Below, one piece after another: positions 1 through 5,318 of a stretch of DNA of 5,318 nt (positions are counted from its first letter, which is position 1; every line of letters starts with the position of its first letter). Source of the stretch: Nanosynbacter sp. Lineage in GTDB: Bacteria; Patescibacteriota; Saccharimonadia; Saccharimonadales; Saccharimonadaceae. The position numbers and the translations under genes were made by a program. The notes below the pieces were generated by a model. It was given only the letters and a program-made list of their open reading frames with translations. It was not told where the DNA came from and made no database searches. Location of the stretch: positions 1 through 5,318 of the forward strand of contig JARKOR010000150.1 in assembly GCA_029975625.1 (NCBI GenBank). Direction: 5' to 3'.

Positions 1-56
1 TGCGTATTCCGGTGAAGTTGAACAGTGATTCCGGAATCTGTGAACACCATTTCCGG
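1..56. repeat. Left-end inward boxes
   Basis: Boxes ATTCCGG..GAACA lie at 6-24 and 28-46, and a third degenerate start, ATTTCCGG, at 49-56. They are inverted relative to the boxes at the right end of the element and probably represent transposase-binding repeats. Confidence 0.6.
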
Positions 57-330
57 AAAGTATGCGGACAGGGATTCTTCGAGCAGAAGCTGAGCTTTGA
101 GGGGAGGCATCTTTTCGACTCACTGAACAAGCCAGCAGCCAAGCGCAGCGCGGCAGTTGTGGATCCAAGACGTTGGAACAGGACGGTTCATCTGAGGAAG
201 GTGCGAATAAGTCACCAAGTACAAAAATACGCCTTTGTAAGCATTTGAATTAAATCGACTAAAATTTTCAGTTTTGTTGTGGAGGGTACTTGTTCTCACC
301 TTCCCTGACATCAGAGTACGTGCACTGAGG

Positions 331-413
331 TGTCCGGAATCGGTGTACACGCAAGCCGGAATCAGCGTTCATTTTAAACCGGAATAGGTGTTCATTTTCG
401 ACCGGAATATGCA
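331..413. repeat. Right-end inward boxes
   Basis: Direct copies of a TGTTCA...CCGGAAT box lie at 344-362 (degenerate), 366-385 and 389-408, with an extra TCCGGAAT at about 333-340. The copies are spaced about 22 bp apart and end in CCGGAATATGCA at 413. They are the inverted counterpart of the boxes at 1-56. Confidence 0.6.
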
Positions 414-672
414 CTTAGGTACTTTAGGTCGTTCAGATGAACAGCGCGCCAATATGCAGGCCGTGTTTAACAATGATAAAACGCTGGGTTATCTGGATTT
501 TGTCGCGTGCTGGTTCTGGAAGGGGGCACAGTATATTCAAGGCTCACGGGCTGAGCTGGCACTGGTGTCGACTAACTCTGTTTGCCAGGGTGAGCAGGTG
601 GCCACTCTTTGGCCACGAATATTTAACCTTGGCCTGAGTATTCACCTTGCCTATCCAACGTTCCCTTGGGCT
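414..672 (+). pseudogene. Fragment of MmeI-like adenine DNA methyltransferase
   Basis: About 86 residues in one open frame match, from memory, the segment just after the NPP[FY] catalytic motif of MmeI/YeeA-like class I methyltransferases. The recognisable parts are a DEQRANMQAVF stretch, then LDFVACWFWKGAQYI, then the very typical VSTNSVCQGEQVATLWP, then HLAYPTFPWA. The SAM-binding region and the catalytic NPPF motif are missing upstream, where the inverted end of the insertion-like element begins at 413. The homology stops at TFPWA (about 672), where a cassette-derived sequence of opposite orientation starts. The fragment is therefore broken at both ends and cannot be functional. An open frame continues from the element (ATG 409) to a stop at 687, but that product would be a chimera. 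Confidence 0.75.
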
Positions 673-742
673 AAGCTGACGCTATGATTTTATTTAACAT
701 GATTTCTCCAGTGTAGTTAATGGTTGGTGAAAGAATGAACAT
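671..742 (-). pseudogene. Truncated cassette gene start downstream of qac
   Basis: Downstream of the qac attC, a new cassette appears to begin at the core site (TTATGC). It contains a GGAGA ribosome site (minus strand, about 705-709) followed by ATG at 698-700 and codons for MLNKIIASA, then a stop (671-673) formed where methyltransferase sequence begins. The reading frame is also open back to an ATG at 740-742, one base past the core heptamer, giving 23 residues. I infer the 5' end of a cassette gene whose body and attC were lost; the N-terminus alone does not identify it. The join to the methyltransferase fragment reads GC/TTAGCC on the minus strand. Confidence 0.45.
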
Positions 743-802
743 GCATAACACCTGAATTAAGCCGCGCCGCGAAGCGGCGTCGGCTTGAATGAATTGTTAG
801 AT
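743..802 (-). other. attC site of the qac cassette
   Basis: This is a 60 bp attC. On the minus strand R'' is ATCTAAC (802-796), followed by AATTCATTCAAGCCG, a GC-rich palindrome around CGCCGCTTCGCGGCG, then a GGCTTAATTCA arm and R' GTTATGC (749-743). It belongs to the widespread aadA/qac type of 60-bp attC. It lies 11 bp past the qac stop, setting the cassette's 3' limit. R'' pairs with the TTAGAT that starts the same cassette at 1259, as expected of an excisable circle. That cassette is about 511 bp (1259 to 749). Confidence 0.93.
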
Positions 803-812
803 GCCAGCCCGA

Positions 813-1145
813 TCAATGTGCGCTGACCTTGGATAGCAGATTTAGAACGGCGACGCCACTAACGATAAGTCCCATGCCAACGAACGCCCACAAGTCTAGT
901 TTCTGGCCATGGAAGATCCAAGCGATAGCTGCCACAAGTACGATGCCGAGGCCAGCCCAAACAGCATAAGCAATGCCGACCGGGATGGACTTGATTGCGA
1001 GAGAGAGGAAATAGAACGCAAGCCCGTAGCCAGCCACAACTACAACAGAAGGAACTAACTTGGTGAATCCATGGCTGGACTTCAGTGCGGAAGTTGCGAC
1101 GACCTCACCAAATATTGCAATAGCCAGAAAGAGCCAGTTCTTCAC
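813..1145 (-). CDS. qacF: Small multidrug resistance pump, QacF/QacL type
   Basis: This encodes a 110-residue inner-membrane efflux protein of the SMR family. The family works as an antiparallel dimer exchanging protons for quaternary ammonium compounds and other lipophilic cations. Four hydrophobic segments are visible (about 3-21, 31-51, 57-77 and 86-104). The essential Glu14 is present in IFGEVVATS, as are the substrate-pocket residues Tyr40, Tyr60 and Trp63 and the G90...G97 helix-packing motif in segment 4. The C-terminus [11 protein letters not shown] is typical of the cassette-borne QacF/QacH/QacL group, not the truncated QacE-delta-1. I chose GTG at 1145 because GAGGAG (1153-1158) lies 7 nt upstream and MKNW is the family N-terminus; a TTG at 1151 would add two residues. 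It is the third cassette of the minus-strand block. A 37-codon leader frame overlaps its start as GTGA. The exact allele is not certain; it may be qacF, qacL or a near relative. Confidence 0.93.
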
Positions 1146-1255
1146 GTGCAATCTCCTCTACGGTATGAAGGATAAATAGTGGTGGCTATGAGTTGCCAAA
1201 AACAGTCTTGCGGCTGTCGATTTTCTGTGAGCATACGCAACGCCAAATCTGGCAT
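1142..1255 (-). CDS. 37-codon leader ORF from core-site ATG, coupled to qac
   Basis: The ATG (1255-1253) lies across the end of the attC core, GTTAGATG, at the very start of the qac cassette. It begins 8 nt after the blaOXA stop codon. The frame stays open for 37 codons and ends at TGA 1144-1142, which overlaps the qac GTG start as GTGA. The predicted peptide begins [12 protein letters not shown] and ends RRGDCT; it has no recognisable domain. The qac ribosome site lies within its last codons. No strong ribosome site precedes its own ATG, so re-initiation after blaOXA is the likeliest way it would be translated. It may only serve to carry ribosomes to qac. Expression is unproven. Confidence 0.4.
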
Positions 1256-1309
1256 CTAACGCTTCAATCAGCCGACGCTTTAGCGGTCGGCTGCATTGAT
1301 TTGTTAGGC
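1254..1309 (-). other. attC site of the blaOXA cassette
   Basis: This is a 56 bp attC on the minus strand. R'' is GCCTAAC (1309-1303), then AAATCAATGCAGCCGAC, a CGCTAAAGCG turn, GTCGGCTGATTGAAGC and R' GTTAGAT (1260-1254). The arms pair as CAATGCAGCCGAC with GTCGGCTGATTG, leaving unpaired bases of the kind that set strand choice. The R'' complement equals the TTAGGC that begins the blaOXA cassette at 2121, so the cassette runs about 862 bp (2121 to 1260). The blaOXA reading frame runs through the palindrome and stops within the site. Confidence 0.93.
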
Positions 1310-2100
1310 GGTAGTGCTCGAATGGATATAAGAATGTCCCGCGCTATAGCCTCTCTTTTATACAGATCCTCCCATCTATTGGGAGTGTCTATATTCAATG
1401 CAAAGAAAACAGGGCCAGCGGACCACTCGACCCAACCGACCCACCAGCCGTGACGGCCTTCCCATCCAGTTTTCGCACGTAATATCCAGTCTTTCTCAGC
1501 TTCAACTATCATAACATCCTTCAAAAGACGTTGATGCTCTAGCTCAAACGGAAGATCATTTTGATATAGCTTTTTTAAAAAAACCACCTGCTCTTCAGCA
1601 GAGATAGCAAGCTTTCCATCGACCCAATAAGCACCGCCCTTGGTACTAGGGTCCATATTTCCGTAGCTGATTCTACTTAGGTAGGACCGTGCTTTCTCCT
1701 CACCGATCGCCTTAGCAAATTTTTCATACACCCAGAGTGCAGAATGTCGCATAGCCGAGCGCAAGTTCTGATCTTGATTGTGCGGCGCATAACCTCTTTT
1801 CACTCCGTCCCAAGGAAATACCTGAAACTCGTCTTTAACTACTCCTGCATCTAAAGCAAAAAGAGTATGCGGAACTTTGAACGTGGAAGCTGGAGAATAG
1901 CGCTTCCCAGCGCGCGTTCTGTCATAAACACTAACCTTTTCGGCTGAAGCGCGACTATCAACGATTAGAATCGTTCCTGTCGCTTCATGTTTGTCAAAGA
2001 ATTCCTTCCATTCAGGCCTATCGAGTATTTTATCCTGAGCGAAAATTTCAGGAATAAAAAATATGGAAAGCAAAAAGAAAATGAAGTATCTAGTATGCAC
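1264..2100 (-). CDS. blaOXA: Class D beta-lactamase, OXA-2/OXA-20 clade
   Basis: This encodes a 278-residue periplasmic serine beta-lactamase that hydrolyses penicillins; its wider spectrum cannot be predicted. A signal peptide of about 21 residues (hydrophobic FIFFLLSIFFI, cleavage near IFA/QD) is followed by the catalytic S72-T-F-K75, then S120-A-L, Y146-G-N and K210-T-G, and the clade marker WWVGW (219-223). The second motif is normally S-x-V in this clade; here the Val is Leu. By memory it is closest to OXA-2, OXA-20 and OXA-46, yet the N-terminal third differs clearly from all of them, so it may be a rare or unnamed variant. The start is GTG, with AAGGAGG (2105-2111) 4 nt upstream; it is the only start preserving a full signal peptide. 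The tail KSMQPTAKASAD is attC sequence translated in frame. The gene is more AT-rich than its neighbours, which fits a separate cassette origin. Confidence 0.95.
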   Translation of the reverse strand: MHTRYFIFFLLSIFFIPEIFAQDKILDRPEWKEFFDKHEATGTILIVDSRASAEKVSVYDRTRAGKRYSPASTFKVPHTLFALDAGVVKDEFQVFPWDGVKRGYAPHNQDQNLRSAMRHSALWVYEKFAKAIGEEKARSYLSRISYGNMDPSTKGGAYWVDGKLAISAEEQVVFLKKLYQNDLPFELEHQRLLKDVMIVEAEKDWILRAKTGWEGRHGWWVGWVEWSAGPVFFALNIDTPNRWEDLYKREAIARDILISIRALPPNKSMQPTAKASAD

Positions 2101-2104
2101 CTTG

Positions 2105-2111
2105 CCTCCTT
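2105..2111 (-). promoter_or_regulatory. Ribosome binding site of blaOXA
   Basis: The sequence reads AAGGAGG on the minus strand, 4 nt before the GTG start. The whole untranslated leader within this cassette is about 21 nt, so there is no room for a cassette promoter and transcription must come from upstream. Confidence 0.75.
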
Positions 2112-2115
2112 GGAC

Positions 2116-2173
2116 GCCTAATCGCGCTGATCACCGGCGGTTGAAAACCGTCCGGTGGATTGGCAGGTTATGC
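2116..2173 (-). other. attC site of the ereA cassette, altered core
   Basis: This is a 58 bp attC on the minus strand. R'' is GCATAAC (2173-2167), then CTGCCAATCCACCGG, ACGGTTTTCAACCG, CCGGTGATCAGCGCG and R' ATTAGGC (2122-2116). The arms CCACCGG and CCGGTGATC with a CGGTTTTCAACCG turn form the hairpin. The first base of R', at the crossover point and almost invariably G (GTTRRRY), is A here. R'' matches the TTATGC at the ereA cassette start (3494), so the cassette is about 1373 bp. Confidence 0.85.
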
Positions 2174-2197
2174 TCCCTCATTTTCATTTCCGGTTTC

Positions 2198-3418
2198 CTA
2201 TAGGGCAACTAGGCTGTCCTTGCCGGCGCTTGGAACACAGACGATGGCATCAAATGCCTCGCTCAATTTCGTTTTTACAGAGGCGCTTTGAGACCGCATT
2301 CGCTTTGCTTCCATGGGGGCATCTGTCAATGTCAGACATGAATTCTCCGTACCACAGGCGTCGATGACATACTGTTCCATACTATCCTCACGGATTGCAT
2401 CGGCAGGCGTGGTCACAACAGAGAATCCAAGAGGACTGTCGGGCGATGGGAAATGCATTTCCGGCACGGTGGGTCCAAGATGGGTGAATGCAATCGCACG
2501 GTAATTCACCCTCTCTGCGAGGTGCTGCCCCATGGGAACAGCCGTAAGCTCGCCTGAAAAGGAGACTGGGGTTTTTTGTAAATGATTGTTGTGCGCCAGC
2601 AGAATTATCTTCACATCCGGATTCGCTCGAACCATTCCATCTACTACGCCCGCCATATACGAGTCACGTACGGAAGTATCTCCCTCAAGAGAGGTACCAT
2701 CGAAGAAAGTTTTCATTATACGCAAGGTTTCCAACGTATACTCTATCGACTCTATTCGATCAGAGGCTTTTCGGAACAAATCGCTGTTGACGTGTTTTTT
2801 CAGGACAGGGGCAAGCGACGCCAAGCGGAGCTTCAATCTGGTTACCCCTGAGATAGCTTTCTCCTGCCGAGCCGTTTCTAGCTCCCCCCATTTTGCCGAT
2901 GAAATAACCGCCGACTGGCCATCAATGGACGCCAACAAGTGAGTCAGCATATCAACGTGCGGTTTCATGAGGTGATCGATGAGCTGGATAATTTCGGCCA
3001 ATTGCGCTAGGTCGTCCCTTGGGTTCAGGGTGTTGGGTAAGTCGATTCCGACTAACTGCAGTTTTCTTCCTGATTCGCGGAGATATGATTTCAGCCAGAT
3101 CAGCACTGAGCCATACACAGAAAAGGTCAGGGTATCCGAAAATCGCTCAAGTTCATGAGCACCGGCTGTTGAGTTGAGCCATTCAGATAACCGGGATGCC
3201 TGAATCGCCCCACATTCCAAACCAATCGCATTAAAATCATGCCTTTCGACCAAATAGCGGATAAGACTTGCTCTAGCCAGTGAAAACTCCGCGACAAAAT
3301 GAGCGCCCTCGCCAATGCCGACAATTCGGGCGCCCTCAATTACGGAAGTAAGAATCTCAAACTCATTGAAGTCCAGATTTTGAGGCTGTAAAAGTGTTTT
3401 GGTCGTTCTCCATGTCAT
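2198..3418 (-). CDS. ereA: Erythromycin esterase type I
   Basis: This encodes a 406-residue cytoplasmic enzyme that hydrolyses the macrolactone ester of erythromycin and other 14-membered macrolides. The sequence matches EreA from memory over its whole length: start MTWRTTKTLLQPQ, end VCVPSAGKDSLVAL. Residues equivalent to the EreB catalytic set are present: E38 and H40 in GIGEGAHF, R49, E68 in IGLECG, and the H276-N-N-H279 cluster in LLAHNNHLQK. The stretch AERVNYRAIA (301-310) seems to differ by a short indel from the EreA variants I recall; this is not certain. It is the first cassette of the minus-strand block. The ATG at 3418 overlaps the stop of a 25-codon leader frame as ATGA. The only ribosome-site candidate is a weak AAAGGGTG about 8 nt upstream, so coupling with the leader could matter. 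No damage is visible in the reading frame. Confidence 0.97.
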   Translation of the reverse strand: MTWRTTKTLLQPQNLDFNEFEILTSVIEGARIVGIGEGAHFVAEFSLARASLIRYLVERHDFNAIGLECGAIQASRLSEWLNSTAGAHELERFSDTLTFSVYGSVLIWLKSYLRESGRKLQLVGIDLPNTLNPRDDLAQLAEIIQLIDHLMKPHVDMLTHLLASIDGQSAVISSAKWGELETARQEKAISGVTRLKLRLASLAPVLKKHVNSDLFRKASDRIESIEYTLETLRIMKTFFDGTSLEGDTSVRDSYMAGVVDGMVRANPDVKIILLAHNNHLQKTPVSFSGELTAVPMGQHLAERVNYRAIAFTHLGPTVPEMHFPSPDSPLGFSVVTTPADAIREDSMEQYVIDACGTENSCLTLTDAPMEAKRMRSQSASVKTKLSEAFDAIVCVPSAGKDSLVAL

Positions 3419-3492
3419 TTTTTTTCACCCTTTGCGTTTATTGCTGTAATCGTCATACGTTCGCTTCGCCAATAACCCGGCTCACAGAGCAT
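3415..3492 (-). CDS. 25-codon leader ORF from core-site ATG, coupled to ereA
   Basis: The ATG (3492-3490) is contained in the core heptamer GTTATGC that opens the ereA cassette. The frame remains open for 25 codons, beginning MLCEPGYWRSER and ending INAKGEKK. Its TGA (3417-3415) overlaps the ereA ATG as ATGA. A second in-frame ATG is at 3456-3454. Such tight overlap is typical of translational coupling. It does not look like the classical macrolide-induced attenuator peptide of erm genes, because it runs right to the start of the resistance gene and lacks an intergenic hairpin. Translation is inferred only. Confidence 0.4.
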   Translation of the reverse strand: MLCEPGYWRSERMTITAINAKGEKK

Positions 3493-3495
3493 AAC
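3489..3495. other. Head-to-head junction of the two cassette arrays
   Basis: GCATAAC on the plus strand is GTTATGC on the minus strand, the 5' core of the ereA cassette. No attC palindrome lies to its right on the minus strand, and I see no attI-like sequence there. Instead a plus-strand cassette gene begins 32 bp away. By its R'' (GCCATAAC at 3838-3845), that cassette should start TTATGGC, but the sequence reads GCATAAC/GGCTGGCGG, so its first few bases seem to have been lost or replaced at this junction. Confidence 0.55.
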
Positions 3496-3504
3496 GGCTG
3501 GCGG

Positions 3505-3534
3505 ATGACCACCAAGGGGGAAAGTGATGTGTAA
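3505..3534 (+). CDS. 9-codon leader ORF overlapping the 3527 gene
   Basis: ATG 3505 opens nine codons (MTTKGESDV) and stops at TAA 3532-3534, inside the start region of the next gene (ATGTGTAA overlap). The ribosome site AAGGGGG for the main gene lies within it. This ATG is not in a core site, since the expected core is missing here. The frame is very short, so chance is a fair explanation. Confidence 0.2.
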   Translation: MTTKGESDV

Positions 3535-3844
3535 ATCAACAGTCGATACGTCCACCACAAATTGCAAGTGCGAGAAGGGCGGTGCGGTCCATCCGTCTGG
3601 TTATGGCCCTGACGCTGGATATGTTGAGGTCGTCTGTCTCGTTCTGCCAACGGGTGAAAATCTCTGGTTCGAGGCTGCCAAAGGCCAGGACTATATGCGA
3701 CAAGTCATCGACAAATGGAAATCTGAGCATCCCGAATTTACCGACACTCCCTGCAACATGGGTGCGGTACACATTACGATGCCAAGGGCAAAATATAACG
3801 CCATCGGCGCACACTTTGGCCATGGTTGTTTCGTGTGGCCATAA
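3527..3844 (+). CDS. Hypothetical cassette protein, 105 residues
   Basis: I do not recognise this protein. The ATG at 3527 follows AAGGGGG (3514-3520) by 6 nt; a GTG at 3524 would add one residue. The product has no signal peptide or membrane segment. Six Cys are seen: C2, the C13-K-C15 pair, C37, C76 and C101, and late His residues at 96 and 99 (HFGHGCF), so metal or redox chemistry is conceivable but unproven. The middle part, YVEVVCLVLPTGENLWFEAAKGQDYMRQVIDKW, looks like a beta-hairpin followed by a helix. The stop codon lies in the R'' core of the following attC, typical of a cassette gene. It is the first gene of the plus-strand array and diverges from ereA. Confidence 0.75.
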   Translation: MCKSTVDTSTTNCKCEKGGAVHPSGYGPDAGYVEVVCLVLPTGENLWFEAAKGQDYMRQVIDKWKSEHPEFTDTPCNMGAVHITMPRAKYNAIGAHFGHGCFVWP

Positions 3845-3898
3845 CAAAAAGGGTAAGCGGCGCGGCTGTTTCGCGTCCGCTTGACCTGCTGGTTATGC
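3839..3898 (+). other. attC site of the first plus-strand cassette
   Basis: This is a 60 bp attC with R'' CCATAAC (3839-3845), an imperfect palindrome (AAGCGGCGCG...CGCGTCCGCTT around a GCTGTTT turn) and R' GTTATGC (3892-3898). It overlaps the stop codon of the upstream gene. The next cassette begins at TTATGC (3893). Confidence 0.9.
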
Positions 3899-3909
3899 GA
3901 TTTATCAAC

Positions 3910-3916
3910 AAGGAGG
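3910..3916 (+). promoter_or_regulatory. Ribosome binding site of the 3922 gene
   Basis: AAGGAGG lies 5 nt before ATG 3922. It decides that start over the in-frame ATG at 3895 in the attC core. Confidence 0.75.
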
Positions 3917-3921
3917 AACTT

Positions 3922-4218
3922 ATGACTGGCAATGAAGACTTGACCGTACAATTTGGTGAAGATCCTCCGTGGGACGATCTTCCGCTGATATTCGACTCCT
4001 GGACATGCCGCTTTTGCGGCGGGACATTCGCGGATCGTACACTTGCAATCAAGCACGCCATTGATTGCGATGATAATGAAGATGTGCATTCGTGCGCCAC
4101 CTGTGCATCGTATGAGATCGGTGAGGACACGCGAGATGGATACCGTCACATCTGCAAGCGGAACCCAAAACGAATGGACACATGGATGAAACATTGCCCG
4201 GAGTGGATTGGAGCATAA
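3922..4218 (+). CDS. Putative zinc-binding cassette protein, 98 residues
   Basis: The family is unknown to me, but two metal-site patterns are clear. The first is C29-x2-C32-x12-H45-x3-C49 (CRFCGGTFADRTLAIKHAIDC), shaped like a C2H2/C2HC zinc finger. The second is C58-x2-C61-x16-C78-x13-C92. The acidic N-terminus (GEDPPWDD) and absence of a signal peptide suggest a cytoplasmic protein, perhaps binding nucleic acid or another protein. The start at 3922 has AAGGAGG. The frame is also open to the core-site ATG at 3895, which would add nine residues (MRFINKEEL). The stop lies in the R'' core of the attC. The cassette is about 373 bp (3893-4265) and intact. Both core ends match (GCATAAC with TTATGC), so it should be excisable. 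Confidence 0.85.
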   Translation: MTGNEDLTVQFGEDPPWDDLPLIFDSWTCRFCGGTFADRTLAIKHAIDCDDNEDVHSCATCASYEIGEDTRDGYRHICKRNPKRMDTWMKHCPEWIGA

Positions 4219-4271
4219 CGACCAAGCACAGCGGCGGGCGTAGCACGTCCGTCTGCTGCGGCTTGTTATGG
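4213..4271 (+). other. attC site of the zinc-protein cassette
   Basis: This is a 59 bp attC with R'' GCATAAC (4213-4219), arms GCACAGCGGCGGGCG and CGTCCGTCTGCTGC, and R' GTTATGG (4265-4271). It overlaps the upstream stop codon. The next cassette begins TTATGGGC, matching GCCCATAAC at 5129-5137. Confidence 0.9.
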
Positions 4272-4291
4272 GCTGGTGGGCACAATGCTGA
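4268..4291 (+). CDS. 7-codon leader ORF from core-site ATG, overlapping methyltransferase start
   Basis: The ATG in the core GTTATGG opens MGWWAQC and stops at TGA 4289-4291. The methyltransferase ATG (4285) falls in the same stretch (ATGCTGA). This is the same arrangement as before ereA and qac. The frame is very short, so it counts only as part of the pattern. Confidence 0.25.
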   Translation: MGWWAQC

Positions 4292-5127
4292 AAACAGGAC
4301 ACTTATTTGCAGGAGGCGGCGGTGGATTACTTGCAGACCTCATTTTGGGACACCAACCCTGCTTTGCTGTCGAGTGGGATGCTAACTGCTGCCAAACCCT
4401 CCGTAACCGTGCTGCCGATGGCTGGTTCCCTGGTCTGCGGGTGTACGAAGGAGACATTCGGCTGTTCGATCCATCCGACTGGAAAGGCCGAGTGGATTGC
4501 ATCCATGCGGGGTTCCCTTGCCAGGATATTAGCGCAGCAGGAAAAGGCGCGGGAATCACGGGAGCGCGAAGCGGCCTTGTCAGTGAGGTTTTCCGAACAA
4601 TTGACGCTGTTGACCCCATGTATGTCTTCCTCGAAAACAGCCCAAGAATCCGAACGCGAGGCCGGCACGTTGTCATTGCCGAACTTGTGGCGAGGGGATA
4701 CGCCTGGCGTGATGGAATACTTGCCGCGTCTGATGTTGGAGCATGGCACTACCGGGACCGCTGGTGGCTGCTTGCTGCCAACGCTGACGGTCTGCGGCAA
4801 CTACAACAGAAAGGGTGCCTCTCCGACGAGTGGCGACGGGCTTATCACGGCGCTGAAGAAGTTGCCGACGTTATGCGCCAGGGATGCCCGGACGGTGGCA
4901 GGATCACAGCCACCACGACGAGCGGCGACGAGCGGCGACCCGTTGACGTGGCACCTTGGGAAGAAACTACCACCGGAGAAGCGGCGTGGTTTGAAGCTGA
5001 ACCCGATGTGGGCCGCTTGGTTTATGGGGTGGCCGATGAATTGGTTCCGGGTGCGGTGAAGGCGCTCGGAAATGGACAGGGACCATTACAGGCCGCTACG
5101 GCGTTCGCCATACTGAGCAGTCTGTGA
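4285..5127 (+). CDS. C5-cytosine DNA methyltransferase
   Basis: This is a 280-residue enzyme transferring methyl from SAM to C5 of cytosine in DNA. Motif I is HLFAGGGGGLLADL (6-19). Motif IV is GFPCQDIS with catalytic C79. Motif VI is FLENSP (E117). Motif VIII is DVGAWHYRDRWWLLA (150-164). Motifs IX-X are DVGRLVYGVADELV and KALGNGQGP (259-267). The target-recognition part (about 165-240) is short, as in phage-type Dcm enzymes; the target is unknown. The start is uncertain: ATG 4285 has only a weak GGTGGG before it, and GTG 4276 would add three residues. No restriction gene or repair partner is present, so it is probably an orphan or anti-restriction methylase carried as a cassette (4266-5175, about 910 bp). 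A second long frame lies inside this gene. Confidence 0.92.
   Translation: MLKTGHLFAGGGGGLLADLILGHQPCFAVEWDANCCQTLRNRAADGWFPGLRVYEGDIRLFDPSDWKGRVDCIHAGFPCQDISAAGKGAGITGARSGLVSEVFRTIDAVDPMYVFLENSPRIRTRGRHVVIAELVARGYAWRDGILAASDVGAWHYRDRWWLLAANADGLRQLQQKGCLSDEWRRAYHGAEEVADVMRQGCPDGGRITATTTSGDERRPVDVAPWEETTTGEAAWFEAEPDVGRLVYGVADELVPGAVKALGNGQGPLQAATAFAILSSL
4311..4316 (+). promoter_or_regulatory. Possible internal ribosome site AGGAGG
   Basis: AGGAGG lies 5 nt before the GTG at 4322, the likely start of the inner overlapping frame. The same bases encode Gly residues of motif I in the methyltransferase, so the match may be fortuitous. Confidence 0.35.
4322..5059 (+). CDS. Overlapping ORF inside the methyltransferase gene, phage-type Trp-rich protein
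   Basis: A 245-codon frame, shifted by one relative to the methyltransferase, runs without stop from 4292 to 5059. GTG 4322 has AGGAGG 5 nt upstream; TTG 4307 would give 250 residues. The product has features I associate with a family of phage proteins usually annotated near or as DNA methylases: FGCSIHPTGKAEWIASMRGSLARI, FSEQLTLL...SSSKTAQ, LWRGDTPGVMEYLPRLM, LPTLTVCGNYNRKGASPTSGDG and the C-terminal LNPMWAAWFMGWPMNW. No catalytic motif is visible in it. It could be a genuine dual-coding gene, or a shadow of a conserved methyltransferase whose codon pattern keeps this frame open and which has been annotated repeatedly elsewhere. I cannot decide between these by eye. Confidence 0.4.
   Translation: MDYLQTSFWDTNPALLSSGMLTAAKPSVTVLPMAGSLVCGCTKETFGCSIHPTGKAEWIASMRGSLARILAQQEKARESREREAALSVRFSEQLTLLTPCMSSSKTAQESEREAGTLSLPNLWRGDTPGVMEYLPRLMLEHGTTGTAGGCLLPTLTVCGNYNRKGASPTSGDGLITALKKLPTLCARDARTVAGSQPPRRAATSGDPLTWHLGKKLPPEKRRGLKLNPMWAAWFMGWPMNWFRVR
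4921..4940 (+). repeat. 10-bp tandem repeat in the methyltransferase gene
   Basis: AGCGGCGACG is followed by AGCGGCGACC. Because 10 is not a multiple of 3, the unit is read in two phases. It lies in the variable recognition region, so a slippage-derived length change is possible. Confidence 0.7.
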
Positions 5128-5130
5128 GGC

Positions 5131-5181
5131 CCATAACGGCCTCGCGCTGACCCGCTCGCCGGGTCGTGCGCGTGGTTGGAA
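5131..5181 (+). other. attC site of the methyltransferase cassette
   Basis: This is a 51 bp attC with R'' CCATAAC (5131-5137), arms GCGCTGACCCG and CGGGTCGTGCGC around CTCGC, and R' GTTGGAA (5175-5181). R' departs from GTTRRRY at its last base, which belongs to the next cassette. It starts three bases after the methyltransferase stop. Confidence 0.8.
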
Positions 5182-5231
5182 ATACCCCCTCTCCGCTGCG
5201 AGATTTGACGCTGGAGGGGAAGGAGAAAGAT

Positions 5232-5318
5232 ATGGAACTTGGGACAACGCTCCGGGATGGAAAATTTATCACCTGTCCGTCATGCGAAGAGCTTGTGAAA
5301 CGGATGCACTCCGCACAG
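5232..5318 (+). CDS. 5' part of a small CxxC cassette protein (runs off window)
   Basis: ATG 5232 has AAGGAGA about 8 nt upstream. The 29 visible codons begin MELGTTLRDGKF and include C15-P-S-C18, half of a possible zinc ribbon, followed by the helical EELVKRM. The frame is open at the window edge, and also back to a GTG at 5172 just before the core site. It is the fourth gene of the plus-strand array. The family is not identifiable from this stretch. Confidence 0.65.
   Translation, partial: MELGTTLRDGKFITCPSCEELVKRMHSAQ

What the first reader, a model, noticed from the sequence alone, without database searches (positions are those of the whole stretch)
4292..5059. Long second reading frame inside the C5-methyltransferase gene
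An uninterrupted 256-codon window in the +1-shifted frame spans almost the whole gene. It has AGGAGG and a GTG at proper spacing. Its product has motifs that I recall from separate phage proteins (LWRGDTPGV, VCGNYNRKG, LNPxWxxWxMGWPxxW). The methyltransferase motifs IV, VIII and IX are intact in the other frame, so both frames look protein-like. This is either a real dual-coding gene, an unusual product for a 910 bp cassette, or a widespread annotation artefact. Either answer is useful.
Basis: partly seen in the sequence, partly recalled or inferred. Interest (0 to 1): 0.75.

Follow-up and report, generated by a model that had tools for sequence, protein, structure and literature searches.

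The report
Methyltransferase subunit hidden in second frame
One stretch of DNA encodes most of a DNA-methylating enzyme in one reading frame and, in the overlapping shifted frame, a second protein sequence that selection has kept intact and that is likely the enzyme's missing DNA-recognising part, so annotation that records only one gene here would miss half of a two-part enzyme.

Summary
The second frame is real. Frame 1 (F1, nt 4285-5127) has C5-methyltransferase motifs I-VIII and X. The +1 frame (F2, 4292-5059) has recognition-like LPTLT modules and a motif IX-like block. Of 65 non-identical viral homologues fetched by F1 alone, 60 keep F2 open over at least 80% of the gene; none keeps the third frame open. 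F2 is open in 0 of 91 neighbouring genes. Synonymous-codon shuffles predict 120.7 F2 stops over residues 75-164 of 60 viral genes; 0 occur. Substitutions show F1 selected in I-VIII, F2 in the recognition region and motif IX. F1 fourfold-site divergence is 0.42-0.44 outside the overlap and 0.08 over F2's motif IX. In 24 of 79 bacterial loci F1 ends after motif VIII and F2 carries IX and X. The layout matches two-polypeptide enzymes: M.EcoHK31I (IX alone in the small subunit) and M.AquI. Most likely a nested alpha/beta methyltransferase with recognition in beta. Complex formation, activity and the F2 start are untested. A 99.2% identical two-cassette block sits in a phage contig.

The parts
4285..5127 (+). 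F1: C5-cytosine methyltransferase, large (alpha) subunit, 280 aa; motifs I-VIII and X, no motif IX
   Evidence: PF00145 E 1.1e-27 over residues 6-172 of the 283-aa reading from 4276; phrog_363 E 5e-48; motif positions; AF2 large-domain fold like M.HhaI, residues 189-264 with pLDDT under 50
4292..5059 (+). F2 (+1 frame): predicted small (beta) subunit, stop-free 4292-5056, stop 5057-5059
   Evidence: stop depletion, substitution classes, fourfold-site constraint, 391 protein relatives at E <= 0.001
4311..4316 (+). AGGAGG, candidate Shine-Dalgarno for F2 (lies in the Gly codons of motif I)
   Evidence: sequence; an F2 start codon with an SD core before residue 30 in 31 of 60 near relatives
4322..4324 (+). 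GTG, candidate F2 start (245 aa); unproven
   Evidence: GTG here in 22 of 60 near relatives, 12 with an SD core; database proteins P0001 and P0004-P0006 are 245 aa long
4418..4420 (+). ATG, alternative F2 start (213 aa)
   Evidence: ATG in 17 of 60 near relatives
4505..4507 (+). ATG, alternative F2 start (184 aa)
   Evidence: ATG in 51 of 60 near relatives, none with an SD core
4300..4326 (+). F1 motif I (AdoMet binding)
   Evidence: HLFAGGGGG
4510..4524 (+). F1 motif IV, catalytic GFPCQ
4627..4644 (+). F1 motif VI (FLENSP)
4747..4761 (+). F1 motif VIII (HYRDR)
5059..5085 (+). F1 motif X (KALGNGQGP), begins at the last base of the F2 stop
4769..4816 (+). F2 first recognition-like module (CLLPTLTVCGNYNRKG)
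   Evidence: near-invariant in the 22-sequence F2 alignment, variable in the 25-sequence F1 alignment
4862..4885 (+). F2 second recognition-like module (LPTLCARD)
4988..5047 (+). F2 motif IX-like block (GLKLNPMWAAWFMGWPMNWF)
   Evidence: F1 fourfold-site divergence falls to 0.077 over 4999-5040; in split relatives the same block sits before motif X in one chain
4213..4271 (+). attC-like site upstream of the methyltransferase cassette
   Evidence: 59 bp, TAAC...GTTA ends, folds (relaxed pattern)
3839..3898 (+). attC-like site of the preceding cassette
   Evidence: 60 bp (relaxed pattern)

Best explanation
This is a dual-coding gene: frame 1 encodes the catalytic subunit of a C5-cytosine methyltransferase (motifs I-VIII and X), and the +1 frame nested in it encodes a second, selected protein sequence that is likely the partner subunit carrying the target-recognition modules and motif IX. 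In the proposed mechanism both proteins are made from one mRNA, beta by a start inside the gene, and they assemble into one methyltransferase: alpha supplies AdoMet binding, catalysis and motif X, and beta supplies base recognition and motif IX. Shown here: across relatives both frames are kept open and are selected, and the selected frame switches from F1 to F2 after motif VIII and back to F1 at motif X. Inferred: translation of F2 and its start site, complex formation, which subunit reads the DNA, and methylation itself. The F1 stretch between VIII and X shows no purifying selection and is predicted disordered, so it is probably a linker that must only stay open so that alpha reaches motif X.
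For: Openness: 60 of 65 non-identical viral genes fetched by F1 alone have F2 open over at least 80%, third frame 0 of 65; longest F2 ORF beyond shuffles (p<=0.05) in 64 of 65. Neighbour genes: 0 of 91 with the +1 frame open; their +1 stops match the shuffles, 912 against 918.5. Stop depletion in 60 viral genes: residues 75-110 0 against 44.7, 111-164 0 against 76.0, 165-236 3 against 54.4, and nearer expectation past the F2 end, 36 against 47.5. Selection in 60 independent pairs: F1 ratio 0.33 in I-VIII, 1.29 in the recognition region, 1.08 at IX; F2 ratio 1.09, 0.64, 0.44; past the F2 end F1 third positions vary most again. Fourfold F1 sites in 73 pairs: 0.42 and 0.44 outside, 0.31 over residues 61-160, 0.20 in the recognition region, 0.077 at residues 239-252. 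Identity of F2: of 42 bacterial loci with a short alpha, 39 have an F2 ORF that overlaps alpha by at least 60 codons and runs at least 100 codons past its stop; in 24 of 79 bacterial loci F2 holds IX and X while F1 ends at 161-200 aa with its motif VIII (examples). The family phrog_116 matches F1 and then such an F2 product one after the other in one chain (profile 206-375 and 409-491 of 779); phrog_1008 'DNA methyltransferase' is the family of F2 relatives. Layout as in M.EcoHK31I.
Against: No protein or ribosome data. Over I-VIII F2 shows no purifying selection when only F1-nonsynonymous changes are compared (1.09 [0.99-1.20]), so its N-terminal half rests on stop depletion and fourfold sites, and the fourfold signal there is uneven (0.38-0.41 at residues 71-98 and 155-168). 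Bacterial genes show it less: longest F2 ORF beyond shuffles in 37 of 79. The null is not perfect: 11 of 91 neighbour genes also have a +1 ORF longer than 95% of their shuffles. In the window's near relatives alone the first-over-third position excess in the recognition region is 19 pairs against 8. The F2 start is unresolved: 6 of 60 near relatives have an F2 stop past residue 17, the last at residue 39. The AF2 model of F2 alone is poor (mean pLDDT 46.5); the F2 profile finds no PDB chain. The window's own F2 matches PHROGs only weakly (best E 0.0076) and has no tblastn match in 50,697 phage records; the link runs through relatives. F2 was never found apart from alpha (80 of 80). The window's alpha has Gly at motif X residue 266, where Val is nearly invariant, so this copy may be impaired or carry a sequencing error.
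Confidence: 0.85

Rival explanations
1. F2 is a shadow: an accidental open frame kept by F1 amino-acid and codon constraints, with no product.
For: F2 was never seen without F1 (80 of 80 loci); in I-VIII the F2 ratio among F1-nonsynonymous changes is 1.09; in GC-rich actinobacterial genes other frames are often open too (third frame in 12 of 79 bacterial loci).
Against: Shuffles of the gene's own synonymous codons predict far more F2 stops; neighbouring genes fit the same null in total, 912 against 918.5; the recognition region is selected in F2 rather than F1; fourfold sites are nearly frozen over the F2 motif IX.
Confidence: 0.03
2. Programmed +1 frameshifting: ribosomes start in F1 and some shift into F2 near motif VIII, making one chain with I-VIII, recognition region and IX; unshifted ribosomes make the F1 chain with X.
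For: Natural fusions of the F1 N half to the F2 C half exist (P0093, P0181; L207); the selected frame switches at motif VIII.
Against: A late shift does not need F2 open upstream, yet no F2 stop occurs over residues 75-164 in 60 viral genes (0 against 120.7); in Salmonella phage S9-5 and a Leptospira plasmid F2 has its own ATG four bases after the alpha start. No slippery site was sought.
Confidence: 0.1
3. F2 is a real overlapping protein with a function unrelated to the methyltransferase.
For: No Pfam or NCBIfam family is hit by the window's F2; several PHROGs matched by F2 relatives have no assigned function.
Against: In split relatives the F2 ORF contains motif X after the same IX-like block; phrog_116 joins both kinds of sequence in one chain.
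Confidence: 0.03

Closest known systems
M.EcoHK31I (YGGCCR), two-polypeptide C5-methyltransferase
   Same: Large subunit with motifs I-VIII and X, motif IX alone in a smaller polypeptide (passage in PMC3404938). That its small subunit is read from another frame inside the large gene is my recollection of Lee et al. 1995, which is not held.
   Different: There the target-recognition domain is predicted in the large subunit; here the recognition region is selected in the F2 frame, not in F1. Specificity here unknown. No EcoHK31I sequence was compared.
M.AquI (CYCGRG), two-polypeptide C5-methyltransferase
   Same: Large subunit with I-VIII, small subunit with motifs IX and X (passage in PMC3404938). 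Matches the Streptomyces-type relatives.
   Different: In the window motif X is in the large subunit and the small one is fully nested.
PHROG 1008, 363 and 116 (phage DNA methyltransferases)
   Same: 363 matches F1 residues 3-279, 1008 matches F2 relatives, 116 holds both kinds of sequence in one chain.
   Different: The library's descriptions do not say that 363-like and 1008-like proteins can share one stretch of DNA. The window's own F2 matches 1008 only at E 0.094.
M.HhaI and M.HaeIII, single-chain C5-methyltransferases
   Same: F1 residues about 1-168 align by sequence and fold.
   Different: Single chain with its own small domain (general knowledge); F1 lacks one.

Membership tests
C5-cytosine DNA methyltransferase (F1) | Motifs I, IV (PCQ), VI (EN), VIII and X in order | tested here: met
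C5-cytosine DNA methyltransferase (F1) | Recognition domain and motif IX in the same chain | tested here: not met
   No IX pattern in the window's F1; region 165-236 unselected in F1 across pairs, predicted disordered
M.EcoHK31I-type split methyltransferase | Large subunit with I-VIII and X, motif IX only in the second polypeptide | tested here: met
   Window by position. Pattern scan of 65 viral genes: X in F1 and IX in F2 in 46, plus 4 with an extra IX-like match in F1; 5 more show a divergent IX in F2 by eye; 10 do not fit
M.EcoHK31I-type split methyltransferase | Recognition domain in the large subunit (published as a prediction) | tested here: not met
   Selection there acts on F2: F2 0.64, F1 1.29
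M.EcoHK31I-type split methyltransferase | Both polypeptides needed for methylation | not testable with these tools
   needs expression
M.EcoHK31I-type split methyltransferase | YGGCCR specificity | not testable with these tools
   -
M.AquI-type split methyltransferase | Small subunit carries IX and X | tested here: not met
   In the window X is in F1; met in 24 of 79 bacterial relatives and 1 of 65 viral ones
Same-strand overlapping gene pair | Both frames under purifying selection | tested here: met
   weaker for F2 over motifs I-VIII
Same-strand overlapping gene pair | Both products detected | not testable with these tools
   no proteomics

The most novel reading that the evidence does not exclude
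A whole phage-spread family of C5-methyltransferases is encoded as a nested pair: the second frame encodes a recognition subunit with a variable number of LPTxT modules (0-7 per gene among 159 genes), so recognition can lengthen by whole modules while both frames stay open, and one-frame annotation drops one of the two subunits.
Probability: 0.6. Interest if true: 0.8.

Novelty: new variant of a known kind. Interest (0 to 1): 0.66.

Why it matters
Naturally split C5-methyltransferases are described as exceptions (M.AquI, M.EcoHK31I; passage in PMC3404938). Here the nested arrangement is the usual one among the nearest viral relatives sampled, and the five annotated dual-frame records looked at carry one gene only over the pair: for example the methyltransferase alone in Salmonella phage S9-5, the second frame alone in Pseudomonas phage phPA-G. 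If beta carries recognition, methylation specificity cannot be predicted or tested from the annotated protein, and cloning only that protein would give a dead enzyme. It is also a long same-strand overlap in bacteria and phages in which selection on both frames can be measured, and an experiment in a laboratory strain would settle it.

Tried and rejected
Shadow ORF: rejected by codon shuffles, neighbour-gene controls and substitution classes. F2 coded apart from a methyltransferase: not found, 0 of 80 loci. Late frameshifting only: disfavoured by F2 stop depletion upstream of motif VIII. Structure of F2 alone: AF2 uninformative; no PDB match by sequence. Close DNA relatives: none in E. coli genomes (blastn) or plasmids (megablast); F2 by tblastn in the phage collection: none. 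The first genome-contig scan with the single F1 protein found no relative; the scan with an alignment did. A first motif pattern scan chose the wrong F2 segment in some genes and was replaced. Strict attC patterns missed the sites that a relaxed pattern found. Inverted-repeat search found nothing. Papers: nothing on this arrangement beyond EcoHK31I and AquI mentions in searches, which cover open-licence papers only; the original EcoHK31I paper is not held.

Full report
What is there. The gene at 4285-5127 encodes a 280-residue C5-cytosine methyltransferase (F1). The +1 frame (F2) is stop-free from 4292 to the stop at 5057-5059; AGGAGG at 4311-4316 and GTG at 4322 would give 245 residues. The third frame has 14 stops in the same span. 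F1 has motifs I, IV, VI, VIII and X but no motif IX; the block that looks like motif IX is in F2 at 4988-5047. Pfam finds the methyltransferase domain in F1 only over residues 6-172 (of the reading from 4276) and nothing in F2.

Relatives. F2 has 391 database relatives at E <= 0.001 (best 120 listed); F1 has 6409 among 7996 scored candidates. The viral scan with F2 kept the 80 best of 147 loci; all 80 also code the methyltransferase, overlapping, with F2 = F1 + 1, so F2 was never found alone. To avoid that selection, loci were fetched again with an F1 alignment: the 80 best of 555 viral loci and the 80 best of 253 bacterial ones. Of the 80 viral genes 15 were identical to genes already held or to each other and were dropped; of the remaining 65 (some still close to one another), F2 is open over at least 80% of the gene in 60, the third frame in none. 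Of the 80 bacterial loci 79 were usable, with F2 open in 55 and the third frame in 12; many are GC-rich actinobacteria, where open frames are cheap.

More than chance. With the synonymous codons of each gene shuffled 300 times, the longest F2 ORF lies beyond 95% of shuffles in 64 of 65 viral genes, 67 of 68 other loci fetched by F2, but only 37 of 79 bacterial genes; the third frame shows no stop depletion in any of the 65. By region, 60 viral genes of at least 700 bases have 0 F2 stops in residues 75-110 (44.7 expected), 0 in 111-164 (76.0), 3 in 165-236 (54.4), but 36 past the F2 end (47.5); residues 1-20 are depleted in these (10 against 41.2) but not in the loci fetched by F2 (40 against 42.6). 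Ninety-one other ORFs from the same loci: none has its +1 frame open over 80%, two have the other frame open. Their +1 stops, 912, match the shuffles, 918.5; 5 of 91 are short of stops at p <= 0.05 and 11 of 91 have a long +1 ORF by that test, so the null is sound in total, slightly loose for ORF length.

Which frame is selected where. In 60 independent pairs drawn from all three sets (70-98.5% identical over residues 1-164), third positions of F1 vary more than first in I-VIII in 60 of 60 pairs; in the recognition region first positions vary more than third in 45 pairs against 11, and at motif IX in 42 against 8; in the window's near relatives alone, aligned through F1, the recognition-region count is 19 against 8. 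The ratio of doubly nonsynonymous to singly nonsynonymous changes gives F1 0.33 [0.30-0.35] in I-VIII, 1.29 [1.16-1.44] in the recognition region and 1.08 [0.83-1.34] at IX; F2 gives 1.09 [0.99-1.20], 0.64 [0.54-0.75] and 0.44 [0.34-0.58]. Against the reading: over I-VIII this ratio shows no F2 constraint. There the evidence is stop depletion and fourfold-degenerate F1 sites, whose divergence in 73 pairs is 0.42 and 0.44 outside the overlap and 0.31 over residues 61-160 (bootstrap difference -0.164 to -0.065; uneven, 0.38-0.41 at residues 71-98 and 155-168), 0.20 in the recognition region, and 0.077 over residues 239-252, the F2 motif IX.

What F2 is. In Streptomyces, other actinobacterial and spirochaete loci F1 ends after motif VIII at about 170 residues, and the F2 ORF, open inside F1, carries LPTPT modules, an IX-like block and then motif X in one chain. 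Of 42 bacterial loci with an F1 of at most 210 residues, 39 have an F2 ORF that overlaps F1 by at least 60 codons and extends at least 100 codons past its stop. By pattern scan 24 of 79 bacterial genes have both IX and X in F2, all with an F1 of 161-200 residues that includes motif VIII, while 46 of 65 viral genes have X in F1 and IX in F2, plus 4 with an extra match in F1; 5 of the rest show a divergent IX in F2 by eye, 10 do not fit. PHROG 1008 (DNA methyltransferase) is the family of F2 relatives, and PHROG 116 matches F1 and then an F2 product one after the other in one chain. So F2 most likely supplies the recognition modules and motif IX that F1 lacks. The AF2 model of F1 has an M.HhaI-like large domain and a helix at motif X, with residues 189-264 disordered; F2 alone is not modelled usefully.

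How it may be expressed. In Salmonella phage S9-5 and a Leptospira plasmid F2 has an ATG four bases after the alpha start, so one ribosome site may serve both. In the window's clade F2 would start inside: 31 of 60 near relatives have a start with an SD core before residue 30, and the ATG at 4505 is present in 51 of 60 but without an SD core; 6 of 60 have an F2 stop past residue 17. The start is open.

Known kinds. PMC3404938 (passages) describes M.EcoHK31I as large subunit I-VIII, X and predicted recognition domain, with only motif IX in the small polypeptide, and M.AquI as split with IX-X in the small one. PMC3439449 (passage) calls M.EcoHK31I naturally split, site YGGCCR. The window works like M.EcoHK31I; the tested difference is that the recognition region is selected in F2. 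The published placement was a prediction, so EcoHK31I may turn out the same.

Context. The window holds a cassette array: a QacF/L-type SMR transporter, an OXA-2/OXA-46-like class D beta-lactamase and EreA on the minus strand, then two small ORFs and the methyltransferase on the plus strand with attC-like sites. The block 3842-5140 lies at 99.2% identity in an IMG/VR phage contig with tail-fibre, anti-repressor and exonuclease genes and four attC-like sites. Phage-borne cassettes, with methyltransferases matching other Pfam domains, have been reported (PMC9892861, passages).

Noticed in passing
window 3842-5140; L002 1052-2356; L249: Two adjacent cassettes of the resistance array are 99.2% identical to a block in a 39-kb phage contig (IMGVR_UViG_3300022664_000025) with four attC-like sites beside tail-fibre, anti-repressor and exonuclease genes: a cassette block shared between a phage-type contig and a resistance cassette array.
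   Followed up: partly
window 5080-5082: Motif X codon 266 is Gly in the window but Val in the phage copy and nearly invariant in the 25-sequence alignment (one base at 5081, the only difference in the gene); it lies outside F2, whose product is identical in both.
   Followed up: no
L246 827-1555 (Pseudomonas phage VB_PaD_phPA-G): The record annotates only the second frame as a hypothetical protein; the methyltransferase itself, in the other frame, is not annotated.
   Followed up: no
P0070; L236 from 1944; L205 F2: Possible homing-endonuclease insertions in the dual-coded gene: a PF00961 domain inside an F2 protein, and HNH-like stretches by eye in two loci.
   Followed up: no
L243 1024-1783 (Mycobacterium phage Seabastian genes 75 and 76): A methyltransferase read as two annotated ORFs, split between motifs VI and VIII, with an F1-type ending including motif X in the second.
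   Followed up: partly
window 1267-2100 (-): The class D beta-lactamase resembles the OXA-2/OXA-46 families but scores below the cut-off of each OXA family listed, while passing the general class D model, so it may be a divergent member.
   Followed up: no
window 5128-5200: Identity with the phage contig ends at 5140, within the first bases of the attC after the methyltransferase; no attC was recognised there in the window by the relaxed pattern.
   Followed up: no
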